A stretch of DNA of 64,000 nucleotides from an uncultured Arthrobacter sp. (GTDB lineage Bacteria; Actinomycetota; Actinomycetes; Actinomycetales; Micrococcaceae): assembly GCF_947493765.1 (NCBI RefSeq), contig NZ_CANLSZ010000010.1:1-64000 (forward strand), read 5' to 3'. Shown here one piece after another: positions 1-64,000 of this stretch. The notes under the pieces are model-generated. The model was given only the letters and a program-made list of their open reading frames with translations. It did not search any database and had not been told where the DNA came from. The translations under genes were made by a program, and so were the position numbers. Within the stretch, counting starts at the first letter, position 1. Each line of letters opens with the position of its first letter.

Positions 1-71
1 TCGCCAACTACATCGCCCGATCCCTGCTCGAATCAGGCGGATTCAGACCCGTCCTACACCCTGGTTCGTGA
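1..71 (+). CDS. C-terminal end of an unidentified protein (cut by window start)
   Basis: An open frame enters from the left edge and is read from base 3. It gives 22 residues beginning ANYIARSLLESGG before a TGA at 69-71. GC-ending codons dominate its first half and weaken towards the end. Too little is left to name the family. It could also be chance. Confidence 0.3.
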   Translation, partial: ANYIARSLLESGGFRPVLHPGS

Positions 72-150
72 AGAGCCGCCGAAGGTCAGGAATTGCACAG
101 GGACTGGCATCGGACGACAGCGACATGAACGGGCGCAGGATCCGGCGACG

Positions 151-561
151 TCAGGTGCCGCGGTTCAGCTCGAGTTCGGCTTCCTGTGCGAGGCACTGGA
201 GCAGGGTGCGGTCCTCGCGGCCCAGGATGCGCGGTTCCGTGTCGAGGATGCACATGCTGCCCACGAACCATCCTCCGGGTCCACGAAGCGGCAGGCCGGC
301 GTAGAACCGGACGAACGGGGGTCCGACGAAGGACTTCAGGAACTGCCGATCGTCCCCGATGAGCGAGATGACCGCCGACAGAACGCCGAAGGATTGCTGG
401 GCAAGGCGCGTCAGCCGGTCGAATCGTTCTTCATCGCCGGAATCGAGCAGACGGGTCCTGTCCACCGCCCGCAGTCGTTGCCGCTCCTTCGCCCGAGCTG
501 CGACGGAAGACCCGCGTCGAATGGAGGGAATCGGGGTGGCGTGCTGAAGAGGCAGTGGCAA
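151..561 (-). CDS. GAF-domain protein with an internal deletion
   Basis: The 136-residue product resembles the GAF domain that leads many sensor and diguanylate-cyclase proteins. The helix 'ERFDRLTRLAQQSFGV', the strand 'SAVISLIGDDRQFLKSFVG' and the later 'RFYAGLPLRGPGG' and 'GSMCILDTEPR' blocks are all recognisable. In the family about 35-40 residues, including an SFCxHA-type segment and a DPRF-type loop, separate 'KSFVG' from 'RFYAG'. Here the two blocks touch, so the ligand-pocket middle is missing in frame. No output domain follows. The start is uncertain: a TTG at 561-559 without a clear ribosome site is the first usable codon. It may be a decaying remnant or a minimal scaffold. Confidence 0.6.
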   Translation of the reverse strand: MPLPLQHATPIPSIRRGSSVAARAKERQRLRAVDRTRLLDSGDEERFDRLTRLAQQSFGVLSAVISLIGDDRQFLKSFVGPPFVRFYAGLPLRGPGGWFVGSMCILDTEPRILGREDRTLLQCLAQEAELELNRGT

Positions 562-704
562 GAAGGTCCGCTCGGAGGGTAAGCAGTGCAGATAAGTTCG
601 CTACAGCAACCATATGCTGCCTCCTGAGGATCACCAAGAGGTCATCGCGCGATCCCGGACGCCCCACCCTGATCGCCCGCTCGCCGGAAGTGTCGAGGAA
701 TAAG

Positions 705-736
705 ACTCATGCCCAGCCGTTGTGCTGGGCATGAGT
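705..736. promoter_or_regulatory. Perfect 13-bp inverted repeat spanning the start codon
   Basis: ACTCATGCCCAGC (705-717) and GCTGGGCATGAGT (724-736) are exact inverse complements separated by six bases. The right arm contains the ATG at 731 of the next gene. As RNA it would form a strong hairpin hiding that start codon. As DNA it could be a repressor operator. A nine-codon frame (709-738, ATG to TGA, preceded by GAGGA at 695-699) runs through the repeat and ends inside the gene start, so leader-peptide control is also possible. The symmetry is seen directly. The role is inferred. Confidence 0.55.
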
Positions 737-1417
737 GAGAACACGACAACCACGCCAGAGACAACGCGCAGCACCATCGGCTTCATCGGCAGCGGTAACA
801 TCGGCGCACAACTCGCGCGCCTCGCCGTCGGCCGTGACTACCCGGTCATCATGAGCAACTCACGGGGTCCCGAGACCCTGCAGGACCTCGTCGCGGAGCT
901 CGGGACCGGAGCCCGCGCCGGCACCACCGACGACGCCGCGAGCGGGGGTGACATCGTGGTCGTCACCATCCCGCTGAAGAACCTCGACGCCGTCCCGGTC
1001 CAGCCGCTCGCCGGGAAGCTGGTCATCGATACGTGCAACTACTACCCGGAGCGCGACGGCCAGATTGCGCAGCTCGACGACGAGACGACCACGACGAGCG
1101 AGATGGTGCAGGATCATCTCCCGGGTTCCTCCGTGGTGAAGGTGTTCAACAACATCCAGTTCTCGCAGCTGACCACGGACGGTTCGCCCTCGGGCACCCC
1201 CGGACGCCGGGCACTGCCGATCGCCGGGGACGATTCCGATGCCAAGCAGGCCGTCGTGGAGCTGCTCGACGAGTTCGGCTTCGACGCCGTCGACGCGGGA
1301 TCCCTCGCGGAGGGCTGGCGTTTCCAGCGCGACACCGCGGCCTACGGGGCAGTGCTCGACGCCGAGGGCATGCGGGAGGCTCTCGGGGCTGCGAAGCGCT
1401 ACGCGGACATGGACTGA
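731..1417 (+). CDS. NADP(H)-binding oxidoreductase, F420-dependent NADP reductase-like
   Basis: The product (228 residues from ATG 731; a GTG at 722 adds three) is a Rossmann-fold protein with the dinucleotide loop 'GFIGSGNIGAQLARLAV' near the N-terminus. It carries the family blocks 'VIMSNSRGPE', 'DIVVVTIPLKNL', 'VIDTCNYYPERDG' and 'VKVFNNIQFSQL', typical of the NAD(P)-binding/F420 oxidoreductase family (NpdG/YqcI-like). The substrate is unknown. Relatives often act as stress-inducible reductases. The gene stands alone. Its start codon lies inside the inverted repeat at 705-736, which probably controls it at transcription or translation. Confidence 0.85.
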   Translation: MSENTTTTPETTRSTIGFIGSGNIGAQLARLAVGRDYPVIMSNSRGPETLQDLVAELGTGARAGTTDDAASGGDIVVVTIPLKNLDAVPVQPLAGKLVIDTCNYYPERDGQIAQLDDETTTTSEMVQDHLPGSSVVKVFNNIQFSQLTTDGSPSGTPGRRALPIAGDDSDAKQAVVELLDEFGFDAVDAGSLAEGWRFQRDTAAYGAVLDAEGMREALGAAKRYADMD

Positions 1418-1482
1418 CGGGCCGCTGCACAGAGACGGATCGACACGGACTGACTCGTCCGTCCGGATCAGATCGGACCGGA

Positions 1483-2166
1483 TCAGCCGGAGCCTCTCAG
1501 GAGGCGCCTCCACAAGGGGATCCGCGCCGGCACGGGTGGTGCGGCGGCCTCGGCTGCCCGCCGCGCCGCCTCCCTGCGCTCCCGCCAGCGCTCCAGCTCC
1601 ACGTCGACGTCGCGCAGCCTGGTGATCACGGGAGGTCCGCCGAGGAGCTGACGGCGTGCGTCGATGACCCGGTAGTTGAAGTCCTCGAGGATCTCCCGCA
1701 CCTGCGCCGGCGTGTACTGGCGATCGAGGCGGGCGTCGAGCTCGGCGTCCTCCTTGCGCAGCAGGATGGCCTGCGGACCAAGTCCGGTGATGTTCTCGCG
1801 CTGGATCAGGCCCTTGACCCACCAGTCCGGATCGTGTGCCTCCCCCAGACCGGGAATCGGCTTGCCGGCGAGCGCGAGGGTGTCGAAATCCCCTCGGGCC
1901 ACCGCCCGGTCCACGATCAGGCGTGCCCGCTCCGCCTCGTCCTCCCCCGGCCGCAACGGTGCCAGGCCGTTGACCCGATCGTCGCCGTCGTTCTGGCGCT
2001 CCAGTTCCGCCAGCGCATCACCCGGCTCCGCAGCGCCGCCCTGCGCCGCGCGGTACTGCGCCGCCTTCCGCAGCCTCTCCTCCTGCTCCCCTGACCTGCT
2101 GATGGCGCCTCCCGCGTCGTTCGTGCCGGTCCTGCAAGTATTCCGGGGTGCCCGAGACGCGTGCAA
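1483..2166 (-). CDS. DUF1992 (DnaJ-C28-like) domain protein
   Basis: The C-terminal part carries the DUF1992 signature: 'IVDRAVARGDFDTLALAGKPIPGL', then 'DPDWWVKGLIQRENI', then a long charged helix ending in Arg/Ala-rich sequence. The family is named after human DNAJC28 but lacks a J domain; its function is unknown. The start is taken as TTG at 2166-2164 because AGGAG sits six bases upstream. Longer reading would run into the glucosidase gene. It lies downstream of that gene on the same strand and may be read through from it. Confidence 0.8.
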   Translation of the reverse strand: MHASRAPRNTCRTGTNDAGGAISRSGEQEERLRKAAQYRAAQGGAAEPGDALAELERQNDGDDRVNGLAPLRPGEDEAERARLIVDRAVARGDFDTLALAGKPIPGLGEAHDPDWWVKGLIQRENITGLGPQAILLRKEDAELDARLDRQYTPAQVREILEDFNYRVIDARRQLLGGPPVITRLRDVDVELERWRERREAARRAAEAAAPPVPARIPLWRRLLRGSG

Positions 2167-2228
2167 CCGATTCTCCTGCCGACGAACGCACCCGGGTTGG
2201 ACATCCCCGGGGCGCCGGCCCGCGGATC

Positions 2229-3929
2229 CTAGGTGAGCCAGACCGTCGTGTCGGCGGGCACCCGTCCGTCCTCGAGGGGCGAGCTGCTCAGCAGCACCGT
2301 ACCCGCGGGAAGATCCACCGGCTCGGGGCCGAAGTTGGTCAGGGTCCGCCATCCGCCGGGCCGGACGAAGTGGAGCACGTCGGCGGAGTCCTCCACCCAC
2401 TCGAGGCTCTCCGTGCCCTGCAGCGCGCGTCGCAGCTCGAGCGCACGGCGGTAGAAGCCGAGGCTGGACGCCGGATCCTCCTCCTGCACGTCCACCGCGT
2501 ACTCGCCGAACCAGGCGGGTTGCGGCAGGTGGGTCCCATCGTCGCCGAAGCCGAAGGACGTGCCCGTGGCCGTCCAGGGCAGGGGTACCCGGCAGCCGTC
2601 GCGGCCCACGTCCACGCCCGTGTTCCGGAGGAAGGTGGGATCCTGGCGGGCCTCGTCGGCGATGTCGGCGACCTCGTGCAGCCCGAGCTCCTCACCCTGG
2701 TACAGATAGGCCGAGCCCGGCAGGGCGAGCATCAGCTGGGTGGCAGCCCGGGCCCGGCGCTCACCGAGCTCCCGGTCCAGCGCGCTCTCGGGCCCGCCGT
2801 CCAGCAGCCAGGCACGTCCGTCCTGGCTCGCGCCGTCCTCCGCCGGCGGCAGGCCGTAGCGCGTGGCGTGGCGGACGACGTCGTGATTGGAGAAGACCCA
2901 GGTCGACGACGCGCCCGATGCGCCGACCTCGGCGAGATTGGTGGTGATGATCTCGCGGAACTGGTCGGCGTCCCAGTCGGCGCGGAGGAGATCGAAGTTG
3001 AAGGCCTGTCCGAGGCCCTCCGGGCTGGCGTAGCGGGCCCGCCGGTCGGCGTGCACCCAGGCCTCGGCGACGGCGGTGCGCGGCGGCGTGTACTCGTTGA
3101 ACACGGCGCGCCACTCCTCGAAGACCGCATGGACGTCGTCGCGGTCCCAGAACGGGTGCTGCCCGTGCGCGTTCTCCCCCTCCGGGGCGAGTTCGGCCTT
3201 GGACGGCAGCGGCTCCGTCATGTCCTTGGTCAGGGCGTGCGCCACGTCCACGCGGAAGCCGTCGACACCGCGGTCCGACCAGAACCGCAGTGTCCGCAGG
3301 AAGTCGTCACGGACCTCACGGTTGTCCCAGTTCAGATCCGGCTGCTCCCGGGCGAAGATGTGCATGTACCACTGGCCGTCCGGGGTCTGCTCCCAGGCGG
3401 GCCCGCCGAAGACCGAGTCCCAGTCCGAGGGCGGCGCGGAGCCGTCGGGACCCTTGCCGTCGCGGAAGATGTACCGCTCGCGCGCCTCGGAACCCCGCGG
3501 GGACGCCAGCGCCTCCTGGAACCAGACGTGCCGGTTCGACGTGTGGTTCGGCACGATGTCCGCGATGCACTTGATGCCGGCCCCGTGCAGCGCCGCGATC
3601 ATGTCGTCGAAGTCCTCGAGCGTACCCAGCCGGGGGTCGACGTCGCGGTAGTCGTCGACGTCGTACCCGCCGTCCGCGAGCGCGGAGGGGTAGAAGGGGC
3701 TGAGCCAGACGGCATCGACACCGAGCTCCTGCAGGTACGGGATCCGGGAAGTGATTCCCCGGAGATCGCCGATGCCGTCCCCGTCGGAATCGGCGAAGCT
3801 CCGCGGGTAGATCTGGTACACAGCCGCCTGGCGCCACCAGTCGGGATCCTGCATACGCTCGGCCTGCTGGGTGGCGCCGGACCCGGGCACCTCGGGCTCG
3901 ACGGCATCGGACGTGGCGGTGGAAGGCAC
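2229..3929 (-). CDS. GH13 alpha-glucosidase (oligo-1,6-glucosidase type)
   Basis: The 566-residue product is a complete alpha-amylase-family hydrolase that releases glucose from alpha-linked oligosaccharides, probably in the cytoplasm because no signal peptide is seen. The order is classic: 'WWRQAAVYQIYPRSFAD' at the N-terminus, region I 'DIVPNHTS', nucleophile Asp in 'FRVDVAHAL' (about residue 226), acid/base Glu in 'AVAEAWVH' (about 289) and the third Asp in 'VFSNHDVVRH' (about 348). The C-terminal beta domain is present. GTG 3929-3927 is preferred as start, with AGAGG nine bases upstream. A second, diverged GH13 gene lies at 34391-36004. Confidence 0.92.
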   Translation of the reverse strand: MPSTATSDAVEPEVPGSGATQQAERMQDPDWWRQAAVYQIYPRSFADSDGDGIGDLRGITSRIPYLQELGVDAVWLSPFYPSALADGGYDVDDYRDVDPRLGTLEDFDDMIAALHGAGIKCIADIVPNHTSNRHVWFQEALASPRGSEARERYIFRDGKGPDGSAPPSDWDSVFGGPAWEQTPDGQWYMHIFAREQPDLNWDNREVRDDFLRTLRFWSDRGVDGFRVDVAHALTKDMTEPLPSKAELAPEGENAHGQHPFWDRDDVHAVFEEWRAVFNEYTPPRTAVAEAWVHADRRARYASPEGLGQAFNFDLLRADWDADQFREIITTNLAEVGASGASSTWVFSNHDVVRHATRYGLPPAEDGASQDGRAWLLDGGPESALDRELGERRARAATQLMLALPGSAYLYQGEELGLHEVADIADEARQDPTFLRNTGVDVGRDGCRVPLPWTATGTSFGFGDDGTHLPQPAWFGEYAVDVQEEDPASSLGFYRRALELRRALQGTESLEWVEDSADVLHFVRPGGWRTLTNFGPEPVDLPAGTVLLSSSPLEDGRVPADTTVWLT

Positions 3930-4085
3930 GGGCGGGTTCCTCTCGGGGAGCGTGGTGGACGACGACGTTGCGCGATCCCGAGGGACCGCCGGCAGCACGC
4001 CGACGATCCTCTCTACGGCAGGAGGGGCGGCGATGTCAAAGGGCGTGGGCGGAATGATCCCTCCCTCCTGTTGCTTACACCTCGT

Positions 4086-4751
4086 ATGACGACACTTGCG
4101 ATCATCGGAGCAGGACGCGGCCTCGGCGCCGCCGTGGCACGCCGTTTCGGAGCCGAGGGCTTTTCCATCGCCCTCATCTCCAGGAACCAGGGCAGACTGG
4201 ATGCCCTCGCGGACGATCTGGGCAAGGAGGGTGTCCACGCACGGGGCTTCGTCGCAGACGTCCGAAGCCCGGAGTCGATCGCGGCAGCGCTCGAGGCCGC
4301 CACCGAGACCCTCGGCCCCATCGAGGTACTCCAGTACAGCCCCCTCCCGCAGAAGGACTTCATGCGGCCCGTCCTGGAGACGACCCCCGCGGATCTCAAG
4401 GGGCCCATCGAGTTCTCCATCTACGGCCCGGTCGCCGCGGTGCACCAGGTTGTCCCCGGCATGCGGTTCCTCGGCGAGAACCGTGGCACCATCCTCTTCG
4501 TGAACGGCGGGTCGGCGGTGAAGCCCGGCCGCTCGGTCACGGGAACGTCCGTGGCCTTCGCCGGCCAGGCCGCCTACGTGCAGCTGCTGAACGAGGTGCT
4601 CGGTGAGGAGGGCATCCAGGTGTCACAGCTCATCGTCGGAGGGCGGATCATCGAGGGCGATCCGGAGAAGGATCCCGCCGTACTCGCCGAGATCCTGTGG
4701 AAGCTCCACACCGACCGCGACACCTTCCGCCATCAGGTCAGCGCCGACTGA
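4086..4751 (+). CDS. SDR-like protein lacking the usual YxxxK motif
   Basis: The 221-residue Rossmann protein starts with 'LAIIGAGRGLGAAVARRFGAEGF', the TGxxxGxG-type cofactor loop of short-chain dehydrogenases, and has an acidic turn 'VADVRSPESI'. Where the catalytic Tyr-x-x-x-Lys should be, the sequence reads 'GQAAYVQLLNEV', so the lysine is missing. A catalytic Ser may be present in 'NGGSAV'. It may be a cofactor-binding regulator or an enzyme with altered chemistry. It is divergent from the glucosidase and followed 48 bases later by another oxidoreductase on the same strand, which suggests an operon. Confidence 0.8.
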   Translation: MTTLAIIGAGRGLGAAVARRFGAEGFSIALISRNQGRLDALADDLGKEGVHARGFVADVRSPESIAAALEAATETLGPIEVLQYSPLPQKDFMRPVLETTPADLKGPIEFSIYGPVAAVHQVVPGMRFLGENRGTILFVNGGSAVKPGRSVTGTSVAFAGQAAYVQLLNEVLGEEGIQVSQLIVGGRIIEGDPEKDPAVLAEILWKLHTDRDTFRHQVSAD

Positions 4752-4799
4752 CCGGCGCTCCCGACCACTACCGGCCGCTCTCGACCAGCTGGAGGATTC

Positions 4800-5645
4800 A
4801 TGAAGATCGCACTGCTCGGCGTCGGACGCATGGGGCACGAACTCGGTACGCACCTGCTCACGGCGAACCACGAGGTGAGCGCCTGGAACCGGACACCTGC
4901 CAAGGTCGACCGACTGGTGGAGGCCGGAGCCACCAGGGCGGAATCGCCCGAGGATTCCGTCCGCGACGCGGATGTGGTGCTCACGGTGCTCTTCGGTCCG
5001 GACACGGTCCGGGAGGTGGTGCTGTCGGGTCTGGACCTGCCGGCTGATGCGGTCTGGCTGGACGTCACCACGGTCTCCCCCGCTGACGCCCGCGAGTTCA
5101 CGGACTATGCCACGGCTGCCGGGATCCGGTACGTCCACGGTCCGGTGATCGGCAGTCGCGCTCCGGCCAGAGCCGGTCGGCTCGGCGTCGTGCTCGGCGG
5201 CGCGGACGCGGATCTCGATGTCGTCGAACCCCTCGCAGCGCTGTGGGCCGACGACGAGCGTCTGCGACGCGTCGATACCCCGGCCGCTGCGGCGACGGGG
5301 AAACTGCTCGCGAATCTCGCCCTCGGCGTTACGCTGCAGGGCCTCGTCGAGGCACTCCGTCTCGGGAAGGCCAACGGGCTCGACGCCGCGGCCGTGCTCG
5401 AACAGCTCGAGGGAACCGGGCTGGCGGTCATCGCCGGCATGAAGGGCGACGTGATCACCGGGGGGACGTTCGACGACACCCAGTTCTCCGCGGATCTGCT
5501 CGCGAAGGATCTCCGGCTCATGCTGCGCTCGTCCGAGGATCCGCTGCCGGCGGTGACCGCTGCCCTGCAGTCGCTGACGGACGCGCAGCGCAGCGGGTCG
5601 GGTGACGATGACATCGCGGTGATCGCGAAGCCCGAGCTGGGCTGA
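4800..5645 (+). CDS. NAD(P)-dependent beta-hydroxyacid dehydrogenase-like oxidoreductase
   Basis: The 281-residue protein belongs to the 6-phosphogluconate/3-hydroxyisobutyrate dehydrogenase superfamily. The N-terminal 'IALLGVGRMGHELGTHLL' binds the dinucleotide, and a helical C-terminal domain carries the catalytic Lys in 'ATGKLLANLALG'. The substrate is not evident. The signature 'DxPVSGG' is replaced by 'VHGPVIGSRAPARAG', so the substrate pocket differs from that of MmsB at 7230-8120. GGAGG lies six bases before ATG 4800. It is probably co-transcribed with the SDR-like gene. Confidence 0.85.
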   Translation: MKIALLGVGRMGHELGTHLLTANHEVSAWNRTPAKVDRLVEAGATRAESPEDSVRDADVVLTVLFGPDTVREVVLSGLDLPADAVWLDVTTVSPADAREFTDYATAAGIRYVHGPVIGSRAPARAGRLGVVLGGADADLDVVEPLAALWADDERLRRVDTPAAAATGKLLANLALGVTLQGLVEALRLGKANGLDAAAVLEQLEGTGLAVIAGMKGDVITGGTFDDTQFSADLLAKDLRLMLRSSEDPLPAVTAALQSLTDAQRSGSGDDDIAVIAKPELG

Positions 5646-5676
5646 CGCGGAGCCCGTTCAAGAGCGAACGACGTCG

Positions 5677-5706
5677 CCCGGGGGCTGCCGTGCAGCAGTC
5701 CCCGGG
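5677..5706. terminator. Hairpin between convergent genes
   Basis: CCCGGGG (5677-5683) pairs with CCCCGGG (5700-5706), and GCTGC (5684-5688) with GCAGC (5692-5696), leaving a three-base loop and a small bulge. It lies between the 3' ends of two convergent genes. There is no T-run, so it may be a weak or factor-assisted bidirectional terminator. Confidence 0.5.
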
Positions 5707-5717
5707 GAGTCGCACGC

Positions 5718-7202
<1,485 letters not shown>

Positions 7203-7229
7203 GGTGATCCTTTCGAGGTGGAGCGGGTA

Positions 7230-8120
7230 CTAGAGCGTGCCGTCGACGAGCTTGATGATCATGGAGCAGTCCTTGCCGCCCTGGCCGTCGTCGAGGAGTC
7301 GCTGGAAGAGCTGCTGGACGTGCTCGCCGATCTCAAGCGGCGTCCCGGTGTCACGTGCCGCGGCGATCGCGAGGCCGATGTCCTTGTTCGCCAGTTCGGC
7401 GGTGAAGGTCGGAGCAAAATCGTTGTTCGAGGCAGCCGTGTCCACGACGCCGGGAACCGGGTACCAGGTGCGAAGGGCCCAGCTGTCGCCCGAGGACACC
7501 GAGGCGATGTCCCAGAACACCTGCTTGTCCAGGCCGAGGCGATCGGCGAGCACGGCGCCCTCGGCCGTGGCCGCGAGATTGATGAACAGCATCAGGTTGT
7601 TGCAGATCTTCGCGGCCTGCCCCGTGGTGGCGCCACCCGTGGGAATGATGTTCCTCGCCATGGGCTCGATCAGGGCGGTGGCGTCCTTCACGGCGCCCTC
7701 CTCGCCCCCGATCATGAAGGTCAGGGTGCCGGCCTTCGCGCCGCTGATCCCACCCGAAACGGGCGCGTCGACGAAGCGGAAGCCCTTCTCCGCCGCCGCC
7801 TCGTGGAGGGCGGCGGCTGACTCGATGTCGATCGTGGAGGAATCGACCAGGAGCGTGGAGGTGTCCGCGTGCGCGAGGACGCCGTCGTCCCCGAGATACA
7901 CGGCCCGGGCGTGCTCGCCCTTGGGTAGCATCGTGAAGAGGACGTCGACGCCGTCGACCGCTTCGGCGATCGAGGAGACCGCGGTGAGTCCGCCGGCCTC
8001 GGCTGCCGCCAGTGCGTCGGCATTCAGGTCGAACCCTCGCACCGTGTGATCTGCATTGACGAGATTCGCGGTCATGGGACCGCCCATGTTGCCGAGTCCG
8101 ATCCAGCCGATCGTTGCCAT
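7230..8120 (-). CDS. mmsB: 3-hydroxyisobutyrate dehydrogenase
   Basis: The 296-residue enzyme converts 3-hydroxyisobutyrate to methylmalonate semialdehyde, the substrate of the next gene's product. It has the dinucleotide loop 'IGWIGLGNMGGPM', the substrate signature 'VDAPVSGGISGAKAG' (about residue 118) and the catalytic Lys in 'QAAKICNNLML' (about 169). ATG 8120-8118 is chosen because GGGAG lies seven bases upstream; a longer reading adds 13 unlikely residues. It is first in the mmsB-mmsA operon and divergent from the LysR gene. Confidence 0.93.
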   Translation of the reverse strand: MATIGWIGLGNMGGPMTANLVNADHTVRGFDLNADALAAAEAGGLTAVSSIAEAVDGVDVLFTMLPKGEHARAVYLGDDGVLAHADTSTLLVDSSTIDIESAAALHEAAAEKGFRFVDAPVSGGISGAKAGTLTFMIGGEEGAVKDATALIEPMARNIIPTGGATTGQAAKICNNLMLFINLAATAEGAVLADRLGLDKQVFWDIASVSSGDSWALRTWYPVPGVVDTAASNNDFAPTFTAELANKDIGLAIAAARDTGTPLEIGEHVQQLFQRLLDDGQGGKDCSMIIKLVDGTL

Positions 8121-8206
8121 CTTCAAGCTCCCTTGCTCGTGAGATTCCGTCCTCCCCACCTTCTCCCGCTGCTAGGGTGCGATCAAGGGAAGAATTCGTA
8201 GACGCG

Positions 8207-8222
8207 ATGCGCATTAATGCAC
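8207..8222. promoter_or_regulatory. Candidate LysR operator in the divergent promoter
   Basis: GCATTAATGC at 8211-8220 is a perfect 10-bp palindrome with an ATTAAT core, flanked by further partly symmetric bases. It lies 23 bases before the LysR start and about 90 bases before mmsB. This is where an autoregulated LysR activator would bind. Confidence 0.5.
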
Positions 8223-8244
8223 ACCACTGGGTGGAAGGGGCTCG

Positions 8245-9150
8245 ATGGTCGACTTCCGCCGCCTGCCCAGTCCCGACGATCTCCTGATCCTCCTCACCGT
8301 CGCGAGGCTCGGCCGGTTCAACGCGGTCGCCGAGACCCTCGGCACCACGCACACCACCATCTCCCGCCGCATCCTCGCGCTGGACAGGCAGCTCGGCGGC
8401 CGGACCCTGGAGCGGACGCCGCAGGGCTGGGAGCTGACGGCGCTCGGTGTGGATGCCGTGGCGGCGGCGGAGGTGATCGAGACCAGCCTCGGTGAACTCG
8501 ATGCCCGCCTGTCCGACTCCGACGTGCTGACCGGGCTCATGCGGGTCAGCGCGCCCGACGGTTTCGGCGCACGCTTCGTCATGCCGGCCCTGGTGGAGAT
8601 CCAGCGGGAGAACCCGCGGCTCGACGTCGAGCTGCTCAGCGCCACCCGCAAGGCGAGCCAGAACCGCTCAGGGGTCGATCTCGAGATCGTGGTGGGTCGC
8701 ACCGAGTCCGCCAACGCGGAGCCGATCTTCCTGACCAACTACTTCCTGCGCCTCTACGCCAGTGCCGGGTACGCGGATCGCCGTGGCCTGCCCGGTCGCC
8801 TCGAGGACATCCGCCACCACAGCTTCGTCTCCTACGTGGAGTCCGCGCTGCAGGTGTGGGAGCTCGGCCACCGCTCCTCGCAGCTGCCCCTGCCGGTCAC
8901 GTCCTTCCAGGCCACGAGCATCTTCGCGCAGGTGGACGCCGTCCACGCCGGCGCGGGTATCGGGCTCCTGCCGAGCTTCATGGTCCCCAAGGGAAGCGGT
9001 CTGGTGCCGGTCCTCCGCGAGGACTTCCACCGCCAGCTGCCCATCTGGGCCATCGCGCGCCCGGAGTCGCTGCGGTCCACCGCGGTCCAGGCCGTGGTGG
9101 CGGCCGTCCGGCACCAGATCACGGAGCGGGCGGGCGAGCTCGGCGCCTGA
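8245..9150 (+). CDS. LysR-family transcriptional regulator
   Basis: The 301-residue product has an N-terminal winged helix-turn-helix, 'DLLILLTVARLGRFNAVAETL' followed by 'HTTISRRILALDRQLGGRTLER', and a periplasmic-binding-like effector domain of normal length. AAGGGG lies just upstream of ATG 8245. It is divergent from mmsB-mmsA with a palindrome between them, so it most likely controls valine or 3-hydroxyisobutyrate catabolism and its own expression. The effector is unknown. Confidence 0.88.
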   Translation: MVDFRRLPSPDDLLILLTVARLGRFNAVAETLGTTHTTISRRILALDRQLGGRTLERTPQGWELTALGVDAVAAAEVIETSLGELDARLSDSDVLTGLMRVSAPDGFGARFVMPALVEIQRENPRLDVELLSATRKASQNRSGVDLEIVVGRTESANAEPIFLTNYFLRLYASAGYADRRGLPGRLEDIRHHSFVSYVESALQVWELGHRSSQLPLPVTSFQATSIFAQVDAVHAGAGIGLLPSFMVPKGSGLVPVLREDFHRQLPIWAIARPESLRSTAVQAVVAAVRHQITERAGELGA

Positions 9151-9173
9151 CGCCCGGCGCTCGTCGCCCGCAC

Positions 9174-9225
9174 CACGCAGGGGCGACGACGGCGCGGACC
9201 TGCCGCCGTCGTCGCCCCCTGCGTG
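9174..9225. terminator. Strong bidirectional hairpin between convergent genes
   Basis: The arms at 9174-9194 and 9204-9225 pair over 21 bases with a single extra C. They enclose a nine-base loop and read CACGCAGGGGCG... on the left. The hairpin lies between the ends of the LysR gene and the MFS transporter gene. No T-run follows on either strand. Confidence 0.7.
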
Positions 9226-9245
9226 GCTCCCGTGTGGTGCCTGCG

Positions 9246-10628
9246 CTACTTCTTCCTGCCCGCCAGGAGCTCGGCGGTCCCGCGCGCATCCGCCTCGTCG
9301 ACGTCGAGCAGCGAGATGCCGCGGGTCTCGCGGAGGGCGAGGACGGCGACGATCGTCACGCAGCAGGCGAGCAGCAGGTAGATGGCCACCGGCGTCGACG
9401 AACCGTAGTCACGCAGGAGGGTCGCGGCGATGATCGGAGCCAGCGAGCCGGCGACGATCGAGGTGACCTGGTATCCCAGGGAGACTCCCGAGTAGCGCAT
9501 GCGGGTGGGGAACATCTCGGCCATGATGGCCGGCTGCCCGGCGTACATCAGCGCGTGGAACATCAGTCCGATGGTGACGGCCGCGAGGATGATGAAGTCG
9601 TTACCGGTGTCCATCATGGGGAAGGCGAAGAATCCCCAGGTGGCGCCGAGGACGGCCCCGGCGAGATAGACCGGCTTGCGGCCGAGCTTGTCCGAGTAGC
9701 GCCCCACGATCGGCACGGCGCAGAAGTGCAGGGCATGGGCCACGAGCAGCAGCAGCAGGATCTTCGTGCGGTCCTCCCCGACCTCGGTGCTGAGATAGGT
9801 GATGCTGAAGGTGACCACGAGGTAGTACAGGATGTTCTCGGCGAAGCGCAGGCCCATGGCGGTGAAGACGCCGCGCGGGTAGCGCTTGAAGACCTCGACG
9901 ACGCCGTAGCCCTTGGCGCCCTCGACGACGTCCTTCTGTGCGTCGAGGAAGATCGGGGCGTCACTGACCTTCGTGCGGATGTAGTAGCCGATGATGACGA
10001 TCACCGCGGAGAGCCAGAAGGCCACGCGCCAGCCCCAGCCGAGGAAGGCGGCGTCGTCGAGGACGGCGGACAGGCCGAAGAGGACACCCGTGGCGAGCAG
10101 ATTGCCCATGGGGACCGCCGACTGTGGCCAGCTGGCCCAGAAGCCGCGACTCTTGCTGGGGCTGTGCTCGGCGACCAGCAGCACGGCTCCACCCCATTCA
10201 CCGCCGACGGCGAAGCCCTGGATGAAGCGCAGCACCACGAGCATGCCGGGTGCCCAGTAGCCCACCACGTCGAACGTGGGCAGGCAGCCCATGAGGAACG
10301 TGGAGGCACCCACGAGGATGATGCTGACCTGCAGGAGCTGCTTGCGTCCGTACTTGTCGCCGAAGTGGCCGAAGACGATCCCGCCGATGGGGCGCGCCAC
10401 GAAGCCGACGGCGTAGGTCAGGAAGCCCGCGATGATCGCGTCGAGCTCCGACTCGGCGTTCGGGAAGAAGACGCTGGCGAAGACGAGCGTGGCGGCCGCG
10501 GCGTAGAGAAAGAACTCGTACCACTCGACCACGGTGCCGGCCATCGACGCCGCCACGACCTTCTTCAGCCCCGACTCCTTGACGTCGGGCTCCTGCCGTT
10601 GCGGGGGTGTGTGCTGCGCTGAACTCAT
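9246..10628 (-). CDS. MFS transporter, metabolite:H+ symporter (MHS) family
   Basis: The 460-residue protein has about 12 hydrophobic segments and the MHS hallmarks: 'GTVVEWYEFFLYAAAATLVF' in the first helix, 'RPIGGIVFGHFGDKYGRKQ' after helix two, 'LRFIQGFAVGGEWGGAVLL' in helix four, and a second 'GRYSDKLGRKP' loop. Members such as ShiA, KgtP and ProP import organic acids or osmolytes with protons. The substrate cannot be read from sequence. AAGGAG precedes ATG 10628. A 14-bp palindrome about 155 bases upstream may be its operator. Confidence 0.92.
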   Translation of the reverse strand: MSSAQHTPPQRQEPDVKESGLKKVVAASMAGTVVEWYEFFLYAAAATLVFASVFFPNAESELDAIIAGFLTYAVGFVARPIGGIVFGHFGDKYGRKQLLQVSIILVGASTFLMGCLPTFDVVGYWAPGMLVVLRFIQGFAVGGEWGGAVLLVAEHSPSKSRGFWASWPQSAVPMGNLLATGVLFGLSAVLDDAAFLGWGWRVAFWLSAVIVIIGYYIRTKVSDAPIFLDAQKDVVEGAKGYGVVEVFKRYPRGVFTAMGLRFAENILYYLVVTFSITYLSTEVGEDRTKILLLLLVAHALHFCAVPIVGRYSDKLGRKPVYLAGAVLGATWGFFAFPMMDTGNDFIILAAVTIGLMFHALMYAGQPAIMAEMFPTRMRYSGVSLGYQVTSIVAGSLAPIIAATLLRDYGSSTPVAIYLLLACCVTIVAVLALRETRGISLLDVDEADARGTAELLAGRKK

Positions 10629-10781
10629 CCTGGCTGCTCCTTCGAAGTCTTCGTCGACTCACATCGTCGTGTGCGGCGTCGCTCGCCGTCGTGCTCTCGA
10701 TTGTGACCGGGAGCACACCGGGGCAGTTCGAGTATGACGGCGGGCAGGGGCGCGATCAACGCTCATTCGCGCAGAGCAAGT

Positions 10782-10795
10782 GTGCGTATACGCAC
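10782..10795. promoter_or_regulatory. Perfect 14-bp palindrome upstream of the MFS gene
   Basis: GTGCGTATACGCAC is fully self-complementary. It lies between the RCC1-like gene and the MFS gene, both leftward, at a distance that fits an operator for the MFS promoter. The GTATAC core recalls FCD-type GntR or TetR sites. No regulator gene is adjacent. Confidence 0.45.
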
Positions 10796-10840
10796 GGTCT
10801 CCTCTCCGTGGACGTGGAGCTCCGGGCGAAGAGGGGCTCC

Positions 10841-11701
10841 TCAGGCGCCGGCTGGGCGCACGAGCCACGACGACGTGACGCACTGGCCGTCGTCATCACA
10901 CCCCGCAGCCAAGACCGATCCGTCCGCGCGAACTCCGAGCGTATGGGCGGAACCCGTGGCGACAGCGACCACGCCGCGCCAGGACGACACCTCGCCCTGC
11001 CCCTGGCTGTTGTCGCCTGCGGCCAGCACCCGACCGTCAGCGGTCACCGCGACCGTGTGGAAGCTGCCCGCTGAGACCGCGACCACGCCACGCCACGCCC
11101 CTGTGTCCGGAGCGCTCGCCGCTCGGTCGCCGGCCACGAGGACGCGGCCCTCCCCGGTGAGCGCGACCGTATGCAGGCAGCCCGCGTCGATCGCGCGAAG
11201 ATCCCGCCAGCCCGCTACCTCACACTGGCCCCTCCGATCGTTCCCGACCGCTACCGCCGTACCGTCCGAGCGCAGTCCCACGGAGTGCCAGTCCCCCGCG
11301 GCGACGGCGACCAGGTCCTCCCACGTTTCGATCTCGCAAGCTCCCTCACCGCGCCGACCTGCCGCTCGAGCCGTCCCGTCCTCCAGGACCGCGAGGGTTC
11401 TCCGCCACCCGGCGGCGATGCCTGCTACGCCCGTCCAGTCGTCGACGTCGCACTGCCCCTTGCTGTTCCAGCCTCGCGCGACGACGGTGCCGTCCGCACG
11501 GAGGCCGACGGTGTGCGAGCGGCCTGTGTTCGGCGCCGTATGTACGTTCCCTGCGGCCACCGCGACGATGCCGGTCCAGTCCCCCACCCGGCACTCATCC
11601 GCTTCCGGCCTGCCCGCGGTCAGTACCGAGCCGTCGAGTGTCACGCCGATGGAGTGGCGACGGCCGGCAGCGACGACAGCACCGCCTCGAATGGTGGTCA
11701 C
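10841..11701 (-). CDS. RCC1-like seven-repeat beta-propeller protein
   Basis: The 286-residue product consists of seven consecutive RCC1-like units of about 38 residues with the pattern W-x-x-[IV]-x-A-[IV]-x-A-G-x-x-H-[ST]-[VL]-x-[LV]-x-x-D-G-x-[VA]-x-A-x-G, often ending GQC.V. Seven units are enough for one closed seven-bladed propeller. The second blade has about nine extra residues ('TAPNTGRSH'). There is no signal peptide or other domain, so it is probably a cytoplasmic binding scaffold. GTG 11701-11699 is the likely start, although its ribosome site is weak; a GTG further upstream is possible. Confidence 0.75.
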   Translation of the reverse strand: MTTIRGGAVVAAGRRHSIGVTLDGSVLTAGRPEADECRVGDWTGIVAVAAGNVHTAPNTGRSHTVGLRADGTVVARGWNSKGQCDVDDWTGVAGIAAGWRRTLAVLEDGTARAAGRRGEGACEIETWEDLVAVAAGDWHSVGLRSDGTAVAVGNDRRGQCEVAGWRDLRAIDAGCLHTVALTGEGRVLVAGDRAASAPDTGAWRGVVAVSAGSFHTVAVTADGRVLAAGDNSQGQGEVSSWRGVVAVATGSAHTLGVRADGSVLAAGCDDDGQCVTSSWLVRPAGA

Positions 11702-11770
11702 CGACGAATTGTCCCAGGGTCGGAGCTCCGGCCGAAAGAGGTGGTGCGTCACGCCGCGGAGAACCACCAG

Positions 11771-11827
11771 TAGACTTCGAACATGCTGGCCGTTGATGCC
11801 CCGACTTCGAAGAAGATGCGCCTGTGA
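11771..11827 (+). promoter_or_regulatory. -10 element with leaderless 14-codon leader peptide
   Basis: TAGACT at 11771-11776 matches the TANNNT -10 consensus. Six bases later an ATG (11783) opens a 14-codon frame, MLAVDAPTSKKMRL, whose TGA (11825-11827) overlaps the GTG start (11824) of the dehydrogenase gene as GTGA. The spacing is that of a leaderless transcript, so the ribosome would start at the 5' end, read the leader and restart at the GTG. GAAGAAG inside the leader could serve as the internal ribosome site. Confidence 0.5.
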
Positions 11828-12870
11828 CGCTGCAGGAAGAGAAGCTCGCCCACGACGGATTGCTGCAGGAACTGGCTGATCGGACCGCAGCAGCACGAGG
11901 TTCCGTTCCGGACGCCCTCTCCCTCGCAGCCGACCTCGGAACCACTGCCCCACTGCCCGGCACCGGGCGGACGCCTGACATCTGGCGCATCCTGAGCACC
12001 CTCGCAGCAACCGATCTGTCCGTGGCGCGTGCGGTGGAGCCCCACCTCGACGCCCTCGCCATCCTCGACCAGGCGGGGCTGTCCCATCTGCATCGTGCCG
12101 GCGCCGCCGGGACCTGGGGGGTCTTCGCCGCCGAAGGACCCGGCGTGGCCGTCAGCGCGTCGACCGGCCCCGACGGCTGGATCCTGACCGGGACCAAACC
12201 CTGGTGCTCGCTCGCCGACCACCTCGATCACGCGATCATCACTGCGCACGTGGGCGACGGCGGGCGCCGAGCCTTCGCCGTCGATCTCCGCGCCGCCGGT
12301 GTCGTCGTCGACCCGCCCGACGCCTGGGTGAGTCGCGGCCTGACCATGGTGACCAGCTGCTCCGTGCACCTCGACGGCGCCGCCGCGACGCCGGTGGGCG
12401 GGACGGACTGGTACCTCCACCGCGACGGCTTCGCCTGGGGCGGGATCGGCGTCGCCGCGTGCTGGCTGGGCGGCGCCCTCGGGATCGCCAGGACCATGCT
12501 CGCCGCGGCCGGGCGCCGCACCCCGGACCAGGTGGCACTTCTCCACCTGGGCCGGGTCGACGCCGCCCTCCACGAGGCCAGGACCGTGCTCGGGGACGCC
12601 GCGGACGCCGTCGACGCCGGCCGTGCGTCCGGTCAGGACGGCGCCCTGCTCGCGGCCCGGGTGCGGTCCTCGGCCTTCCGCTGCGCCGAACTGGTGCTCG
12701 ACGCGGCCGCGCACGGCCTCGGACCCGCGCCCCTCGCGTTCGACGAGACCCACGCCGCACGGGTGGCCGATCTGACGCTCTACCTGCGCCAGCACCACGC
12801 CGAGCGTGACGACGCCGCGCTCGGGGATAGAGTCCTCGCCCGGTCCGCCGAGGGGAACCCGGAGTGGTGA
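11824..12870 (+). CDS. Acyl-CoA dehydrogenase-like flavoprotein (divergent)
   Basis: The 348-residue product has the acyl-CoA dehydrogenase layout: a helical N-domain, a middle beta domain ('GTWGVFAAEGPGVAV', 'GWILTGTKPWCSLADHLDHAIITA') and a C-terminal helical bundle. It is shorter than typical members and lacks a clear catalytic Glu in the usual context, so it may handle a carrier-bound or unusual substrate. GTG 11824 overlaps the leader-peptide stop. Its 3' end overlaps the next gene by 7 bases (GTG 12864). With the deacetylase-methyltransferase and glycosyltransferase genes it forms a tight operon whose product is unknown. Confidence 0.8.
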   Translation: MTLQEEKLAHDGLLQELADRTAAARGSVPDALSLAADLGTTAPLPGTGRTPDIWRILSTLAATDLSVARAVEPHLDALAILDQAGLSHLHRAGAAGTWGVFAAEGPGVAVSASTGPDGWILTGTKPWCSLADHLDHAIITAHVGDGGRRAFAVDLRAAGVVVDPPDAWVSRGLTMVTSCSVHLDGAAATPVGGTDWYLHRDGFAWGGIGVAACWLGGALGIARTMLAAAGRRTPDQVALLHLGRVDAALHEARTVLGDAADAVDAGRASGQDGALLAARVRSSAFRCAELVLDAAAHGLGPAPLAFDETHAARVADLTLYLRQHHAERDDAALGDRVLARSAEGNPEW

Positions 12871-14231
12871 CCTTCGCGCACGACGACCACAGCACACCGG
12901 AGAGCCACTGGAGGAGCTGGGAGCAGGATCGCTCCGGTGCGGATCTGCAGATCGAAGCCCTGTTCGACGGCCGCCTCCCGTCCCGCTTCATCCTGCTCGC
13001 CGCCCACCCCGACGACGAGACGCTCGGTGCGGGCGGGCTCCTCGCCAGGCTGGCCCGCGAGGGCGTACGGTGCGACGTCGTCGTCCTCACCGACGGCGAG
13101 GCCTCTCATCCGGACTCCCCCACCTACTCGCGGACTCAGCTGGCCGAACTCAGGCGTACGGAAGTGGCCAATGCGGTGCAGGTGCTGGCTCCGGCCGCGG
13201 CGCTGTGCTTCGAGGGCCTGCCCGACGGCGGCATCACGCAGGAGGACGCCGCCGCGGCCCTCACCCGGCTCCTGGGCGAGGGCGAGGCGCCGCGCACCCT
13301 GGTCGCAGCTCCGTGGCGGCACGACGGCCACACCGATCACGACGCCGTCGGACGGGCAGCCGCAGAGGTGTGCGAAGCCCACCAGACACCCCTGCTCGAG
13401 TACCCGATCTGGCTCTGGCACTGGGGTACGGCGGAGGAGCAGGCGGACCAGCTCGCAGACCTGTCACTGCACCACCTCGACTCCGACGACCACACCCGCA
13501 AGACCTCGGCCCTGGCCACCCACGCCTCGCAGGTGACCCCGCTGTCCGCAGCACCCGGCGACGAGGTGCTCCTCTCGGCCGACTTCCTGGAGCACTTCGA
13601 CCGCAACTACGAGGCCTTCTTCGTCTCGGAGGGGTCCTCCACCTTCGAACGGCTGCATCAGGACAAGGCCGATCCGTGGGAGGTGGCCGAGCGCTTCTAC
13701 GAACGGAGGAAGCGCGCACTCACCATCGCCAGCCTGCCCCGGGAGCGCTTCTGCCGCACGTTGGAGGTCGGCTGCTCCGTGGGAGCACTGACCCGGGAGC
13801 TCGCGACCGTCTCGGACAACGTCCTGGCCCTCGACACCAGCGAGACCGCTGTCCGCCGCACCGCCGAGGTGCTGAGCACGAACGACGCCGCCGAGGCCCG
13901 GCTCGCCACCGTGCCCCGCGACTGGCCCCGCGAGGACGGACCGTTCGACCTCGTGGTGCTCTCCGAGACCGGGTACTTCCTGTCCTCCGACCAGCTCGAC
14001 GAGGTGATCGCGCTGATCCTCGCGTCGCTCGACGAGGACGGCGTGCTCGTCCTCTGCCACTGGCGCCACCCGATCGAGGGGTGGGAGCTCGACGGCGCCG
14101 ACGTGCACGAGCGCGTCCGCCGGGTCCCGGAACTGACCACCCTCGCCCTGCACACGGAGGAGGACTTCCTCCTCGAGGTCTTCGTCCCGCCCCCCGCCCA
14201 CTCCGTGGCACGACGCGAGGGCCTGCTGTGA
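12864..14231 (+). CDS. Bifunctional PIG-L deacetylase / SAM methyltransferase
   Basis: The 455-residue fusion has two domains. Residues about 40-230 form a PIG-L (LmbE-like) Zn-dependent N-deacetylase, with 'AAHPDDETLGAGGLLARL' (metal-binding H-P-D-D) and 'RHDGHTDHDAVG'. Residues about 250-440 form a class I methyltransferase, with SAM loop 'LEVGCSVGALTREL' (about 300), 'LALDTSETAVRRT' and a post-motif 'DLVVLSETGYFL', closest in style to NodS-type enzymes. One chain could de-N-acetylate an amino sugar and methylate the product. GTG 12864 is favoured, with AGGGG eight bases upstream; GTG 12867 is an alternative. Confidence 0.88.
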   Translation: MVTFAHDDHSTPESHWRSWEQDRSGADLQIEALFDGRLPSRFILLAAHPDDETLGAGGLLARLAREGVRCDVVVLTDGEASHPDSPTYSRTQLAELRRTEVANAVQVLAPAAALCFEGLPDGGITQEDAAAALTRLLGEGEAPRTLVAAPWRHDGHTDHDAVGRAAAEVCEAHQTPLLEYPIWLWHWGTAEEQADQLADLSLHHLDSDDHTRKTSALATHASQVTPLSAAPGDEVLLSADFLEHFDRNYEAFFVSEGSSTFERLHQDKADPWEVAERFYERRKRALTIASLPRERFCRTLEVGCSVGALTRELATVSDNVLALDTSETAVRRTAEVLSTNDAAEARLATVPRDWPREDGPFDLVVLSETGYFLSSDQLDEVIALILASLDEDGVLVLCHWRHPIEGWELDGADVHERVRRVPELTTLALHTEEDFLLEVFVPPPAHSVARREGLL

Positions 14232-14914
14232 TCCCCGGCCAGCTCGCCGTCGTCCTGCCGGCCCGCGACGAGGAGGACTGGCTGCCGGCCTGCCTCGCGG
14301 ACCTCGATGCCGCGCGTGAGCACCTCCAGAGCACCATCCCGCGCACCCCGGTGAGCATCACCGTGGTGCTGGACCGGTGCACCGACGGCTCGGCGAGCGC
14401 TGCACGCAGCATCGCGGGCGTCTCGGTCCTCGCCGGCAACTTCGGATCCGTGGGGGCCGCGCGCGACGCCGGTGTGCGCTTCGCGCTGGCCCGCTCGCAC
14501 GCGCTGCCGGAGCGGACCTGGATCGCCAACACCGACGCCGACACGCTCGTGCCCCGGGAGTGGCTCGTCCGGCACCACCGGCTCGCCGTCCACCACGATC
14601 TCGTCCTGGGGACCGTCCGCCCCACCCTCACCCCGGAGAACGCGGAACGGTGGCAGCGGTGGGCGGACGACTACGTGGCCGCCGACGGCCACCACCACAT
14701 CCACGGCGCGAATCTGGGGATCAGGGGCAGCACCTACCAGGAGGTGGGCGGCTTCGCCCCCCTCACCGAGGACGAGGACGTCGATCTGGTCGAGCGCGCG
14801 AAGCTCTGCGGTGCCGCCTGGATCGCGTCGGGACAGCTGCAGGTGACGACGTCGTCGCGCACCGTCGGTCGTGTTGCCGCAGGTTTCTCGACCTATCTGC
14901 GGATGCTCGGCTGA
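14228..14914 (+). CDS. GT2-family glycosyltransferase
   Basis: The 228-residue GT-A enzyme has the N-terminal 'LAVVLPARDEEDWLPACLADL' nucleotide-sugar fold, the metal-binding DxD in 'IANTDADTLVPREW' (about residue 103), and 'EDEDVDLVERAKLCG', an ED-type catalytic motif. No membrane helix is seen. Its GTG overlaps the stop of the previous gene as GTGA, so it is translationally coupled. It probably adds a sugar to the product of the deacetylase-methyltransferase and dehydrogenase, or to a shared acceptor. No terminator is obvious downstream. Confidence 0.88.
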   Translation: MIPGQLAVVLPARDEEDWLPACLADLDAAREHLQSTIPRTPVSITVVLDRCTDGSASAARSIAGVSVLAGNFGSVGAARDAGVRFALARSHALPERTWIANTDADTLVPREWLVRHHRLAVHHDLVLGTVRPTLTPENAERWQRWADDYVAADGHHHIHGANLGIRGSTYQEVGGFAPLTEDEDVDLVERAKLCGAAWIASGQLQVTTSSRTVGRVAAGFSTYLRMLG

Positions 14915-15031
14915 CGGCGCACAGTGGCGTGTCCCGTTTTGTCCACAGCATCTGCTAGACATTCAGTGTCACCTTTCGAACCTCGTGCCTGGAGCGGGTC
15001 GCAGTGACCACTCATGGGGGATGAGGACAGG

Positions 15032-16255
15032 ATGCGATTCGGGGACATGCTGCGGCGGGCACGCAATGCCAAGGGACTGAGTCAGGCGGAGTTGGGATCG
15101 GGGATCTATCCGCCCCACTTCGTCTCCCTCCTGGAGCGAGGCCAGCGCCAGCCCTCCGCCGAGATGGTGCGGCACTTCGCGGCGGTGCTCGGCATGGAGG
15201 CGCAGACCCTCTCCTGGTGGGTGGAGCCGCCGACGGTGGAGGACGCACCCGCCCTTGCCGCGGCGATGTTCGCCGCCAATCATGCGCGCGACCTGCAGGA
15301 TGCCGCCCTGGCGGCGTCGGAGGCCGAGTACGCCGCCGGCCTGGCCCGCGACCAGCGCAACGCACCTGTCTGGTGGGACATGTCCATGCTGCAGGCGCAG
15401 TCGCTGATCACCGCCGGCAGGCTGGCGGAGGCAGAGGCCGTCCTGCTGCGGATGGACGGATCCTCACTGCTGGTGGCCGGCCCCGCACTCCACTCGGTGG
15501 TGCAGGGGCGCCTGTCCACGATCGCCCGGACCACCGGCCGCCTCCTCGAGGCGCTCGACCTCGCACACCGGTCGGTGGAGTCGGCCTCCCTGCTGCCCGA
15601 GCACTCCCCCACCCGGCTCCAGGCCGCCTTCATCCTCATCGCAGCTCTCTCGGTGAAGGGCCAGCTCGATGCCGCCTGGGAGGTGGCGACCGGGCTGGAC
15701 GTCCGGGACGTGCCTGCTGTGCCGTCGCTGCTGGTGGCCCGTGGGGCATGGGCCATCGGCAATGTCGCATTCCGCCGCGGTGAGATCGAGGTCGGCCGGG
15801 AACAGCACGCGCTGGCCGCACGCCTGCTCTCGCCGCAAGCGGATCTGGAGGCGTGGGCCGAGTTCCACCGGTCCAGCGCCATGTTCGCGCTGCAGGCAGG
15901 AATCGCCGACGAGACCGTGCGGACCTCGCTCGACCATGCGCGGGCAGGTGCGCAGGTCCTGCAGAATCCGCGCTACCGGTTCGAGGTCATGATCGCGGAA
16001 GCGGGCTTCGCCCTGCTGCGCGAGGATCTCGAGACCGCGGGCGAGCTGCTGACGGAGGTCGACGGCGGCCGCGCGCTCCTCGACTTCGAATCGACCCTCG
16101 ATCTCGAGATCTGTGTGGGCAACTACTTCGTGGCCCGGAGCTCCGTGGCGCGGGGGGTCCGGCATCTGCTCGAGGCCGCACGCCTCTGCACGGAGGCCGG
16201 CGCCGACGAGAAGGCCCATGAGCTGATGGACCAGGTGGGCCTCCTCACCGCCTGA
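15032..16255 (+). CDS. XRE-family regulator with TPR-like sensor domain
   Basis: The product (407 residues from ATG 15032; ATG 15014 adds six) begins with a helix-turn-helix, 'FGDMLRRARNAKGLSQAELG' then 'FVSLLERGQRQPSAEMV'. A long alpha-helical region of TPR-like Ala/Leu-rich repeats follows to the end. This layout is typical of peptide- or protein-responsive regulators of the Rgg/PlcR/SARP-associated type. GAGG five bases before 15032 favours that start. It follows the dehydrogenase/PIG-L/GT2 operon in the same direction after about 115 bases and may regulate it. Its stop abuts the convergent channel gene. Confidence 0.85.
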   Translation: MRFGDMLRRARNAKGLSQAELGSGIYPPHFVSLLERGQRQPSAEMVRHFAAVLGMEAQTLSWWVEPPTVEDAPALAAAMFAANHARDLQDAALAASEAEYAAGLARDQRNAPVWWDMSMLQAQSLITAGRLAEAEAVLLRMDGSSLLVAGPALHSVVQGRLSTIARTTGRLLEALDLAHRSVESASLLPEHSPTRLQAAFILIAALSVKGQLDAAWEVATGLDVRDVPAVPSLLVARGAWAIGNVAFRRGEIEVGREQHALAARLLSPQADLEAWAEFHRSSAMFALQAGIADETVRTSLDHARAGAQVLQNPRYRFEVMIAEAGFALLREDLETAGELLTEVDGGRALLDFESTLDLEICVGNYFVARSSVARGVRHLLEAARLCTEAGADEKAHELMDQVGLLTA

Positions 16256-17017
16256 TCACGGTCTTGCGGCCTGATCAGGTCCGGTGGGGCCGTCGGCTGG
16301 ACGCTCCCGGGCTTCCGGTGGCTCGACGACCACTGCCTCGGCCGGTGCGGGGTCCGCCCCGCGGAGGAAGAAGGCGCCGAGCGAGCCTGCCAGGGTGGCG
16401 AAGACCCCTACCGAGTACACGGCCAGCAGGACCTGGAGGATCCGCCCGAACGTGGTCGAGGACGTCAGGCCGGACCCCGTGATGGTCGCCATTGCGGATT
16501 CGAAGAGTGCGTCGGCGTAGGACTCATGGGCTCCGGTGGCATAGAGCAGCTGGCTCGAGGCGAGGATGACGACGGCGGTGACCGCGATCAGCCACCCGAT
16601 GCGGCTCGAGAGGAGGCGCCCCGCGGACCGTGAGCCACGGACACCGGCGGAGATGATCCCGCCGAACCGTGCGAGCCTCGCCACCCTGACGAAGCGGAGG
16701 GCCTGCAGTGCACGGAAGAAGCGCAGGAACGGCACGAGGAGGAACACCACCTGCCACCAGTTCTTCTTCCAGAAGCGACCGCTGAAGTGGGCGATGTAGG
16801 CCCGGAGGAGGAATTCGGAGACGAAGACCACCCAGAACACCCACCCGAGCACCGTGAAGGTGGTCACCATGCCGGGGTCGGTGGCCAGGAGCTGCCCGAG
16901 GACGACGAAGAGGAAGATCACCCCGAGGATGCCCATGGGTTTGTCGAGCCGGGCCGCGACGACCTCGGCGCGCCACTCGCCCTCCTCGAGGGACGCCGTC
17001 GTTCCCTCGTCGGTCAC
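16256..17017 (-). CDS. Voltage-gated channel-like membrane protein with atypical pore
   Basis: The 253-residue protein looks like a six-helix ion channel. It has several hydrophobic segments, an S4-like arginine ladder 'RFFRALQALRFVRVARLARFG', a pore helix and a final segment 'LQVLLAVYSVGVFATLAGSLG'. The K+ selectivity filter TVGYGD is replaced by 'ATITGSGLTSS', so classical potassium selectivity is doubtful. The C-terminus is Pro/Glu-rich. Its GTG start overlaps the stop of the DUF421 gene by four bases, so the two are co-expressed. The gene ends directly against the XRE gene. Confidence 0.75.
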   Translation of the reverse strand: MTDEGTTASLEEGEWRAEVVAARLDKPMGILGVIFLFVVLGQLLATDPGMVTTFTVLGWVFWVVFVSEFLLRAYIAHFSGRFWKKNWWQVVFLLVPFLRFFRALQALRFVRVARLARFGGIISAGVRGSRSAGRLLSSRIGWLIAVTAVVILASSQLLYATGAHESYADALFESAMATITGSGLTSSTTFGRILQVLLAVYSVGVFATLAGSLGAFFLRGADPAPAEAVVVEPPEARERPADGPTGPDQAARP

Positions 17018-17538
17018 GCGTGGGGGCTGGGGTATCCGACGACACCGCTCAATGCCGCTCCCGTGCCGAGCGAGCTGTGCGGGATGACGCTCAGGGTCCC
17101 GTTGGTCTCCAGCACCACGGCGCCGACGGTGGACAGGTCACCCGTCCCGGAGACCCGGACGGCCTGGAACACCTCGGACTCGGTGAGCCTGTTCCGCCGT
17201 AACTCCTCGTGCTGCAGCCGGCCGTCCACCACCAGGGCCGTGGGCCGGGCGGTGATGGTGTTGCGTGCGGCGGGCCAGCGAGCGGAGATCCAGGCCACGA
17301 GGAACTGGAGGCCGGCCAGGAGCACGAGGGCCGCGAGGCCCTCGGCGTACGCGACATCCGAGCTGAGCAGGATGGTCGCCAGGGTCGACCCGAGCGCCAC
17401 CGTGATGACGAAGTCGAAGGCGTTCAGCTGACCCAAGGTCCTCTTGCCCGACACCCTCAGGAGGCCGACGAGGGTGGCGTAGGAGACGGCTCCCACGATC
17501 AGCACGCGGAGAATATCGGCCCAGGAGTCGAACCACAC
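17014..17538 (-). CDS. DUF421 (YetF-like) membrane protein
   Basis: The 174-residue product has three N-terminal hydrophobic segments ('ILRVLIVGAVSYATLVGLLR', then 'FDFVITVALGSTLATILLS', then 'LAALVLLAGLQFLVAWISAR') and a soluble tail with 'GRLQHEELRRNRLTESEVF', which matches the YetF/YcaP family. Function is unknown; relatives are linked to the Bacillus envelope and spore stress. GTG 17538-17536 is chosen, with AGGA six bases upstream. It is translationally coupled to the downstream channel-like gene. Confidence 0.85.
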   Translation of the reverse strand: MWFDSWADILRVLIVGAVSYATLVGLLRVSGKRTLGQLNAFDFVITVALGSTLATILLSSDVAYAEGLAALVLLAGLQFLVAWISARWPAARNTITARPTALVVDGRLQHEELRRNRLTESEVFQAVRVSGTGDLSTVGAVVLETNGTLSVIPHSSLGTGAALSGVVGYPSPHA

Positions 17539-17781
17539 GGCGGGTCCTAGCCCCTCGGGGAGAATTGTAGGTCGCGGGCTCCGGTGTTCGTCATTATCGT
17601 CTCCTCCAGCTGAGCTGTATCCGTGCGGGCACTGGATCGACAGTACGCTGAGCAGTTCGTGGGTCGCCACCCGCGCCTGGATCCGCGATCGAATATCGTG
17701 GACGTGGTCGACGGCGATCCACAGTTGCGTCACATCACCCCATACATCCCGCACTGACGGGATCCCAGAAGGAGAATTCTC

Positions 17782-18042
17782 ATGATCGGTTTCATCGTCG
17801 CCGGACTCATCATCGGCGCCCTTGCACGCCTCATCAAGCCCGGGAAGCAGAATCTCGGTCTCCTCGCCACCCTCCTGCTCGGCCTCGCGGGCTCCGTCAT
17901 CGGCGGCCTCATCGCGAATCTCGCGGGGACCGGTGGCGTCTTCGAACTCAACATCTTCGGCTTCATCGTGGCCGTCATCGCGGCGGTCCTGCTGATCGGT
18001 GTGGCAGAGGGTATCGCGGGGCGGCGCAAGGTCACCCGCTAG
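17782..18042 (+). CDS. GlsB/YeaQ/YmgE-family stress membrane protein
   Basis: The 86-residue protein is almost entirely membrane-embedded: 'MIGFIVAGLIIGALARLIKPGKQ', then 'LLATLLLGLAGSVIGGLIANL', then a last helix and a basic tail. This is the GlsB/transglycosylase-associated family, abundant under envelope or osmotic stress; molecular role unknown. AGAAGGAG lies eight bases upstream of the ATG. A terminator follows at once, so it is monocistronic. Confidence 0.9.
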   Translation: MIGFIVAGLIIGALARLIKPGKQNLGLLATLLLGLAGSVIGGLIANLAGTGGVFELNIFGFIVAVIAAVLLIGVAEGIAGRRKVTR

Positions 18043-18060
18043 AGCTCGACGGTTCCATCG

Positions 18061-18087
18061 AAGGGGCGGCTCCGGTCGCCCCTTTCT
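18061..18087 (+). terminator. Rho-independent terminator after the GlsB-type gene
   Basis: AAGGGGCG (18061-18068) and CGCCCCTT (18077-18084) form an 8-bp stem with an eight-base loop, followed by TCTC. Confidence 0.75.
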
Positions 18088-18188
18088 CATGTCCGGCGAC
18101 GCGTGGCCGACGCCCTCGGGCCTGCTCCATGGTGGGCCACCGGGCGCGCTGCGGAGCAGAGCCTTGCATCGTTCCCAGTAGCCGGGCT

Positions 18189-18702
18189 CGCAGAGTGGGA
18201 AGGAACGCCCCTCCCCACCGAGCGTCCTCGAGCAGTGGGAGGGAGCACCCTCGCCAAGTGGAGCATCCCGTCGATCCCAACGAACGAGCCTGAGCAGTGG
18301 GAGGGATCACCCTCGCCGAGTGAAGCAGCCCATCGATCCCAGTGCACCGGCTCGAGCAGTGGGATCGAACGCCCCTCCCCACCGAGCGTCCTCGAGCAGT
18401 GGGATCGAACGCCACGAGGAGTAGGGCATCCCATCGATCCCAACGAACGAGCCCGAGCAGTGGGAGGGAGCACCCGGGCCGCGTGGAGCATCCCGTCGAT
18501 CCCAGTGCACCGAGCGTCCTTGAGCAGTGGGATCCAACGCCGCACGGGGTAGAGCATCCCGTCGATCCCAACGAACGAGCCTGAGCAGTAGGAGGGAGCA
18601 CCCCCGCGGAGTGGAGCATCCCGTCGATCCCAACGAACGAGCCTGAGCAGTGGGATCGAACGTCCCTCCCCACCGTGCGTCCTCGAACAGTGGGACAGAA
18701 CA
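18189..18702. repeat. Array of about ten diverged intergenic repeat units
   Basis: The motif GAGCAGTGGGA, followed by GGGAGC or TCGAAC, recurs about ten times (for example 18230, 18292, 18353, 18393, 18454, 18522, 18583 and 18644), spaced about 40 or 61-68 bases apart. Between copies come GAGCATCCCGTCGATCCCA and ACGAACGAGCCT modules, or a GTGCACCGAGCGTCCT variant. TGGGATCGA and TCGATCCCA are inverse complements, so neighbouring units can form hairpins. Nothing here looks coding. Together with 18090-18188 and 18703-18832 it makes up an 800-base stretch without a gene. Confidence 0.8.
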
Positions 18703-18832
18703 GGTTGCCCGACGCCGCCCGACGCCGCCGACGCCGCCCGACGCCGTGGGCCGACCACAGGACACGGCACGTCCGCGTGCGCCCGCTCGTTGGGCAGGTA
18801 CCCGTGCCCATGGAACTGTCAGCGCGTCGCGG

Positions 18833-18882
18833 TAGCGTGGCATCACATGGGGCACAGATCCGCTCGAAAGGCTCACTCATGA
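18833..18882 (+). promoter_or_regulatory. Putative promoter and 11-codon mini-frame before the LolA-like gene
   Basis: TAGCGT (18833-18838) fits a TANNNT -10 element, and GGAAC at 18812-18816 lies 16 bases upstream, as in ECF-sigma promoters. Eight bases after TAGCGT an ATG (18847) opens an 11-codon frame whose TGA (18880-18882) overlaps the gene's ATG at 18879. AAAGG within the frame is the ribosome site for the gene itself, so the mini-frame may be incidental. Confidence 0.35.
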
Positions 18883-20078
18883 ACAAGAACTGGCGCTGGC
18901 TTCCGGCCGGCATCGTCCCCGCAGTGATCGTCGCGGCCTCCGTGAGCGGTACCGCGGTCGCCGAGGCCCAGCCGCAGCTTCCCGCGAAGACCGCCCAGGA
19001 ACTGCTCGAGTTCGTGGCCACCAGCACGGACGACGCCTACTCCGGCACCGTGGAGCAGTCCTCTAACCTCGGCCTCCCGGATGTGGGCATGGCCACGCCT
19101 TCCGGCGGGACCTCGAGCAACGATCCCACCTCCCTGGCACTCGAGCTGCTGACCGGTGAGCACACCGCCCGGGTCTTCGTCGACGGTCCGGACAGGGCAC
19201 GCGTGCAGGTGCTCGACGAACTGGCGCAGCGCGACGTGATCGTCAATTCGACCGACGCCTGGTCCTACGATTCCGCGACGAACGAGGTGAGGCACGCGGC
19301 GCTTCCCGACAAGGATGCCGCGAAGGCCGAACTGGAAGCAAGGCTGCAGCAGAAGGTCGCCGACCACCCCGAGCTGCAGGATCTTCCCCGCACGCCGGCG
19401 GAGCTCGCGGAGCTCTTCCTGACCGAGATCGACCCGAGCACGGAGGTCGCGGTGGACGGGACCAGTCGGGTCGCCGACCGCAGTGCCTACGAACTGCGCC
19501 TCACACCGGAGGATCCCGCTACGCTCATCGGCACCATCTCGGTGAGCATCGACTCGGAGACCGGGGTTCCGCTCGGGGTCGCCGTCCAGGCGAAGGGCCA
19601 GGAGGATGCGGCCTTCGATGCCGCCTTCAGCGACGTGGACTTCAGCGCCCCCGATGCCACGATCTTCGATTTCACTCCTCCCCCCGGCGCCACGGTCATC
19701 GAGGCACCCACCGTGGACGAGGCCAGGGCCCTGGTGGACGGGAAGGACTCGGACCTGCCTGCCGTGCCCACCGCGAAGCCCACGGTCATCGGTGAGGGCT
19801 GGAGCACCATCGTGGAGCTGCCGGCCGGCAGCGCCAGCCTGATGGGCATCGCCCCGGGGTCGGGCGAGGCCGGGATGGGCGAGATCATGGAGATCAAGCC
19901 CGGCATGGACCCGGAGCAGGTGGCCGGTGCGCAGGCGCTCCTGGAGCAGGCACTTACCGACGTCGACGGCGGACGCGCGCTGCAGACGTCGCTCGCCTCG
20001 GTCCTGATCACCGACGACGGCCGGATCCTCATGGGCGCCGTCGGGATCGACCAGCTCGTCGCAGCCGCCCGGCAGTGA
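18879..20078 (+). CDS. LolA-like exported protein
   Basis: The 399-residue product has a signal peptide ('WRWLPAGIVPAVIVAASVSG', ending near AVAEA) and a long beta-rich domain resembling the LolA/RseB/DUF2092 fold: a half-barrel with 'ARVFVDGPDRARVQVLDELA', 'AWSYDSATNEVRHAALPD' and 'AYELRLTPEDPATLIGTISVSID'. In actinobacteria, which lack a Lol pathway, such proteins are thought to bind lipids or sense the envelope. It is followed 46 bases later by an ABC-2 exporter (ATPase plus permease). The three probably act together to move or sense a lipid-like or peptide ligand. Confidence 0.8.
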   Translation: MNKNWRWLPAGIVPAVIVAASVSGTAVAEAQPQLPAKTAQELLEFVATSTDDAYSGTVEQSSNLGLPDVGMATPSGGTSSNDPTSLALELLTGEHTARVFVDGPDRARVQVLDELAQRDVIVNSTDAWSYDSATNEVRHAALPDKDAAKAELEARLQQKVADHPELQDLPRTPAELAELFLTEIDPSTEVAVDGTSRVADRSAYELRLTPEDPATLIGTISVSIDSETGVPLGVAVQAKGQEDAAFDAAFSDVDFSAPDATIFDFTPPPGATVIEAPTVDEARALVDGKDSDLPAVPTAKPTVIGEGWSTIVELPAGSASLMGIAPGSGEAGMGEIMEIKPGMDPEQVAGAQALLEQALTDVDGGRALQTSLASVLITDDGRILMGAVGIDQLVAAARQ

Positions 20079-20124
20079 CGACCGGTTCGTCCGTGCGGCC
20101 CGCGCCGGTCGTGCGGGTCCACGG

Positions 20125-21072
20125 ATGAGTACGACCGATTTCGCGATCCGGACACGTGGGCTCACGAAGGTGTTCGGCAGGCAGGCGGCCGTGGGCGGTA
20201 TCGATCTCGCCGTGCCCCGTGGCACGGTGTTCGGCTTCCTCGGGCCCAACGGCTCGGGGAAGACCACCACCATCAGGATGCTCCTCGGACTGGCCACCGC
20301 GACCAGCGGCGAGATCGACCTGCTCGACGGCGAGATGCCCCGTGACGCCCGCGCCGTACTCCCGCGTGTCGGCGCCCTCGTCGAAGGGCCTGCGATCTAC
20401 CCGTTCCTCTCGGGAAGGGCCAATCTGCGCCGCTTCGACGCTGCGGACCGGCACACCTCACCCAGTACCCGCACCGCCAGGGTGGACGCCGCGCTGGAAC
20501 GGGTGGGTCTGGGTCACGCGGCGAACAAGCGCGCCCACGCCTACTCGCTGGGCATGAAGCAGCGCCTCGGGATCGCGAACGCGCTGCTCGCGCCGAGGGA
20601 TCTGCTGATCCTCGACGAGCCGACCAACGGACTCGACCCGCAGGGCACCCGCGAGGTCCGTCACCTCATCCGGTCCCTGTCCGACGACGGCACCACCATC
20701 TTCGTCTCCAGCCACCTGCTCGCGGAGGTGGAACAGATGTGCTCCATGATCGCGGTCATGAGCGCCGGACGACTCGTGGCGCAGGGTACCCTCGACGAGC
20801 TCCGCGACGAGGGCACCGCCAGGGTCCGCATCACCACCCCCGATCCCCTCGAGGCGCGGCGCGTGCTCCTGGGCCTGGGGCTCGCCCCCGAGGTGCACGG
20901 GCGCGACGACGTCGTGACCGCCCAGCTCTCCGTGCCCGGACTCCTCCCGGAGACCGTGAACACCGCCCTCGTCCGGGCCGAGGTCCGGGTGCGGGGATTC
21001 GAAGCCAGCGGCGCGTCCCTCGAGGACCGCTTCGTCGCCCTGACCGGAGAGGGGTTCGACGTTGCCGGCTGA
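20125..21072 (+). CDS. ABC-2 exporter ATP-binding protein
   Basis: The 315-residue ATPase has Walker A 'GFLGPNGSGKTTTIRMLLGL', an LSGGQ-type signature in the variant 'YSLGMKQRLGIANALL' (about residue 140), Walker B 'LLILDEPTNGLDPQGT' and the H-loop 'IFVSSHLLAEVEQ'. The DrrA/CcmA-like form with a C-terminal extension fits drug, lipid or antibiotic exporters. It overlaps the permease gene by 11 bases and follows the LolA-like gene. Confidence 0.92.
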   Translation: MSTTDFAIRTRGLTKVFGRQAAVGGIDLAVPRGTVFGFLGPNGSGKTTTIRMLLGLATATSGEIDLLDGEMPRDARAVLPRVGALVEGPAIYPFLSGRANLRRFDAADRHTSPSTRTARVDAALERVGLGHAANKRAHAYSLGMKQRLGIANALLAPRDLLILDEPTNGLDPQGTREVRHLIRSLSDDGTTIFVSSHLLAEVEQMCSMIAVMSAGRLVAQGTLDELRDEGTARVRITTPDPLEARRVLLGLGLAPEVHGRDDVVTAQLSVPGLLPETVNTALVRAEVRVRGFEASGASLEDRFVALTGEGFDVAG

Positions 21073-21925
21073 ATCCGTCAGTACCCGCCCATCGCGTTCC
21101 GGCGGGAGCCTCGGACTGACCCTCGTCCTGTCCGAGATCACCGTCCTGTTCCGGAGGCTGCGGACCTGGGCGATGATCGGGGCGCTCGCCCTGATCCCCA
21201 TCCTGATCGCCGTCGTCGTGCGGGTCTCGTCCGACACCTCGGGCAGCGGACGCGGTCCGGCGTTCCTGAACAGCATCACCCAGAACGGTCTGTTCGTCTC
21301 GCTCACGGCACTGACCGTGGCCATTCCGCTGTTCCTGCCGCTGACCATCGGCGTGGTGGCCGGGGACACCATCGCCGGCGAGGCGAATCTCGGCACCCTC
21401 CGGTACCTGCTGGTCGCTCCTGCCGGGCGTATCCGGCTCCTGCTCGTGAAGTACGCCGGAGCCGCCCTGTTCTGCTTCGTCGCCACTCTCACGGTCGTGG
21501 TCACGGGTGCGATCATCGGCGCGCTGCTCTTCCCCGTGGGGCCGGTGACGCTGCTCTCCGGGGACACCGTCGGCATCGGGGGCTACTTCGTCCGACTGCT
21601 GCTCCTGGCCCTGTACGTGACGGTGTCCCTGCTGGGGTTGAGCGCCATCGGGCTGTTTATCTCCACGCTGACCACCATCCCGGTGGGCGCCATGGCCGCC
21701 ACCGCGGCGCTGGCCGCCGTCGCGCAGATCCTCGGTGCGCTCCCCCAGCTGGAGTGGCTGCACCCCTGGCTCTTCACGAACTACTGGCTGGGCTTCGCGG
21801 ATCTGCTGCGGGAGCCGATCGTGTGGACCTCCTTCGCGGACAACGCGCTGCTGCAGCTGGGCTACATCGCGGTCTTCGGCGCCCTGGCCTACGGACGCTT
21901 CAGCACGAGGGACGTCCTCAGCTGA
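21062..21925 (+). CDS. ABC-2 exporter permease
   Basis: The 287-residue protein has about six hydrophobic segments ('TWAMIGALALIPILIAVVV', 'LFCFVATLTVVVTGAIIGAL', 'LLLLALYVTVSLLGLSAIGL') and the ABC-2 loop 'GVVAGDTIAGEANLGTLRYLLVAP'. It starts at TTG 21062 with AGGGG seven bases upstream, inside the 3' end of the ATPase gene, so it is translationally coupled. It forms an exporter with that ATPase. The cargo is unknown. Confidence 0.88.
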   Translation: MPAESVSTRPSRSGGSLGLTLVLSEITVLFRRLRTWAMIGALALIPILIAVVVRVSSDTSGSGRGPAFLNSITQNGLFVSLTALTVAIPLFLPLTIGVVAGDTIAGEANLGTLRYLLVAPAGRIRLLLVKYAGAALFCFVATLTVVVTGAIIGALLFPVGPVTLLSGDTVGIGGYFVRLLLLALYVTVSLLGLSAIGLFISTLTTIPVGAMAATAALAAVAQILGALPQLEWLHPWLFTNYWLGFADLLREPIVWTSFADNALLQLGYIAVFGALAYGRFSTRDVLS

Positions 21926-21991
21926 TACCGGCGGCAGGTCGTCCCAGGGGTTGCCGGACCCAATAGGTTACGCCGCGCTGACCTTATTCGG

Positions 21992-22010
21992 TTAGGCTAG
22001 GCTTGCCTGC
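21992..22010 (+). promoter_or_regulatory. DtxR/IdeR iron box before the ferric ABC operon
   Basis: TTAGGCTAGGCTTGCCTGC matches 14 of 19 positions of the DtxR/IdeR consensus TTAGGTTAGGCTAACCTAA. It lies 51 bases upstream of the iron-binding protein gene, where repression by Fe(II)-DtxR would be expected. Confidence 0.75.
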
Positions 22011-22060
22011 TTCGTCCGGCGCCCGCGCCGCACCACCACCTCGTCCGAGAAGAGATCCGA

Positions 22061-23083
22061 ATGCGTTCCCGCCCCCTCCTGACCGCCGTCGCGGGACTGA
22101 CCGTCCTGGCCACCACGCTGACGGGCTGCGGCGCCTTCGGTGGAGGGTCCGCCGATCTGCAGATCTACTCGGCGCGGCACTACGACCTCGAGGGCGCCTT
22201 CGGCAAGTTCACCGACGAGACGGGCATCAGCGTCGAGTTCATCAGCGGCGACGACGCGGAGCTCCTGGAGCGCCTCAAGGCGGAGGGTGATGACACCCCG
22301 GCGGACGTCTTCATGACCGTCGACGCCGGTAATCTCTGGAACGGCGCACGCCAGGGAGAGCTCGCCGCCACCGACTCCGCCGTGCTCCGCGACGCCGTCC
22401 CCGAGGACCTGCGCGAGGCCGACGGCCGCTGGTACGGCCTCGCCCTCCGCGCCCGCACCGTCACGTACAACCCCGACGCCGTGGACCCGTCGGAGTTCGA
22501 CGCGGTCGAGACCTACGCGGGGCTCGCCGACCCGAAGTGGAAGGGGCGCCTGTGCATGCGGGACGCGACCTCCGCCTACACGCAGTCCCTCGTCGCCAGC
22601 CTGATCGAGCTCCACGGCCGGGCGCGCGCCCTCGAGATCGTGCAGGGGTGGGTGGCCAACGACGTCGCCATCATGAGCAACGACGTGCTGCTGCTCGAGG
22701 CGACCGACGCCGGCACGTGCGACGTCGGCATCAACAACCACTACTACCTCGCCCGCCTGCTCGAGGAGAACCCCGATCTGGACGTGGACCTGTTCTGGGC
22801 CAGCCAGGAGGGCGCGGGGACGCACGTGAACATCTCCGGTGCCGGCGTGGTGGAGGGCGCGGACAACCCGGAGGACGCGCTGCGACTCATCGAGTGGCTC
22901 GCCACCGACGGCCAGAACGCGTTCGTGGACGCCAACCACGAGTACCCCGTCAATCCCTCCGTGGAACCGGAACCGATCATCGCCGGGTTCGGGGACTTCA
23001 AGCGCATGCCCCTGAACGCGGAGGCCTACGGGACCTTCAACGCCGAGGCCGTCGATCTGCTCGCCGAGGCCGGATACCGGTGA
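22061..23083 (+). CDS. Ferric iron ABC transporter, substrate-binding lipoprotein
   Basis: The 340-residue protein has a lipoprotein signal ('LATTLTGC', Cys 23) and the type II periplasmic-binding fold of FbpA/FutA: 'LQIYSARHYDLEGAFGKFTDETGI', 'WYGLALRARTVTYNP' and 'GINNHYYLARLLEENPDLDV'. The Tyr pair in the last motif is the iron-binding diad of the family. It captures Fe(III) outside the membrane and passes it to the permease. A DtxR box lies upstream, and the stop overlaps the permease GTG. Confidence 0.92.
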   Translation: MRSRPLLTAVAGLTVLATTLTGCGAFGGGSADLQIYSARHYDLEGAFGKFTDETGISVEFISGDDAELLERLKAEGDDTPADVFMTVDAGNLWNGARQGELAATDSAVLRDAVPEDLREADGRWYGLALRARTVTYNPDAVDPSEFDAVETYAGLADPKWKGRLCMRDATSAYTQSLVASLIELHGRARALEIVQGWVANDVAIMSNDVLLLEATDAGTCDVGINNHYYLARLLEENPDLDVDLFWASQEGAGTHVNISGAGVVEGADNPEDALRLIEWLATDGQNAFVDANHEYPVNPSVEPEPIIAGFGDFKRMPLNAEAYGTFNAEAVDLLAEAGYR

Positions 23084-24780
23084 CCGAACCGGCGACCCTC
23101 GCCGACGGCCGGACGCCGCAGCGGCGCTACCGGACGACCGGCGTCGGTCGTCCGGCATGGTCCGCGCTCGTCGTCGCCGTCGCCGTCGTCGTCGCCACTC
23201 CCGTCCTGGCGGTGGTCCTCCAGGGCATCGGCAGCCTCGGCGGGACCGCTCCCCCGCGGGATCTGGGGAAGATGATCCTCACCACCCTCGCGCTGATGCT
23301 GGGCGTGGGCGCCGGCTCCCTCGTGGTGGGCGGAGGACTGGCCTGGCTCGTGACCGCCTACCGCTTCCCGCTGCGGAACATCCTCGTGTGGCTGCTCGTG
23401 CTGCCCCTTGCCGTGCCGGCCTATGTGCTCGGTTTCGTCTTCCTCTCCGTGTTCGACGTCGCCGGGCCCGTCCAGTCGCTGCTGCGCGGCGTCTTCGGGA
23501 CCGATGTCTGGGTCCCCGAGGTGCGATCCCTGCCGGCAGCGATCCTCGTGCTCTCGCTGTCCCTCTACCCCTACGTGTACCTGCTGGCACGCTCGGCGCT
23601 GATCGAGCAGTCCTCCGGCACGTACGACGCCGCCCGCACGCTGGGCTCCAGCCGCGCGCGGGCGCTGCGACGCGTGGTCCTCCCCCTGGCCCGCCCGTCC
23701 CTGGCCGCCGGACTGGCTCTGGTGATGATGGAGACCCTGACGGACTTCGCCACCGTGCAGTACTTCAACGTCCAGACCGTCTCCGTAGGCGTCTACCTCG
23801 TCTGGAAGGGCACGTTCGACTTCCACGCGGCCACGCAGCTCGCGGTGCTGGTCCTGCTGTTCGCCGTGGCCGTGCTGGTCGGGGAGCGCGCCCTGCGCGG
23901 CCGCGCCCGCTACCACCAGCAGGGCGGGCGGAGGCAGGGCTTCCAGCCCGAACAGCTCTCCGGCGCCGCAGCGTGGGGGGCCACCGCGCTGTGCGTGGCG
24001 GCACTCTCCGCCGGTTTCCTCATCCCCGTGGCGCAACTGCTGCTCTGGGCGGTGGGACAGGCTCTCTCGGACGCCTCCGTCCTCGCCGACCCGCGGTTCG
24101 TGGAGTACCTGGGCAACAGCCTGCTGGTCGCCCTGCTCACCGCGGTCAGCTGCGTGGCCATCGCCCTCGCCGTCGGGCACGCCATCCGGCTGGGCGGCGG
24201 CCGCCTCGTCGCCTTCGCGGCCCAGCTGACCACCTTCGGCTACGCGGTGCCCGGAGCCGTCGTGGGGATCGGCGTGCTGCTGTCGTTCTCGGCCGCGGAC
24301 ACCACCCTGGAGAACCTGGGGATCCCCGGCGGCACGGGACTGATCGTCACCGGGTCGGTCGCGGGCATCCTCTACGCCTACGTCATCCGCTTCCTCGCTC
24401 CGGCCTACCAATCGGTCGGGGCCAGCCTGGAGAAGATCTCCCCGACCGTCACCTCCTCCGCCCTGAGCCTGGGGGCCACGCCCCGGCGGATCCTGCGCCG
24501 GATCCACCTTCCCCTGGCTCGCCCGGGGGTCGCGGTGGCACTCATGCTGGTGGTCATCGACGCCATCAAGGAGCTGCCGATCGTGCTGCTCCTGCGACCC
24601 TTCGGATTCACCACGGCGTCCGTCTGGGTGTACGAGCTGGCGCGGGAGAACTTCTGGGAGAAGGCGGCGCTGCCGGCCCTCGTGATCGTCCTCGTGGCGA
24701 TCATCCCCGTGGTCGTCCTCGTCCGCCAGACCCACCGCAACGAGGCGCGTGGAACCACGACCAGGAAGGTGCGGCCATGA
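23080..24780 (+). CDS. Ferric iron ABC transporter permease (fused two-domain)
   Basis: The 566-residue FbpB-type permease has two homologous halves, each with about six membrane helices and an EAA loop: 'ARTLGSSRARALRRVVLPLARPSL' in the first and 'ALSLGATPRRILRRIHLPLARPG' in the second. One chain thus makes the whole channel. GTG 23080 overlaps the preceding stop as GTGA; longer upstream reading is a shadow of the binding-protein gene. It couples by ATGA to the ATPase gene. Confidence 0.92.
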   Translation: MTEPATLADGRTPQRRYRTTGVGRPAWSALVVAVAVVVATPVLAVVLQGIGSLGGTAPPRDLGKMILTTLALMLGVGAGSLVVGGGLAWLVTAYRFPLRNILVWLLVLPLAVPAYVLGFVFLSVFDVAGPVQSLLRGVFGTDVWVPEVRSLPAAILVLSLSLYPYVYLLARSALIEQSSGTYDAARTLGSSRARALRRVVLPLARPSLAAGLALVMMETLTDFATVQYFNVQTVSVGVYLVWKGTFDFHAATQLAVLVLLFAVAVLVGERALRGRARYHQQGGRRQGFQPEQLSGAAAWGATALCVAALSAGFLIPVAQLLLWAVGQALSDASVLADPRFVEYLGNSLLVALLTAVSCVAIALAVGHAIRLGGGRLVAFAAQLTTFGYAVPGAVVGIGVLLSFSAADTTLENLGIPGGTGLIVTGSVAGILYAYVIRFLAPAYQSVGASLEKISPTVTSSALSLGATPRRILRRIHLPLARPGVAVALMLVVIDAIKELPIVLLLRPFGFTTASVWVYELARENFWEKAALPALVIVLVAIIPVVVLVRQTHRNEARGTTTRKVRP

Positions 24781-25925
24781 CCGCCCAGATGGAGACCATT
24801 CCCGTGCCCACGGCCTCGGAGGACACCCCGCCGGCCCTCGCCCTGGACGGCGTCACGAAGCACTACGGCTCCTCCCGCGGCGTCGATGCGCTCAACCTGT
24901 CCGTCCCCGCCGGCGAGCTCGTGACCCTGATCGGCCCCTCGGGCTGTGGCAAGTCGACCACGCTGCGGCTCGTGGCGGGCCTGGAACGTCCCGACGCCGG
25001 CCGGATCAGCGTGGCAGGCTCCGTCGTCGCCGGGTCGGGCGTCTTCGTCAATCCGGAACTCCGGCGCGTGGGGCTCGTCTTCCAGGACCACGCGCTCTTC
25101 CCCCACCTGACGGTGGGCCAGAATGTGCAGTTCGGCCTCGACCGGCTCTCCCGCACCGACCGCCGTCGGCGCGCCGGCGAACTGCTCGACCTGGTGCAGC
25201 TGGCCCATTTGGCGGACCGCTATCCGCACGAGCTCTCCGGTGGCGAGCAGCAGCGCGTGGCCCTCGCGCGGGCGCTCGCGCCGCGTCCCGCCGTCGTCCT
25301 ACTGGACGAACCGTTCTCCGGCCTCGACGAGTCGCTGCGCGCCCAGGTCCGCCGCGACACCGTGGCCACGCTGCGGGAGACGGGCACCACCGGTGTGCTC
25401 GTCACGCACGACCAGACGGAGGCGCTCTCCGTCGGGTCCCGCGTGGTGGTCATGCACGACGGCGTGATCGAGCAGGCCGACGTTCCTGAGAAGGTCTTCG
25501 AGCGCCCGGCGACCCGCTTCGTGGCCTCCTTCATGGGCGACGCCGACTTCCTCCCCGCCCGCGTGCACCGGGCCCTGCTGACCTGCGAGATCGGGATCGT
25601 CTCGACGGTGCCGGGGTGGGCCGACAGCGATGTGGAGGTCGACGTCGTCCTGCGCCCGCACGAGGTGGCCCTGCAGGCGGATCCGACGGCCTCGGCGCGG
25701 GTCTCCGCGGTCGAGTACCACGGCGCCTTCGTGCTCCACCACGTGCAGCTCGCCTCCGGGCGGACCCTGCGCTCATGGCAGCCGCACACGGTGCGCTTCC
25801 CCGTCGGCACGGCGGTCACGGTGACCGTCACCGCCGGCACCTCGCCCACCCTGCTCATCGGGGACCGGGCCGTCACCACACCGCCGGTCGGCGCCCGTCG
25901 CGCCGACACTCCTCAGGATAGGTAA
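24777..25925 (+). CDS. Ferric iron ABC transporter ATP-binding protein
   Basis: The 382-residue FbpC-like ATPase has Walker A '[20 protein letters not shown]', signature '[18 protein letters not shown]', Walker B '[15 protein letters not shown]', H-loop '[11 protein letters not shown]' and a C-terminal TOBE-like regulatory domain. It powers the importer encoded just upstream. The start is the ATG at 24777, which overlaps the permease stop. Its end lies two bases before the next DtxR-like box. Confidence 0.92.
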
Positions 25926-25927
25926 GG

Positions 25928-25962
25928 GTAGGATTCCCTAACCTCGATTTCTGGGTTACGGT
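25928..25962 (+). promoter_or_regulatory. DtxR-like box and leaderless promoter of the adenylation fusion gene
   Basis: GTAGGATTCCCTAACCTCG (25928-25946) matches 12 of 19 DtxR/IdeR consensus positions, with a second weaker half-match overlapping it upstream. TACGGT (25957-25962) fits TANNNT and lies exactly six bases before the GTG at 25969, the spacing of a leaderless transcript. The box would cover the -35 region, so iron-bound DtxR should block it. Confidence 0.6.
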
Positions 25963-25968
25963 GAACCG

Positions 25969-28512
25969 GTGACCCCACCACCCGACCTCTCCGAAGCCAC
26001 CTTCACGGATCTGGCTCGCCACGGCGACCGACCCGCGATCCTGACCTCGGACGGCACACTGAGCTACCGGCACCTCGCCGAACTGGTGGACGAGCTGGCA
26101 GCCCGTCTCGGCACCGAACGCCGCCTCGTCCTGCTGGCCGCACGCAACGACCTGGAGTCCCTCGTCGCCTACCTCGCGGCAATCACCGCCGGGCATCCCC
26201 TGCTGCTGGTCCCCGCGGACAAACCCGCCGCGCTCGAACCGATGATCACCAGGTACCAGCCCGACGTCGTCCTGCGCACCGGCGAGGGCACCGTCCAGCT
26301 CGACGAGCGGTGGCCGGGCACGCGCCACGAGCTGCATCCGGAGCTGGCCCTGCTCCTGAGTACCTCCGGGTCGACCGGCTCACCCAAGCTGGTGCGGCTC
26401 TCCCGCGAGAATCTGGTGGCGAACGCCCGTTCCATCGCGACCTACCTCGGTATCGACTCCGCCGATCGAGCCCTCACCACGCTCCCCATGAGCTACTGCT
26501 ACGGACTGTCCGTGCTGAACAGCCATCTGCTCCGCGGCGCCGGTGTGGTGCTCACCGAACTGTCGGTGGTGGATCCCTGCTTCTGGGACCTCGTCCGCGA
26601 CCACCGGGCCACCTCCTTCGCCGCCGTCCCCTACAGCTTCGACCTCCTGGAGCGCGTGGGCTTCGCCGAGATGGACCTGCCGAGCCTGCGGTACGTGACC
26701 CAGGCCGGGGGCAGGCTCGCCCCGGAGAAGGTCAGGGCCTGGGCGAGGACGGGCCAGCGGCGAGGCTGGGACCTGTTCGTGATGTACGGGGCCACCGAGG
26801 CCACCGCGCGCATGGCGTATCTTCCCCCGGACCTGGCGGCGGAGCACCCTGGGACCATCGGCGTGCCGGTGCCCGGCGGCTCCTTCCGGATCGACCCGGT
26901 CGATGGGCTTGCCGCAGGAGAGCTGGTGTACACGGGGCCGAACGTGATGCTCGGCTACGCCGAGAGCCCGGCCGATCTCGCGCTCGGCCGTGAGGTCCAC
27001 GAGCTGCGGACGGGCGATCTCGCCGTGGAGCACGCGGACGGGCTCTACGAGGTGGTGGGCCGGCGCAGCCGCTTCGTGAAGATCGCCGGGCTGCGGGTGG
27101 ACCTGGGGCAGGTGGAACGCATCCTCGCCGAGCTCGGCGTCACGGCCGCCGTCGCCGGCTCCGACGCCCAAGCCGACGAGTCCCTGGTGATCGCCCTCGA
27201 GGGCGACCACGATCCGGGGATGCTCGCCGCCGTCCTGGCCTCCGATCTGGGTGTGCCGCGTGCCTCCCTCCGGCTGCACCCGGTGGAGTACCTGCCCCGG
27301 CTCGCCACGGGGAAGATCGACTACCCCGCCGTCCGGTCCCTGGACGCCGGGCCGGCACCCGCTCCTGCGGAGCACGCGTCGCTGCGCGAGGGCCCGGCCG
27401 ACGTGCCGCGCATCTTCGCCGAGAGCCTCGACCGACCCGGCGTGGACCCCACGGACACCTTCGTCTCGCTCGACGGCGACTCGCTGTCCTACGTGGCGCT
27501 GTCGGTGCGGCTGGAAGCCGCCCTGGGGCAGCTCCCACCGGGCTGGCACCTCATGACCGTGGGCGAGCTCTCGGGGAGGAGGGCCCCGCGCCGCCGACGG
27601 CTGGTCTCCCTGCTGGAACCCTCGATCGTGCTGCGCGCCGTCGCCATCATCTGCATCGTGGCCGCGCACGTGGAACTGTTCACGTTCCACACCGCGCATC
27701 TGCTGTTCGTCGTCGCGGGCTTCAACTTCGCGCGGTTCCAGCTCACCGGGACCCGACCGGATCGGCTGCGGCGGCACGTCAGGAGCCTGACGCGGATCGT
27801 CGTCCCGTCGGTCGCGTTCATCTTCCTGGCCTACGTGCTCACGGACGACTACAGCATCGCCAACATCTTCCTGCTCAACGCGATGGTGGGGCCCCAGGAG
27901 GTGACGACGGAGTGGCACTTCTGGTTCGTGGAGATGCTCGTCTACGTCCTGATCGCCGTGACGGCGCTGATGTTCGTCCCCTGGCTCGACCGTCTCGAGC
28001 GCCGCGCGCCGTTCCTCTTCGCCCTGGGGCTGCTCGCCCTGACACTGCTCAGCCGGTACGACATCGTCGATCCCGGGCTGCCCAAACCGCTCCCGGTCTT
28101 CTGGCTCTTCGCCCTCGGCTGGGCCGTGGCGCGCGCCGGGACCGTGCAGCGGCGCGTCCTGGTCTCCGTCCTGGCCGTGCTCGTGGTGCCCGGCTTCTTC
28201 GACCATCCGCTGCGCGAGGCGACGATCGTGGTGGGGGTCCTGCTCCTGACCTGGGTCCCGGCCCTGCCCGTGCCGGCGATCCTGCGCCGCGTGACCGGCT
28301 GGCTCGCGGCGGCGTCGCTGTACATCTACCTGACCCACTGGCTGGTCTACCCGGTGCTCCTGCCGCTCGGCCAGGTCACCGCGGTGATCGGGTCCCTCCC
28401 CGTGGGCGTGGCCTACTGGGCGCTGTGCCAGTGGCTGGCGACAACCCTCTCGGCGAGGACCCGGTCGTCCCGCCCGGTGGCTCGCCGGCGGACCCACCTG
28501 CCCGCCGGCTGA
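25969..28512 (+). CDS. NRPS-like adenylation-carrier-membrane acyltransferase fusion
   Basis: The 847-residue chain joins three parts. Residues about 1-460 form an adenylation domain: 'LLLSTSGSTGSPKLVRLSRE' (P-loop, about 132), 'VMYGATEATARMAY' (about 274), 'LRTGDLA' and the Lys of 'LPRLATGKIDYPA'. Residues about 470-530 form a carrier domain with the 4'-phosphopantetheine Ser in 'VSLDGDSLSYVAL'. Residues about 545-830 are hydrophobic with acyltransferase-3 features ('LRAVAIICIVAAHVELF', 'HLLFVVAGFNFARF', 'YIYLTHWLVYPVLLPLG'). It could activate an acid, hold it as a thioester and hand it to a membrane acceptor. There is no condensation or thioesterase domain. Its iron box and neighbours suggest a role in iron limitation. 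Confidence 0.85.
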   Translation: MTPPPDLSEATFTDLARHGDRPAILTSDGTLSYRHLAELVDELAARLGTERRLVLLAARNDLESLVAYLAAITAGHPLLLVPADKPAALEPMITRYQPDVVLRTGEGTVQLDERWPGTRHELHPELALLLSTSGSTGSPKLVRLSRENLVANARSIATYLGIDSADRALTTLPMSYCYGLSVLNSHLLRGAGVVLTELSVVDPCFWDLVRDHRATSFAAVPYSFDLLERVGFAEMDLPSLRYVTQAGGRLAPEKVRAWARTGQRRGWDLFVMYGATEATARMAYLPPDLAAEHPGTIGVPVPGGSFRIDPVDGLAAGELVYTGPNVMLGYAESPADLALGREVHELRTGDLAVEHADGLYEVVGRRSRFVKIAGLRVDLGQVERILAELGVTAAVAGSDAQADESLVIALEGDHDPGMLAAVLASDLGVPRASLRLHPVEYLPRLATGKIDYPAVRSLDAGPAPAPAEHASLREGPADVPRIFAESLDRPGVDPTDTFVSLDGDSLSYVALSVRLEAALGQLPPGWHLMTVGELSGRRAPRRRRLVSLLEPSIVLRAVAIICIVAAHVELFTFHTAHLLFVVAGFNFARFQLTGTRPDRLRRHVRSLTRIVVPSVAFIFLAYVLTDDYSIANIFLLNAMVGPQEVTTEWHFWFVEMLVYVLIAVTALMFVPWLDRLERRAPFLFALGLLALTLLSRYDIVDPGLPKPLPVFWLFALGWAVARAGTVQRRVLVSVLAVLVVPGFFDHPLREATIVVGVLLLTWVPALPVPAILRRVTGWLAAASLYIYLTHWLVYPVLLPLGQVTAVIGSLPVGVAYWALCQWLATTLSARTRSSRPVARRRTHLPAG

Positions 28513-28569
28513 GCAGTCCGGACGGGCACCGACACGGACGTCGTCGATGCCGCCCGACGGGACCGCTGC

Positions 28570-28845
28570 CTAGTGGTGGCCGGCTTCGGTGGTGCCGAAC
28601 ATGAGTGTGCGCCGCTGCACGTCGTAATAGACGGTCCCGGCGGTGGAGAGGATGTCCTGGAGATTGTCGGCGTCGTCGGCGTCGATGGTGAGGACTTCTT
28701 CCCAGGCGCCCTGATCGAGCACGAGCTGGAGGGTCCACGTGCCGGGCTGCCCCGGCTCTCCCGCGATCCAGCTGAACTGGTAGTGACTGAGTTGGCGGAC
28801 CTTGATGCTGTCGTCGGTGATCGGCTGACCCGGATGCTGTGCCAT
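28570..28845 (-). CDS. Small conserved-looking protein of unknown function
   Basis: The 91-residue acidic protein starts 'MAQHPGQPITDDSIKVRQLS' and has a single beta-rich block with 'WTLQLVLDQGAWEEVLTIDA', ending 'RRTLMFGTTEAGHH'. It has no signal peptide or membrane segment. I do not recognise the family. GAGGAGGA lies seven bases before the ATG, and codon use matches its neighbours, so it is very probably real. It lies convergent to the adenylation fusion gene and about 200 bases from the amidase gene, in a stretch otherwise without genes. Confidence 0.7.
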   Translation of the reverse strand: MAQHPGQPITDDSIKVRQLSHYQFSWIAGEPGQPGTWTLQLVLDQGAWEEVLTIDADDADNLQDILSTAGTVYYDVQRRTLMFGTTEAGHH

Positions 28846-29051
28846 GGCTGGTTCCTCCTCGAGCTGGGAATCCCGCACCGACCCGGTGGGCGGCACCGCC
28901 GTGGGAACGGGGTGCGCCCGTCGTGCCGGTCCGGGAGCGGATGCATCCAGCTTAGGATCGGGTGCCCCGTGGCGCCAGATGCCGCACGCATCCGGCGTCC
29001 CGACGCACGACGGCGCTCCGCTCGCGACCGCTCCCGGCATCCCGCCGAAGC

Positions 29052-30461
29052 TCAGAGATCGGGTACCCGCTTCGCCCAGCCCGTGGCCTGCTCGAACGCG
29101 TACGCCACACGCAGCAGCTCCACGTCCGATCCATGCGGCATGGCCAGCTGCAGGCCCACCGGCAGACCGTCCGCGCTGAAGCCGGCCGGCACGGACACCG
29201 CGGGCAGACCGGTCGCGGAGATCAGGCAGGCCGAGCGCATCCAGTCCAGGTACGTCTCGAACTCCACACCGTCGACGGACGTCGGATACCGCTGCGACGC
29301 ATCGAACGGCAGCACCTGCGTGGCCGGGGACGCGAAGACGTCGTACGTCCCGAAGTAGCGACGGACGCCGGCATCCAGGCGGGTGCGCGCCAGAGCGGCG
29401 TCGACGAGCTCCTCGGCGGTGAGCCGCAGCCCCTGCTCCACGTTCCAGCGCACCTCGGGCTTGATCACCTCGCCGTGCTTCCCGACCAGCTCGCGGAACG
29501 CCAGGACGAAGTCGAACGCCCGCGTGGTGGTGAACACCTGGTCCGCGTCCCGGAGATCGGGGGCCGCCTCCTCCACCACCGCGCCGAGATCCGAGAAGAC
29601 CTGCAACTGCCCCTCGAGGACCCGCAGCACCTCGCGGTCCACGGGCACACCGAGTCCGAAGTCCGCGGACCACCCGATCCGCAGCCCCGTCAGGTCCCGC
29701 TCCAGGACAGCGCCGAAGGAGCGCCTCACCGGATAGGTGTAGGGCACGGCCGCGTGGGGTCCCGCGATCGCCGTCATGCCCAGCGCGATGTCCTCGACGT
29801 CGCGGGCCATCAGCCCGTTGCGCGCGAGCCAGGACCAGGCGTTGCGTGTCGGTACGGCGGGGACGACGCCGAGGGACGGCCGGAATCCCACGATGTTGCA
29901 GAACGACGCCGGGATGCGCAGCGATCCGCCCATGTCGCTGCCGTCACCGAGGGGCTGGATGCGTGCCGCGATGGCAGCCGCCGCTCCCCCGCTGCTCCCG
30001 CCGGCGCTGCGCGAGGTGTCGAACGGATTCACGGTGGTGCCGAAGACGTCGTTGAAGGTGTGTGACCCCGCGGCGAACTCGGGCACATTGGTCTTGCCCG
30101 TGGTCACCACCCCGGCGTCCCTGAGCCGGGAGATGATCAGATCGTCGAACGTCGGCACGAAGTCCTTGAACACCATCGAACCCTGCGTGGTGCGCAACCC
30201 TTGCGTGTTGTGCGTGTCCTTGTGCGTCATCGGCAGCCCGTGGAGGGGCGGCAGCGGTGCGCTCGACGCCGTCAGGGCGTCTGCCGCCGCCGCGAGCGCC
30301 GTCGCCCCCTCGCGGTCCTCCGTGACGACGGCGTTGATGCGCCCGTTGACGGCGTCGATCCGTTCGAAGTGGGCGTCGAGCGCCTCGCGCGCCGAGATCT
30401 CCCGACGCCGGATGGCACCGGTGATCCCGACGGCGGACAGCTCGTGGAGCGGACCCCTCAC
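29052..30461 (-). CDS. Amidase (amidase-signature family)
   Basis: The 469-residue hydrolase has the Ser-cisSer-Lys triad of the family: Lys in 'GLPMTHKDTHNTQG', cis-Ser in 'SAGGSSGGAAAAIA' and nucleophile Ser in 'GSDMGGSLRIPASFCN'. It splits amide bonds; the substrate is not evident. Its GTG overlaps the stop of the M20 gene by four bases, so it is the last gene of a three-gene hydrolase operon that probably degrades N-acylated or carbamoylated amino compounds. Confidence 0.9.
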   Translation of the reverse strand: MRGPLHELSAVGITGAIRRREISAREALDAHFERIDAVNGRINAVVTEDREGATALAAAADALTASSAPLPPLHGLPMTHKDTHNTQGLRTTQGSMVFKDFVPTFDDLIISRLRDAGVVTTGKTNVPEFAAGSHTFNDVFGTTVNPFDTSRSAGGSSGGAAAAIAARIQPLGDGSDMGGSLRIPASFCNIVGFRPSLGVVPAVPTRNAWSWLARNGLMARDVEDIALGMTAIAGPHAAVPYTYPVRRSFGAVLERDLTGLRIGWSADFGLGVPVDREVLRVLEGQLQVFSDLGAVVEEAAPDLRDADQVFTTTRAFDFVLAFRELVGKHGEVIKPEVRWNVEQGLRLTAEELVDAALARTRLDAGVRRYFGTYDVFASPATQVLPFDASQRYPTSVDGVEFETYLDWMRSACLISATGLPAVSVPAGFSADGLPVGLQLAMPHGSDVELLRVAYAFEQATGWAKRVPDL

Positions 30462-31693
30462 GCGCCCGTGCCCACCCGGGACAGCAGGGCCGTCATCGCC
30501 GCGCGGACGCCGGTGGTCAGGGTCGGCTCAATCGCCGGGGCGAAGTACGGCGAGTGGTTGCCGGCCACGGGTGCGTCGCCGTCGAGCAGTTCCTGCGGGT
30601 GTCCGCCGAAGAACCAGTACACGCTGGGCACACCGATCGCCTCGGCGAGCAGACCGAAGTCCTCGCTGCCCATCACGGGCGGGGACTCGATCACGGCGTC
30701 GTCGCCGAGCACCTCGCCGAGCACCGTCATCAGCTCCGTGGTGGTGTCGGGGTCGTTGTAGCACTGCGGGAAGCTCGTGATCTCCTCGATGCCCGGTTCC
30801 GGCGCCCCCGATGCGGCGGCCTCGGCGCTGATGATGCGGCGCAGCGAGCCCAGCACCAGTTCGCGCACCTCGGGGTCGAAGGTGCGCACGTTGAGCGTGA
30901 ACTCCGCGGACGCCGGGATGATGTTCTCCTTCAGCCCGCCGTGGAACGTCCCGATGGTGACCACCGCCGACTTCATCGGGTGCACCTCGCGCGAGACCAC
31001 CGTCTGCAGCCGTACCACCATGTGCGCTCCGAGGACGATCGGGTCGATGGAGAGCTCCGGCTGCGAGCCGTGCGACTGCTTGCCGTGGACTGTCACCTTC
31101 CAGGAGTCGGCCATCGCCATGGCGGTGCCCTTGCTGATGCTCACCGTACCGGTGAGCCCGGGCCAGACGTGCTGCCCGTAGATGACCGAGGGCTTCGGAG
31201 CCCTGTCCCACAGACCGTCAGCCACCATCGCCTTGGCTCCGGCCCCGGTCTCCTCCCCGGGTTGGAAGATGAAGACCACGGTCCCGGACCACGCGCCGAG
31301 GTTCTCGCTGAGCAGCCGGGCGGCCGTGAGACCCACCGTCATGTGGGTGTCGTGGCCGCACCCGTGCATGACCGGCACGTCCGTCCCGTCGGCCAGCTTC
31401 CCCTTCGCCGTGCTCGCGAAGTCCAGGCCGGTGTCCTCCGCGATGGGCAGACCGTCGGTATCGGCGCGGTACCCCACTACGGGGCCCTCCCCGTTGCGGA
31501 GCACCCCCACCACGCCCGTCCCGCCGCTCACGAACGTCTCGAGTCCCAGTCCGTCGAGCTCGTTCTGAATGAACGCGGCCGTCTGCGTCTCCTGCATGGA
31601 CAGCTCGGGGTGGGCGTGAAGGTGCCGATAGAGCTCGTGCATGGCGTCGGTGTGGGCCTCGGAGAGCTCGAGGACTGCGGTGTCGATGGTCAT
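30458..31693 (-). CDS. M20D amidohydrolase (IAA-amino acid hydrolase/hippurate hydrolase type)
   Basis: The 411-residue metallopeptidase-like enzyme has family marks 'ELYRHLHAHPELSMQE', 'VGYRADTDGLPI', the metal motif 'MHGCGHDTHMTVGL' and 'VVFIFQPGEETGAGAKAM'. It removes an N-acyl group from an amino acid or related amide. AAAGGAC precedes ATG 31693. It lies between the carbamoylase gene (186-base gap upstream) and the amidase gene (overlap), in the same direction. Confidence 0.9.
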   Translation of the reverse strand: MTIDTAVLELSEAHTDAMHELYRHLHAHPELSMQETQTAAFIQNELDGLGLETFVSGGTGVVGVLRNGEGPVVGYRADTDGLPIAEDTGLDFASTAKGKLADGTDVPVMHGCGHDTHMTVGLTAARLLSENLGAWSGTVVFIFQPGEETGAGAKAMVADGLWDRAPKPSVIYGQHVWPGLTGTVSISKGTAMAMADSWKVTVHGKQSHGSQPELSIDPIVLGAHMVVRLQTVVSREVHPMKSAVVTIGTFHGGLKENIIPASAEFTLNVRTFDPEVRELVLGSLRRIISAEAAASGAPEPGIEEITSFPQCYNDPDTTTELMTVLGEVLGDDAVIESPPVMGSEDFGLLAEAIGVPSVYWFFGGHPQELLDGDAPVAGNHSPYFAPAIEPTLTTGVRAAMTALLSRVGTGA

Positions 31694-31879
31694 GATGTCC
31701 TTTCGGGGAACGTCGGGTGCGGGGTGGGTCAGTTGACGAGCGTACTGGGCGCCGCGGTCCTGCCGCGTGACGCCGCTGGCGAGGATCCAGAGGACGGGCA
31801 GATCGGCGACGGCGAGGACGTCCGTGGACTGTCCCTCGGTGCAGTTTCCATTGAAGCTCCAGGTAGGGGGTGGGCGGAT

Positions 31880-33145
31880 TCAGTGCTGGGGGCGGGTGCC
31901 GCCGGCGTCGAGGCGCTGTAGGGTCGCGACGAGCGCCTGCACCCCGACGGCGATGTCCTCGGTGCTGCTCCATTCCTCGGGGCAGTGGCTCTTGCCTTTC
32001 TTCGACGGGATGAAGATCATGCCCATCGGAGCGAGGGAGGCCATGTGCACGGCGTCGTGCGTGGCACCGCTGGGGATGGGCATCCAGGCCAGCCCGAGCG
32101 TGTCCGCTGCGGCACCGGCAACATCCTGGACCCCCCGGGCGGCCTCGACGACGGCGTTGTCGCTGGACCACTCGAGGCCCACGTCCACGCCGAGCGTCGC
32201 GGCACGCGCGGCGATTTCCGCTCCCAGGCGCCCCTGCACCCCGGACAGCCAGCCGGGATCGACGCTGCGGACCTCGCCGTACATGCGGACGAGGGAGGGC
32301 ACCACGTTCGGGGAACGCGATTCCGAGTCCACGCGCGTGGTGGTCGCCACACCGTGAGTGGGCGCACCGCAGCCCTCGGCACGAACGGCGAGGACCCCCT
32401 CGGCGGCAGCGATCATGGCGTCCCGGCGGTCCTCCATGGAGGTGGTGCCGGCGTGATCGGCCGAGCCTGCGAAGGACGCGATGAAGCGCTCGATCCCCGT
32501 AATAGCCGTGACGATGCCGAGCGGGAGCCCGCGCTGCTCCAGCGTGGGCCCCTGTTCGATGTGCAGTTCCACGAACGCCTGCAGCGGCCGGCGCGCCCAG
32601 GGGACGTCGGAGAGTTTCGCCGGGTCCAGTCCGAAGTCGGTGTAGGCCCGGCCGAGGCTTACGCCCCGGTAGTCGCACCGGTCCAGATCCTCAGCCGTCA
32701 GTTCCTGCGCGGCCGCCCGGCTCCCCAGGCAGCTGAGGCCGAAGCCGTTGGATTCCTCCCCGAGGAAGTCGACCACCAGCAGATCGCGCCTCAGTGGCCT
32801 GCCCCCGGCGGCCAGGAGCCGCGCCGCCTCGATGCCGCCGAGGACCCCGACGACACCGTCGAATCTGCCTCCGCCGTCCACCGTGTCCGTATGGGATCCG
32901 GTGACCAGGGCCGGAGCGGAGGGGTCGAGGCCCGCCAGGCGACCGACGATGTTTCCGGCGGTGTCGCGGTGCACCTCGAGCCCGGCAGCGCGCATGCGCT
33001 CCGCCGTCCACTCCCGTGAGGCCCGGTACGAATCGCTGAAGATCTCGCGGGTCCAGCCCGGCCGCTCGTCGTCACGGAAGGCGGCGAGCTCCGTGACGCC
33101 GGCGGCGAGGCGCTCGTGGAGTTCGGACTGGTGCGATCGGAGCAT
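31880..33145 (-). CDS. Zn-dependent N-carbamoylase/allantoate amidohydrolase (M20)
   Basis: The 421-residue enzyme matches the hydantoinase/carbamoylase family: 'ALVTGSHTDTVDGGGRFDGVVG' (metal His and Asp), 'FLGEESNGFGLSCLGSR', 'FVELHIEQGPTLE' and 'PSGATHDAVHMASLAP'. It releases CO2 and NH3 from N-carbamoyl amino acids or allantoate-like ureides. It is the first gene of the leftward operon. A perfect palindrome 17 bases before its ATG is a likely LacI operator. A second family member at 62263-63522 serves another operon. Confidence 0.9.
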   Translation of the reverse strand: MLRSHQSELHERLAAGVTELAAFRDDERPGWTREIFSDSYRASREWTAERMRAAGLEVHRDTAGNIVGRLAGLDPSAPALVTGSHTDTVDGGGRFDGVVGVLGGIEAARLLAAGGRPLRRDLLVVDFLGEESNGFGLSCLGSRAAAQELTAEDLDRCDYRGVSLGRAYTDFGLDPAKLSDVPWARRPLQAFVELHIEQGPTLEQRGLPLGIVTAITGIERFIASFAGSADHAGTTSMEDRRDAMIAAAEGVLAVRAEGCGAPTHGVATTTRVDSESRSPNVVPSLVRMYGEVRSVDPGWLSGVQGRLGAEIAARAATLGVDVGLEWSSDNAVVEAARGVQDVAGAAADTLGLAWMPIPSGATHDAVHMASLAPMGMIFIPSKKGKSHCPEEWSSTEDIAVGVQALVATLQRLDAGGTRPQH

Positions 33146-33161
33146 GAGGACCCGTCATTGG

Positions 33162-33175
33162 CGCAATCGATTGCG
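33162..33175. promoter_or_regulatory. LacI-type operator
   Basis: CGCAATCGATTGCG is a perfect 14-bp palindrome with a central CG step, the classic form of LacI/GalR-family sites. It lies in the divergent region between the carbamoylase gene and the LacI gene, close to the former. Confidence 0.75.
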
Positions 33176-33334
33176 AGCCGCAATCCACAGCAGGATGGAC
33201 AGAAGATATGGTGTACATCACACTACGGCACGGGATTTCCGTCAAGGTTCCTGCCACATCCCCCCGAGGCTCTCGACTGCGCCGCAAACCTTTGCCCTCC
33301 GGCTCCGGATGCCTCGCCGAGCCGTGGTGGGCTC

Positions 33335-33340
33335 TAGACT
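33335..33340 (+). promoter_or_regulatory. -10 element of a leaderless LacI-family gene
   Basis: TAGACT is separated by seven bases from ATG 33348, and no Shine-Dalgarno sequence is present. This is the leaderless arrangement seen at several other genes here. Confidence 0.55.
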
Positions 33341-33347
33341 CGAGCTG

Positions 33348-34382
33348 ATGAAGGATGACCCCAGTGCACCACCGGCCAGGACCCGCCCGGTCACCCTGGC
33401 GACCGTGGCACGCCACGCCCAGGTCCACGTCTCCACCGCCTCCCGCGCGCTGAGCGAGACCCCGTCGGGCGTCGGTGCCGAGACCATCCAGCGGGTGCGC
33501 GAACTGGCCGCGGTGCTCGGATATCGCCGGGACGTCGGAGCGGCCGGCTTGAGGACGGGGAGCTCGCGCCTGATCGGGGTGCTCGTCCCCCGCCTGACGG
33601 ACCTCGTCCTGGCCTCCATCTACGAGAGCATCGATGCCGCGGCGAGCGCCGCCGGGTACGGGACCGTCGTCGCCAACACCCTGGACGACCCCGAGCAGCG
33701 CCGGATGAGACTGGACGCGATGCTCTCCCGACGGATCGACGGCGTGATCATCGGGGATTCGCACAGTGGCGACTCCGCCGCCCTGGAACTCCGGGACCGC
33801 GGTGTCCCCTACGTGCTGGTCATGCGCACGCTCGAGGGACACCTGTCGGTCTCGACCGACGACTACCAGGGCGGCCGGCTCGCCGCCGAGCACCTCCTGC
33901 ACCTCGGCCACCGCCGGGTGGGCGTCATCTCCGGGGACCAGCTCGCGAGCACAGGCCGAGAGCGGACCCTGGGCTTCCGGCGGACGTTCGAGGCCGCCGG
34001 GCACCCCGTCCCGGATGCCTACAGCGTCGAGTCGGCCTTCAGCACGCCCTCGGGAGCGATCGCCGGAGCTGCGCTCATGCGACTGCCCGAGCCACCCACG
34101 GCGATCTTCGCGGTCCATGATCTCCTGGCCCTCGGCGCCATGGGTGCCCTCCGCGACGCCGGCCGGCGCGTGGGCACGGACGTGGCGCTCATCGGGTACA
34201 ACGATCTCGATCTGGCCGCGACCCTGCCGGTGCCGCTGACCTCCATCCGCTCCGATCTGGCGCGCATGGGGTCACTGAGCGTGGATGCGCTGCTGGCGCA
34301 GTTCTCCGGCGGCACACCGCACAGCACCCTGCTGCCCCCGGAGCTGGTGGTCCGCGCGACCACCTCCCCTCCGCCGTCGTAG
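33348..34382 (+). CDS. LacI-family transcriptional regulator
   Basis: The 344-residue repressor has an N-terminal helix-turn-helix and hinge ('VTLATVARHAQVHVSTASRALSE', 'RVRELAAVLGYRRD') followed by a periplasmic-binding-like sugar domain ('RLIGVLVPRLTDLVLASIYE', 'GHRRVGVISGD', 'DVALIGYNDLDLAATL'). ATG 33348 fits a leaderless start; the frame is open further upstream but without coding style. Eight bases after its stop lies an alpha-glucosidase gene, so the effector is probably a sugar. The only clear operator lies at the opposite hydrolase operon. Confidence 0.9.
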   Translation: MKDDPSAPPARTRPVTLATVARHAQVHVSTASRALSETPSGVGAETIQRVRELAAVLGYRRDVGAAGLRTGSSRLIGVLVPRLTDLVLASIYESIDAAASAAGYGTVVANTLDDPEQRRMRLDAMLSRRIDGVIIGDSHSGDSAALELRDRGVPYVLVMRTLEGHLSVSTDDYQGGRLAAEHLLHLGHRRVGVISGDQLASTGRERTLGFRRTFEAAGHPVPDAYSVESAFSTPSGAIAGAALMRLPEPPTAIFAVHDLLALGAMGALRDAGRRVGTDVALIGYNDLDLAATLPVPLTSIRSDLARMGSLSVDALLAQFSGGTPHSTLLPPELVVRATTSPPPS

Positions 34383-34390
34383 GGCGCCGG

Positions 34391-36004
34391 GTGACGCGCC
34401 CGCCGGACGCCGCCTCCGGCACCGAGTGGTGGCGCACGGCCGTCATCTACCAGGTCTATCCGCGCTCGTTCGCGGACGGCGACGGCGACGGCGTCGGGGA
34501 TCTCGCCGGCCTGCTGCGCCGCCTGCCGTACATCGCGTCGCTCGGCGTCGACGGCATCTGGCTGACACCGTTTCAGCCGTCCCCGCAGGTGGACCAGGGC
34601 TACGACGTGAGCGACTACTGCGGCGTCGACCCCCTGTTCGGCACCCTGGCACAGTTCGACGACCTCCTGGCAACCGCGCACACCCTGGGCCTGAGGGTCA
34701 TCCTCGACGTGGTTCCGAATCACTGCTCGTCGGAGCATCCGTTCTTCCGGACCGCCGTCGCCGCTGCTCCAGGTTCGCCCGAGCGCGCCATGTTCCATAT
34801 CGAGGACGGGCCCGGGGGCGCACTCGAGGGTGACCCGCCGAACAACTGGCGGAGCGTCTTCGGCGGCAGTGCCTGGAGCCGGATCGCCCCTGACTCGGAG
34901 ACGGACCGGCAGTGGTACCTGCACCTCTTCTCCCCCGGTCAACCGGACTGGAACTGGCGGAATCCCGCCGTGGGCGAGTATTTCGAGGGCGTGCTCCGCT
35001 TCTGGTTCGACCGCGGCGTGGACGGGCTGCGCATCGACGTCGCGCACGCACTCTTCAAGGCGGAGGGCCTGCCCGACGCCGACCGCCCGGAGGACGTCGT
35101 GGACGGTCTGCGTTCCAACCCACAGGTGTCCGACCAGGAGGAGGTCCACGCCGTGTACCGGCGGTGGCGCCGCCTCGCCGACTCCTACTCCCCCGCACGG
35201 GTCCTCGTGGGCGAGGTGAATCTGGCGCCGCATCGCGCCGCCCGGTACACGCGGCCCGACGAGATGCACCAGGCCTTCGCATTCACCTTCGCCACAGTGG
35301 GCTGGGATCCCGCGGCGTGGGCCAGGATCGGTACGGAGCTCGATACCGCCCGCAGGGAGCACGGAGCACCACCGACCTGGGCCCTCGAGAACCACGACCT
35401 CGTCCGGACCGTCACCCGGTTCGACGACGGCGGCGGGCGCGGTGTCGTGCGTGCCCGTGCCGGACTGCTCGCCCTCCTCGGGTTGCCCGGCGGCGCGTAC
35501 ATCTACCAGGGCCAGGAAGTGGATTTGCCCGAGGTGGATGTACCCGCCGAGGCCCGGGCGGATCCGATGTGGACGCGCAGCGGCGTGTCCAGGGACGGGG
35601 CCCGGGTGCCCCTGCCGTGGACCATCGCGCCGGCTGGCTCGTTCGGCTTCTCGCCCACGGACGATGCGGTTCCCTGGCTGCCGATCCCACCGGGTTGGGG
35701 GTCGATGTCGGTCGAGGCGCGGGAGCGGGACGCCGCCTCGACGCTGCACCTCGTCAGGGCAGCCCTTGACCTCCGCCGCTCCCTGCACGAGGAGGGCGTC
35801 CTCTCACCTCACGACGGCGGCATGTGGCGGGCCGAGGACAATGGCCTGCTCGTCTGCGAGCGCAGCGAGCTGTTCCTGGTCGCCGTCGCGATGGGCGATG
35901 CTCCGGTCCGCCTCCCGGAAGGGCGCATCATCCTGGCGTCCTCGGCCCTGACCACCGAGGGGCTCCTCCCGCCCGACGCTGCCGCGTGGGTGTGCCGGGC
36001 GTAG
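34391..36004 (+). CDS. GH13 alpha-glucosidase (second copy, diverged)
   Basis: The 537-residue enzyme has the same layout as the one at 2229-3929, with 'WWRTAVIYQVYPRSFADGDGDG' near the N-terminus, region I 'DVVPNHCSSEH', nucleophile Asp in 'GLRIDVAHALF' (about 215), acid/base Glu in 'VLVGEVNLAPH' (about 274) and Asp in 'ALENHDLVRTV' (about 334). All catalytic residues are kept, but many loops differ, so its substrates probably differ. The GTG start lies eight bases after the LacI stop, so the two genes form one unit. Confidence 0.9.
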   Translation: MTRPPDAASGTEWWRTAVIYQVYPRSFADGDGDGVGDLAGLLRRLPYIASLGVDGIWLTPFQPSPQVDQGYDVSDYCGVDPLFGTLAQFDDLLATAHTLGLRVILDVVPNHCSSEHPFFRTAVAAAPGSPERAMFHIEDGPGGALEGDPPNNWRSVFGGSAWSRIAPDSETDRQWYLHLFSPGQPDWNWRNPAVGEYFEGVLRFWFDRGVDGLRIDVAHALFKAEGLPDADRPEDVVDGLRSNPQVSDQEEVHAVYRRWRRLADSYSPARVLVGEVNLAPHRAARYTRPDEMHQAFAFTFATVGWDPAAWARIGTELDTARREHGAPPTWALENHDLVRTVTRFDDGGGRGVVRARAGLLALLGLPGGAYIYQGQEVDLPEVDVPAEARADPMWTRSGVSRDGARVPLPWTIAPAGSFGFSPTDDAVPWLPIPPGWGSMSVEARERDAASTLHLVRAALDLRRSLHEEGVLSPHDGGMWRAEDNGLLVCERSELFLVAVAMGDAPVRLPEGRIILASSALTTEGLLPPDAAAWVCRA

Positions 36005-36036
36005 CTGCACCGGTCCTGGCACCGGATCGGGCGTCC

Positions 36037-36053
36037 GGGCAGCGAACCTGCCC
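36037..36053. terminator. Small hairpin between convergent genes
   Basis: GGGCAG (36037-36042) pairs with CTGCCC (36048-36053) around a five-base loop, between the ends of the glucosidase and Gre-like genes. Confidence 0.4.
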
Positions 36054-36075
36054 AGTCCCCGTCACCGTGACCCGG

Positions 36076-36549
36076 TCAGCTCGCTCCGGCCAGATCCGGC
36101 GTCGTGACCTGCGCGGGCGGGACCTCCGCTCCGGCGTAGGGTGTCGCGGACACCACGGAGACGGACACGGTGGCGCCGCGCGGCGTCCGGTAGGACGCCT
36201 CGTCCCCGGGCTTGAGACCGTGAATGGCGAGCCCGAGCGGGCTCCGCTCACTGAAGACGTCCATGCTGCTCTCACCGAAGATCTCCCGGCTGCCCATGAG
36301 GAACACCTCGGGGTGACCGTCGATGACGGCGTTGACCAGCATCCCGGGCTCCACGACACCGTCGTCGGCCGGCTGATGGGTCCGCGCGTCCTTCAGCACC
36401 GACATGAGCTGGCGGATGCGTGCTTCCGCGGCCACCCGCTCCGCGGACCCCTGACTTCCGCGAGCAGCCAGCAGGCCGTCGAGCTCCGCCTGCAGGCGTG
36501 CGTGGACCTGGGGTGTGAGCCAGGTGACGGGTGCGGATGGATGGGTCAT
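36076..36549 (-). CDS. GreA/GreB-like transcription elongation factor
   Basis: The 157-residue protein has a helical N-terminal part ('ARLQAELDGLLAARGSQGSAE', 'ARIRQLMSVLKDAR') and a FKBP-like C-terminal Gre domain ('VVEPGMLVNAVIDG', 'SERSPLGLAIHGLKPGDEASY'). Gre factors enter the RNA polymerase channel and stimulate cleavage of backtracked RNA. The coiled coil is shorter than in GreA, so it may be a Gre-like competitor rather than the housekeeping factor. GAGGAG lies shortly before the ATG. Confidence 0.82.
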   Translation of the reverse strand: MTHPSAPVTWLTPQVHARLQAELDGLLAARGSQGSAERVAAEARIRQLMSVLKDARTHQPADDGVVEPGMLVNAVIDGHPEVFLMGSREIFGESSMDVFSERSPLGLAIHGLKPGDEASYRTPRGATVSVSVVSATPYAGAEVPPAQVTTPDLAGAS

Positions 36550-36599
36550 CGGGACTCCTCTGAAGGTGACGGGACCGGGTCCGGGCAGGATCGATCGCG

Positions 36600-36758
36600 G
36601 CATTTCGACGGACTGGTGAATACACAAGTTTAGCCGCTTTATTTTTCTTTTCAATTCTCTCCGACCCCCGGGACTTCTGGCCGGGAAAAAGGGGACTGGC
36701 AAATAAAAAATTACCGCGTATGGTTGATGCCATAGCGAAAAGAAAAGGCGGTGATCGC
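36600..36758 (+). promoter_or_regulatory. AT-rich promoter/leader region
   Basis: This stretch is far richer in A/T than its surroundings, with runs such as TTTATTTTTCTTTTC (near 36640) and AAATAAAAAATTA (near 36700). It separates the divergent Gre-like gene from the small basic protein gene and probably holds both promoters plus an A-rich 5' leader. I cannot fix the exact -35/-10 pairs. Confidence 0.45.
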
Positions 36759-36893
36759 GTGTCGGGAAAATCTCCTAGAAGTGTTGGCACGAAGAAGCAG
36801 GGGAAGTCGATCCTCGAGAAGCGGGCCGAGAAGAAGGCGAAGGCCGACTCGAGTGACCTGCTGTTCTCGAAGCCCCGCAAGAATCAGCGGTAG
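36759..36893 (+). CDS. Small basic protein of 44 residues
   Basis: GTG 36759 opens a 44-codon frame whose product contains 'GKSILEKRAEKKAKADSS' and ends 'FSKPRKNQR'. It is highly basic with a Lys/Glu/Ala helix, like short conserved proteins annotated as hypothetical in many Actinobacteria. AAGGCGG lies seven bases upstream, and a clear terminator follows at 36965. A different frame starting at GTG 36751 is longer but lacks this codon pattern. Nucleic-acid or ribosome binding is a guess from its charge. Confidence 0.65.
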   Translation: MSGKSPRSVGTKKQGKSILEKRAEKKAKADSSDLLFSKPRKNQR

Positions 36894-36964
36894 CACCGGC
36901 ACACGGGCACGTCCGCCCGGTCATGACCTCCGAGTGGCCGCCTGGACAAGTGCGAATTCCGGTG

Positions 36965-36998
36965 AAAGGCACCATTCCTGACGGGATGGTGCCTTTTT
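36965..36998 (+). terminator. Rho-independent terminator
   Basis: AAAGGCACCAT (36965-36975) pairs with ATGGTGCCTTT (36986-36996), followed by TT. It terminates the small basic protein gene and, read from the other side, probably the response-regulator operon as well. Confidence 0.85.
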
Positions 36999-37006
36999 GC
37001 TTTCTG

Positions 37007-37633
37007 TCAGCGCAGAATTCCTTTACGGCGCGCCACGGAGACGGCCGCCGTCCGGGAAGCGACGTCGAGTTTCGAGAAGATATGTGCCAGATGTGATTTC
37101 ACGGTGGTCTCGCTGATGAAAAGTCCCGCCGCGATCTCCTGGTTGGTGCGCCCGGCCCCCACTTGCTCCAGCACCTCGATCTCGCGGGAGCTGAGATTGA
37201 CCCGAGGCTCCCGCATGCGGTCGAGGAGACGCGACGCGATCACCGGGGCCAGGGCGCTCTCGCCCGCCGCGGCGGCCCTGACGGCGTTCATGAGCTCGTG
37301 CGGCGGTGCGTCCTTGAGCAGGTAGCCGCTCGCGCCGGCCTCGACGGCTCCGAGGATGTCGGCGTCGGAGTCGTAGTTGGTCAGCACCAGCACATAGGGA
37401 GCCGCATCGAGCGCCCGGATGGTGCGGGTGGCACCGGCACCCGTCGTCGTCTCACCACTGCCGAACTGCAGGTCCATGAGGACGACGTCGGGATTCTCGT
37501 GCTCCGCGGCGTCGAGCGCCTCCTGGGGGGTGGCGGCCTCCGCGACCACCTCGATGTCGGGCTCGATGCTGAACAGTGCCTTGAGCCCCGCGCGGACGAT
37601 GGGGTGGTCGTCCGCGATGACCACCCGGATCAT
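37007..37633 (-). CDS. NarL/LuxR-type response regulator
   Basis: The 208-residue product has a receiver domain ('VVIADDHPIVRAGLKALF', phospho-Asp in 'DVVLMDLQFG' near residue 53, Lys in 'GYLLKDAPPHEL') and a LuxR helix-turn-helix ('LSSREIEVLEQVGAGRTNQE', 'ISETTVKSHLAHIFSKLDV'). ATG 37633 overlaps the stop of the kinase gene as ATGA. With the kinase it forms a two-component system that probably controls the divergent ABC genes. Confidence 0.93.
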   Translation of the reverse strand: MIRVVIADDHPIVRAGLKALFSIEPDIEVVAEAATPQEALDAAEHENPDVVLMDLQFGSGETTTGAGATRTIRALDAAPYVLVLTNYDSDADILGAVEAGASGYLLKDAPPHELMNAVRAAAAGESALAPVIASRLLDRMREPRVNLSSREIEVLEQVGAGRTNQEIAAGLFISETTVKSHLAHIFSKLDVASRTAAVSVARRKGILR

Positions 37634-38817
37634 GCGGCCTCCCCCGGCGCGAGCGTCACGGCGAGGGTGGTCCCGTGGCCCGGGGACGCCTCGATGCTGA
37701 GCGTGCCGCCGAGCTGCTGCACGCGCTCCTGGGTGGCCTGCAGACCGAACGAGTCCGTCGTCCCGCCCGTCGCAGGGGTGAGGACCTGCGGGTCGAACCC
37801 CTCGCCGTCGTCGGTCACCGTGAAGCGCACGTCGCTCCGGTCGACGTCGAGGGTGATGGTGACGGTGGTGGCGTGAGCGTGCTGGATCACATTCGCCACC
37901 GCTCCCTGCGCTATGCGCAGCAGCGCCGTCTGCAGGTGCATCGGCAGCGTCACCGTGTCGGAGACGCGCACCCGCACCGCGAGTCCCTGGGCCGACCACT
38001 GCGTCCGCGCGAGGCGGCGGAGGGCACCCCCGAGCCCCTGGTCGTCGAGTTCGGGAGGGGTGAGTTCGCGGATGAAGCGGCGCGTATCGGCGAGATTGGC
38101 GGCCGCGGTCTCGCGCGCCAGCCGGATGTGCTCGACGCCGGGCCTGTCGGCATCGGCGCGCTCGGCCGCGTGCAGCAGCAACTGGATGCTCGAGAGTCCC
38201 TGCGCCACGGTGTCGTGGATCTCGCGTGCCAGCCGGGCGCGCTCGGAGAGCACCCCGGACTCGTGCTCCGTCGCAGCCAGCTGGTCGCGCGTGGCGAGGA
38301 GCTCACGCATGAGAGTCTCGCGCTGCTCCGCCTCGCGGGCCAGGGCCTGGTAGCCCAGTCCGATGAGCAGGGCCACGCCCGCACCCACGGTGGGACCGAC
38401 CACCCCGCCGGCGGTCCACCCGGTGTGGAGCGCCAGCCCGGTGATCGCCACTGCGGTCGAGACGACGATCGCGGCGGAACCCCACCACCGGCCCAGGAGG
38501 TGCAGGTAGAGGAAGAAGAGGGCGAAGACCAGGAAGGCTGCGTCCGGCGTCAGTACCAGCAGACCCACCCAGCCGAGGGTCAGGACCCCCACCCAGGCCG
38601 CCCGGACCACTGGCGCACCGGCGCGGGACCGCACCGGTAGGAGCACGCCCAGACCGTAGACCACCAGGAGGAGGGCGGAGAGGAGGATGACGACGGCGCT
38701 GTACTCGCCGGGGCGCAGGACGGCACGGACGATCACGACGACGGTGAGGAGTGCGAACAGCACATGGAGCCCTGTGCGCAGGCCCACGAAGACCGGGGTC
38801 AGAGCGGTAGGGGCCAT
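37630..38817 (-). CDS. NarL-type (HisKA_3) sensor histidine kinase
   Basis: The 395-residue protein has an N-terminal block of five or six membrane helices, a coiled linker, the phospho-acceptor box 'RLAREIHDTVAQGLSSIQLL' (His near residue 200) and a HATPase domain with 'VTDDGEGFDPQ' and 'FGLQATQERVQQLGGTLSI'. With almost no extracytoplasmic domain it resembles intramembrane-sensing kinases, which often detect envelope stress or antimicrobials. TAGCAT (38830-38825 on this strand) lies seven bases before the ATG, so the transcript is probably leaderless. Confidence 0.92.
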   Translation of the reverse strand: MAPTALTPVFVGLRTGLHVLFALLTVVVIVRAVLRPGEYSAVVILLSALLLVVYGLGVLLPVRSRAGAPVVRAAWVGVLTLGWVGLLVLTPDAAFLVFALFFLYLHLLGRWWGSAAIVVSTAVAITGLALHTGWTAGGVVGPTVGAGVALLIGLGYQALAREAEQRETLMRELLATRDQLAATEHESGVLSERARLAREIHDTVAQGLSSIQLLLHAAERADADRPGVEHIRLARETAAANLADTRRFIRELTPPELDDQGLGGALRRLARTQWSAQGLAVRVRVSDTVTLPMHLQTALLRIAQGAVANVIQHAHATTVTITLDVDRSDVRFTVTDDGEGFDPQVLTPATGGTTDSFGLQATQERVQQLGGTLSIEASPGHGTTLAVTLAPGEAA

Positions 38818-38950
38818 GGGCTGAATGCTACGCGACCACCACTCGACCCTCCCATCCTCCGAAAGGACGACTCCCGGACCCTCCCTTCGGAGCCGCGAGG
38901 ACGTTCTGGCGGCCGATGTGTCCCGCAGCGCGGATCGGCAGAGTTGAGGG

Positions 38951-38970
38951 TGTCATCTCCTCCGGTGACA
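38951..38970. promoter_or_regulatory. Inverted repeat before the ABC pair, possible response-regulator site
   Basis: TGTCA (38951-38955) and TGACA (38966-38970) are inverted around ten bases, 15 bases before the permease ATG and about 130 from the kinase start. Half-sites this short occur by chance. Confidence 0.3.
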
Positions 38971-38985
38971 TGAAAGGAAAACACC

Positions 38986-40059
38986 ATGTTCGTCGCGTTA
39001 CGCGATCTGCGCTTCGCCCGGGGCCGCTTCGTCCTCATCGGGGCCGTCGTCGGCCTCATCACCGTCCTCGTCGGTTTCCTCAGTGGTCTGACCGGCGGAC
39101 TCGCCAACCAGAACATCTCGGCCGTCCTCGACCTGCCCGGCGACCGCGTGGTCTTCTCCACGCCGTCCAATGATCAGGAGGGGAGTCCCACCTTCGCCGA
39201 CTCCAGGATCACGGAGGACCAGGCTGCGGGGTGGGCCGCTACGGACGGGGTGTCCTCGGCGCAGCCGATCGGCATCAGCCAGACCAGCGCCGAGTCCGGT
39301 GACAACCGGGCGGCCATCGCGGTCTTCGGCGTCCAGCCCGGATTCGAGCCGGCCTCCCCGTCCGGCGACGGCTTGCTCAGCCTGTCCGGGACCGCAGCCG
39401 ATGACCTCGGTGTCACCGTCGGTGGGGAGGTGGACATCGCCGGAACCACCTACACCGTGGAGAAGATCGACGGCGAGCGCTGGTACAGCCACACCACGGT
39501 GGTGCAGATGACCCTCGGCGACTGGCAGTCCTACTCCGATGCGACGGGCAACCCGGACACGTTCGCCACCGTCCTCGCCGTCACCGGCTCCCCCGACTGG
39601 GAGGCTGCCGACACCGTCCAGGCCACCGTCTCGGAGGGCACACTCGGATCGCTGATGGCCCTGAGCGCCTTCAAGTCGGAGATCGGTTCGCTGCTGCTCA
39701 TGGTCGCCATGCTGTTCGGCATCTCGGGTCTGGTCATCGGCGCGTTCTTCACCGTCTGGACCATGCAGCGCAAGGGTGACGTCGCCGTCCTCAAGGCCCT
39801 CGGCGCCAGCACCGCGTCGCTGGTCCGTGATGCCCTCGGCCAGGCGCTCGTGGTGCTGGTCATCGGGATCGGGATCGGCCTGGGCATCGTGGTGCTCCTC
39901 GGCCTTCTCCTCGGATCGGCACTGCCCTTCATCCTCAGTCCCCTCACCACGCTGCTGCCCGCCGCGATCATGATCGCCCTGGGCCTCGCCGGAGCGGCCT
40001 TCGCGCTCCGTTCAGTCACCTCCGCAGACCCCCTCACAGCACTCGGGAGCAACCGATGA
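38986..40059 (+). CDS. MacB/DevC-like ABC transporter permease (FtsX family)
   Basis: The 357-residue protein has one N-terminal helix ('GRFVLIGAVVGLITVLVGFL'), a large extracytoplasmic domain (residues about 40-220) and three C-terminal helices ('LLLMVAMLFGISGLVIGAFF', 'LVVLVIGIGIGLGIVVLLGL'), with the FtsX loop 'RKGDVAVLKALGASTASLV'. This is the type VII ABC layout, which moves substrates by mechanotransmission. The stop overlaps the ATPase ATG. It probably answers to the adjacent two-component system. Confidence 0.9.
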   Translation: MFVALRDLRFARGRFVLIGAVVGLITVLVGFLSGLTGGLANQNISAVLDLPGDRVVFSTPSNDQEGSPTFADSRITEDQAAGWAATDGVSSAQPIGISQTSAESGDNRAAIAVFGVQPGFEPASPSGDGLLSLSGTAADDLGVTVGGEVDIAGTTYTVEKIDGERWYSHTTVVQMTLGDWQSYSDATGNPDTFATVLAVTGSPDWEAADTVQATVSEGTLGSLMALSAFKSEIGSLLLMVAMLFGISGLVIGAFFTVWTMQRKGDVAVLKALGASTASLVRDALGQALVVLVIGIGIGLGIVVLLGLLLGSALPFILSPLTTLLPAAIMIALGLAGAAFALRSVTSADPLTALGSNR

Positions 40060-40751
40060 TCCACCTCGATGACGTCACCCTCACCTTCCCCGACGGCGAG
40101 AACCGCATCACCGCCGTCGACCACGTGTCCCTCACCGCCCATCCCGGCACGGTCACGGGCATCACCGGACCCAGCGGTTCCGGGAAGTCCAGTCTCCTCG
40201 CCGTCGCCGCCACGCTGATCCGCCCCGACTCGGGTCGTGTGATGATCGACGACGTCGACACGGCGACCATGGATCCCGCCGAGGCCACCGACCTCCGCCG
40301 CACGAAGATCGGCATCGTCTTCCAGCAGTCGAACCTCATCCCGTCCCTGACCTCGCAGGAGCAGCTGGCCGTCATGAACGAACTCGGGGCCTTGAACAGC
40401 AGGCAGCACCGGGCGGAGGCCTCGGCACGCGCAGCGACGCTGCTCGACGCCGTCGGGATGGGCGACCAGGCCGACAAGCGGCCCCACCAGCTCTCCGGTG
40501 GTCAGCGCCAGCGGGTCAACATCGCCCGGGCCCTCATGAACGAACCGAGCGTCCTGCTGGTCGACGAGCCCACCAGCGCCCTGGACCAGGAGCGCGGAGC
40601 GAGCATCATCGAGCTGATCCTGCAGCTCACGGGCGAGATGAACACCTCGACCCTGCTCGTCACCCACGACCTCGTCCACCTCCCCCGGATGCACGGCTCG
40701 GTGAACATGGTGGACGGCCGGCTCAGCAGCGCCATGACGGTCCCTGCCTGA
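40056..40751 (+). CDS. MacB/LolD-like ABC transporter ATP-binding protein
   Basis: The 231-residue ATPase has Walker A 'GITGPSGSGKSSLLAVAATL', signature 'HQLSGGQRQRVNIARALM', Walker B 'SVLLVDEPTSALDQERG' and H-loop 'LLVTHDLVHL'. It pairs with the FtsX-type permease. Such pairs next to intramembrane kinases often give resistance to cell-wall-active peptides, which is inference here. Confidence 0.92.
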   Translation: MIHLDDVTLTFPDGENRITAVDHVSLTAHPGTVTGITGPSGSGKSSLLAVAATLIRPDSGRVMIDDVDTATMDPAEATDLRRTKIGIVFQQSNLIPSLTSQEQLAVMNELGALNSRQHRAEASARAATLLDAVGMGDQADKRPHQLSGGQRQRVNIARALMNEPSVLLVDEPTSALDQERGASIIELILQLTGEMNTSTLLVTHDLVHLPRMHGSVNMVDGRLSSAMTVPA

Positions 40752-40760
40752 ACCGGTCGT

Positions 40761-40794
40761 GGACGAGGGCCGGCCGACTGACCGCTCCTCGTCC
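40761..40794. terminator. Hairpin between convergent genes
   Basis: GGACGAGG (40761-40768) pairs with CCTCGTCC (40787-40794). It lies between the ends of the ABC ATPase gene and the GntR gene, without a T-run. Confidence 0.45.
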
Positions 40795-40823
40795 GTGTCG
40801 TCGGACCGCCGCGACGGCCGGCA

Positions 40824-41648
40824 TCACCCCTGGGACAGCAGCCGTTCCAGGGCTTCCTCCATGATCTCGAGGTCGATCCGGACGTGGTGCCGGGCCACGT
40901 CCTCCGCCGTGACGGCGTCCCCCGTGCAGATCGCGTGGATCAGCGTCTCGTGATCGGCCAGCGAGCGCGCCTCCATCGCCGCCATCCGGTCCACCGGGCC
41001 CCAGGGATGAGCGGGCGAGGCCACGCTCAGGCGGCGCTCCAGCTCGGCCAGGATGGTGGCGAGCGCCGCATTGTGGGCGGCAGCACTGATGGCGGCGTGC
41101 AGGGCGGCGTCCGCCTGCTGCGACGGATGTCCCGAGTCCGCGGTACGGAACGCGGCCAGTCGCTGCGTCAGGAGGTCGACGTCGTCCGCCGTGTGGTTCG
41201 TCGCCGCGGCCCGCGCCACCGCCCCGTGGAGGAGGGAGAGTGCCTCGCTCAGCTCCCTGATCGACTCCCACCTGGCCTGCAGGGTCCGGCTGACTGCGTC
41301 CCGGGAGGAGTCCTCCCACTGGCTGCTGACGAAGGACCCTCCCGTGCGGCCCCGCTGCGTCACCAGCAGCCCGGCCTCGACCAGTCGTGAGATCGCCTCC
41401 CGCACCGTGGTGCGGCCCACCTGCAGAGCGGCGGCGAGCTCCCGCTCGGAGGGAAGCCGGGAGCCGGGAAGATACTCACCCACCGCGATGGCCGTGATGA
41501 GGCGATCGGTGATCTCGTCCCCGCGGGAGGGACCGGGATCGGCCACACGCAGGGGGGAGGCCAGCGGCGCCACCGCAGATGCGGGGCTCACCAGATGGTC
41601 CGGACGACGACGAGCGTCCTGGTCCGGCGGGGACTCCGATCGAGGCAT
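40824..41648 (-). CDS. GntR/FadR-family transcriptional regulator
   Basis: The 274-residue product has a winged helix-turn-helix ('GEYLPGSRLPSERELAAALQ', 'GRTTVREAISRLVEAGLL') after a Pro/Ala-rich N-terminal tail, and a helical FCD effector domain ('ALHAAISAAAHNAALATI', 'DHETLIHAICTGDAVTAEDVARHH' region) with metal-binding His residues. It is divergent from the APC permease and formamidase genes and probably represses them. ATG 41648-41646 is preferred; a TACCAT box five bases upstream could make it leaderless. Confidence 0.88.
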   Translation of the reverse strand: MPRSESPPDQDARRRPDHLVSPASAVAPLASPLRVADPGPSRGDEITDRLITAIAVGEYLPGSRLPSERELAAALQVGRTTVREAISRLVEAGLLVTQRGRTGGSFVSSQWEDSSRDAVSRTLQARWESIRELSEALSLLHGAVARAAATNHTADDVDLLTQRLAAFRTADSGHPSQQADAALHAAISAAAHNAALATILAELERRLSVASPAHPWGPVDRMAAMEARSLADHETLIHAICTGDAVTAEDVARHHVRIDLEIMEEALERLLSQG

Positions 41649-41663
41649 CCTCCATGGTAGATG

Positions 41664-41675
41664 ACGGAGCTCCGT
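41664..41675. promoter_or_regulatory. Palindrome between GntR and permease genes
   Basis: ACGGAGCTCCGT is a perfect 12-bp palindrome in the 93-base divergent region and is the best candidate for the GntR operator. Confidence 0.5.
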
Positions 41676-41741
41676 AAAAGGTCTTGGCGTAAAACCATTT
41701 CTGCGCAATGATGTTGCCCACCTTCAACCGGAAAGATCACC

Positions 41742-43196
41742 ATGGCCGCATCGCGCTCGGACCAGGAGTCCACAGCCCAGCAGGAACTCGAAGCCTATGG
41801 CTACAAGCAGGAGCTCAAACGCTCCGTCTCCACCGTGGATCTGCTGATCTACGGCCTCATCTTCATGGTGCCCATAGCGCCCTGGGCCATCTTCGGCACG
41901 GTCTACAACGCCTCCGAGGGCATGGTGCCGCTGGTCTACCTGATCGGGCTCGTCGCGATGCTGTTCACCGCGCTCGCCTACGGCCAGATGGCGAAGGCGA
42001 TCCCGCTCGCCGGGTCGGTGTTCTCCTACGTGGGACGCGGCATCCACCGGACAGCCGGCTTCTTCGCGGGCTGGGCCATCCTCCTGGACTACCTCCTCGT
42101 ACCGACCCTCCTCTACGTCTTCGCGGCCGAGTCCATGATCGGGCTCTTCCCCGGCTCCGCGCGCTGGGTGTGGGCACTGATCTTCGTCGCCATCAACACC
42201 GTGGTGAATCTGATGGGCATCAGTTCCATCAAGATCATGAACCGCGTCTTCCTGGCCGTCGAGGTGGTGTTCGTCGTGATCTTCGTGATCCTCGCCGTCG
42301 TCGCCCTCAACGGCGGCACCGTCCCGGGTGCGGAGTTCAGCAGCGCTCCCATCTGGGACTCGAGCAAGGTCACCGGGCCATTGCTCGCCTCGGCCCTGTC
42401 CATCGCGGTACTCAGCTTCCTGGGCTTCGACGGCATCTCCACCATGGCCGAGGAGTCCACCGGCAAGCGCAACGCGGCGGGCAAGGCCATGCTGCTCGCC
42501 CTGGTGATCGTGGCGTTCTGCTTCATCGTGCAGACCTGGTTCGCGAGCCTGCTCGCCGGGGGACGTGCCTCCTTCAGCGACGACGAGGTGGGCAACGCCT
42601 TCTTCCTGCTGGTCGAGGCGGCCTCCTCCAGCGGCTGGGCCACCGCGTTCTTCGTGGTCAACGTCCTGGCCCTCGGGATCGCCAACGCCATGGCAGCACA
42701 GGCGGCCACCTCGCGCCTGCTGTACTCGATGAGCCGGGATCGTCAGCTGCCGACCTTCCTGAGCAGGATCAACACCCGCAAGGTACCCCAGTACGCCATC
42801 CTGACCGTCTCGGCGATCTCCGCGGTGCTCGTGCTCTTCTTCGTGGGCCAGATCGACGTCATCTCCGCCCTGGTCAACTTCGGCGCACTCTTCGGATTCA
42901 TGCTGCTGCACCTGTCGGTGATCGTGCACTACGTGGTGCGGCAGAAGTCCACCAACTACCTGCTGCACCTGGTGGTGCCGGTCATCGGTTTCCTGATCAT
43001 CGGCTACGTGCTCCTCAACGCCAGCATCGAGGCCAAGATCGGCGGCGTGGTCTGGCTGATCATCGGCGCCGTCGTCTTCGCCTACTACCGTAGGACCGGC
43101 CGCACCACCGGTGCGCTCGGGTCGGACGCCGCCGACGGCGGGCCCGACGACGACCAACGACCGGTGCCCGCCACCGGAGAACGCGGAGGACTCTGA
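41742..43196 (+). CDS. APC-superfamily amino acid/amine permease
   Basis: The 484-residue transporter has about 12 membrane helices and the APC start 'LKRSVSTVDLLIYGLIFMVP', the helix 'GSVFSYVGRGIHRTAGFFAG' and the 'FLGFDGISTMAEESTGKRNA' segment. It imports an amino acid, amine or amide. The tail after residue 450 is polar and Gly/Asp-rich. The formamidase/acetamidase gene follows four bases later, so the imported compound or its amide product is probably the link. Confidence 0.9.
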   Translation: MAASRSDQESTAQQELEAYGYKQELKRSVSTVDLLIYGLIFMVPIAPWAIFGTVYNASEGMVPLVYLIGLVAMLFTALAYGQMAKAIPLAGSVFSYVGRGIHRTAGFFAGWAILLDYLLVPTLLYVFAAESMIGLFPGSARWVWALIFVAINTVVNLMGISSIKIMNRVFLAVEVVFVVIFVILAVVALNGGTVPGAEFSSAPIWDSSKVTGPLLASALSIAVLSFLGFDGISTMAEESTGKRNAAGKAMLLALVIVAFCFIVQTWFASLLAGGRASFSDDEVGNAFFLLVEAASSSGWATAFFVVNVLALGIANAMAAQAATSRLLYSMSRDRQLPTFLSRINTRKVPQYAILTVSAISAVLVLFFVGQIDVISALVNFGALFGFMLLHLSVIVHYVVRQKSTNYLLHLVVPVIGFLIIGYVLLNASIEAKIGGVVWLIIGAVVFAYYRRTGRTTGALGSDAADGGPDDDQRPVPATGERGGL

Positions 43197-43200
43197 CACC

Positions 43201-44121
43201 ATGGACCACTTCCTCGACAAGTCCCACGGCCAGCCGAATTTCTCGTCCACCACCGAACCCGCCCTGCGGATCGAGCCCGGAACGGGTGAGCGCATCGGCT
43301 TCGAGACGAGTGACGAGGTGTACGCGCAGCTGCACGAGCACCGCGACATGGGCAAGCTCACGGCACAGCTGAATCCCGTCACCGGTCCCGTCCACGTGGA
43401 GGGCGCCCAGCCGGGCGACGCGCTGGCCGTGACCATCCACGAGATCAGGCTCAAGGACTGCGGCTGGTCCGTCAGCCTGCCCGGCACCGGAGCACTGCAG
43501 CACCGGATGGGGTCGGAGATGTTCACGCGCCGCGTCCCCATCGATACCCAGGGTGTCCACGTGACGGACCGGCACGTGCTCGAGCCCCGCCCGATGATCG
43601 GCTGCATCGGCACGGCGCCTGCGAACGGCGTGAACTCCACCGTGATGCCCTCCTACTCCCAGGGCGGCAACATGGATCTGACGGAGTGCAGGCCGGGCTC
43701 CACCGTCTATCTGCCGGTGATGGTGGAGGGCGCGTATCTGTCCATCGGGGACATCCACGCCATCATGGCCGAGGGTGAGTCCTCCTTCGTCGCGATCGAG
43801 GCGGAGGGGATCGCCGTGGTGAGCGTCGACGTCGTCAAGGGCATGGAGCTGCGTGCCCCGCGGGTGGAGACCGACGACGAGTGGATCTTCGTGGGTCTCG
43901 GCGATCCCGTCCAGGAGAGCATCACGCGCGGGTACGAGGACATGTTCGACTTCCTCGTCACGGATCGTGGCTGGGAGCAGGGTGACGCCTATGCCCTGAT
44001 GAGCGCCGTCGGGCACAGCCGGCTCGGCGGGCCGACGGGCAGTGGTGATCCCGACCCGCTGCACCCCATGACGCCTGTTGGGGCGGTGACCACCCACCGC
44101 CTCCCGAAGAGCGTCCTGTAG
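43201..44121 (+). CDS. Acetamidase/formamidase family protein
   Basis: The 306-residue enzyme matches the FmdA/AmdA family: 'GPVHVEGAQPGDALAVTIHEI', 'PRPMIGCIGTAPA', 'GGNMDLTECRPGSTVYLPVMVEGA' and 'SIGDIHAIMAEGE'. It hydrolyses short amides to ammonia and the acid. Asp/Glu/His residues of the metal site are present in the last blocks. It forms an operon with the APC permease under the GntR regulator and supplies nitrogen from a small amide. Confidence 0.9.
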   Translation: MDHFLDKSHGQPNFSSTTEPALRIEPGTGERIGFETSDEVYAQLHEHRDMGKLTAQLNPVTGPVHVEGAQPGDALAVTIHEIRLKDCGWSVSLPGTGALQHRMGSEMFTRRVPIDTQGVHVTDRHVLEPRPMIGCIGTAPANGVNSTVMPSYSQGGNMDLTECRPGSTVYLPVMVEGAYLSIGDIHAIMAEGESSFVAIEAEGIAVVSVDVVKGMELRAPRVETDDEWIFVGLGDPVQESITRGYEDMFDFLVTDRGWEQGDAYALMSAVGHSRLGGPTGSGDPDPLHPMTPVGAVTTHRLPKSVL

Positions 44122-44201
44122 CTCGTCGCGGACTTCAGGGGCTCATACACGGGGACCTACCATGGAGAGGAGACCGGACACGTAGAGACCCTGGGGCATG
44201 A

Positions 44202-45644
44202 GTGGATTTTCACAGGATCGCGTCGTTGCGCGAGAACCACGCGGGATGGTCGCTGCTGCGTGCCCAGCACGCGCCCCTGGCCCTCGCACTGTTCATGGCG
44301 GCCTTCACCGAGCCGAACCAGCGGAACCTGGGGCGACAGCACATCGTCGACGTGCTCGACGACGTGCTGTTCGGTGTGCGGGAGAGCCTCGGCGAGGACG
44401 CCTTCCCGCGCTCTGCCGCCGACTACCTCGACGACTGGGCGGCGCCGGAGAAGGCGTGGCTGCGCAAGTACTACGTGCCCGGCCAGGACGAACCGCGGTA
44501 CGACCTCACCGCGACCTCCGAGGACGCGGTCCGCTGGGTGGAGTCCCTCAAGGGTCGCTCCTTCGTGGCCACGCAGTCCCGGCTCACCAGCATCTTCGCC
44601 GTCCTCAAGGCGCTGGTGCAGGGCTCGGAGACGGACCCGGAGGTGCGCCTGACCGAGCTCCGGCGGCAGCGGGACGCGATCGACGCCGAGATGCAGCGCC
44701 TGGAGACCGGTCAGGTCAGCGTCATGGGAGCACCGGAGGCTTTGGATCATCTGCAGCAGCTCACCGGTCTCGCCAGGGATCTGCTCGCCGATTTCCGCGA
44801 GGTCGAGCAGAACTTCCGCACCCTCGACCGCGAGGTACGAGAGCACATCACCACGTGGGAGGGGACGCAGGGCGAGCTGCTCGCCTCGATCTTCGCGAAC
44901 CAGCAGGGCATCACGAGCTCCCTGCAGGGACGCACCTTCCAGGGGTTCTGGGACTATCTCATGTCCCCGCAGCTCCGCACGGAGTTACGGGATCTGCTGC
45001 AGCGGGCCACGCAGATCGACGCGCTGGCCGGACGGGAGGAACTCCGCGGGCTCGGGACCCTGCACCAGGACTGGCTGCCCGCCGTCGAGCAGACCCAGGC
45101 GACCGTCCGGCAGCTCTCCCAGCAGATGCGCCGGCTGCTGGACGACAAGGTGTTCCTCGAGAACAAGCGCATCATGCAGCTCATCCGGCGGGTCGAGGGC
45201 CGCGCGCTCGCCACCCGCACCCGGCCGCCGTCGGGCCCCTTCCTGAGCATCGATGCACCCACCGTGGAGGTCGCGCTGCCGTTCGAGCGCCCGCTCTACG
45301 AGCCCAGCAGCCGGGTGAGCGTGGACGACGTCGTCCACCTCGCCGACGACGCCGACGTCGATGCCGGTGCGCTCTTCGACCAGTTCCACGTGGACACCGA
45401 GCGCCTGAACTCACGCATCGAGGCGCTGCTCGACGACGCCGACCAGGTCACGCTCGCGGAGATCACCACGGCCTTCCCGCTCTCCCAGGGACTGTCCGAG
45501 ATCGTGGCGTACTATCAGCTGGCCACCGAGTCGCCGTGGGCGTCCGTGACCGCGGACAGCACCGAACAGCTCGCCTGGACACTGCCCGATGGCAGCATCC
45601 GCGAGGCGACCATCGACCGGATCATCTTCGTGAGGCCCTCGTGA
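44202..45644 (+). CDS. jetA: Wadjet defence protein JetA (DUF3375)
   Basis: The 480-residue product begins 'MDFHRIASLRENHAGWSLLR', the DUF3375 signature, and is largely alpha-helical with coiled-coil stretches ('LTELRRQRDAIDAEMQRLET'). JetA is the kleisin-like subunit that links the SMC-type ATPase heads of the Wadjet complex. It is the first of four tightly overlapping genes (jetABCD), a complete type I set that recognises and cleaves small circular plasmids. GTG 44202 follows GGGG by five bases; its stop overlaps the jetB start. Confidence 0.93.
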   Translation: MDFHRIASLRENHAGWSLLRAQHAPLALALFMAAFTEPNQRNLGRQHIVDVLDDVLFGVRESLGEDAFPRSAADYLDDWAAPEKAWLRKYYVPGQDEPRYDLTATSEDAVRWVESLKGRSFVATQSRLTSIFAVLKALVQGSETDPEVRLTELRRQRDAIDAEMQRLETGQVSVMGAPEALDHLQQLTGLARDLLADFREVEQNFRTLDREVREHITTWEGTQGELLASIFANQQGITSSLQGRTFQGFWDYLMSPQLRTELRDLLQRATQIDALAGREELRGLGTLHQDWLPAVEQTQATVRQLSQQMRRLLDDKVFLENKRIMQLIRRVEGRALATRTRPPSGPFLSIDAPTVEVALPFERPLYEPSSRVSVDDVVHLADDADVDAGALFDQFHVDTERLNSRIEALLDDADQVTLAEITTAFPLSQGLSEIVAYYQLATESPWASVTADSTEQLAWTLPDGSIREATIDRIIFVRPS

Positions 45645-46291
45645 CCCTGTCCACGCCCGACCACGACTCCGCCACACCTCCCGAGCTCCCGGGTGTGGTG
45701 ACCCGCCTCTTCAAGGGCGTCGTCTACGCCGAGGCGGACGAGAAGACCTGGCAGGCCCTGCTGGCCCTGACCTCCCAGGTACGGGACTACGTGGCCGTAC
45801 TCGGTCTCGAGCTGATCCTCGACGAGCCCGAGGGTTACGCCTTCCTCCGCTCCCGCCAGGACGCCGACGGCACCCTGCCCCGCCTGATCCCGCGCCGGCA
45901 GCTCACCTTCACCGTGAGTCTGCTGCTGGCCCTGCTGCGCGGACGGATGCTCGAGTTCGACACGAACAGCAGCGAGCTGCGCCTGGTCATGACGGAGGAG
46001 GACATCGCCGACATGGTCTCGGTGTTCCTGCCGGAGAGCAGCAACGAGGCCCGCGTGCTCGACCGGCTCGGCACCGACATCAAAAAGATCGTGGAGCTGG
46101 GGTTCCTCCGGAAGATGCGCGGGCAGCAGGGCACATACGAGGTGATGCGGATCCTCAAGGCCTTCGTCGACGCGCAGTGGCTCGAGGAGTTCGACGCACG
46201 GCTCGCCGACTACCGCGCACTGCTCACCGGCGGGGCACGAGCGGACGACGCACCACAGGCACCAGCAGAGGGAGCAGCAGATGAGCACTGA
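45641..46291 (+). CDS. jetB: Wadjet defence protein JetB (DUF4194)
   Basis: The 216-residue protein matches DUF4194, the KITE-like winged-helix partner in Wadjet: 'LFKGVVYAEADEKTWQALLA', 'LELILDEPEGYAFLR' and 'LRLVMTEEDIADMVSVFL'. It binds JetA and shapes the DNA-clamping complex. GTG 45641 overlaps the jetA stop as GTGA, and the 3' end overlaps jetC by 11 bases. Confidence 0.92.
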   Translation: MTLSTPDHDSATPPELPGVVTRLFKGVVYAEADEKTWQALLALTSQVRDYVAVLGLELILDEPEGYAFLRSRQDADGTLPRLIPRRQLTFTVSLLLALLRGRMLEFDTNSSELRLVMTEEDIADMVSVFLPESSNEARVLDRLGTDIKKIVELGFLRKMRGQQGTYEVMRILKAFVDAQWLEEFDARLADYRALLTGGARADDAPQAPAEGAADEH

Positions 46292-49200
46292 GCTCCAGGA
46301 CAGCCTCTTCACCCTGCCCGATCCCGCGGAGGACGGCGGCGCACTGCCGGGCTTCCGCCTGCAGCGCCTCGAACTGCTGAACTGGGGCACCTTCCACGGT
46401 GGTGTCAGGACCTTCACGCTCGACGGCGTCAACAGTCTGCTCACCGGCGACATCGGGTCGGGCAAGTCGACGGTGGTGGACGCCATCACCACGCTGCTGC
46501 TGCCGGCGAACCGGATCGACTACAACAAGGCAGCGGGTGCGCAGAAGAAGGAGCGCAGCCTGATGTCTTACGTGCGCGGCTTCCACAAGAGCACGCGCAG
46601 CAGCAGCGGCGAGTACTCGAAGCCCGTGGCCCTGCGCTCCACCGGCGCGTTCTCCGTGGTGCTCGGGGTGTTCCACAACGCGCAGCTGGACACCACCGTG
46701 ACCCTCGCAATCACACTGTGGGCCACGCAGGAGGCGGGTCAGCCCGCCCGCTTCTACTCCCTCGCCGAGACCGACCAGAGTATTGCCGCCGATTTCTCCG
46801 ACTTCGGTCAGGACCCCGCGAGGCTCAAGCGGAAGCTGCGCAGCGCGGGTGTGGCTGTCCACGACTCCTTCGACCCGTATGCCGCAGCATTCAAGCGCCA
46901 CTTCGGGATCAGCGGCAACCAGGCCATGGACCTGTTCCACCGCACCATCTCCATGAAGCAGGTCGAGAACATCACGTCCTTCGTGCGGACCAACATGCTG
47001 GAGGAGGACGACGTCGCCGCCCGGATCGCGAATCTGATCCACCACTTCGACGACTTGAAACGCGCCCACGACGCCGTCCTGCGGGCCAAGGACCAGATAA
47101 CCCTGCTGACGCCGATCCGCGAGCACTCCGCCCTGCACGCACGTCTGAGCTCGGAGGACGGACTCGCCCGCGTCCAGCGGGACCAGCTGCATCCGTGGTT
47201 CACGCAGCAGCAGCTGGACCTCAGCCTGGAGCACCAGGACGAGCTCGCCCGCACGGCCACCCGGTACCGGGAGGACAGCGCTCTGCTGGGCGCGGAGCTC
47301 GCGGCAGCACGGCACGAGCTCTCGGGGATCCAGGAGGACATCCGCACCAACGGGGGCGGACGGCTGGCGGCGATCGACGCGGAGCTCGCCCGGTCGGAGG
47401 AGGAGGCACGGGCACAGCGGGCCCGCTTCGAGAACTACCGCACCGCCGCCGAGGATCTCGGACTCCGGATCCCCGAGGACCGCGTGCTGTTCGACGCCAA
47501 CCGGGCGCAACTGGACGAGGTGGAGACCGGGCTCCGGGAGCGAACCACGGAGCTGCAGGACCAGCAGACCGCCGTGAGCGTGGAACGCTCCGGCACCGCC
47601 GACGAGCTGAAGACCATCGACGTCGAGCTCGGCTCCCTGCAGTCCCGACCCGATCTGCTCCCCCTCGCCCAGCTCGAGATGCGGCGCAGACTCTGCGAAG
47701 GCACGGGCATCGCCGCGACCGAGCTGCCCTACGCGGGCGAGCTGCTGCGCGTGCGCGACGGCGAAGCCGCGTGGGAGGGCGCGGCCGAGCGGACGTTGCG
47801 CGGCTTCGCCCTGTCCCTGCTGGTGCCGGAGGAGCACTACCGCGCTGTCAGCGCGTGGGTGGAGGGCAACGATCTGCGCGGGCGCCTCGTGTATCGGCGC
47901 ATCAACGGCAGCTACGCGCCGCAGCCCGCCGTCCCGGGCACCCTCGCCGGGAAGATCGCCATCAAGGCGGGCACGCCGCTGCGGGACTTCCTGCTCGACG
48001 AGCTGACCAGCCGGTTCGACTACGTGTGCTGCGAGACCATGGAGGACTTCCGGCGTCACCCCAAGGCCCTCACGCTGGGAGGTCAGCTCAAGGGTGGCCG
48101 GGGACGCCACGAGAAGGATGATCGCCAGGGACTCGGCGATCGCCGTCACTACGTGCTCGGCTGGGACAACCACGACAAGATGGCCCGGCTGCACGCCGAG
48201 CGTGAGGGGCTGCAGGGTCGGCTCGCCGGGATCGACGCCCGGCTGGCACGGCTCAACGCATCGCTCGGTGAGCTGGGCCGGAAGAACCAGCACCTGGGAA
48301 CCGTCCGCGCCGTCACGGGATTCGCCGAGATCGGCTGGCAGTCCACCTCCCGCAGGATCGCGGACCTGACCACCGAACGCGCCGAGCTGGAGGCGGCGAG
48401 CGACGTCCTGCAGCAGCTCACCCGGTCCGAGACCGATCTGCAGGTACGCCTGGCGAAGCTGGACACGCGCAACACCACGCTCCAGCAGCGCATCGGCGCC
48501 AACGAGAAGGACGCACGCGACATCGCGGAGACCATCGCGGAGTGCCGCGGGATCCTGGACACGACTCCCCTGACGGGCGACGACGCCGTGCTCACCGCTA
48601 TCGCCCGCCTCGCGTCCGAGACCCTGGACGGGAAGTCGCTCACGTACCGGAACACCGCCGCGACGGAGACCGCGGCGCGTTCTGTCCTCACGGCGACCAT
48701 CGACGCCCTGACCAAGCGCATCGCGACGGCCGCGGCGTCCACCGTGCGGCAGATGGCGGACTTCCGCAACGCCTACCCCACGGAGACCGCGGACCTGGAC
48801 GCGTCGCTCGAGGCGTCCGCGGACTACGACCGCATGCTCGATCAGCTGACCAGCAACGACCTGCCGCGGTTCGAGGCCCACTTCAAGGAGTCGCTGAACC
48901 AGAACACCATCCACGAGGTGGTGGCGTTCAACGCCTTCCTGGACAGCCGCCGGCAGGACATCGTCGGCCGGATCGACGAGATCAACGCGTCCCTGGCGGA
49001 CATCGACTACAACCCGGGCCGCCACATCCAGCTCGAGCACCAGAGCACGTCCGACCTCGACGTGCGCCAGTTCGGGACGGATCTGCGGGCGTGTTCGGAG
49101 GGCAGTCTCGGGGACACCGAACAGTACTCCGAGCAGAAGTACCTGCAGGTGGCGCGCCTGATCGAGCGCTTCCGCGGTCGCGAGGGATACACGGCCCTGG

Positions 49201-49679
49201 ACGAGCGGTGGACGGCGCGGGTCACCGACGTGCGGAACTGGTTCACGTTCTCGGCGTCGGAGAAATGGACGGAGACCGGCGAGGAGTTCGAGCACTTCAC
49301 CGATTCGGGCGGGAAGTCCGGCGGGCAGAAGGAGAAGCTCGCCTACACCATCCTCGCCGCGGCGCTCGCCTTCCAGTTCGGCCTCGGCGCTGCGAGGAAC
49401 GGTGCCCGGAGCTCCAGGTCCGTGGGCCGCAGCTTCCGGTTCGTGGTGATCGACGAGGCCTTCGGGCGCGGCTCGGACGAGTCGGCGCGCTACGGTCTGG
49501 AGCTGTTCAAGCGCATGGAGCTGCAGCTGCTGATCGTCACCCCGCTGCAGAAGATCCACGTGATCGAGCCGTACGTGTCCCATGTGGGCTTCGTGGCCAA
49601 TACCGCCGGTGACGATTCGCAGCTGCGCAACATGACCATCGAGGAGTACCGCGAGGAGAAGGAGCGCCGTGCCCGCTGA
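46281..49679 (+). CDS. jetC: Wadjet SMC-like ATPase JetC
   Basis: The 1132-residue MukB/SbcC-like protein has a head domain with Walker A 'NSLLTGDIGSGKSTVVDAIT' (about residue 58), long coiled-coil arms, a hinge-like middle (about 440-630), and a C-terminal head with signature 'SGGKSGGQKEKLAYTILA' (about 1012) and Walker B 'RFVVIDEAFGRGSDES' (about 1055). ATP-driven loop extrusion by this subunit is how Wadjet is thought to measure plasmid size. Length and motifs are intact, so the system looks functional. It overlaps jetD by 11 bases. Confidence 0.94.
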   Translation: MSTELQDSLFTLPDPAEDGGALPGFRLQRLELLNWGTFHGGVRTFTLDGVNSLLTGDIGSGKSTVVDAITTLLLPANRIDYNKAAGAQKKERSLMSYVRGFHKSTRSSSGEYSKPVALRSTGAFSVVLGVFHNAQLDTTVTLAITLWATQEAGQPARFYSLAETDQSIAADFSDFGQDPARLKRKLRSAGVAVHDSFDPYAAAFKRHFGISGNQAMDLFHRTISMKQVENITSFVRTNMLEEDDVAARIANLIHHFDDLKRAHDAVLRAKDQITLLTPIREHSALHARLSSEDGLARVQRDQLHPWFTQQQLDLSLEHQDELARTATRYREDSALLGAELAAARHELSGIQEDIRTNGGGRLAAIDAELARSEEEARAQRARFENYRTAAEDLGLRIPEDRVLFDANRAQLDEVETGLRERTTELQDQQTAVSVERSGTADELKTIDVELGSLQSRPDLLPLAQLEMRRRLCEGTGIAATELPYAGELLRVRDGEAAWEGAAERTLRGFALSLLVPEEHYRAVSAWVEGNDLRGRLVYRRINGSYAPQPAVPGTLAGKIAIKAGTPLRDFLLDELTSRFDYVCCETMEDFRRHPKALTLGGQLKGGRGRHEKDDRQGLGDRRHYVLGWDNHDKMARLHAEREGLQGRLAGIDARLARLNASLGELGRKNQHLGTVRAVTGFAEIGWQSTSRRIADLTTERAELEAASDVLQQLTRSETDLQVRLAKLDTRNTTLQQRIGANEKDARDIAETIAECRGILDTTPLTGDDAVLTAIARLASETLDGKSLTYRNTAATETAARSVLTATIDALTKRIATAAASTVRQMADFRNAYPTETADLDASLEASADYDRMLDQLTSNDLPRFEAHFKESLNQNTIHEVVAFNAFLDSRRQDIVGRIDEINASLADIDYNPGRHIQLEHQSTSDLDVRQFGTDLRACSEGSLGDTEQYSEQKYLQVARLIERFRGREGYTALDERWTARVTDVRNWFTFSASEKWTETGEEFEHFTDSGGKSGGQKEKLAYTILAAALAFQFGLGAARNGARSSRSVGRSFRFVVIDEAFGRGSDESARYGLELFKRMELQLLIVTPLQKIHVIEPYVSHVGFVANTAGDDSQLRNMTIEEYREEKERRAR

Positions 49680-50967
49680 GGCACCGGGTCGGTGGACCAC
49701 GCTGGCCGATCTGCGGGCCGCGTCCGAAAAGGCGTGGGACCGGGGCGCCCTCCTGCGCGACGTGCTGGAGCCCACCGGTACCTACCCCCGACGTCGTGCG
49801 CTGAAGAAACCCACGGCCGCCGAGCTGCGCGACCACTACCCCGCCGCCCGGCGCTGGGCGGGCGAGCTCACCGCCGCCGCGGGAGCCTACGACGTCGAAT
49901 TCGTGGAGCTCGGCAGCACCACCATCGGCGCCAATCAGGTGCCCGCCGCGGTCGTCTTCGCGGCGGTCGACGACGAGATCTCGTTCGTGGGCAAGACCCG
50001 CGACGCGCGGAGCGCCGTCGAGCTGGCGCGGCGCCTCGCGGAGCTCGACCCCGGTCTCCGCGTGTGGGCCGTCGCCCGGCCGCTCCGGCTCGTGGAGTCG
50101 GGCGAGGACGCGCTGACGGCCGCGCGGGTGGCCGTGTGGCTGCGCGATCATCCGGACCCGGGCATCCATGTGCGCCAGCTCGGACTCCCCGGCGTGCACA
50201 CGAAGTTCGTCGAGGGCCACCGCCAGACCATCGACGAGATGGTGACCGCATTGCAGACAGGGCCCGCCGACCCGGATCCCGCGACAACGCCGTCCGGTGA
50301 GCTGCAGACCGGGCTGCAGGCAGATCCCGCCGGATCGGATCCCTCGACCACTCCTTCCGACGAGCTGCCCGCCCTCGCCCGCCGCACAGCGGGACGCACG
50401 CCTACTGCCCGCTTCGCGGCCCGCCACGGTTTCCTGCGGGCACCCGAGCGCGTCCGTTTCCGGCTGCTCGATCCTGGCCTCGAGGTACTCGGCGGCGCCC
50501 GGGACATCACCGTCACCGCCGAGGCCTTCGCCGAACTCGGTCTCCCGATGGAGCGCGTGGTCGTCACGGAGAATCTGGTCAACTTCCTCTCGCTCCCGGA
50601 CAGTCCCGGCACCCTGGCCCTCTTCGGTGAGGGATACGGCTTCTCCGCCCTGCAGGATGCCGCGTGGTTGCGGTCCTGCAGGGTGGACTACTGGGGGGAT
50701 CTGGACACGCACGGCTTCCGCATCCTGGATCAGCTGAGATCCCTCCATCCGCACGTGGCCAGCGTGCTCATGGACGAGGAGACGCTGCTGGAGCACCGGG
50801 ACCGCTGGGGTATGGAGCCGTCGCCGTCGCGCGCGGTCCTCACCCGGCTGACGGCGGAGGAGTGGGTGGCGTACGACGCCCTACGGGAGGACCGCCATGG
50901 TCCGTCGGTACGGCTGGAGCAGGAGCTTGTCCGGTGGCAGTGGGCCCTGGATCGGCTGCTGCTCTAG
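49669..50967 (+). CDS. jetD: Wadjet nuclease JetD (DUF3322-DUF2220, Toprim-like)
   Basis: The 432-residue product has an N-terminal DUF3322 domain ('WTTLADLRAASEKAWDRGAL') and a C-terminal DUF2220 Toprim-like nuclease with Glu in 'VVVTENLVNFLSLP' and the DxD in 'VDYWGDLDTHGFRILDQL' (about residue 343). It cuts the plasmid once JetABC has reeled it in. Between the domains (50251-50366) lies a Pro/Asp/Thr-rich linker containing an imperfect direct duplication. GTG 49669 overlaps the jetC end. Confidence 0.93.
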   Translation: MPAEAPGRWTTLADLRAASEKAWDRGALLRDVLEPTGTYPRRRALKKPTAAELRDHYPAARRWAGELTAAAGAYDVEFVELGSTTIGANQVPAAVVFAAVDDEISFVGKTRDARSAVELARRLAELDPGLRVWAVARPLRLVESGEDALTAARVAVWLRDHPDPGIHVRQLGLPGVHTKFVEGHRQTIDEMVTALQTGPADPDPATTPSGELQTGLQADPAGSDPSTTPSDELPALARRTAGRTPTARFAARHGFLRAPERVRFRLLDPGLEVLGGARDITVTAEAFAELGLPMERVVVTENLVNFLSLPDSPGTLALFGEGYGFSALQDAAWLRSCRVDYWGDLDTHGFRILDQLRSLHPHVASVLMDEETLLEHRDRWGMEPSPSRAVLTRLTAEEWVAYDALREDRHGPSVRLEQELVRWQWALDRLLL

Positions 50968-51047
50968 GCGCTCCTGTCCTCGGATTGCCGCCGGCGGCCA
51001 TGCACCGACGATTCGTCAATGGCCCTGGCAGCCCCGATTCGGCCTAC

Positions 51048-51884
51048 TCAGCACGCCCGGTACAGGTACGCGCGGTCACCGGGCTTGGTCAGGTCCCTGT
51101 CCCGCAGGACCATGGACTCCGGCCGGTCCGGGGCCGTACACGGGTCCTCGACTCCGGACTCCTCCGGATATTCAATGCCCAGGACCGCTGTGCCGTAGGC
51201 GTCGGCGTAGTCCGCGCACTCGTCGAACTCGACACACTGCTCCGCCACGGCGAAGTCGAACCCGACGTCCTTGAACGTGGCGGACTCCTCGGCCGCGTTC
51301 TTCTGTCCCACGAGCATCCCGAGGTCGTGGCTGTGCTCCACGAGCATGGCGGCGAGCTCCAGATTGTCCGGGAGAGTAAGGAGCCCGTCGGACCGGGTGT
51401 AAGAGTCGAGATTGTCCAGCTCCACGGCCTCGTACCCCTTGTCGGCACACTCCTGCAAACCCACGCCGATCCGCTCGGCGATCGCAGTGCGCTGGTCCGC
51501 CGTCGAGGTATCGAGCAGGAACTCGTCCGGCCATTCGGGATCGGCCAACGGTACGCCGTCGACCAGCAGTACGAGCCCGTCCGCGCCCCAGGACGCCGAT
51601 TCCTCCGGCTGCGTCTGGAACCCGTTCAGATAGCAGACGGAGTAGAGATCCGCGGCAGGCGGATCCGAGACGTCGCGCACCACCACCTGGACACCGGTAG
51701 CGGGCTCGTACGCACCGCCCAGCTGGTAGTCCAGTCGAGCACCCGCCGGAAAGGCGTCAGATACGGCAACGCCGTCGGTCGAAGACTCCTCACTGAGCGC
51801 CGACGACGCCTCCTGCGTTCCCGAGCACCCTGCCAGCGCAGTCACGAGGACCGCGACCATGCAGAGCGTCGGCGGGATTCTCAT
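51048..51884 (-). CDS. GH114-type (TM1410-like) lipoprotein
   Basis: The 278-residue product has a lipoprotein signal ('VAVLVTALAGC', Cys 20) and a TIM-barrel domain of the GH114/TM1410 family, relatives of endo-alpha-1,4-polygalactosaminidase. The hallmark 'GYEAVELDNLDSYTRSDGL' is present, with 'MLVGQKNAAE' and 'AEQCVEFDEC' after it. It probably trims an amino-sugar polymer at the cell surface. ATG 51884 is chosen because TATTGT lies six bases upstream in leaderless spacing. It is convergent to jetD. Confidence 0.82.
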   Translation of the reverse strand: MRIPPTLCMVAVLVTALAGCSGTQEASSALSEESSTDGVAVSDAFPAGARLDYQLGGAYEPATGVQVVVRDVSDPPAADLYSVCYLNGFQTQPEESASWGADGLVLLVDGVPLADPEWPDEFLLDTSTADQRTAIAERIGVGLQECADKGYEAVELDNLDSYTRSDGLLTLPDNLELAAMLVEHSHDLGMLVGQKNAAEESATFKDVGFDFAVAEQCVEFDECADYADAYGTAVLGIEYPEESGVEDPCTAPDRPESMVLRDRDLTKPGDRAYLYRAC

Positions 51885-51890
51885 GAGCTG

Positions 51891-51926
51891 ACAATAATCC
51901 GTCATCGGGGGGCTGCGCCGATGACG
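51891..51926 (-). promoter_or_regulatory. Inverted repeat and -10 before the GH114 gene
   Basis: CGTCATCGG (51900-51908) and CCGATGACG (51918-51926) are perfect inverted 9-mers around nine bases. They lie just upstream of the TATTGT -10 (51896-51891 on this strand). The repeat may be an operator over the -35 region, or the terminator of the nuclease gene ending at 51983. Confidence 0.5.
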
Positions 51927-51982
51927 AACCGGTGCTCGTCCTGAGGAAGCCGTGATGTCCGCAACCGGTCGGATCGCTGTCG

Positions 51983-53320
51983 CTATTCGCAGCCCACGCC
52001 GTCACCGTCGCGGTCGAACTTGGGCTGGAACCCGGGTGAGGCTGCTGTGATCGGAGCTGCACCGGCCGCACGGACCGCGTCGCAGTTCTGGTAATAGGGA
52101 GCTGCGGGGGCAGGAGCCGCCGGCACGGCAGGTGCTGGAGCGGGTACCGGCGCGGGAGCGGGAGCTGGGGCAGGCGCCGGAGCAGGAGCGGGCGCTGGGG
52201 CCGGAGCAGGCGCCGGAGCAGGAGCGGGCGCTGGGGCCGGGGCCGGCGCCGGCGGTGCGGCCTCTGTCGGCTGCGCGACCGACGGTGCCATCTGATTGGT
52301 CGGGGCAAGGATCCCGTTGCAATCGGAGAGGATCCGCTTCATGGCGTCATGCTCGGCCTGGGTGACCCAGAGCGTGTAGGTCGCCTTGACCGAGACCTGC
52401 CGCGCCACGTACTCGCAGCGGTAGCCGGTGTTCGGCGGCAGCCAGGTGGCGGCGTCGCCCGCGCCCTTCTGCTGGTTCGCCGGGCCGTCCGCGGCCTGCA
52501 GATTCAGCGGATCATTGGCGAAGGCCACCCGCTGGTCGAAGGTCAACTGCTGCGCGCCCTTCTGCCAGGCGTCGGCCAGGGCCACCACGTGGTCGATCTG
52601 CACCTCGCTGCTCGTGGACTGTCCGCGCTGGAAATCGATGATGGTTCCGGTGTAGGGATCGTCCAGCACACCGGATTCGACCTTGCAGGGCACGGAGTTC
52701 GTGTGGACGATGTCGCTGAGATCACGGTTGAGGATGTCGTTGCGGGTATCGCAGCCATTGCGATCGACGTCGAGCCAGGCCCGGCCGAACTCCTCGCGGT
52801 CGTAGCCCGTCTTCGGAGCACGGCCCTTGACGGCCAGGGTCTCCAGCAGCGCGAGCGCCTCGGTATTGGCCTCGGGCTGCTTGGCCGGCGCGGACGGATC
52901 CCCCGACGCCTCGGCAACAGCGTCCGGATCGAGTGGTGCAACGTCCGGCGTCGTGCCGGCGGTGGCGGAGGGCGTCGGCGTAGGTGTCGGCTTCGGAGTC
53001 GGTGTTGCGGACCGTGTGGGCGACGGCGTGCTGGTCGGTCCGCTGCTCGCCTCGTCCGACGGCTCCGCAGCCTCCTCGGAGGCCTGTTCCGCAACGGCGG
53101 TGGGGACAGTCTCGTCCGCCGGCGCGATCGCCCCACCCACCAGGAGAGCGACGACGGCCACCCCCGCGGTGATGCCGCCGGCCCGGCGACCGCCGAGACG
53201 AGCCCAGGAAGGTCTATTGGTCAGCAGCGTGTAGAGGCCGGTGAAGAACGCGAAGGTCGCGGCCATGATCAAGGCACCGCTGATGCCGCTAGTGATGAGA
53301 CCGATAACGATCAGGAACAA
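51983..53320 (-). CDS. Exported HNH-type (DUF1524/GmrSD C-terminal-like) nuclease with Excalibur tail
   Basis: The product (445 residues from TTG 53320) has two N-terminal membrane segments, a Ser/Thr/Pro-rich spacer, a DUF1524 nuclease domain ('SSEVQIDHVVALADAWQKGA', 'ANDPLNLQAADGPANQQKG'), a long (Pro-Ala)n linker and an Excalibur calcium-binding tail ('FDRDGDGVGCE'). It is probably surface-anchored and degrades DNA outside the cell. Coding character continues upstream of 53320 to a possible ATT start at 53410-53408 (475 residues). The (Pro-Ala)n stretch is low-complexity DNA at about 52130-52250. Confidence 0.85.
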   Translation of the reverse strand: MFLIVIGLITSGISGALIMAATFAFFTGLYTLLTNRPSWARLGGRRAGGITAGVAVVALLVGGAIAPADETVPTAVAEQASEEAAEPSDEASSGPTSTPSPTRSATPTPKPTPTPTPSATAGTTPDVAPLDPDAVAEASGDPSAPAKQPEANTEALALLETLAVKGRAPKTGYDREEFGRAWLDVDRNGCDTRNDILNRDLSDIVHTNSVPCKVESGVLDDPYTGTIIDFQRGQSTSSEVQIDHVVALADAWQKGAQQLTFDQRVAFANDPLNLQAADGPANQQKGAGDAATWLPPNTGYRCEYVARQVSVKATYTLWVTQAEHDAMKRILSDCNGILAPTNQMAPSVAQPTEAAPPAPAPAPAPAPAPAPAPAPAPAPAPAPAPAPAPAPVPAPAPAVPAAPAPAAPYYQNCDAVRAAGAAPITAASPGFQPKFDRDGDGVGCE

Positions 53321-53428
53321 CCCCAGACCGGCGACGACGGCGGTCAGCGGCCTGATCGGCCGGCGATTCGACGACGTCGAGCGGGCAGGCGGACGTGATG
53401 GCGAAGAAATGGAAAGCCCCCAGGATCA

Positions 53429-53937
53429 ATGCTGCTGTTTCCCGCGAACACTACTGCCGTCGACGACGAACCCGAGAATCGTTCACCGCTCACATGGGAG
53501 CGAGCACTCCCCGACGAGTGCGTCTCAGTTTTGGCGCAGGTTTTCCGCAAGACCCCGGAGGTCGCTGTAGTCGTCGCGCGGTCGGGTCTTTCCACTGGGA
53601 TCAGTGCTCACATCGGGAAGCGAAGAATCCGACCACCAACCCCTCCGTCGCCTCGAGGACGCACACCGAGCAGATCAAACGGCACAAGGCCTGGAGGGCC
53701 CTTGCACAAAGCGCGCAGGAGCCGATAGCCCAGGAAGTTCTGGATACCGACAAAAGTTACCCGGAGACGCTTTTGAGGAGACCGCGAGGGTTTGCGCGTA
53801 TCGACGGCAGCCTTACCCGGGATGAAACCACCTTGACCGTGAGGACAGCATCGACCGGACCGATGCTTTCAGAAGAGTTGCGCGCTTTTGAGCACCAACT
53901 GACGTCCGGGAGAAGGTCGGCTCAGGCGAGGAAGTAG
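53429..53937 (+). other. Gene-poor stretch with shifting open frames, possible decayed ORF
   Basis: Between the nuclease gene and the SNase gene lies about 660 bases of lower GC. One frame from ATG 53429 looks protein-like up to about 53620 ('ALPDECVSVLAQVFRKTPEV'). Another frame ending at 53937 is protein-like in its second half ('EVLDTDKSYPETLLRR', 'MLSEELRAFEHQLTSGRR'). A single frameshift could join them into an ancient gene. No ribosome site or family match is evident, and it may be non-coding. Bases 53938-54073 show no feature. Confidence 0.25.
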
Positions 53938-54073
53938 GCATATATTCGATCCGCGGAGCCCGCAATTTCTCCTCCAGCAGCATCGAGACATGCTTCGAAT
54001 TCCAGTGGTAGCCGTGGAGTGTGGTCCGCGTACACCGTCATCCCCCTGATATCTGCAGAAAAGACCGATCAAT

Positions 54074-55252
54074 TTGCTTCAGTTCCGCCGCATTGCACCA
54101 GCTGCCCTCCTGACCGCGACGATCCTCGCCTCCACCCTGACAGCCTGCACGGGCCCGACGTCGTCAGGAGGGACGGCAACCGAGTTCGAGCCGGGCACCG
54201 TGGTGCGAGTGATCGACGGAGACACCCTCGTCATCGCCTTCGACGGCTCCGACCAGACGGTCCGGCTGCTGAATGTCGACACGCCCGAGACCAAGCACCC
54301 CGACAAGCCGGTCGAGTGCCTCGGCCAGGAAGCCACCGAGAAGTTCGAGTCACTCACGCCGCCCGGCACCCAGGTGGCGCTGGACTTCGACGTCGAGCGC
54401 ACCGACCGGTACGACCGCGTCCTCGCCGCCGTCTTCGTCGAGGACCAGACCCTCGTCAACGCCGAACTCGCGCGGGTGGGCCTGGGCGTCCCCCTCCTCG
54501 TCGAACCGAACAGCAAGTACTACGACGACGTCCAGGCTGCGTACAACGAGGCGACCGAGGCAGGTGTCGGCCTGCTGGATCCCATGGCGGAGTGCACACT
54601 CCCTGCCGAAGCGACGCAGGCCGGAGAGGCCCTGACTGCCGCAACCGAGGCTCCCATGGGCGAGACGAGGACTGCCCTCGCCTCGACCGCAGCGGGGATC
54701 GCCGCTGCCCTGGTCACCGCCAAAGCCGTGCGGGAGGCGCTCGATGCCGGCAAGGACACCGTGCGCGTCCTCGCTCTCGGTGGCACACGAGCGGCGGCGA
54801 TGGCGAGGGACCTCGATATCCGGATCGCTGACGGCCAGCGGCGACTCGCTACCGTGAACACGGAGATCACGGCTCTCGAGGAAGCGGAAGCCCAGGCCCG
54901 CGCAGAGGCAGAGGCCGCCGAAGCCGCCGAAGCGGAGGCTGCCAGACTCGCGGAAGCAGAACGGATCGAGGCCGAGCGTGTCAGGGCCGACGCCGTGGAG
55001 ACCGCCCGCATCGAGGCCGAGCGGGTCATGGCTGAGGCAGAGGCGCGCGCCGAGGCCGACCGCCTCGCAGCCGAAGCCGCGGCGGCCGCCGAGCAGGAGG
55101 GGATCCGCAATCTCCCGCCGGCACCCGAGCCCTACGTCCCTCCCGTCGAACCGTACGTAGCCCCGCCTCCCCCGGCAGCCCAGGACCCGTACCCGGGGTA
55201 CACCGGTCCACGCTGCTACGCACCCGGCGGAAAGACCTACCGCCCGTGCTGA
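54074..55252 (+). CDS. SNase-like (thermonuclease) lipoprotein with coiled-coil tail
   Basis: The 392-residue product has a lipobox ('ASTLTAC', Cys 25), a staphylococcal-nuclease domain ('GTVVRVIDGDTLVIAFDG', 'VRLLNVDTPETKHPDKP', 'VERTDRYDRVLAAVFVED') with the catalytic Arg/Asp/Glu set, then a long Ala/Glu-rich coiled coil (residues about 265-350) and a Pro-rich end with a two-Cys motif 'CYAPGGKTYRPC'. It should be anchored outside the membrane and cut nucleic acids. TTG 54074 is the only plausible start; no ribosome site is seen. It lies beside another exported nuclease gene. Confidence 0.85.
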   Translation: MLQFRRIAPAALLTATILASTLTACTGPTSSGGTATEFEPGTVVRVIDGDTLVIAFDGSDQTVRLLNVDTPETKHPDKPVECLGQEATEKFESLTPPGTQVALDFDVERTDRYDRVLAAVFVEDQTLVNAELARVGLGVPLLVEPNSKYYDDVQAAYNEATEAGVGLLDPMAECTLPAEATQAGEALTAATEAPMGETRTALASTAAGIAAALVTAKAVREALDAGKDTVRVLALGGTRAAAMARDLDIRIADGQRRLATVNTEITALEEAEAQARAEAEAAEAAEAEAARLAEAERIEAERVRADAVETARIEAERVMAEAEARAEADRLAAEAAAAAEQEGIRNLPPAPEPYVPPVEPYVAPPPPAAQDPYPGYTGPRCYAPGGKTYRPC

Positions 55253-55333
55253 TGGTGGTATTGCTACCGGTGCCCTGAAGGGGTCACGCTTGATCCGACC
55301 CAGTAATGCCGTTGCGGATGCGCTGGAGAGCAG

Positions 55334-56002
55334 ATGCCACAGTCGTCGGGAGCACAGGCGCGATCGCGCTATGCCCTCGTGGGCCTTGCGACAACCTGCC
55401 TCGTCGCCGCCCTCGTCACGACTCTCGCCTCGGCCCCGCTCGCGAGTCGCCTCGGACCGGTGGGGACGTATGTAGCTCTCGCCTCGATGTGGGTGATCGC
55501 GATCCTTGCCGCGATCGGCTGGTGTCGCCTCGCCCCGGCCGAAACGCTCGGCCTGAAACGCCTGAGCTTTCGGGACACGATGCTCGCACTTGCAGCGGGG
55601 GTAGGACTCGCACTCACGGTTCCCCTGCTGAGTGTCGGTGCCGCTGGGATCGGCGGCTACGAGACAGGCACCGTCGAGACCGCCGCACAGTTCGACGTCG
55701 GTATCGCCGTCGTCGGGGTGCTCACCGCCGCGGTGACCGAGGAGGTCGTCTACCGGGCTGTGGCAATGGGCGCGCTCACTGCCCTGCGTGCGCCGACCGT
55801 GCTGGTACTGCTCGTGCCCGCACTCCTGTTCACGCTCACACATTGGGCGTGGGGCCTGCCCCACACCGTCTTCGTCGTCTTCCCGCTGAGCGTCGCGCTG
55901 GGGGCACTCTACCTCTGGCGCCGAAGCCTGGCCGTGAATATCGTGGCTCACCTCGTCGCCGATCTCCCCGTCGTCGTACTGGCAGCAGTCGCGAGCACCT
56001 GA
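55334..56002 (+). CDS. CPBP-family intramembrane protease
   Basis: The 222-residue multi-helix protein has the CPBP/Abi motifs: 'AAVTEEVVYRAVAMGAL' (paired Glu and Arg), 'LFTLTHWAWGLPHTV' (His) and 'NIVAHLVADLPVVV' (His). Family members are intramembrane glutamic proteases related to Rce1; some give self-immunity to bacteriocins or process peptides. GGAGAG lies a few bases before ATG 55334. Its substrate is unknown. It follows the SNase gene by 81 bases. Confidence 0.88.
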   Translation: MPQSSGAQARSRYALVGLATTCLVAALVTTLASAPLASRLGPVGTYVALASMWVIAILAAIGWCRLAPAETLGLKRLSFRDTMLALAAGVGLALTVPLLSVGAAGIGGYETGTVETAAQFDVGIAVVGVLTAAVTEEVVYRAVAMGALTALRAPTVLVLLVPALLFTLTHWAWGLPHTVFVVFPLSVALGALYLWRRSLAVNIVAHLVADLPVVVLAAVAST

Positions 56003-56218
56003 GCTGCAGGGACCACCGTGAGTTCTCCGACAGACCGGCCATTACGGGAACCAATGGGTGCCGCCGTCGATTGATCCTTCGGTGCCTGTCTCTGGTCTGC
56101 GGAGATCCGAGGCACCTCGAGAAGGAGTGGTCATCGTCCCGAACTGCCGATCGGTCTGGCCGGTTTTCCCTTGCGCGAGGATGGGCAATCGGCTCGAGGT
56201 CCTCGTCCGAGGGAACGG

Positions 56219-56998
56219 ATGCATGCCGTGACGACGTCGACGAACCGACGCCGCAACCCGCCGCACCGCCCCCTGCGACTGGTGGTCCTCCTCCTCGTGC
56301 TCTCAGTGCTCGCGACAGTCCTCGTGCTGCTTCGACCGAGCGCGATCGACACTCTGGGAAACGAGGCCGGATCCCTTCTGTCGAGGCCGGACTGCGTGGT
56401 CCGGACCCCGGATGGTGAGACCGGCCTCGACCGGGCCGAGGCGGAACGTGCGACGACGGCGGCCGCGCTGCAGGCCCGCGGAGTAGAGACCCCGGACACC
56501 GCCGATCTCGATGAAGCAGTGATGCAGGCGCTGGCCGTCGGTCCGTCGGAGGGCCCCGGACCGGTGCTGAGCTGCCGAGGTGAGACCGCCGAGGACCTGC
56601 CGGAGCAGGCGCTGACCGACAGCGGGCTCACTCCCCGCGCCGAGCAGGTACGCACGGCGATGGTGGAGGTGTTCGGTGAGCAGAGCCTGGGCGGCTTCGC
56701 ACCCGGTGGCGTCGGCCAGGGACACGGGGAGGAATCCACCCACTACGACGGCCGGGCGATCGACGTCTTCTTCCGGCCGATCACCGAGGAGAATCAGCGT
56801 GAAGGATGGCTCCTGGCGCAGTGGCTGGTGGCCCATGCCGGGAGTCTGGACATCCAGTACGTGATCTTCGACGACCAGTTCTGGAGCGCCCGCATCGCCC
56901 GGGGGCAGTGGCACCCCTATAAGGCGCCGGCCCCCGCGAACGAGATCCTCCGGCACCTGGACCACGTGCACGTGGATGTCCTCGGTGGTGGTGCCTGA
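56219..56998 (+). CDS. Membrane-anchored ARB-07466-like protein
   Basis: The 259-residue product has a basic N-terminus, one membrane anchor ('LRLVVLLLVLSVLATVLVLL') and a C-terminal domain of the ARB-07466 type with 'TAMVEVFGEQSLGGFAPGG', 'HYDGRAIDVFFRPI' and 'HLDHVHVDV'. Its conserved His/Asp pattern resembles M15/LAS-type peptidases, so a cell-wall role is possible. ATG 56219 has GAGGG five bases upstream; GTG 56228 is an alternative. It ends about 50 bases from the convergent vapC. Confidence 0.82.
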   Translation: MHAVTTSTNRRRNPPHRPLRLVVLLLVLSVLATVLVLLRPSAIDTLGNEAGSLLSRPDCVVRTPDGETGLDRAEAERATTAAALQARGVETPDTADLDEAVMQALAVGPSEGPGPVLSCRGETAEDLPEQALTDSGLTPRAEQVRTAMVEVFGEQSLGGFAPGGVGQGHGEESTHYDGRAIDVFFRPITEENQREGWLLAQWLVAHAGSLDIQYVIFDDQFWSARIARGQWHPYKAPAPANEILRHLDHVHVDVLGGGA

Positions 56999-57051
56999 CC
57001 CGGCCGGCATGTGCACTCGAGCGTCTGCATCGGCTGCCGTACCGGTCAGGC

Positions 57052-57450
57052 TCAAGCACTGTCCAGGAGCTTCATACCCTCGAGATCTGAAGCATGCCGA
57101 TCGAAGGTCGCAGTGAACTCGCAGCCCCGCCGGACGCCGTCGAGCGCTATCAAGGCGTCGGCGAAGTCATGCCCTTCGAGCGCCTGTCGCAACGCAGTAC
57201 GCACGAGGTCCGCGTGCTCCACGAGGATCTCGTCGCTCGATACAAGTGCCAGAAGCGCCGATACGACATCCTTCGCCGGAAGCCGGTACCCGCGCCTCAG
57301 CACCCAGTAGGTCTCGACCAGCACCGCCGGACTGATGTAACCGGGCTGGACCGGGGTGAGGGAGCCGAGGAGCGAGGCAGCGAGCGCCGACTGAATGGAG
57401 TCATCCTGAGTGAGGAAGCGGACTATGACGTTGGTGTCCAAGCCGATCAT
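57052..57450 (-). CDS. vapC: PIN-domain toxin VapC
   Basis: The 132-residue PIN nuclease has the acidic set: Asp in 'MIGLDTNVIVRFL', Glu in 'ISPAVLVETYWVLRRG', and Asp residues in 'GHDFADALIALDGVRRG' and 'TFDRHA'. VapC toxins cleave tRNA or rRNA until bound by their antitoxin. ATG 57450 overlaps the antitoxin stop as ATGA. The pair lies on the edge of the defence/exported-protein region. Confidence 0.92.
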   Translation of the reverse strand: MIGLDTNVIVRFLTQDDSIQSALAASLLGSLTPVQPGYISPAVLVETYWVLRRGYRLPAKDVVSALLALVSSDEILVEHADLVRTALRQALEGHDFADALIALDGVRRGCEFTATFDRHASDLEGMKLLDSA

Positions 57451-57719
57451 GAATGGTCCTCGGAATCGGTAAGTGCCATCCGAGCCAGCGCTTCTTCCTG
57501 CACAGCATCGTCCATGGCCTCGACGGAGAGAGTGTTCGCGCCGTCCCGCCGCAGGACACCTTGCAACGACGCCACCGAAGTGCGGACCACCTCCAGGACG
57601 AGTCTGCCGTCAGCCGAGAAGACGAAATCGATCCTGCTACCGGCTTCGAGCCCGAGCGCCCGCCTTACTTCCAGCGGGATCGTCACCTGGCCCTTACTCG
57701 TCAATTTCGCTTGCACCAT
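57447..57719 (-). CDS. vapB: AbrB-type antitoxin VapB
   Basis: The 90-residue antitoxin starts with a swapped-hairpin DNA-binding domain ('KLTSKGQVTIPLEVRRALGL', 'GSRIDFVFSADGRLVLE') and has a flexible C-terminus that would wrap VapC. TAAGAT (57731-57726 on this strand) lies six bases before the ATG, so the transcript is probably leaderless. An inverted repeat upstream is the likely autoregulatory site. Confidence 0.9.
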   Translation of the reverse strand: MVQAKLTSKGQVTIPLEVRRALGLEAGSRIDFVFSADGRLVLEVVRTSVASLQGVLRRDGANTLSVEAMDDAVQEEALARMALTDSEDHS

Positions 57720-57742
57720 TGTCTAATCTTACGCCTCGTTAC

Positions 57743-57766
57743 ATTCCTTATCTAGGGGTAAGGAAT
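57743..57766. promoter_or_regulatory. Inverted repeat upstream of vapBC, likely operator
   Basis: ATTCCTTA (57743-57750) and TAAGGAAT (57759-57766) are perfect inverted 8-mers around eight bases. They sit at the -35 region of the inferred vapB promoter, where a VapBC complex would bind. Confidence 0.6.
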
Positions 57767-57778
57767 CCACGTGGACTT

Positions 57779-59122
57779 TCAGCGCCCACCCGTCCATCGG
57801 GCAGCTCTCGCCGCCATCGCAATGTTCCCGGCAAGCTCCTCCACTCCCGAGGTCACGGTCGCGACAGTGACCCGGATGTGGCCGCTCTTCTCCGGCAGCA
57901 CCTGGAACGGCGTCCCCGGGGTGGCGCCGATCCCCTGGCTCGCGAGTCTGACCAGTGCTGCCGACTCGTCGAGGACGGGCACCCAGAGGTTGATGCCGTC
58001 GCTACCCGCCACCACCACGTCGTGCTCGGCGAGCGCCGCGATGACGGCGTCACGCCGTCGCTGGTACTCGTGCCGCGCCGTCGCCACCTGTGTCACGGCA
58101 GCATCGTCGGTGAGCAGCGCCAACAGGATGCGCTGCAGCAGGCGGCTGCTCCAGCCCTGACCGAGCTGTCGCCGGGCGTTCATCGCGCCGATCATGCTGC
58201 GCGATCCACTGACGGCGGCGAGCCGCAGATCGGGTCCGTGGGACTTGGAGAAGCTGCGGATGTGGAGTGTCTGCTCCGGCACCACCTCGCCGAGGCTCAG
58301 CGGTGCCGTCGAGGCCACCGATCCTGCGGCGTCGTCCTCGATCACCAGGGTGCCGGTGCCCCTGAGCACCTCACCCAGCACACGGGCTCGTGGGCGCGTG
58401 AGCGAGACCCCGGTGGGGTTCTGGGCCCTGGGCTGCAGGATCACGGCGACGGCCGGAGTGCCCAGCGCCTTCTCGAGCGACTCCACCAGCATGCCTTCCT
58501 CGTCCAGCTGCACACCCACCACCTCCACCCCGGCTGCCTCGAGCCGGTCCAGCAGCAGCGGGAAGGTGGGATGCTCCACGATCACCCGGTCACCGAACCG
58601 GAAGAAGCACTGGATGGCCAGATCCACCGCGTCCATGGCCCCATCGGTGATACCGAACTCCTCCGCCGCATAGGGCCAGTCCGCACGGAGCGCAGCCACC
58701 AGCTCCGGTACCACGGGCGGATCGAGATAGCTGCTCGGCGTCGTGGCACCCGTGACGGAGGTCAGCGCCTTGTCCAACTGCGGCAGGAGCTGCGGGTCCG
58801 GCACACCGGTGGACAGATCCAGGCTGAACAGGGTGGGATGCTCCAGCGCCTGCCGGTACCGGTCGGATGCCGTGTGCGGTTCGGCCACCGTGGTGCCACG
58901 ACGGCCGTCGGTGACGATCGCGCCCGATCGTGCCAGCAGCGACCAGCCGGCGCTGACCGTCGTGGGCGAGAGCTGGAGGTCCCGCGCGACGGCACGGATC
59001 GCCGGCAGCTTCGTGCCTGGATCCAGCACTCCGTCACGGACGGCCCTGGTGACGGCCTGCGCGAGGCCGCGGGCCGTGCGGCTCTCGAGACGCTCACCCA
59101 GGACCGCGACCGTGTTGATCAT
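57779..59122 (-). CDS. MocR-type regulator (GntR HTH fused to aminotransferase domain)
   Basis: The 447-residue product has a GntR-like winged helix at the N-terminus ('AVTRAVRDGVLDPGTKLPAI', 'DLQLSPTTVSAGWSLLARSG') and a type I aminotransferase domain with the PLP Lys in 'RSFSKSHGPDLRLAAV' (about residue 294) and 'LQPRAQNPTGVSLT'. MocR proteins use PLP as sensor rather than catalyst. It is divergent from the class III aminotransferase gene and probably activates that operon on sensing its amine. The start is leaderless-like, with TATGTT six bases before the ATG. Confidence 0.9.
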   Translation of the reverse strand: MINTVAVLGERLESRTARGLAQAVTRAVRDGVLDPGTKLPAIRAVARDLQLSPTTVSAGWSLLARSGAIVTDGRRGTTVAEPHTASDRYRQALEHPTLFSLDLSTGVPDPQLLPQLDKALTSVTGATTPSSYLDPPVVPELVAALRADWPYAAEEFGITDGAMDAVDLAIQCFFRFGDRVIVEHPTFPLLLDRLEAAGVEVVGVQLDEEGMLVESLEKALGTPAVAVILQPRAQNPTGVSLTRPRARVLGEVLRGTGTLVIEDDAAGSVASTAPLSLGEVVPEQTLHIRSFSKSHGPDLRLAAVSGSRSMIGAMNARRQLGQGWSSRLLQRILLALLTDDAAVTQVATARHEYQRRRDAVIAALAEHDVVVAGSDGINLWVPVLDESAALVRLASQGIGATPGTPFQVLPEKSGHIRVTVATVTSGVEELAGNIAMAARAARWTGGR

Positions 59123-59135
59123 TTATGTAACATAA
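59123..59135. promoter_or_regulatory. Palindrome at the start of the MocR gene
   Basis: TTATGTAACATAA is symmetric around its central A and touches the MocR start codon. It contains the inferred -10 (TATGTT on the minus strand), so the symmetry may be partly fortuitous or an autoregulatory site. Confidence 0.4.
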
Positions 59136-59236
59136 CAAACGACCTATTGTAGTGGTAGGGGTTCGCACCTATCCTCGGAGGCAGGAAGAGGCCGCCCCTC
59201 GCGAGCCGCTCGTGGTCCCGTACTCAGGAGAACCCC

Positions 59237-60610
59237 ATGACATCGACAACTGACATCTCGGCCGATCCGGAGGCCGGTGCCGAGGTACGCCGCCTCGATC
59301 GGACCCACGTATTCCACTCCTGGTCCGCCCAGGGTCAAATCGACCCGCTGCCCGTCGCCGGTGGCCGCGGCTCCTACTTCTGGGACTACGACGGCACCCG
59401 GTACCTCGACTTCTCCTCCCAGCTCGTCAACCTCAATCTGGGCCACCAGCACCCGGCGGTCGTGGCGGCGATCCAGGAGCAGGCCGGCAAACTCGCGACG
59501 ATCGCGCCTGCCTTCGCCAACGACGCCCGTTCCGAGGCGGCCCGCCTGATCGCCGAGGTGGCGCCGGGAGATCTGAACACCGTGTTCTTCACCAACGGCG
59601 GGGCCGAGGCCACGGAGAACGCCGTCCGCATGGCACGGCTCTCCACCGGACGGCACAAGGTCATGGCCGCGTACCGCAGCTACCACGGCTCGACCGCGGG
59701 AGCCATCACGATGACCGGGGATCCGCGCCGCTGGGCCTCGGAACCGGCGATGTCCGGCGTCGTGCACTACTGGGGCCCCTACCTGTACCGCTCGGCGTTC
59801 TTCGCCACGACCGAGGAGGAGGAGTGCGACCGCGCGCTCTCCCACCTGCGCGACACCATCACGGTGGAGGGGGCGCACACCATCGCGGCCATCATCCTCG
59901 AGCCCGTGGTCGGGACCAACGGCATCCTGGTGCCGCCGGAGGACTACCTGTCCGGGGTCCGGGCGCTGTGCGACGAGTTCGGCATCATGATGATCGCCGA
60001 CGAGGTCATGGCCGGATTCGGCCGGTGCGGTGAGTGGTTCGCCGTCGACCGGTGGAACATCACACCCGATCTGATCACCTTCGCCAAGGGCGTCAACTCC
60101 GGCTACGTCCCCCTGGGCGGCGTGGTCATCTCCGACAGCATCGCGGAGTACTTCCGCGACCGGCCCTTCCCCGGCGGCCTGACCTACTCCGGGCACCCGC
60201 TCGCCTGCGCCTCGGCCGTCGCCTCGATCACGGCCTTCCACGACGAGGGGATCGTGGAGAACGCCCGCTCCCTGGGTCAGGACACCATCGGCCCGGCCCT
60301 GCGCGCGCTCGCCCAGCGCCACCCCAGCGTGGGCGAGGTCCGTGGGCTCGGCGTCTTCTGGGCCCTGGAACTGGTAAGGGACCGCGAGACCCGCGAACCG
60401 CTCGTGCCGTTCAACGCAACGGGCGACGACGCGCGGCCCATGACCGAGTTCGCCGCCGAGTGCAAGAAGCACGGCCTCTGGCCCTTCACGCACTTCAACC
60501 GCACCCACGTGGTCCCGCCGTGCAACACCTCCGCGGAGGAGATCGCGGAGGGCGTCGAGGCCCTCGACGCCGCACTCGAGGTGGCCGACCGGTACTACAC
60601 GGGCTCGTAG
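59237..60610 (+). CDS. Class III (omega) aminotransferase
   Basis: The 457-residue PLP enzyme has 'GSYFWDYDGTRYLDFSSQLV', 'VFFTNGGAEATENAVRMAR', 'YRSYHGSTAGAI', Asp in 'MMIADEVMAGFGRCGEWF' and the PLP Lys in 'LITFAKGVNSGYVPLGG' (about residue 283). The blocks fit taurine-, beta-alanine- or other omega-amine:pyruvate aminotransferases. AGGAG precedes ATG 59237 at normal spacing. It leads an operon with two hydrolases and a transporter. Confidence 0.92.
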   Translation: MTSTTDISADPEAGAEVRRLDRTHVFHSWSAQGQIDPLPVAGGRGSYFWDYDGTRYLDFSSQLVNLNLGHQHPAVVAAIQEQAGKLATIAPAFANDARSEAARLIAEVAPGDLNTVFFTNGGAEATENAVRMARLSTGRHKVMAAYRSYHGSTAGAITMTGDPRRWASEPAMSGVVHYWGPYLYRSAFFATTEEEECDRALSHLRDTITVEGAHTIAAIILEPVVGTNGILVPPEDYLSGVRALCDEFGIMMIADEVMAGFGRCGEWFAVDRWNITPDLITFAKGVNSGYVPLGGVVISDSIAEYFRDRPFPGGLTYSGHPLACASAVASITAFHDEGIVENARSLGQDTIGPALRALAQRHPSVGEVRGLGVFWALELVRDRETREPLVPFNATGDDARPMTEFAAECKKHGLWPFTHFNRTHVVPPCNTSAEEIAEGVEALDAALEVADRYYTGS

Positions 60611-60611
60611 G

Positions 60612-62213
60612 GTGGACGGCGCCGGGCATCCCGTGCGGATCTTCACCGCCGAGCGGATCATCGCCCTCGACGGCACGGAGCCGGAGGCCTTCGCGGTCCG
60701 TGACGGCTGGATCGCTGCGACCGGCACCCTCGCGCTGCTGGAGGAGCAGTACCCGGACGCCGAGCAGATCCGCCTGCACGGCGCCCTCGTGGTTCCGGGC
60801 TTCAACGACGCCCACTGCCACGTCTCGCAGGCCGCCCTGGCCCGCGCCAGGCTCGATCTCACCGAGGTGGACCACCCGGACGACCTGCGCCGGACCGTCA
60901 CCGCCCGGGCCGCGACAGTCCCCGACGGCGCCTGGGTGATCGGGCACGCCCTCGACGACCGCCGGCTCACGGCCGACGTCGTCAACCGGGCCTTCCTCGA
61001 TTCCATCTCCGGCGACCGGCCGATCCTGCTCATCCAGTACAGCTTCCACCGCGCGGTCGCCAACAGTGCCGCGCTCGACCTGATGGGCTACAGAACCGCC
61101 GCGGATGCACCTGCGGGCGGGCAGCTCCTGACCGATGAGGATGGCTCGCTCAACGGCTGGATGTTCGAGCGCGCCTGGCTGGACCAGTGGCTACCCGGCA
61201 CGGGCAGGGGCAAAATCGTGGACGCGACCGAGCTGTCCGCCCGGACCGCCGCACTGGCCGAGGTCAACGCCGAACTGCACGCGGTGGGCATCACGTCCTA
61301 CTGCGACGCCATCGTCACCCCCGTGGAGGAGCAGCTGTACCGCGCGGCGCTCGACGCCGGGACGCTCACGCCGCGTGTGAACATGCTGCTCTGGCACAGC
61401 TACTTCGATCCGGCCTCACCTCCGGTCTCCCCCGCGGACACACGCCTCCGGTTCGCCGGTGTGAAGATGATGCTCGACGGCGCCCTCGGCGGCGGTACCT
61501 GCCTCTGCAGCCGGCCCTACCCCGGCGAGAGCGACTCCGGGAACGGCCTGCAGGTCCTCGACGACGAGCAGTTCACACAGCAGCTCCGGCAGGTGCACGA
61601 CGCCGGTCTGCGCGCCGCCGTCCACGCCAACGGTGACCTGGCGATCAGCAAGGTCCTCGATGCCACCGAAGCCCTGCCCCCGGAACCGGCGGAGGCACGC
61701 ATGAACCACCGGATAGAGCACTGCAGCATCGTGGACGCCGGCATCATCGACCGCATCAAGCGGGCCGGCGTCACCCCGGTCCCGTTCGGGGCCTTCGTCC
61801 ACTTCTACGGCCGGCAGATCACCACCTACTACGGCGAGGACCGCGCGCAGTTCACCTGCGCCCACCGGTCCATGCTCGACGCCGGGATCGCGGTGGCGGG
61901 GTCCTCCGACTACCCGATCGTGCCCATCGATCCGCTCGTGGCCCTGCAGAGCATGGTGACCCGCGAATCCGCCGACGGGCTCGTCGTCGGGCCGCAGCAG
62001 CGGCTGGACGTCCTCGATGCCCTCGGGGTCTACACCCACGGTTCCGCCGCGGCCACCGGTGAGGCCCACGTCAAGGGCCGCCTGACTCCCGGCCAGCTCG
62101 CGGACTTCGTGGTGCTGGATCAGGACATCACCACCGTCGAGAGCTCCGAGATCCACCGGACCACCGTCCGGTCCACCTGGGTGGGCGGCGAGTGCGTGTG
62201 GTCCGCCCCATGA
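60612..62213 (+). CDS. YtcJ-like amidohydrolase
   Basis: The 533-residue metal-dependent hydrolase has 'PGFNDAHCHVSQAAL' (metal HxH), 'FAGVKMMLDGALGGGT', His in 'RAAVHANGDLAISKVLDA', 'NHRIEHCSIVDA' and Asp in 'AVAGSSDYPIVPIDP', as in YtcJ/N-acyl-like exoenzymes (amidohydrolase_3). It probably cleaves an amide or formamide of the pathway substrate. GTG 60612 starts right after the aminotransferase stop. Confidence 0.9.
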   Translation: MDGAGHPVRIFTAERIIALDGTEPEAFAVRDGWIAATGTLALLEEQYPDAEQIRLHGALVVPGFNDAHCHVSQAALARARLDLTEVDHPDDLRRTVTARAATVPDGAWVIGHALDDRRLTADVVNRAFLDSISGDRPILLIQYSFHRAVANSAALDLMGYRTAADAPAGGQLLTDEDGSLNGWMFERAWLDQWLPGTGRGKIVDATELSARTAALAEVNAELHAVGITSYCDAIVTPVEEQLYRAALDAGTLTPRVNMLLWHSYFDPASPPVSPADTRLRFAGVKMMLDGALGGGTCLCSRPYPGESDSGNGLQVLDDEQFTQQLRQVHDAGLRAAVHANGDLAISKVLDATEALPPEPAEARMNHRIEHCSIVDAGIIDRIKRAGVTPVPFGAFVHFYGRQITTYYGEDRAQFTCAHRSMLDAGIAVAGSSDYPIVPIDPLVALQSMVTRESADGLVVGPQQRLDVLDALGVYTHGSAAATGEAHVKGRLTPGQLADFVVLDQDITTVESSEIHRTTVRSTWVGGECVWSAP

Positions 62214-62262
62214 TCCTGTTGCCACCAGACCGCCGACATCCCTGAGCCGAAGGAGCCCCACC

Positions 62263-63522
62263 GTGTCCGCTGAAGCCTTCCTGACCGACTTCCACGAGGT
62301 CGCGACCATCGGCGCCACGAGCGGGAACGGCGTGGAACGCCAGGCCGCGACGCCGGAGGACGGCCGGACCCGGACCTGGTTCGCCGAATGGGCAGCGCGG
62401 CAGGGCTGGCCCGTCCGCGTGGACGGCATCGGCAACATGTTCGCGCTGCTGGAGTGGACACCCGGAGCGCCCTTCGTGCTCATCGGATCCCACCTGGACA
62501 GCCAGCCGCTGGCCGGGCGCTTCGACGGCGCCTTCGGCGTCGTCGCAGCCCTGCACGCCGCACGGACCATCAGCGAACAGATCGCGGCCTCGGATCCCCC
62601 CACGCACAATCTCGCCGTCGTCAACTGGTTCAACGAGGAGGGTGCCCGCTTCCCGCCGTCGCTCATGGGCAGCTCCGTCTACGCCGGGCTGATGGACCAG
62701 GAGGACATGCTGGCGGTGCAGGATCTCGACGGCGTCTCCGTCCGGGACGCCCTGGGCGGGATCGGTTTCCTCGGCACGGATGAGCGCCCGGAGGCCGTCG
62801 CCTACGCCGAGGTGCACATCGAGCAGGGCCGCCGGCTCGAGCGCGAGTCCCTGGCACTCGGGGCGGTCGATTCGAGCTGGTACACGCAGAAGCTCGACAT
62901 CGAGGTGCTCGGCGAGCAGTCCCACACCGGCGCCACCGCCATGGCGGACCGCCATGATGCCCTGCTCGGGGCGGCGAGAGTGGTCCAGCTCGTCCACGAG
63001 GTGACGAAGGAGTTCGAGGAGGAGGCCATGGTCTCCTCCGTCGGCCGGTTCAACGTGGAGCCGAACTCACCCATCGTCGTCGCCCGCCGGGTGCACCTGG
63101 TGGCGGACCTGCGCTCGGGGGACCCGGACATCGTGGCGGCTGCCCGGGCGAGTCTCATGCGTGACATCGAGGCGTTCGCCGAGGAACAGCACCTGCAGAT
63201 CACGGTCAGGGACTTCGACGTCCGCCCTGTCCAACACTTCCCGGAGAACGGCGTGGAGCTCACCGAGAAGGTGGCGGCCAGGCTCGGACTCGGGATCCGC
63301 CGCATCCAGACCATGGCGGGACATGACTCCGTGGCCATGAACAGCATGGTTCCCTCCGTGATGCTGTTCATCCCGTCGGTGGACGGCGTCTCCCACTGCG
63401 AACGTGAGTTCACCACCGACGACGACATGGTCTCCGGTCTCCGCGCCCTCACCGACGTGGCCACCGAACTGATCCATGGGGCACTGACCACCAGCACAAC
63501 AGAGAAAGCAGGTGAAGGATGA
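62263..63522 (+). CDS. M20 N-carbamoylase-type Zn hydrolase
   Basis: The 419-residue enzyme has 'LIGSHLDSQPLAGRFDGAFG' (metal His/Asp), 'NWFNEEGARFPPSLMGSSVY', 'AEVHIEQGRRLE' and 'GHDSVAMNSMVPSVML'. It belongs to the beta-ureidopropionase/N-carbamoyl-amino-acid/allantoate hydrolase family and would release an amine from a ureido compound. The product could feed the aminotransferase. GTG 62263 has AAGGAG upstream. It overlaps the next small gene by four bases. Confidence 0.9.
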   Translation: MSAEAFLTDFHEVATIGATSGNGVERQAATPEDGRTRTWFAEWAARQGWPVRVDGIGNMFALLEWTPGAPFVLIGSHLDSQPLAGRFDGAFGVVAALHAARTISEQIAASDPPTHNLAVVNWFNEEGARFPPSLMGSSVYAGLMDQEDMLAVQDLDGVSVRDALGGIGFLGTDERPEAVAYAEVHIEQGRRLERESLALGAVDSSWYTQKLDIEVLGEQSHTGATAMADRHDALLGAARVVQLVHEVTKEFEEEAMVSSVGRFNVEPNSPIVVARRVHLVADLRSGDPDIVAAARASLMRDIEAFAEEQHLQITVRDFDVRPVQHFPENGVELTEKVAARLGLGIRRIQTMAGHDSVAMNSMVPSVMLFIPSVDGVSHCEREFTTDDDMVSGLRALTDVATELIHGALTTSTTEKAGEG

Positions 63523-63743
63523 AAAAGCGAACGTTCACCACGATCTTCACGATCGTGTCCGTGGCGGCGTTCCTGCCGCTGATCTTCCCGCTCTACGGTT
63601 TCGCGAATCGCGAGATGCCGATCGTTCTCGGTTTCCCGTTCAGCTTCTTCTGGGTGATCCTCTGGGTGCTCATCGTGTTCGTCGCGGTGATCGTCCTCTA
63701 CTTCCTGGACCCCGAGCACAAGCAGCAGGAGGGTGAGGACTGA
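63519..63743 (+). CDS. Small two-helix membrane subunit (DUF3311-like)
   Basis: The 74-residue protein has two hydrophobic helices ('FTIVSVAAFLPLIFPLYGFA', then 'FPFSFFWVILWVLIVFVAV') and a charged tail. Small proteins of this shape precede sodium:solute symporters in many operons as accessory subunits. It overlaps its neighbours on both sides (ATGA before, a one-base TGA/ATG overlap after). Confidence 0.85.
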   Translation: MKKRTFTTIFTIVSVAAFLPLIFPLYGFANREMPIVLGFPFSFFWVILWVLIVFVAVIVLYFLDPEHKQQEGED

Positions 63744-64000
63744 TGCAGGACTGGCAATGGGCACTCATGATCATGCTGGCCTATCTGGCCGTCGCACTTC
63801 TCATCGGCCTCTGGGCGGGCAAGGGCCGCGGCGGATCCGTCAGTGAATTCGCCGTCGCCGGCCGTACCCTCGGCATCCTCGTCACGGCCTGCCTCATGGG
63901 CGGTGCGGTCTTCAGTGCGTTCTCGTTCCTCGGCGCACCGGGCTGGGCCTTCGACCGCGGCGCACCGGCGTACTACATCATCGTCTACACGGCGTTCGGC
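63743..64000 (+). CDS. Sodium:solute symporter, N-terminal part (cut by window end)
   Basis: ATG 63743 opens a frame that runs off the window after 86 codons. The part seen has 'WALMIMLAYLAVALLIGLWA' as first helix, then 'SEFAVAGRTLGILVTACLMG' and 'SAFSFLGAPGWAFDRGAPAYY', typical of the SSS/PutP family. It imports the operon's substrate with Na+. The full gene should be about 1.5 kb. Confidence 0.88.
   Translation, partial: MQDWQWALMIMLAYLAVALLIGLWAGKGRGGSVSEFAVAGRTLGILVTACLMGGAVFSAFSFLGAPGWAFDRGAPAYYIIVYTAFG

Follow-up and report, generated by a model that had tools for sequence, protein, structure and literature searches.

Analysis of the window, that is, the whole 64,000-nucleotide stretch of DNA studied, revealed that four activities are encoded by three overlapping Arthrobacter genes, which are real and form a conserved cassette: a flavoprotein with the acyl-CoA dehydrogenase (ACAD) fold (348 aa; 11824-12870), a fusion of a PIG-L deacetylase with a NodS-related methyltransferase (455 aa; 12864-14231), and a GT2 glycosyltransferase (228 aa; 14228-14914). 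All three are open reading frames on the + strand, with overlaps of 7 and 4 bases. An earlier note on this DNA had likewise described three overlapping genes; the first begins at a GTG codon at 11824 and not at 11771. The reading to which we tentatively incline is that the cassette may specify a stress-associated amino-sugar glycoside pathway, comprising glycosyl transfer, de-N-acetylation, N-methylation and flavin oxidation.

Conservation and spread of the cassette

Conservation of the cassette was far above chance. Among the best 80 of 139 relatives, profile matches showed the order ACAD-PIG-L-methyltransferase-GT2 on one strand in 77 loci, a count that includes partial matches in which the flavoprotein frame is interrupted (L015, L029) or the locus is cut by a contig end (L044, L052); of the other three, two are cut by a contig end (L016, L079), and in one (L012) a local rearrangement splits the flavoprotein gene. 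One locus is titled Planococcus (L034), and all others are from actinobacteria. Arthrobacter agilis and Microbacterium oleivorans are among the carriers of the cassette. With start codons chosen by script, the flavoprotein/PIG-L junction overlapped in 71 of the 72 loci measured (of 80), in 54 of them by 7 bases. The earlier note had made its reading depend on whether the genes are neighbours elsewhere; they adjoin in nearly all relatives examined, so rarity of the arrangement does not count against it. Pairwise distances of the three proteins were also correlated over 72 loci (r 0.82-0.87, reached by 0 of 999 permutations), which was not used as evidence because shared ancestry alone would give such a correlation. 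Any match to the query, as counted in 288/296 genomes, was mostly to PIG-L or methyltransferase paralogues and not to the cassette.

Eighteen plasmid regions were fetched from chosen matches, and one of them (L123, from S. meliloti), containing a PIG-L relative only, was excluded. The remaining 17 come from Actinobacteria, alpha-, beta- and gamma-Proteobacteria, and Deinococcus. All four activities were present in 12 of these, in several gene orders and with four inverted glycosyltransferase genes, so the set stays together though its order changes. This spread over several phyla had escaped the earlier note.

The flavoprotein

The first gene product matched the ACAD middle domain PF02770 with 27.4 bits, below the curated cut-off of 33.3, and PF00441 with 21.4 bits against 22.4, and no other ACAD Pfam model was found in it at E 0.001; some distant relatives do pass an ACAD cut-off (PF02771, 44.5 and 28.8 bits against 22.9). 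The AF2 model (pLDDT 95) has the three-domain ACAD fold. The earlier note had called this protein a dehydrogenase, a name with which its residues disagree, the conserved ACAD catalytic Glu being absent: the EG(T/S/D) site of four ACADs of the same genome (L133, L135, L136, L138) is RQH in the window flavoprotein. Two further ACADs of this genome (L134, L137) also have no Glu at that site, which means that the catalytic Glu of one true ACAD type may lie elsewhere. Among the residues conserved at 90% in sets of 35 and 58 flavoprotein members, the only Glu is E72, in the N-terminal helices.

Profile comparison with the PDB gave 5z8t/5gj7 and DszC as best matches, and the next ones (MsuC, DnmZ, a nitrososynthase) were interleaved with true ACADs. 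The five top Foldseek targets were 5gj7, 5z8t, DszC, DnmZ and KijD3; by its PDB title, 5gj7 is a putative ACAD and 5z8t a flavin-containing monooxygenase. In VIA-align, class D enzymes and ACADs tied as relatives, and SfnB was the NCBIfam model most often matched by flavoprotein members (18/35). In Deinococcus, the first 430 residues of the flavoprotein had no PDB match and no Pfam match at 0.001 (best 0.014). On these comparisons, the cassette flavoprotein is a putative class D flavin monooxygenase. The flavin-monooxygenase affinity of this 'dehydrogenase' was not noticed in the earlier note.

No flavin reductase is encoded inside the cassette. Three genes elsewhere in this genome contain PF01613 and are flavin reductase candidates; a gene of this kind lies 4-6 kb from the cassette in 9/80 loci (best 80 of 139 relatives), and the cassette of a Rubrobacter plasmid includes an FAD/NAD oxidoreductase gene.

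The deacetylase/methyltransferase fusion and the glycosyltransferase

The second gene encodes, in a single frame, a PF02585 PIG-L domain (92.3 bits, cut-off 28.2) and a Methyltransf_25 domain (41.5 bits, cut-off 27), and the two were found fused or adjacent in relatives. In the PIG-L (LmbE) de-N-acetylase domain (12993-13370), the HPDDE and D-HxDH residues are invariant in 28 relatives, among them H48, P49, D50, D51, H156 and H159 (HPDD...HxxH), which we take to be the PIG-L/LmbE catalytic residues.

The class I SAM methyltransferase domain (13659-14069) is related to NodS, an enzyme that N-methylates de-N-acetylated glucosamine. A profile of 18 cassette methyltransferases matched NodS (3ofj) with E 8.3e-30, the next named family following at 1.6e-17, and all 18 matched the NCBIfam NodS model. 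The DPW...(Y/F)E motif is common to cassette methyltransferases and NodS; the DPW...YE motif of the window lies just upstream of, and within, the domain. The window protein scored 46 bits against the NodS equivalog model, under the cut-off of 300, and is thus related to NodS and not NodS itself. By these profile comparisons, NodS is the nearest functionally named relative of the cassette methyltransferase, a relationship absent from the earlier note.

On one Rubrobacter plasmid (L092) there is no local PIG-L, and the flavoprotein gene is preceded by a polysaccharide deacetylase gene of PF01522, presumably the NodB family. Near two other PIG-L-less genomes' cassettes (L114/L144, L121/L143), a scan of seven flanking ORFs showed no polysaccharide deacetylase, and a replacement of PIG-L by this enzyme rests on the one plasmid.

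The third gene encodes a single GT-A domain with a DxD motif (PF00535, 36.2 bits against a cut-off of 23.3), of which D103 and D105 are invariant in 52 relatives. The GT-A fold was recovered; its fold matches cover many specificities, including chondroitin, heparosan and hyaluronan synthases and wall-teichoic-acid glycosyltransferases, and the fold search pointed to no single one.

Neighbouring genes and stress association

Immediately 3' of the GT2 gene, a weak terminator-like hairpin (14916-14933, +; consensus match only) was found, one of 2 such sites in 11600-16400 against a mean of 0.4 in shuffles. Beyond it, 99 bases downstream of the cassette, lies an XRE-type gene (15014-16255, +), in which the earlier note had seen an XRE-TPR protein acting as the cassette's own regulator. 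An HTH_31 domain was confirmed; Pfam gave no TPR in this protein, leaving the 'TPR' label unverified. The gene stands beside the cassette in 9/80 loci (best 80 of 139 relatives), all close Arthrobacter, and was rejected as a pathway regulator in general, being a lineage-specific neighbour outside the cassette.

Association with stress genes was analysed in 43 genomes, hand-picked among the matches listed for adjacent PIG-L and methyltransferase genes (G014 was left out; for G084 and G068 only a methyltransferase match was listed). Catalase and ferritin genes were above expectation within 10 kb of the cassette, in 5 genomes against 0.29 expected and in 4 against 0.38, respectively, where the expected counts assume uniform placement and related genomes among the 43 are not independent. 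Ku and OtsA showed no enrichment as neighbours in the same genomes; Ku is found beside the cassette in one Arthrobacter subgroup (9/80 loci, label checked on one member) and also in Bradyrhizobium. As a partial control judged by eye, no PfkB was seen within 10 kb among the matches listed. On plasmids, trehalose genes occur near the cassette in 4 of the 18 regions, and a Comamonas plasmid carries the single run otsA-ACAD-PIGL-MT-GT-otsB. In A. baumannii, the genes of operon e (ACICU_02432-02435) were down 31- to 62-fold in an RNA-seq table, alongside otsA/otsB and a catalase (PMC5660220); the locus tags 02432 and 02434 appear there once each, in Table 2. The link to stress genes had been missed in the earlier note.

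Proposed pathway and alternatives

In the pathway that we tentatively favour, the GT2 enzyme would glycosylate a small acceptor with an N-acetylated amino sugar (GlcNAc or a related sugar being the most likely), after which the PIG-L domain would take off the sugar's N-acetyl group and the fused NodS-related domain would methylate the freed amine with SAM, on N and not on O. As both domains lie in one protein, deacetylation and methylation would be coupled. Oxidation of the product would then fall to the flavoprotein, which would probably work as a class D flavin monooxygenase and draw reduced flavin from a reductase encoded elsewhere. The translationally coupled cassette would thus yield a stress metabolite: an amino-sugar glycoside, N-methylated and perhaps also N-oxidised, that is produced when cells face desiccation or osmotic or oxidative stress. 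The earlier suggestion that these genes form an undescribed amino-sugar pathway, one that combines deacetylation and methylation with glycosyl transfer, gains support. A bolder version, which we consider unlikely, is a new multi-phylum stress protectant, an N-methylated, N-oxidised glucosamine glycoside (betaine-, N-oxide- or nitrone-like); it would combine a Nod-factor-like deacetylase/N-methyltransferase pair with an amino-sugar N-oxygenase, co-regulated with trehalose and catalase.

Other explanations were weighed against the tentative pathway. It is rather unlikely that the flavoprotein truly dehydrogenates or desaturates some atypical substrate (an acyl chain attached to the amino sugar, for example) on the way to a membrane glycolipid: the usual catalytic position has no Glu, E72 is the only conserved one, and the four conserved members include neither an acyl-CoA ligase nor an acyltransferase. 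Tailoring of an envelope glycan or exopolysaccharide with O- or N-methylated glucosamine, with no free small molecule, would agree with the polysaccharide synthases and wall-teichoic-acid glycosyltransferases among the GT2 fold relatives and with the occurrence of methylated glucosamine in glycans; it too appears unlikely, since no polymerase, flippase or exporter was among the 40 recurring neighbour families listed (a few of them Pfam-named) and plasmids carry the set as a compact four-gene unit.

Breakdown or detoxification of an amino-sugar compound is improbable: deacetylases and flavin monooxygenases are also found in degradation, and SfnB, the most frequent NCBIfam match of the flavoprotein, belongs to sulfur acquisition, but a glycosyltransferase with a methyltransferase suggests synthesis, and the four conserved members include no transporter or hydrolase. 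That the product is an antibiotic or another secondary metabolite carrying an oxidised amino sugar is quite improbable. Nitrososynthases of antibiotic amino sugars (DnmZ, KijD3, 3mxl) are among the closest flavoprotein folds and the gene arrangement resembles tailoring genes; against this, no polyketide or peptide synthase core was among the recurring neighbour families listed, and a near-fixed order such as that in 77/80 loci is not typical of antibiotic clusters. A thiol pathway of the mycothiol or bacillithiol type, to which the relation of the deacetylase domain to the PIG-L deacetylases MshB and BshB might point, was rejected as highly improbable on scores far below the cut-offs (MshB 32.6 bits against 224.35; BshB2 48.8 against 195) and on the presence of Mca (441 bits against 277) and MshC (611 against 485) at other places in the genome; a cysteine ligase is absent from the cassette. 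The earlier judgement that the genes do not fit mycothiol synthesis was therefore upheld.

Literature searches on the cassette and its enzyme classes found no dedicated study of it, and passages of PMC12029717, PMC10763947 and PMC3534580 contain nothing on it. Annotations name the genes one by one (dehydrogenase, LmbE, methyltransferase, glycosyltransferase), while together they form a compact four-activity set, putatively one pathway, on chromosomes and plasmids of Actinobacteria, Proteobacteria (including Acinetobacter) and Deinococcus. If its product were a protectant, the few such solutes and redox metabolites (trehalose, betaines, mycothiol) would gain a further one, and survival of desiccation and oxidative stress would become testable through one small operon.

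Comparison with known systems

In Nod-factor synthesis, NodB frees the amine of GlcNAc and NodS then N-methylates it. The cassette likewise pairs a methyltransferase homologous to the NodS family with a deacetylase; it differs in that the deacetylase is a PIG-L enzyme fused to the methyltransferase, a flavoprotein is added, and neither NodA nor NodC is among the four conserved members. PDB 4isc, presumably a structural-genomics entry, belongs to the same methyltransferase family (E 3.6e-62), but is titled only 'Methyltransferase' and its chain is the methyltransferase alone. Mycothiol and bacillithiol synthesis similarly use a glycosyltransferase and a PIG-L deacetylase acting on an amino-sugar glycoside; their glycosyltransferase is a GT4, whereas the cassette has a GT2, with methylation in place of cysteine ligation. 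The class D flavin monooxygenases (DszC, SfnB, MsuC and the nitrososynthases DnmZ and KijD3) share the ACAD fold and give the best sequence matches, whereas the cassette flavoprotein is shorter (348 aa), has a C-terminal RQHHAERD motif and is accompanied by no reductase in the cassette, with true ACADs scoring close behind. A like arrangement, matched by product names and order, is operon e of A. baumannii, in which four like-named products are encoded in matching order in one co-regulated operon, by four separate genes (PMC5660220).

Organization of the cassette in the window

The window belongs to an Arthrobacter echini-like genome of 2.99 Mb, whose closest relative among those compared was 97% identical in the fusion protein. 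The three cassette genes overlap consecutively on the + strand. The flavoprotein gene (11824-12870) gave only a weak Pfam match to the acyl-CoA dehydrogenase (ACAD) middle domain (27.4 bits vs a cut-off of 33.3), the fusion gene (12864-14231) carries PIG-L and methyltransferase domains in a single frame, and the third gene (14228-14914) was assigned by Pfam to GT2. Directly ahead of the cassette, an RCC1-repeat protein (PF13540, four repeats) is encoded at 10844-12010 on the - strand, with its start probably located further in. A weak terminator-like hairpin lies between the GT2 gene and a gene for a protein with a Pfam HTH_31 domain, which starts 3' of it at 15014; the TPR ascribed to this protein by the earlier note was not found with Pfam, and the gene adjoins the cassette in only 9 of 80 relatives. 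The interval 18167-18655, between a DUF421 gene and a gene with weak similarity to DUF2092, contains degenerate tandem repeats (about 62, 128, and 163 bases), which several ORFs cross.

Conservation of gene content and order

Conservation was analyzed in the best 80 of 139 relatives, all titled as actinobacteria except for one Planococcus, using profiles built in this analysis and counting partial matches. The order flavoprotein, PIG-L, methyltransferase, GT2 on one strand was found in 77 of the 80 loci, including two with interrupted frames (L015 and L029) and two that end at contig ends (L044 and L052). Two of the three exceptions run into a contig end; the third, in Arthrobacter agilis UMCV2 (L012:7339-12282), has a rearranged flavoprotein gene, split as if by a local inversion, whose C-terminal part still adjoins the fusion gene while the N-terminal part lies about 3.5 kb off on the other strand. 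With start codons chosen by script, the first junction overlapped in 71 of the 72 loci measured (by exactly 7 bases in 54) and the second in 59. Among a further 30 loci from the class, available with short flanks only, 22 matched this arrangement of all four families, and another had all four with the GT first. In locus L094, scored as lacking the GT, a GT2 gene in inverted orientation lies about 2 kb off, beyond a catalase gene.

All four families were also present in 12 of 17 plasmid regions that we chose from the matches. The hosts were Kitasatospora (an actinobacterium), Bradyrhizobium, Sulfitobacter, Komagataeibacter, Paracoccus, Sphingomonas, Jiella, Pandoraea, Comamonas, Acinetobacter, Legionella, and Deinococcus. 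Five of these regions had the order of the window, four an inverted GT, two the GT first, and one, in Legionella lytica, the flavoprotein last, annotated there as hypothetical. In the 12 regions, deacetylase and methyltransferase are annotated as two genes; in the window and in its nearer relatives, one fusion gene encodes both. The set is thus kept together while its order varies, which argues for a single pathway. Among the remaining plasmid regions, the profiles revealed no local GT in L088, L127, and L132, no local PIG-L in L092, and neither PIG-L nor flavoprotein in L128. In Deinococcus wulumuqiensis, a TnpB-family gene is located between the flavoprotein and PIG-L genes (L132:5807-7159). 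The Deinococcus flavoproteins (L088:3178-4470 and L132:3427-4720) have about 430 additional N-terminal residues, which had no Pfam match at 0.001 and, for L088, no PDB match either.

Association with stress-related genes

Ferritin-family genes (label checked on two members) were located near the cassette in 15 of the 80 loci and Ku genes (label checked on one) in nine, both in several arrangements; this recurrence is partly due to descent. In a set of 43 genomes, selected for the presence of the PIG-L/methyltransferase pair, catalase was found within 10 kb of the cassette in five (0.29 expected) and ferritin in four (0.38 expected), with Ku and OtsA in none. Four of 18 plasmid regions (L087, L089, L125, and L131) carry trehalose genes close to the cassette, and four (L090, L125, L126, and L128) carry catalase genes there. 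The Comamonas region (L089) forms an otsA-ACAD-PIGL-MT-GT-otsB run, in which every neighbouring pair overlaps or abuts. In the genome of the window, catalase, ferritin, Ku, and OtsA are all located on other contigs.

No study of the cassette was found in the literature searched. Table 2 of PMC5660220 groups ACICU_02432-02435 of A. baumannii (glycosyltransferase, SAM methyltransferase, LmbE, and acyl-CoA-dehydrogenase-related products) into one operon. Its expression was 31- to 62-fold lower in two mutants that depend on colistin, in which otsA/otsB and a catalase were likewise lower. Tags 02432 and 02434 each appear a single time in that paper, and its section 8 contains no discussion of the operon. 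The operon resembles the cassette by product names and gene order; in the same order, four genes of an Acinetobacter contig (L148) all fit the cassette profiles. This 305 kb record (CAKLQF020000002.1), filed as Acinetobacter phage MD-2021a, contains ordinary metabolic genes besides the whole cassette; the phage label was probably given to bacterial DNA.

Proposed pathway and relation to known systems

The set and its enzyme families are conserved, and from them we infer the order of steps, substrate, and product. The simplest reading is a pathway to an amino-sugar glycoside that operates under stress, in which GT2 would perform glycosyl transfer, the PIG-L domain de-N-acetylation, the NodS-related domain N-methylation, and the flavoprotein a flavin-dependent oxidation. 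The GT2 is a single GT-A domain (predicted structure pLDDT 96) with a DxD invariant in 52 relatives, and fucosyl-, GlcNAc-, rhamnosyl-, and mannosyltransferases are among its neighbours in fold. In the PIG-L domain, HPDD and HxxH are invariant across 28 relatives; the PDB proteins related to this domain are TT1542, diacetylchitobiose deacetylases, BshB, and MshB. A role in mycothiol synthesis was set aside, since Mca and MshC are located elsewhere in the genome and the deacetylase scored far under the MshB cut-off.

NodS N-methylates glucosamine after NodB has freed its amine. In Rubrobacter (L092), the single case of its kind, a polysaccharide deacetylase of the NodB family (PF01522, 92 bits) is encoded 5' of the flavoprotein gene, where the profiles detected no local PIG-L. 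Against PDB, the methyltransferase profile matched 4isc (3.6e-62), followed by NodS (3ofj, 8.3e-30) and phosphoethanolamine N-methyltransferases (1.6e-17); 4isc, titled just 'Methyltransferase', is a member of the cassette family, so that a solved structure is already at hand. NodS and the 18 cassette methyltransferases have the DPW...(Y/F)E motif in common, followed in most by YY(L), but the window domain reached 46 bits against the NodS model, well under the cut-off of 300, and is therefore related to NodS rather than NodS itself.
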